Origin: Thermogutta sp.
GTDB taxonomy: Bacteria > Planctomycetota > Planctomycetia > Pirellulales > Thermoguttaceae
Direction of reading: 5' to 3'
Length of the DNA: 10,194 nt
Assembly: GCA_012798155.1 (NCBI GenBank)
Contig: JAAZNR010000281.1
Location: 1 to 10,194, forward strand
In this document: positions 1 to 10,194 of the stretch, in pieces
Position numbering within the stretch: position 1 is the first letter of the stretch
How the letters are laid out: the number at the start of each line of letters is the position of its first letter
Translations under genes and position numbers: made by a program
Notes under the pieces: model-generated
Seen by the model: only the letters and a program-made list of their open reading frames with translations
The model's database searches: none
Told to the model about the DNA's origin: nothing

Positions 1-491
1 CCCACGTCCATGTCGCTGGCGGTGCTGAAGTCGAACCGGACACGCAGGTTGTCCTGACCGGCGAACTGGCTGAGATCCAATCGGGCCTGACGCCAATTCC
101 CTCCCAGGTCGATGACCTCTCGGATGTACCCGCCGTACGGCCCTTGGTCGCGACTCGGAGCGATAAGACTGGCGTCGTTGAGGTCCGTATTGGTAGCCAA
201 CAGCGTCCAATCGGCGCCGTCGTTGGAGATGAAGACGCGGGCGCCGTCGAAATCGCTGCTGTTTTCGGTATCCGCGAAATAGTTGAAATAGAGCGTGGGC
301 TTGTCCGCTTCGCTGTATCCCGCCAGGCTGAACGTGCCGCTGGTCAGGCTACCGTGGGCACCGCCCGGCAGGTTGTAGGTCATCAGCCGGCTGCCGTCAC
401 TACCGCGATCGGTGGTGAAATTGATGGCACCGGGCTGAGATTGATTAGCATAACCATCGATGGGGTTGTCCAGCCCGAAATAATAACTTCG
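1..491 (-). other. Domain: jelly-roll, MAM / immune-inhibitor-A C-terminal-like, cut by left edge
   Basis: Residues 3235-3397. It holds SYYFGLDNPIDGYANQSQPG (3236-3255), GSLTSGTFSLAGYSEADKPT (3281-3300), LYFNYFADTENSSDFDGARV (3301-3320), FISNDGADWTLLATNTDLND (3321-3340), and NWRQARLDLSQFAGQDNLRV (3366-3385) with RFDFSTASDMDV. The order 'G.L.S..f.l.g...p.L.F.y....e...D.a.V.IS.dG..W..l', then 'W....iDLS.faGq..v.vRF.f.s' is that of jelly-roll ligand-binding modules found after secreted peptidases. The domain continues past the left edge. Confidence 0.7.
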
Positions 492-3400
492 GTTCCCCTC
501 CAACAGCGGATTGTAGCCTTCCGCGGGGACGCGGCTGGCATCGTACGTTTGGTAGATGCCGTGCCCTTGATCGTTCTTTCGGCTCTCGGTCCAGTGCCAC
601 AGGTTGTAGTCGATGGGCGAGAAGTCGATCCCGTAAATAGTCCCCACCGTGGCCGGGTTGACGCTGCTCGCCCCGTCCAGAAAGACGCCCAAGAGATCGC
701 CCGTGGCCTTCAAGGGGTCGCGCGACGCGCTCAAGGCGTAGACGTTTCCCGCCATGTCGGACGCGAAAAGGGTCTCGGCGTACTTCCCGCCTTCGGCGTT
801 CTGCGGACCGGTCGCCAACCCCGAGAAGGCGATGGGTTGGCCGGTGGTCGGATTGACGACTTGGCCGATGTAGTGGAGCTGCGGCCCTGCGCCGGGAACA
901 CGGGTGAAGTACCGCGGTCCGCTCTGCGGATCGACCGGTGTGAAACCCCACGAACCGCCGTTGGCGTGCGCGGTGACGTTGGTAATGTAATACAGTCCGC
1001 CGGCATCCGAAACGGCGTACAGCGTACTTCCGATATAAGCCATGCCGGTGATGTTACCGCCCACCCCCTCGCCCGCGAAATCGAGCTGGGGAGCGGGGGC
1101 GGTGAAGACGGGACTCCCCGAAAAAACACCGTGCAGTTGCACCGTCGCGCCGTAGACAGTCGCTACTACCGTGAACGGATCGCTATTGATGGCGGCTTCC
1201 ATCGCTTGGGCGACTTGCTGTGCCGTGTAGCCCGCCCCGATCGGGACGCGAACGCGTCCCGCCGTTACGCCGTGGGTGCCCGCGATCTGCGTTAGCGGCG
1301 CCGTGGAAGTAAACGATTCGGCGTTGAGGAAGGTAAGGCGGTCGCCCGGACTGTTGGGGTTGGCCACGGTCGTGGATCGAAATGCGTAGCTTGCGTCGAT
1401 ACGGTCCGCCGCCGGAAAGACCAGGTTCTGGCTGGCATCGACGATCGATTCGATCTGTTGGCCGAGCTGTTGCGACGTCCATGTCTCCTCGAAGGAAATC
1501 GGAATCCGCCCAAAGCTCACACCGTGGGTGCCTTGGATCGCCACCTGGGCCGGATCGCTCGTGGCGGGCGGAGTGATTTGCGAATCGTTGACCAGCGTGA
1601 CACGATTGTTCGCGGAAGTTGCGACCACCGTGAACGCACCCTGGGCATTGATGGCGTTGACCAAGGCGTCGGCCAGGATCGTGCCCGTGTCGCCGTTATT
1701 GAAGCCGATACGGACGTGGCCGTTGTTCGTCAACGCATTGTTGTTGTCGAATTCGAAGGTCACGGAGGCGTTGCCGCCGCCGGGCGCGGTCCCGAAGATG
1801 GTGACCGTCACGCCGTCGAGCGAAGGGCCCGCGGAAGCCGGGAGGACGACCACCGGCCCGCTGTCGAATTCGAACGTGGAGGTCTGTCCGTTATTGACGT
1901 TGACGAGACTGAAGGTCTGCCCGTCGCGAAAGGCCGTCGCGCCCTGGGGATCGATTTGGACGTCAAGTCCCAGATCGAATTCGAATTCCACCTTAACGGG
2001 AGGGTCGGCGTCATCCGTCACGGAGAACCAATCGCCGTCGGCAAAGTCGCGCGGTTGGACTCCGCTGCCGGAGTAGATAGGCTCGGTCTGGGAGGCGGGG
2101 TTGGCGATCAGGGTCGGCGCGGTAAACAGTTGCCCGACCGGCACGATATTGCTGAATAGGCGATCCCCGGACGCCCGCACTCCCTGATTGATGAGGTAGT
2201 GATTGATGGCCGTGCCTGACGGCGACAGAATCCACACCAAGTTCTGTCCCGAGGTAATGCCCGCGACGCCGCCCAGATCGGGGTTCGGCACGTTGCCCAC
2301 GATCATCACTTGGCGTCCAAGGTTGCCCGTGTTGGCCGGATTGTGGACCATCGCCTCGACGTACAAACTGTTGTAGGGATCGTTTTGCAGAGCGTTCAGG
2401 TTGTTGGGATCGCGGCGGATGATGTTGATCCCCGTGTCCTGGTCGACCAACAAGTTATTGGCGTTACCCGTGTCGAATTCGCGATAACGGGGGTTGAAAT
2501 CGTCGCCGGGGCCTTGGGTGACCGTCATCAGCCGGCCGTCATTCCGCATCGCGATGTCGTGATACACAATGGCGGGGCTACCGGGCAGATACGAGTCGGA
2601 CCAGTCCGTAACGTCCGTCTCGACTTGGCCCGTAAAGGGATCCACCGTGAAGAGGTCAATATCGGTGAGGGTATAAAAGACCACGTCGCCTAGTTTGAAT
2701 TCGTCGGGCACCAAGCTGAGTCGTTGCTGAGTAGCCGTGACATGCGAGGCGGGTCCCTGCTCGATGTGTTCCTCCACGATTCGGGCCACGGAGTTGACCG
2801 GCTCCATGCGAACGAGCGGATTTGCCGCGGAGTCGTCGCTCCAAGTTCCCCCGATGACGGAGGACAGGACTTCCGGCGTGGCCAGCGCCGAGGTGACGGC
2901 CACGTAATACGTGGTATTGGCGCTTTCCGGCAGGTAAACCGGCCCGATATACGGATCGCGATTCCCTACGGAGCCGCGATTGAGGTCCTCGATGGCGTTC
3001 CCCACCACCAGCGCCATGTCGTCGGCGATGTTGGAATCATTGCTGCGGAGGATCAGTCGGCCCTGGCTGTCGAAGACCCAGATGGCCAGATCGGGCCGCG
3101 CCATGCCGTCCGCGTAGTCGATGTCGAAGATGGTGGAGAAGATGCTCCCCAAGTCGTTCAACCCGCCGATCGACTGGATGCCCTGCAAGTCGATCTGGAA
3201 GCTATACCAGTCCACATCGGTCCGGCCGCTCAAGTAGCCGGCCACCGAGATGGTGTTGCGGTCCATGCGGAGCAGGTTGCCCAGCGGTTGCGCATTGCCG
3301 ATGGTGTCGTTGATTGCCGACGTTTCGGCGGCCTCGCCGAGCAGGGGGTGATGTTGCGGGAAGCCCAGCACCTCGACGCCGTTGGTGGCGTAGCGGACAT

Positions 3401-6400
3401 CGGCGTACTTGACGGCGGACCCCGCCACCTCCTGTATTTCGCGGAGGCGGACCTGCAACTGGTAGTTGCCAGCCGTGTTGGCCAGGAGCCGCAGGGGCGA
3501 GGTGAGGGGGTTGAATCGGGCGCGGACGCCGTCCAGAAAAATCTTGCCGTTTTCGTAGCGAGCGGTGATTTCGAAGTTTCGGGCCGATTTCTGGGCATTG
3601 ATCACCGCACTGACCGCAGCGGCGACCTGGGCGGAGCTCATGCCGTCGTTGACGGCCACGCGGACCGCCGCCGGATCGGAGAGCGTACCGTCCTTGTCGA
3701 ACTCGAAGACGATGCTCTGGAAGTCGTCGGAGACGATGAATTGAGCGCCGTCCGCAATCGCGGCCCCCGAGGGAATATCGGCCACGGCGATCACGCTGCG
3801 GACGCGAACGTAGTAGGTGCGGACTTCGCCCGCCGGCCCGGGAAGGATCAACCGCATGCCCGGGTCGCGCGGATTCATGCTGTAGAAATCGCCTTGCTCG
3901 GCGGGATCGCTGGAGGTCGAGCGGACCCAGGGGTCGCGATTCATGGGGTACGTGAGGGTCGTCACGGATCCTTGCGGGGTCTCGGTCAGGGAATTATCGC
4001 TGCGGGCGAGGACGTTGCCGTCGGCGTCGATCAATTCGATGATCGTATCCAAGGCGAACGTCGTGCGGTCGATGTCGATCCAGATTTCGGTCCCGGCCGC
4101 CGCGTCGAAGCTGTAGACGTCCGAGTCGGTCCGTTCGTCATAGCGGACGGAGCCGTGGATATCGAACCCCAGCCGCAGGTTGTCGTCGCCCGCCTTTTCG
4201 TTGGGCGCCAATTGCCCCATGGCTTGGGCCTGTTGCGGATAGGCGTTGACGTCGGTCACGCTGCCGGTGGCCGTCTCCCGTTCGACGATCGTGGCCAGGT
4301 TGCGATCGTGGCTGTAGCGATCGAAGCGGATGCTCCGCCACTGGCCGGGCGCGGCCCTGCTCGAGCCGTCGCCGTTGGTGTCGTACTGCGGATTGCCGAA
4401 GATGTCGAGACCCGCGCCGACCAAATCATCGGCCAGGGAAGTCAGCACCACCGGATAGCCCGGTTGGCCGACGACCTGAAGAATGCCGCCGATCCGGTCG
4501 TCGTATTCCAGCGGCCGACCGGACGCGGTGAATCCGGCGTCTTGCCCCCAGAGTTTCACTACCAAGCTTTGGGTGGGAGCGCTTTGCAGCCGCAAGCCGC
4601 CTTCGTGGTGGTAATTTCCGACCACGATCTCGCCGTACACCGCGTGCACGATGTCGGTGTCGTCCCAGACGCCTTGCGTGGTCAGCTCGCCCGCCCGGAC
4701 CTCCATCGCGTTCCGTTCGTTATCGGTCATGCGGTTGAGCGCGACCAACGGCCCGCGGTTGCCGTCGAACTGCGAGAACACGTCGATTTCGCCGGTGCTG
4801 CGCCCCCAATCGGGCACTTCCCAGGCGTTCAGCGCGTTGATGTCCGCGGAGATGATGTGGCCGGAATTATCGACGAAGCGGTTGTTGACGATGACGGGCT
4901 GGGCGCCGCGGACGTAGATCGTCGCCGGCGTGATGAAGCCGCGGCCGTTCCGGTCGCCCGCCGCATTGGCGCCGTTGTGCTCGAATCGCGTGTTGGCGAC
5001 ACGGACGTGTGCCTGCCGGATTTCGATGGGGTCGAAGCCTGCGAAGCCGCCCTCGATCGCGGTCTCTCCGCCGGCGTAGGCGATGATCGCTTGGTCGATG
5101 CTCCCCTCGGACAGCGGGGCGAAGCCGATCCCGCCCCAATCACCCTTGCCCGGCTGCTGCCCGCTGGTGTTCTGGGCCGTGTTGAAGGTTCCTCCCGCCC
5201 CGTAGCGATTGTCGAGCACGGAGGTGAAGACGACCTTATAACCGGGCACGGTCTCGGCGAATCCGGGGCGTCCCTCGGCGATGAGCTGCGCACCGACCTC
5301 GGTCTCGATGCGGCTGCCCTGCAACTTGACGATCACGCCCGGATCGACCTGCAAGCGGGAGTCGGTTCGGGCCTCCAAATTCCCCAAGCCCTCGATTTTC
5401 AATTGAGCGCCGCGCTGCGCGAGATTCACGCTGCCGCCGACGGCATTCGCCGCCACTTCCAGGCCGCGCGAGTCGGCCGCCTCATTGATTTTCGCGGCCA
5501 AGGAGGCGGCTACTTGCGACGCGGAATCCGTTAGGCTGAACGGCACTGCGATGCGGCCGGCCACCACGCCGTCGCCGTTATCGAACTCGAATACGACGCG
5601 AGTCCGACCGTCGAAGATCGAGAAGTACTGTCCGTCCAGATCGACGACCGCCGCCGAGGTCTCAAGCCGGAAATCGTCGGCCAGGGAGACGTTGGGAGCG
5701 GTCGATGCCCGCTCCATGGCACCGCCCGGCGTACCCGCGACGGCCAAATTCTCCGGCACGTAATGGACGATATCCCAATCATCCCAGCGGCCGAAGGTGG
5801 TGAGCTTTTTCGTGGCCCCGCCGGCGGGAGTCTTGATGCGGACGTACAGGCCGTTGATCGAGTTGTCCACGACGTAATTGCCGCGGATCACGGGGCCGAC
5901 GCGATCGTACTCCACGGTGTAGGGCTGCGCCGGGTCCCAGCTCTCGAACTTCGTGTCCGCGAAGCTGTTGGGATCGGCCGACATGGCGGCGTCGGCACTC
6001 CGCGTGACGCGGTTGAATACGACGGTGGGCCGGGCCTCGACCATGTGGATCGGGTTGTACACCGATCGCACGCCGTTCACGATGACTTCGCCGCCGCCGT
6101 AACGCATGTCGGCGTGGCTGACGTAGTTCAGAAAGATGCCCTGATCTTCCAGCACCTGCCGCGGCGGCAGCCCGCTCGCGGGGTCGTAGTTCCGGATGTA
6201 CTGATAATCGAGATCGTTGCGGAATACGATCCCGCCCCAATCGCCGGAGGCCGGCACGGTGTCGTTGGTCGGCTCGGGATCGCGTCCGAGCGATTCGTCG
6301 TAATACGAGGTGAAGTAGACGGGCAGACCGGGGATGCCCAGCACCTGCAAGGCCCCGCTGCTGCGGTCGATGCCCTCGGCCAGGCTGCCCACGGTGATAT

Positions 6401-9400
6401 TGGAGCGGAAGAGCTTGATCACGGCCCCGGCGTCGACCATGACGGTCACGCCCTGCGGCACCTCCATGCGAACGCCGTCGGCCATGGGGGCATTGTCCAC
6501 CAGACGCCGCCCGATCTCGTAGGGGACGTTGTCCTGCAACGTAGTCGGAGCATTCGGATCATCGTTGGCGAAATTGTTGCCCACGATTCGCACGATCTGG
6601 TTGGGCTGCGCCGCCGCGAACGCGCCCGAGATCGTTGTGAACGGCTTGCTCAGCGAACCGTCCGGCGAGGCATTGAAGGACAACTTGTCCACGAAGATGG
6701 TATTCGCTTCCGACTGGACGTTGAACCAGAAGTTGTACTCTCCGCCCGGCACGCCGTCCAAGTCGCCGTCCAAAAACAGCCCCGTCGAGTCGATGATCAT
6801 CGACGGATCGGCGGTGTTCGGCTCGCGGAAGGTCGTCGGATTGTTGGGATCGACCCCGCCGGGCGTGAAGTTCAATCGCAGCTTGTAGTCGCCCTGAGTA
6901 ACGCCGCCGATGCCGGAATCGTCGATGCTGGGATCGTACTGCGTGTTGCCGGAAGCACTGACCCCGATGAAGTACGTCCCCGCCGGGAGGTAGATTTCCA
7001 GGGCGGAATCCTCACTGTAGAAATCGTCGTTCCGGGCGACGACCTCGTAGGTGGTCTCGACGTACTCTTTCTCGACGGGTACGCCGTTTTCGATCACGAC
7101 ATATTGGCGCAGGGTATCCACCTGGCGATAGAGCGTGATGGCGGCGTCGAGCATGCTGGAGTTGCCCATCCGCTCAGCCAGGATCTCGGCACTCACCATG
7201 CCCCGTTCCTGGAGGTCGAAGCGGTACATGTCCACGTCCATGCTGTCGGGACGGTACATGTGGCGACCGTGAACGATGTCGGCCATGCCGGGAAAGACCG
7301 GCTCGAAGGTGCCGGTCGGCGTGGTGACGTCCTCCGAACTTCCCATGATCACGAACGGCGAGAGATCATAGCTGTGCCCATAGCCCAGCAAGTGGCCGAT
7401 TTCGTGCATGGCCACCTGGAACCAGGCGCCGCCGAACTCGCCGGCGCCCCAGTTTTCGGCGTAGTCCATGACGGCCACGCCGCCGCCCGCCACGCCGCCC
7501 ACGCCCCCCGGACCTGATTGCAACCCCATGAGGGCCAAATCGCCGGTGATGATCGCCAGTCCGCCGATCTCGCTCTCGTAGAACTGAATTCCTAAATACT
7601 CGCCGTAAATCGCGAAGATTTCCCGCGTCCGCTGCTTCTGGGCCTCCGTGATCAGATTGAAGCTACCCGTGGGAAAGTAAAATGGGATGCGCGGGATGTT
7701 GGTCGCACCGTCCGGGCTGGACTCGCCCGACAGGTAGTGATCCTCAATCAGGATGCTGTCGTAGTTCGGGAGATCGCGATGTCCGGGTTCGTCGATCGCG
7801 CCGGGCCACTCCAGCGTGTAGTCTTGCGGGATAATGGCGCCGGAAATGATGACGCTCTGCGGCGCGCCCGCATTTCCTAACCCCGAGACCAACAAGGAGT
7901 CATAGAAGGACGACCCGGCGTCCGGGCCTTCGCTCATGTTCCAAGTCTGGACCGTTTGATACCGGCTCCCGATCCGCAGTCGAGCTGCGCCGCTACCCAG
8001 CTCGGCCAAGTCCTGGCCGAAATCCAGGGTCGCCATATTCGCGTCGGGGTCGTAGGTCACGGAAGTCGGCAAGACGACCGTGTCGTCGTCGGGTTGCGCG
8101 GTACCTTGCGTGAAGATAAGCTGGTAAAACTCGGGATTGGTAGCCGCGTTCGTGTCGAGGAGATCGTTGCTGAAATAGACCTCGATGATACTCCGCTGCT
8201 GTTCCAGGCTGCGGACTTGGAAGTTGCTCGTGCGCGGATCGAAGGCCGCCGTCGCGCCGCTCAAGGTAATCAGCGCCGCAACGGGATCCGGAGTGACCGT
8301 CAGATTCAGCCCCTGGCCGATGATGGCTGCCGCGACCGCCGAGGTGACGGTTGCGGCCGTATCCGTAGCGCCGAAGGGGACCGCGATCCGGCCGGTCTGC
8401 ACGCCGTTATTCAGGGCTTGATCCTCGAACTCGAAGGTCACCTGAATCGTGCCGTCGCTGACCGCGAACGTCTGGCCGTCCGTAATCTGGCTGCCGGCGG
8501 GTACGGTTACGTGAATGTCGCCGCGATACACCGGTTGCGGGACGACGGCGAGAATCTGCGGTCCGAGGTTGACGTCGAACTCCAACGTCAAGTCCTGGCC
8601 CACCCCCAAATCGGGATCGAAACGGAAGGGAACGGGAGGCGAGTCCATATTCGTCAGCGGATTCTCGCCCGTGCCCTTGATGATCAAGTGATATTTGTCG
8701 TCGGGGAGGTTTTCCGCGAAACGTACGATCACTTCGTTCGGCCTGTCGCCGATACCGACGTAACCGATGGGCACGGCGACCTCGTTGCCCTCGGCGAAGG
8801 AGTCATCGCCCCCTGCTCGAACGAATTGGATCGCGCCCAACGTGTTCGGATCGAGTTGTTGGCCCTCATTGAACCGCAAGATCAGCTCGCGCGGAGCGAC
8901 GTTCAGCTCGGTCCCTTCCTCGATCAGGCTTCCTTCGTTGGGAATGACGGCGACGAGATCCGGCGGTACGCTGGGGATTTGCTGCCCGTAGACGGATAAG
9001 CGCCAAGAATTCAGTTGGCCGACCGTGCCGGTGACCCGATCGCGGACGATCAGCGTCCAGTCTCCGCCGGCCGATTCCCCCCAATTTCTGGCGGTGGTGA
9101 AAGTCCAGCGCATCCCGGTCTCGAACGGATCGTGGACGTGCGGTTCCGCCAAGACGGACTGCGTGCCGGAAGGCGAGACCAGGATGATTTCCAGGTCGCC
9201 CGGGTTTTGGTGGGTAATGTCCACCGTGACCTCGGCCCACTCCACGTGGTTGATCGTGGGCGCCATGCTGACCACCGAGGAGATGCCGGCCGGGTTGCCA
9301 TCTGGAATGACCCGGCTGACGCTCATCGTGCCGGAATCGAGGACCAATTCCGGCCCCACGGTCTTCCATGTTCGAGCCGCGGCGACGGCGGCCTCCGCGT

Positions 9401-10194
9401 CGACGACGCCGAAGCCGTACTTGTGGTTCACATGATAGCCGGCGGCGTTCGTCGTCCATCCCAGATCGCTCGGATCATTCATCCTCGCCGTCTGGGCGAG
9501 GATGTACTGGACATCACGGTACGTCAGGTTCGGATTCGCCTGGAGCATCAGAGCGATGATGCCCGAAACCAGCGGAGCCGCCGAGGATGTCCCGCCGAAC
9601 TGCGAGGTGTAGTCGATGTCGGGCAAGGGGTCGCCGTCGGCCGTGCCCGTGACATTGTAGCCGTCTTCGCCGAGACGGTCCGTGGTATAGATTCCCGAAA
9701 CCGCACCCTGGGAGTAAGCACTGACCAAGATGTTGGCGCCCGGCTCGGAGTACCAGGCCTGGCGGCCGTCGTGATCCACGGCGGCGACGGCAACGGTATA
9801 GCGCGAGTTGGCCCAGCCGTCGTAGTTGGAGTTATCGTTTCCCAGGAGGCCGTTGCCGGCAGCCCAGACGTAAATCGAGCCTAATCCGCCGCGGCCCGTG
9901 GTGACGCCTTGTTGCAAGGCCGCCAGACTCAGGGGGCCGGGGCCGGCCAAAACGGAGAACGGCAACCCGCCGCCGGCATCCGGAGGGCCCCAGCTATTGT
10001 TATAGATTTGAATGGCGTCGGTACGATGTCCGATGGCCTGGGCAATTTGCAAGTCCGTTAGGTAGCCGCCGATAAGGCGCAATGCCGCGAGTTGGGCGTC
10101 GAATGCCGCGCCCGTCACCCCGAGTCCGTTATTCCCCGAAGCCGCCGCGACGCCGGCCACCGCCGTGCCGTGGAAGTCGAAGGTCTCGGCCTGC
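1..10194 (-). CDS. Giant multidomain secreted protein, kexin-like S8 peptidase plus metzincin plus beta-rich modules (internal fragment, both ends missing)
   Basis: One uninterrupted minus-strand frame (codons 10193..3, 3,397 residues) fills the window. I checked every in-frame codon and found no stop. Both ends are open, so start, signal peptide and stop are outside. Domain order: S8 peptidase (1-282), P domain (285-403), two Ig-like Big_5 domains (406-745), metzincin peptidase (831-980), PPC-like (981-1111), beta-helix regions (1163-1483 and 1603-1970), PPC-like (1998-2252, split), PPC-like (2285-2440), propeller-like region (2476-3234, split), jelly-roll (3235-3397). A recurring FEFD module interrupts several of these. 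The chain has no cysteine and only about 31 lysines, and it is rich in Asp, Gly, Asn and Thr, as expected for an exported acidic protein. Such architectures are known to me from Planctomycetota; that taxon is an inference. The substrate and role are unknown. It is most likely a cell-surface or extracellular proteolytic or adhesive scaffold. No neighbour genes are visible. Confidence 0.96.
492..1121 (-). other. Propeller-like region, second part
   Basis: Residues 3025-3234. After the FEFD cluster, repeating units resume: LDFAGEGVGGNITGMAYIGS (3037-3056), TLYAVSDAGGLYYITNVTAH (3057-3076), RYFTRVPGAGPQLHYIGQVV (3094-3113), AETLFASDMAGNVYALSASR (3139-3158), and TVGTIYGIDFSPIDYNLWHW (3182-3201). 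The 'G.i.gmaY.g..LYAVsD.GgLY' pattern is a clear propeller-blade form. The chain then passes through DQGHGIYQTYDASRVPAEGY into the jelly-roll domain. Whether both parts form one propeller or two is not decided here. Confidence 0.55.
1122..1298 (-). repeat. FEFD half-module R7 (C-terminal half, GTHGV type)
   Basis: Residues 2966-3024. It holds TQIAGTHGVTAGRVRVPIGA (2968-2987), then GYTAQQVAQAMEAAINSD and closing strands FTVVATVYGATVQLHGVFSG. GTHGV is shared exactly with R6, and the following 'GR(I/V)x(I/V)', 'T(S/A)QQ(L/V)xQ' and '(I/M)E' positions line up without gaps over about 35 residues. It retains the AAIN helix end of the full modules. Confidence 0.7.
1305..1556 (-). repeat. FEFD half-module R6 (C-terminal half, GTHGV type)
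   Basis: Residues 2880-2963. The start is VAIQGTHGVSFGRIPISFEE (2884-2903), followed by helix-like TWTSQQLGQQIESIVDAS and strands RIDASYAFRS and DRLTFLNAES. The FGRIPISF segment aligns with GRIAVPF of the full modules, but the DGxxF..FEFD hairpin is absent. It pairs with R7 directly downstream. Confidence 0.65.
1557..1829 (-). repeat. FEFD module R5 (complete copy, following half-module R4)
   Basis: Residues 2789-2879. It holds SLDGVTVTIFGTAPGGGNAS (2791-2810), VTFEFDNNNALTNNGHVRIG (2811-2830), FNNGDTGTILADALVNAINA (2831-2850), and closing strands QGAFTVVATSANNRVTLVND (2851-2870). All elements of the module are present. It carries a longer, Gly-rich first hairpin than R1-R3. Confidence 0.8.
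1830..1949 (-). repeat. FEFD half-module R4 (N-terminal half only)
   Basis: Residues 2749-2788. It holds ATAFRDGQTFSLVNVNNGQT (2752-2771) and STFEFDSGPVVV, i.e. the first hairpin of the module (DGQTF as in R1). It lacks the 'GRIxVPF' and helix part, which is replaced immediately by the start of R5. Confidence 0.7.
1950..2768 (-). other. Propeller-like region, first part
   Basis: Residues 2476-2748. The sequence has repeated units of the form 'strand, D(P/T)xTG, strand'. Examples are DVVFYTLTDIDLFTVDPFTG (2503-2522), IVYHDIAMRNDGRLMTVTQG (2542-2561), LVDQDTGINIIRRD, NSLYVEAMVHNPANTGN, and NLVWILSPSGTAINHYLINQ (2651-2670). Such 'L.tVDP.TG' and 'LYA..' units are typical of beta-propeller blades. 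The unit count is not certain. After GDWFSVTDDADPPVKVEFEF the FEFD cluster interrupts, and propeller-like sequence resumes at 1121. No function is assigned; such regions commonly bind ligands or act as spacers. Confidence 0.5.
2874..3341 (-). other. Domain: PPC-like copy 3
   Basis: Residues 2285-2440. It begins LGEAAETSAINDTIGNAQPL (2285-2304), the usual 'E...ND....A..l' lead of PPC domains, then TISVAGYLSGRTDVDWYSFQ (2314-2333). LAIWVFDSQGRLILRSNDSN (2369-2388) and NTTYYVAVTSA complete the core. Between them is an insertion-like loop with GGLNDLGSIFSTIFDIDYAD. The preceding stretch (2258-2280, GSAVKYADVRYATNGVEVLG) looks like a further beta-helix coil or linker strand. No closing 'G.Y.L.v' strand is obvious before the next region. 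Confidence 0.75.
3438..3506 (-). other. Final strand of split PPC-like copy 2
   Basis: Residues 2230-2252. After the FEFD insert the sequence LTSPLRLLANTAGNYQLQVR (2230-2249) leads into LRE. GNYQLQVRL matches the usual terminal strand of PPC domains (compare GDYKLRLNF closing copy 1). It is read here as completing the domain begun at 4202. Confidence 0.6.
3507..3779 (-). repeat. FEFD module R3 (inserted within PPC-like copy 2)
   Basis: Residues 2139-2229. It holds AAIADGAQFIVSDDFQSIVF (2144-2163) followed by EFDKDG, then VRVAVNDGMSSAQVAAAVSA (2177-2196) with VINAQ, and closing strands ITARYENGKIFLDGV. The GRIAVPF motif of R1 and R2 is degraded here to VRVAVND. It sits between the penultimate PPC strand TYYVRVRS and the final strand GNYQLQVRLRE, the clearest case in the window of a module placed inside another domain. 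Confidence 0.8.
3780..4202 (-). other. Domain: PPC-like copy 2, first part (domain is split)
   Basis: Residues 1998-2138. Strand order is NLRLGFDIHGSVRYDERTDS (2005-2024), DVYSFDAAAGTEIWIDIDRT (2025-2044), LDTIIELIDADGNVLARSDN (2048-2067), and a long loop with PMNRDPWVRSTS. Then come MRLILPGPAGEVRTYYVRVR (2113-2132). This is the standard PPC sequence order: 'G.i...D.D.Y.F...aG..i.i', 'Ldt.i.l.d.dG..la.nDn', 'aG.YyvrV.s'. The last strand expected for the fold ('G.Y.L.v.') is missing here and turns up about 100 residues later, after an FEFD module, as GNYQLQVRLRE (2242-2252). Confidence 0.8.
4278..5387 (-). other. Right-handed beta-helix-like region 2
   Basis: Residues 1603-1972. It shows many short repeating strand-turn units: LQVDPGVIVKLQGSRIETEV (1614-1633), YKVVFTSVLDNRYGAGG, KGDWGGIGFAPLSEGSIDQA, IIAYAGGETAIEGGFAG, IRQAHVRVANTRFEHNGANA, ATIYVRGAQPVIVNNRFVDN (1757-1776), HIISADINALNA, PLVALNRMTDNERNAMEVRA (1815-1834), WDDTDIVHAV, and SLVVKLWGQ. 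The recurrent 'NxRFxxN' and 'xIxxAxxxY/V' pattern is that of pectate-lyase-like or NosD-like beta helices. A DTNGDG (1938-1943) loop could bind calcium. Several strands duplicate those of region 1. No enzymatic residues are identified. Confidence 0.7.
5388..5657 (-). repeat. FEFD module R2 (between the two beta-helix regions)
   Basis: Residues 1513-1602. Signature elements are VVDLDGQYFSIFDGRTRVVF (1516-1535) running into EFDNGDG, then AGRIAVPFSLTDSASQVAAS (1545-1564), helix-like LAAKINEAADSRGLEV, and closing strands GSVNLAQRGAQLKIEG. GRIAVPF is identical to R1 over seven residues. It follows the WDDWDIVH strand of helix region 1 and precedes the 'LQVDPGVIVKL' strand of region 2, so the two helix regions may be one solenoid interrupted here. 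Confidence 0.8.
5745..6860 (-). other. Right-handed beta-helix-like region 1 (with DUF1565/pectate-lyase-like start)
   Basis: Residues 1112-1483. After an acidic Asp/Gly-rich lead (FLDGDLDGVPGGEYNFWFN, 1140-1158) comes NTIFVDKLSFNASPDGSLSK (1164-1183) with PFTTISGAF. That is the usual entry of DUF1565-like parallel beta-helices ('D G S l . k P f . T I . . A'). Repeating short strands follow: GVTVMVDAGAVIKLFRSNIT, LQVLGIPGLPVYFTSYYD, SGDWGGIVFRND, YVSHADMRYGGGEVIVNG, PTVVFNRVTRS, VIRGNYVVDNSINGLYVRIK, and WDDWDIVH. Asn-rich turns such as GNYVVDNSINGLYV are typical of beta-helix coils. No lyase or hydrolase catalytic residues can be named, so it may bind polysaccharide or serve as a structural stalk. 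Confidence 0.65.
6861..7253 (-). other. Domain: pre-peptidase C-terminal (PPC)-like beta domain, copy 1
   Basis: Residues 981-1111, right after the metzincin. It opens with DVDMYRFDL, the 'D.D.Y.F.L' signature of PPC domains, and has AAITLYRQ in the mid-strand. It then has VARNDDFYSEDSALEIYLPA (1052-1071) and the closing GTYFIGVSASGN with GDYKLRLNF (1101-1109). PPC domains are beta-sandwich modules usually found after secreted peptidases; roles in substrate binding, secretion or processing have been reported for relatives. Here it is uninterrupted, which makes it a useful reference for the split second copy. Confidence 0.75.
7254..7703 (-). other. Domain: metzincin zinc metallopeptidase (matrixin / M10-like)
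   Basis: Residues 831-980. The zinc-binding motif HEIGHLLGYGH (930-940, codons 7374-7406) supplies His930, His934 and His940 with the general base Glu931. It is followed ten residues later by a Met-turn in FVIMG (Met950, 7344-7346). The N-terminal part has strand IPRIPFYFP, helix TEAQKQRTREIFAIYGEYLG (849-868), GLAIITGD, and a glycine-rich loop GPGGVGGVAGGGVAVMDYAE (894-913) before the active-site helix FQVAMHEIGHLLGYGH. This is the order of elements in matrixin-type metzincins. All ligands are present, so it is predicted active. No cysteine-switch is possible because the visible chain has no cysteine. Any other latency mechanism is unknown. Confidence 0.92.
7704..7958 (-). other. Linker between second Ig-like domain and metzincin domain
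   Basis: Residues 746-830. No catalytic motif is seen. The stretch starts YQTVQTWNMSEGPDAGSSFY, passes through VIISGAIIPQDYTLEWPG and DEPGHRDLPNYDS, and ends before the first strand of the metzincin. It may be a small beta element (a PPC-like remnant, since 'SGAIIPQDYTLEWPG' resembles the first strands of such domains) followed by an extended acidic linker, or part of the metzincin N-terminal extension. It is not assigned to a family. Confidence 0.4.
7959..8603 (-). other. Domain: second Ig-like Big_5-type domain, interrupted by an FEFD module
   Basis: Residues 531-745. The first part, GPQILAVVPQPVYR (544-557), is an Ig-like edge strand. It resumes only after the FEFD insert (567-652) with RSIIEVYFSNDLLDTNAATN (667-686), then PEFYQLIFTQGT, VLPTSVTYDPDANMATLDF and GAARLRIG. 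In the uninterrupted form I remember from Planctomycetota surface proteins, the VVPQPV strand and the 'QxRxxIxVYF' strand are separated only by a short loop. The insert therefore appears to sit in that loop. Fold assignment is moderate; the split is inferred from strand order. Confidence 0.6.
8238..8495 (-). repeat. FEFD module R1 (within second Ig-like domain)
   Basis: Residues 567-652. It holds the full signature: ITDGQTFAVSDGTIQVTFEF (570-589), then TGRIAVPFGATDTAATVTSA (600-619), a short helix-like AVAAAIIGQG, and a closing strand pair around LITLSG. It resembles R2, R3 and R5 elsewhere in the protein in the order of all its elements. Copies are divergent, so this is an old protein-level repeat rather than a recent DNA duplication. 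Function is unknown. Confidence 0.8.
8604..8978 (-). other. Domain: Ig-like SbsA/Big_5-type domain, first copy
   Basis: Residues 406-530. It begins with PPDLVAVIPNEGSLIEEGTE and continues with LILRFNEGQQLDPNTL, a block of VPIGYVGIGDRPNEVIVRF, and LPDDKYHLIIKGTG. This 'position of extremum, then LxLRFNEgqxLDP, then LPDdxYxLxIxG' layout is typical of bacterial Ig-like domains of the SbsA (Big_5) kind found in surface proteins. It probably acts as a rigid spacer between the serine protease and the rest of the chain. The assignment rests on pattern recognition only. Confidence 0.7.
8985..9341 (-). other. Domain: P domain (proprotein convertase P, P_proprotein)
   Basis: Residues 285-403, directly after the S8 domain. 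Diagnostic segments are VDITHQNPGDLEIILVSPSG (324-343), the WTFTTARNWGE stretch (363-373), GGDWTLIVRD (376-385), and the closing LNSWRLSVYG (394-403). In kexins and furins this beta-sandwich is needed for folding and stability of the catalytic domain, and in bacteria it also occurs as a C-terminal module of secreted proteases. Its position right behind a furin-like catalytic domain confirms the family assignment of the peptidase. Confidence 0.95.
9348..10194 (-). other. Domain: kexin/furin-like subtilase (peptidase family S8), N-terminally truncated
   Basis: Residues 1-282. The catalytic His is in FHGTAVAG (His8, 10170-10172). The oxyanion-hole Asn is in WAAGNG (Asn114). The nucleophile is in GGTSSAAP (Ser203, 9585-9587). 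NNSWGP (65-70) and the GIIALMLQANPNLTYRD stretch after the Ser closely follow the proprotein convertase branch, as does YGFGVVDAEAAV, which matches the end of furin-type catalytic domains. His-to-Ser spacing is 195 residues, somewhat longer than in furin. The catalytic Asp (DxG) normally lies about 40 residues before the His, so it should fall roughly 100 bases beyond the right edge. The three visible active-site residues are intact, so an active serine endopeptidase is expected. Its cleavage specificity cannot be read from the sequence. Confidence 0.95.

What the first reader, a model, noticed from the sequence alone, without database searches (positions are those of the whole stretch)
1122..8495. 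A recurrent FEFD module is repeatedly placed inside other beta domains
Seen: three full copies (R1 8495-8238, R2 5657-5388, R3 3779-3507) and a cluster (R4-R7, 1949-1122). They share the order DGxxF, xFEF(D/E), GxIxVxF, TAxxVAxAxxAAIN, xVxL. In each place the flanking sequence reads like the two halves of one host domain: an Ig-like domain (R1), a beta-helix solenoid (R2), a PPC domain (R3) and a propeller-like region (R4-R7). Inference: this is an autonomously folding unit that has spread by insertion into loops of beta folds, a 'guest' domain. I do not recognise a named family; the beta-hairpin, 'AxxAAIN' helix and beta-strand order is loosely reminiscent of the flagellin hook IN motif. Its function is unknown.
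Basis: partly seen in the sequence, partly recalled or inferred. Interest (0 to 1): 0.78.

Follow-up and report, generated by a model that had tools for sequence, protein, structure and literature searches.

The report
Russian-doll guest domains in giant proteins
A small protein domain in giant bacterial surface-type proteins sits inside loops of other domains and also inside copies of itself, nested like Russian dolls, which offers an unusually clear view of how proteins grow by domain insertion.

Summary
The minus strand is one open frame (3397 aa, both ends open) of a giant planctomycete protein with S8 protease, P-domain, matrixin and PPC domains. A jackknifed profile recovers R1, R2, R3 and a further full copy at E 1e-17 to 1e-23. 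The "cluster R4-R7" is not four copies but one full module inside two split ones (order N-N-full-C-C), a three-level nest in a propeller-like loop. R1 and R3 are clean insertions: of homologous host domains, 19 of 122 (Ig-like) and 7 of 124 (PPC) carry a ~100-aa module, and 103 and 116 carry no insert. AlphaFold models (pLDDT 88) agree: the R1 host halves match an uninterrupted Ig-like S-layer domain, the guest matches phage tail-sheath and flagellin/FliD outer domains. At a second site just past the contig end, homologues carry from no insert up to six nested levels. No Pfam or NCBIfam family covers the module; its C-half is remotely related to the Flagellin IN motif. Self-nesting has a precedent (HABAS domains in RNA polymerase), so I call it a new variant. 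Function (outward surface spikes) is inferred only.

The parts
3..10193 (-). open reading frame of 3397 aa (P0001), open at both contig ends: part of a giant protein
   Evidence: a genome of the same genus (G167) has the same gene as a frame of at least 6657 aa
9408..10184 (-). peptidase S8 (subtilase) domain, cut by the contig end
   Evidence: PF00082 E 1.7e-35
8994..9245 (-). proprotein convertase P-domain
   Evidence: PF01483 E 9.9e-23
7968..8567 (-). Ig-like host domain split by R1 (span includes the guest)
8238..8504 (-). module R1 (full guest domain)
7362..7592 (-). matrixin-like metalloprotease domain (motif HEIGHLLGYGH)
   Evidence: PF00413 E 6.2e-6; motif read
5388..5657 (-). module R2, in a loop of a region that looks like a beta-helix (by eye)
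   Evidence: jackknife E 3.3e-23; 174 of 245 homologous left-right flank pairs have no insert
3510..3779 (-). module R3, inserted in a PPC-type domain (Pfam match to its first 50 of 70 positions at 3966-4127)
   Evidence: jackknife E 4.1e-17; 116 of 124 homologous host sites have no insert; PF04151 E 4.4e-6
1944..2060 (-). nest: N-half (strands 1-2) of the outer module
   Evidence: aa 2715-2743, E 2.6e-4; model strands 35-40, 47-53
1830..1943 (-). nest: N-half of the middle module
   Evidence: aa 2752-2782, E 1.7e-6; model strands 73-78, 84-90
1566..1829 (-). nest: innermost, complete module
1284..1541 (-). nest: C-half of the middle module
   Evidence: E 2.5e-5; seven FliD chains align between model 53/55 and 283-289, consistent with both middle halves
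1104..1283 (-). nest: C-half of the outer module
   Evidence: E 6.5e-14; model strand 294-297, helix 304-317, strands 323-327 and 330-334
504..2876 (-). propeller-like host region interrupted by the nest (span includes the nest); propeller assignment and limits are by eye
   Evidence: 24 of 29 homologous flank pairs carry an insert of 95-447 aa, 5 carry none
3..440 (-). left flank of a second guest site just beyond the contig end; homologues carry from no insert up to six nested levels there

Best explanation
A ~90-residue domain (beta hairpin DGxTFxI..VTFEFD; strand GxIxVxF; helix TAxxVAxAIxxAIN; two strands) acts as a guest. It sits in loops of larger folds without breaking them. It has one insertion-tolerant loop of its own, between strand 2 (FEFD) and strand 3 (GxIxVxF), and that loop accepts further copies of the module, so copies nest inside copies. 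Shown: the repeats, matching filled and empty host sites, the N..full..C order, one model with a closed host, and a confident model of the nest with the strand order that nesting predicts. Inferred: which halves pack together at the outermost level; that module ends lie side by side on a two-stranded stalk, so a nest forms an out-and-back spike whose two ends stay together and can be planted in a surface loop; and that copies arose by in-frame duplication of module DNA into existing modules and were then inherited vertically, with occasional precise loss. Most likely role (inference, about 40%): solvent-exposed spacer or adhesive decoration on a giant secreted protease/adhesin, as outer domains are on flagellin and on phage tail sheaths.
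Confidence: 0.82

Rival explanations
1. Recursive insertion with domain swapping: modules were inserted into modules, but halves pair across levels (outer N with inner C, and so on) in an interdigitated rod, as reported for HABAS domains in RNA polymerase Si3.
For: Precedent in PMC11515920 (passages seen). The coupling test does not decide outer against middle (11 of 21), and the outer level is not covered by structure matches.
Confidence: 0.1
2. Ordinary tandem linker domains with degenerate half-copies: N and C fragments are decayed or truncated repeats between neighbouring domains, with no nesting.
For: Many clusters are incomplete: of 539, 35 read '(', 82 a lone ')' and 37 a lone '('.
Against: Order is bracket-like far beyond shuffles; six N then six C in P0008; the halves are conserved across 18 nest homologues; flanks close in homologues without insert.
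Confidence: 0.04
3. Site-specific mobile DNA: the module is carried by a DNA element that targets hairpin-loop coding sequence (intein- or homing-like), rather than spreading by slow intragenic duplication.
For: Same loop of the Ig-like host filled in two separate host clades and by separate module lineages; same strand 2-3 loop used at every level of the nests seen.
Against: Same-site modules are largely inherited together. No mobile element was looked for, and target-site duplications were not tested; the copies are much diverged.
Confidence: 0.04

Closest known systems
HABAS domains recursively inserted in RNA polymerase beta' (Si3), PMC11515920
   Same: Copies of one small beta domain inserted into other copies of itself within one chain (passages seen).
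   Different: Different fold as described there (four-stranded open sheet) and one housekeeping enzyme; here several unrelated extracellular-type hosts, empty sites for each, and a series from no insert to six levels at one site. The HABAS fold was not compared with the module.
Flagellin / FliD outer domains and Flagellin_IN (PF07196)
   Different: Not reported by Pfam for the window's protein at E <= 0.1; the module has an extra strand, VTFEFD; no flagellar domain was found in the window's frame.
Contractile phage tail sheath, inserted outer domain (gp18 domain I type, by position; phrog_165)
   Different: Nested gp18 domains have different folds; only 65 of 493 profile positions match; no phrog_165 hit in 79 genomes of the phylum, own included.
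Bacterial Ig-like S-layer domains (SbsC, Sap) and PPC domains as hosts
   Same: Host halves of R1 match SbsC 261-337 over 77 aligned residues; PPC by Pfam.
   Different: These hosts here carry a foreign domain in a loop.

Membership tests
Flagellin_IN (PF07196) | match to the Pfam model above its cut-off in the window's protein | tested here: not met
   not listed for the 3397-aa protein at E <= 0.1; 6 of 30 aligned copies match at E <= 1, best 0.0025, where unrelated families reach 0.008; cut-off 22.7 bits
Flagellin_IN (PF07196) | remote homology of the strand-helix-strand part | tested here: met
   hhalign probability 82, E 1.1e-5, 40 columns; 10 column shuffles at probability <= 1
Flagellin / FliD proteins | conserved D0/D1 ends that build a filament or cap | not tested
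   no Pfam flagellin hit in the open frame, but the frame is partial and the rest of the gene was not scanned as a whole
Phage tail sheath (phrog_165) | whole sheath protein with core domains | tested here: not met
   only positions 105-169 of 493 match, in one of the four full modules of the window
HABAS / sandwich-barrel hybrid insertions | HABAS fold with GD-box-like motif | not tested
   no HABAS profile or structure was compared
Recursive guest domain (what it works like) | copies of the same domain inserted in a fixed loop of each other | tested here: met
   half-profiles and bracket order, model, series at one site; pairing at the outer level not settled
Recursive guest domain (what it works like) | homologous hosts exist without the guest | tested here: met
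   R1 103 of 122, R3 116 of 124, R2 174 of 245, nest 5 of 29; one of the five nest cases, P0034, rests on a partial flank match
Any named Pfam or NCBIfam domain | curated model covering the module | tested here: not met
   none over the modules in the window's protein; over 30 copies no family matches more than 6 (Pfam) or 1 (NCBIfam) even at E <= 1

The most novel reading that the evidence does not exclude
The module is a self-propagating guest fold: the loop that exports a copy also receives copies, so insertion at a growing tip produces proteins with a bracket-like grammar (from no insert to six levels at one host site). It is a large series of natural intermediates for domain insertion and for building surface spikes anchored at both ends in a host loop.
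Probability: 0.5. Interest if true: 0.8.

Novelty: new variant of a known kind. Interest (0 to 1): 0.67.

Why it matters
Inserted domains are less frequent than domains added at chain ends (stated in PMC11515920, passage seen), and how a fold comes to sit inside another is seldom seen in intermediate stages. Here one unnamed domain is present or absent at matched loops of several unrelated folds, and at one site its nesting runs from none to six levels. That makes the order, tolerance and cost of insertion testable with natural sequences, explains part of how planctomycete giant proteins grow, and offers a guest with a known entry loop. It also links the outer domains of flagella and phage tail sheaths with a third group of surface-type proteins.

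Tried and rejected
Pattern search for an FEFD-coding DNA word in the own genome found nothing; protein profiles replaced it.

First flagellin IN comparison took ten minus-strand loci in the wrong orientation; it was discarded and redone.

Grouping nest clusters by single linkage of their own sequence merged almost everything, because modules resemble each other; host flanks were used instead, with the sobering result of 9 groups.

Residue-coupling test of half pairing: usable power on held-out modules (0.78 of decoys beaten), but inconclusive for outer against middle.

phmmer of R3 alone against PDB sequences: nothing better than E 0.14. tblastn of R3 against 50,697 phage records: no match at E <= 0.01. 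Search for stand-alone module proteins: 8 small proteins at E <= 1e-5, several of them looking like fragments.

A second guest repeat in the R3-type loop of P0069 is not detectably related to the module (hhalign probability 0.4).

Nine paper searches, seen as listings, showed no title or abstract start that describes this module; passages of two papers were looked at. The library lacks most subscription journals.

Full report
What the window holds. The minus strand is one open frame from end to end (3397 aa). Pfam finds an S8 subtilase, a P-domain, a matrixin-like domain and a PPC domain, and nothing over the modules; NCBIfam lists only two protease models below their cut-offs. Of the 120 best homologues of the R1 region (250 found, 2417 scored), those whose listed name gives a taxon are planctomycetes; one close match to the nest region is named Thermogutta sp.. 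In the window's own genome (88% complete) the module is found at E <= 0.01 only here and on one other contig. By eye that contig carries domains that in the congeneric genome G167 follow in the same frame of at least 6657 aa.

The repeat is real. A profile iterated from four copies finds 632 full, 155 N-type, 174 C-type and 7 unclear matches in 121 proteins. A profile trained on 504 rows without the window's protein and 11 relatives still finds all four full copies (E 1e-17 to 1e-23) and all four half-copies (E 2.6e-4 to 6.5e-14); the reversed protein gives at best E 0.0017, so the outermost N-half alone would be weak evidence.

The cluster is a nest. Half-profiles (positions 4-31 and 36-85) give 758 N and 788 C hits at >=4 bits in 127 proteins, against 0-1 in reversed or shuffled copies. 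Read as brackets at >=2 bits (3-4 hits per half in each reversed or shuffled control), the window gives (()) and P0008 gives six opening and six closing halves followed by one complete module. Of 182 clusters with '((' or '))', 76 are perfectly balanced (shuffle mean 18, max 30 of 1000) and 136 of 1022 tokens stay unmatched (shuffle mean 415). These are not 182 events: by host flanks they form 9 site groups of sizes 62, 56, 51, 5, 3, 2, 1, 1, 1; five contain a balanced nest; with one random member per group the mean is 2.0 balanced (range 0-5) against 0.5 (max 3), and 7.5 unmatched tokens against 18.6. 65 of 127 proteins hold a balanced nest.

Empty sites. The protein set was fetched with R1 and its host, or with the nest, so it is enriched for modules. 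With profiles of the flanks, 122 Ig-like host pairs (122 proteins) split into 19 with an insert of 97-112 aa, all with module signal, and 103 without (gap -3 to 12). 124 PPC pairs split into 7 with a module (98-109 aa), 1 with a different insert (292 aa) and 116 without (gap up to 27). 245 beta-helix-like pairs in 123 proteins split into 71 with inserts of 71-336 aa, of which 9 show module signal and 62 do not, and 174 without. 29 propeller-like pairs split into 24 with inserts of 95-447 aa and 5 without; P0034 among the five and P0117 (95 aa, one module) rest on partial flank matches. Sequences at the joints are printed. At the second site, 120 flank pairs in 111 proteins (G167 included) split into 45 proteins with no insert (gap up to 39) and 66 proteins (75 rows, nine proteins twice) with 118 to 744 aa, the longest being P0008. 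Level counts there depend on detecting weak halves.

History. Modules sharing a host site cluster on a tree of 81 copies: 7 label changes, shuffled mean 33.6, minimum 28. Ig-like hosts with inserts fall in two separate parts of the host tree, one of 12 proteins (support 1.0) and one of seven interspersed with empty hosts (4 changes, shuffled mean 18.0, minimum 14); R3 hosts with inserts lie in one region with single empty relatives (4 changes, shuffled mean 7.9, minimum 6), and empty P0004 is the sister of filled P0123 with support 0.975. I read this as old insertions, at least two at the R1 loop, with later precise losses; low support at several nodes limits this. Against G167, modules keep 49-70% identity and the rest 78%; dN is 0.22-0.51 against 0.163, with synonymous sites near or at saturation, so modules evolve faster but stay under constraint.

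Family. Pfam gives no consistent family; Flagellin_IN appears in 6 of 30 copies at E <= 1, best 0.0025, with unrelated families down to 0.008. A profile search of PDB sequences ranks flagellin 4nx9 (E 0.0078) and FliD 6iwy (E 0.067) first of 17 rows, all weak. Profile-profile comparison of 30 modules with 24 planctomycete IN segments gives probability 82, E 1.1e-5, on the C-half; ten column shuffles give at most 1. Among PHROGs, phrog_165 (tail sheath) is hit by 4 of 30 copies, best E 1.1e-5, by the window's inner module; phrog_18828 (unknown) by 7 of 30, best 1.3e-7. I take the module to belong to the same broad fold group as the outer domains of flagellin, FliD and tail sheath. 31 of 392 genomes of the phylum (at most 14 candidates scored per genome, so a lower bound) and 39 of 117 of the order carry it at E <= 1e-6; the listed matches lie in open frames of about 950 to 19,806 aa, most of them over 1,000.

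Precedents. PMC11515920 (passages seen) describes HABAS domains recursively inserted into each other and sometimes swapped. PMC3004832 (passages seen) describes T4 gp18 as domain I in II in III, set between the two parts of IV. So nesting, and even self-nesting, is known; the range of hosts, the matched empty sites and the series at one site are what is new here as far as my searches show.

Mechanism. Shown: insertion in loops, nested order, insertion loop between strand 2 and strand 3, host closure in one model. Inferred: packing of the outer halves, side-by-side termini, out-and-back spikes, spread by in-frame duplication. Role, least certain: solvent-exposed spacer or adhesive surface on a giant protease-bearing protein; that it is secreted is itself inferred from its domains.

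Noticed in passing
window 3-440 and G167 frame aa 3511-3941: The contig ends at the left flank of a second guest site. In homologues that site holds from no insert up to six nested levels; G167 reads ()) there.
   Followed up: yes
L001 (own genome contig C658): Open frame with one module, probably the downstream part of the same gene as the window; G167 has both in one frame.
   Followed up: partly
R2-type loop in P0033, P0024, P0008, P0036, P0052 and others: 62 of 71 inserts at the beta-helix-like loop show no module signal; these five, printed, hold one or two copies of a different ~110-aa domain (fibronectin-like by eye): the loop takes unrelated guests.
   Followed up: partly
P0069 aa 2066-2362: R3-type PPC loop filled by three copies of another repeat (FTLTFxGQTTAPI); 11 copies in 7 of 127 proteins; no detectable relation to the module.
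   Followed up: partly
window 7362-10184: A serine protease (S8) and a matrixin-like metalloprotease with HEIGHLLGYGH lie in the same chain.
   Followed up: no
P0131, P0133: Short proteins (114 and 164 aa) that contain a whole module, possibly stand-alone or phage-like forms; phrog_18828 of unknown function also matches 7 of 30 copies.
   Followed up: no
G352:C1:478988-479203: A module match lies in an open frame of 19,806 aa.
   Followed up: no
second-largest nest site group: One outer module encloses a tandem row of three or five inner modules, () in 16 and () in 14 of 56 members, so nesting and tandem repetition combine.
   Followed up: partly
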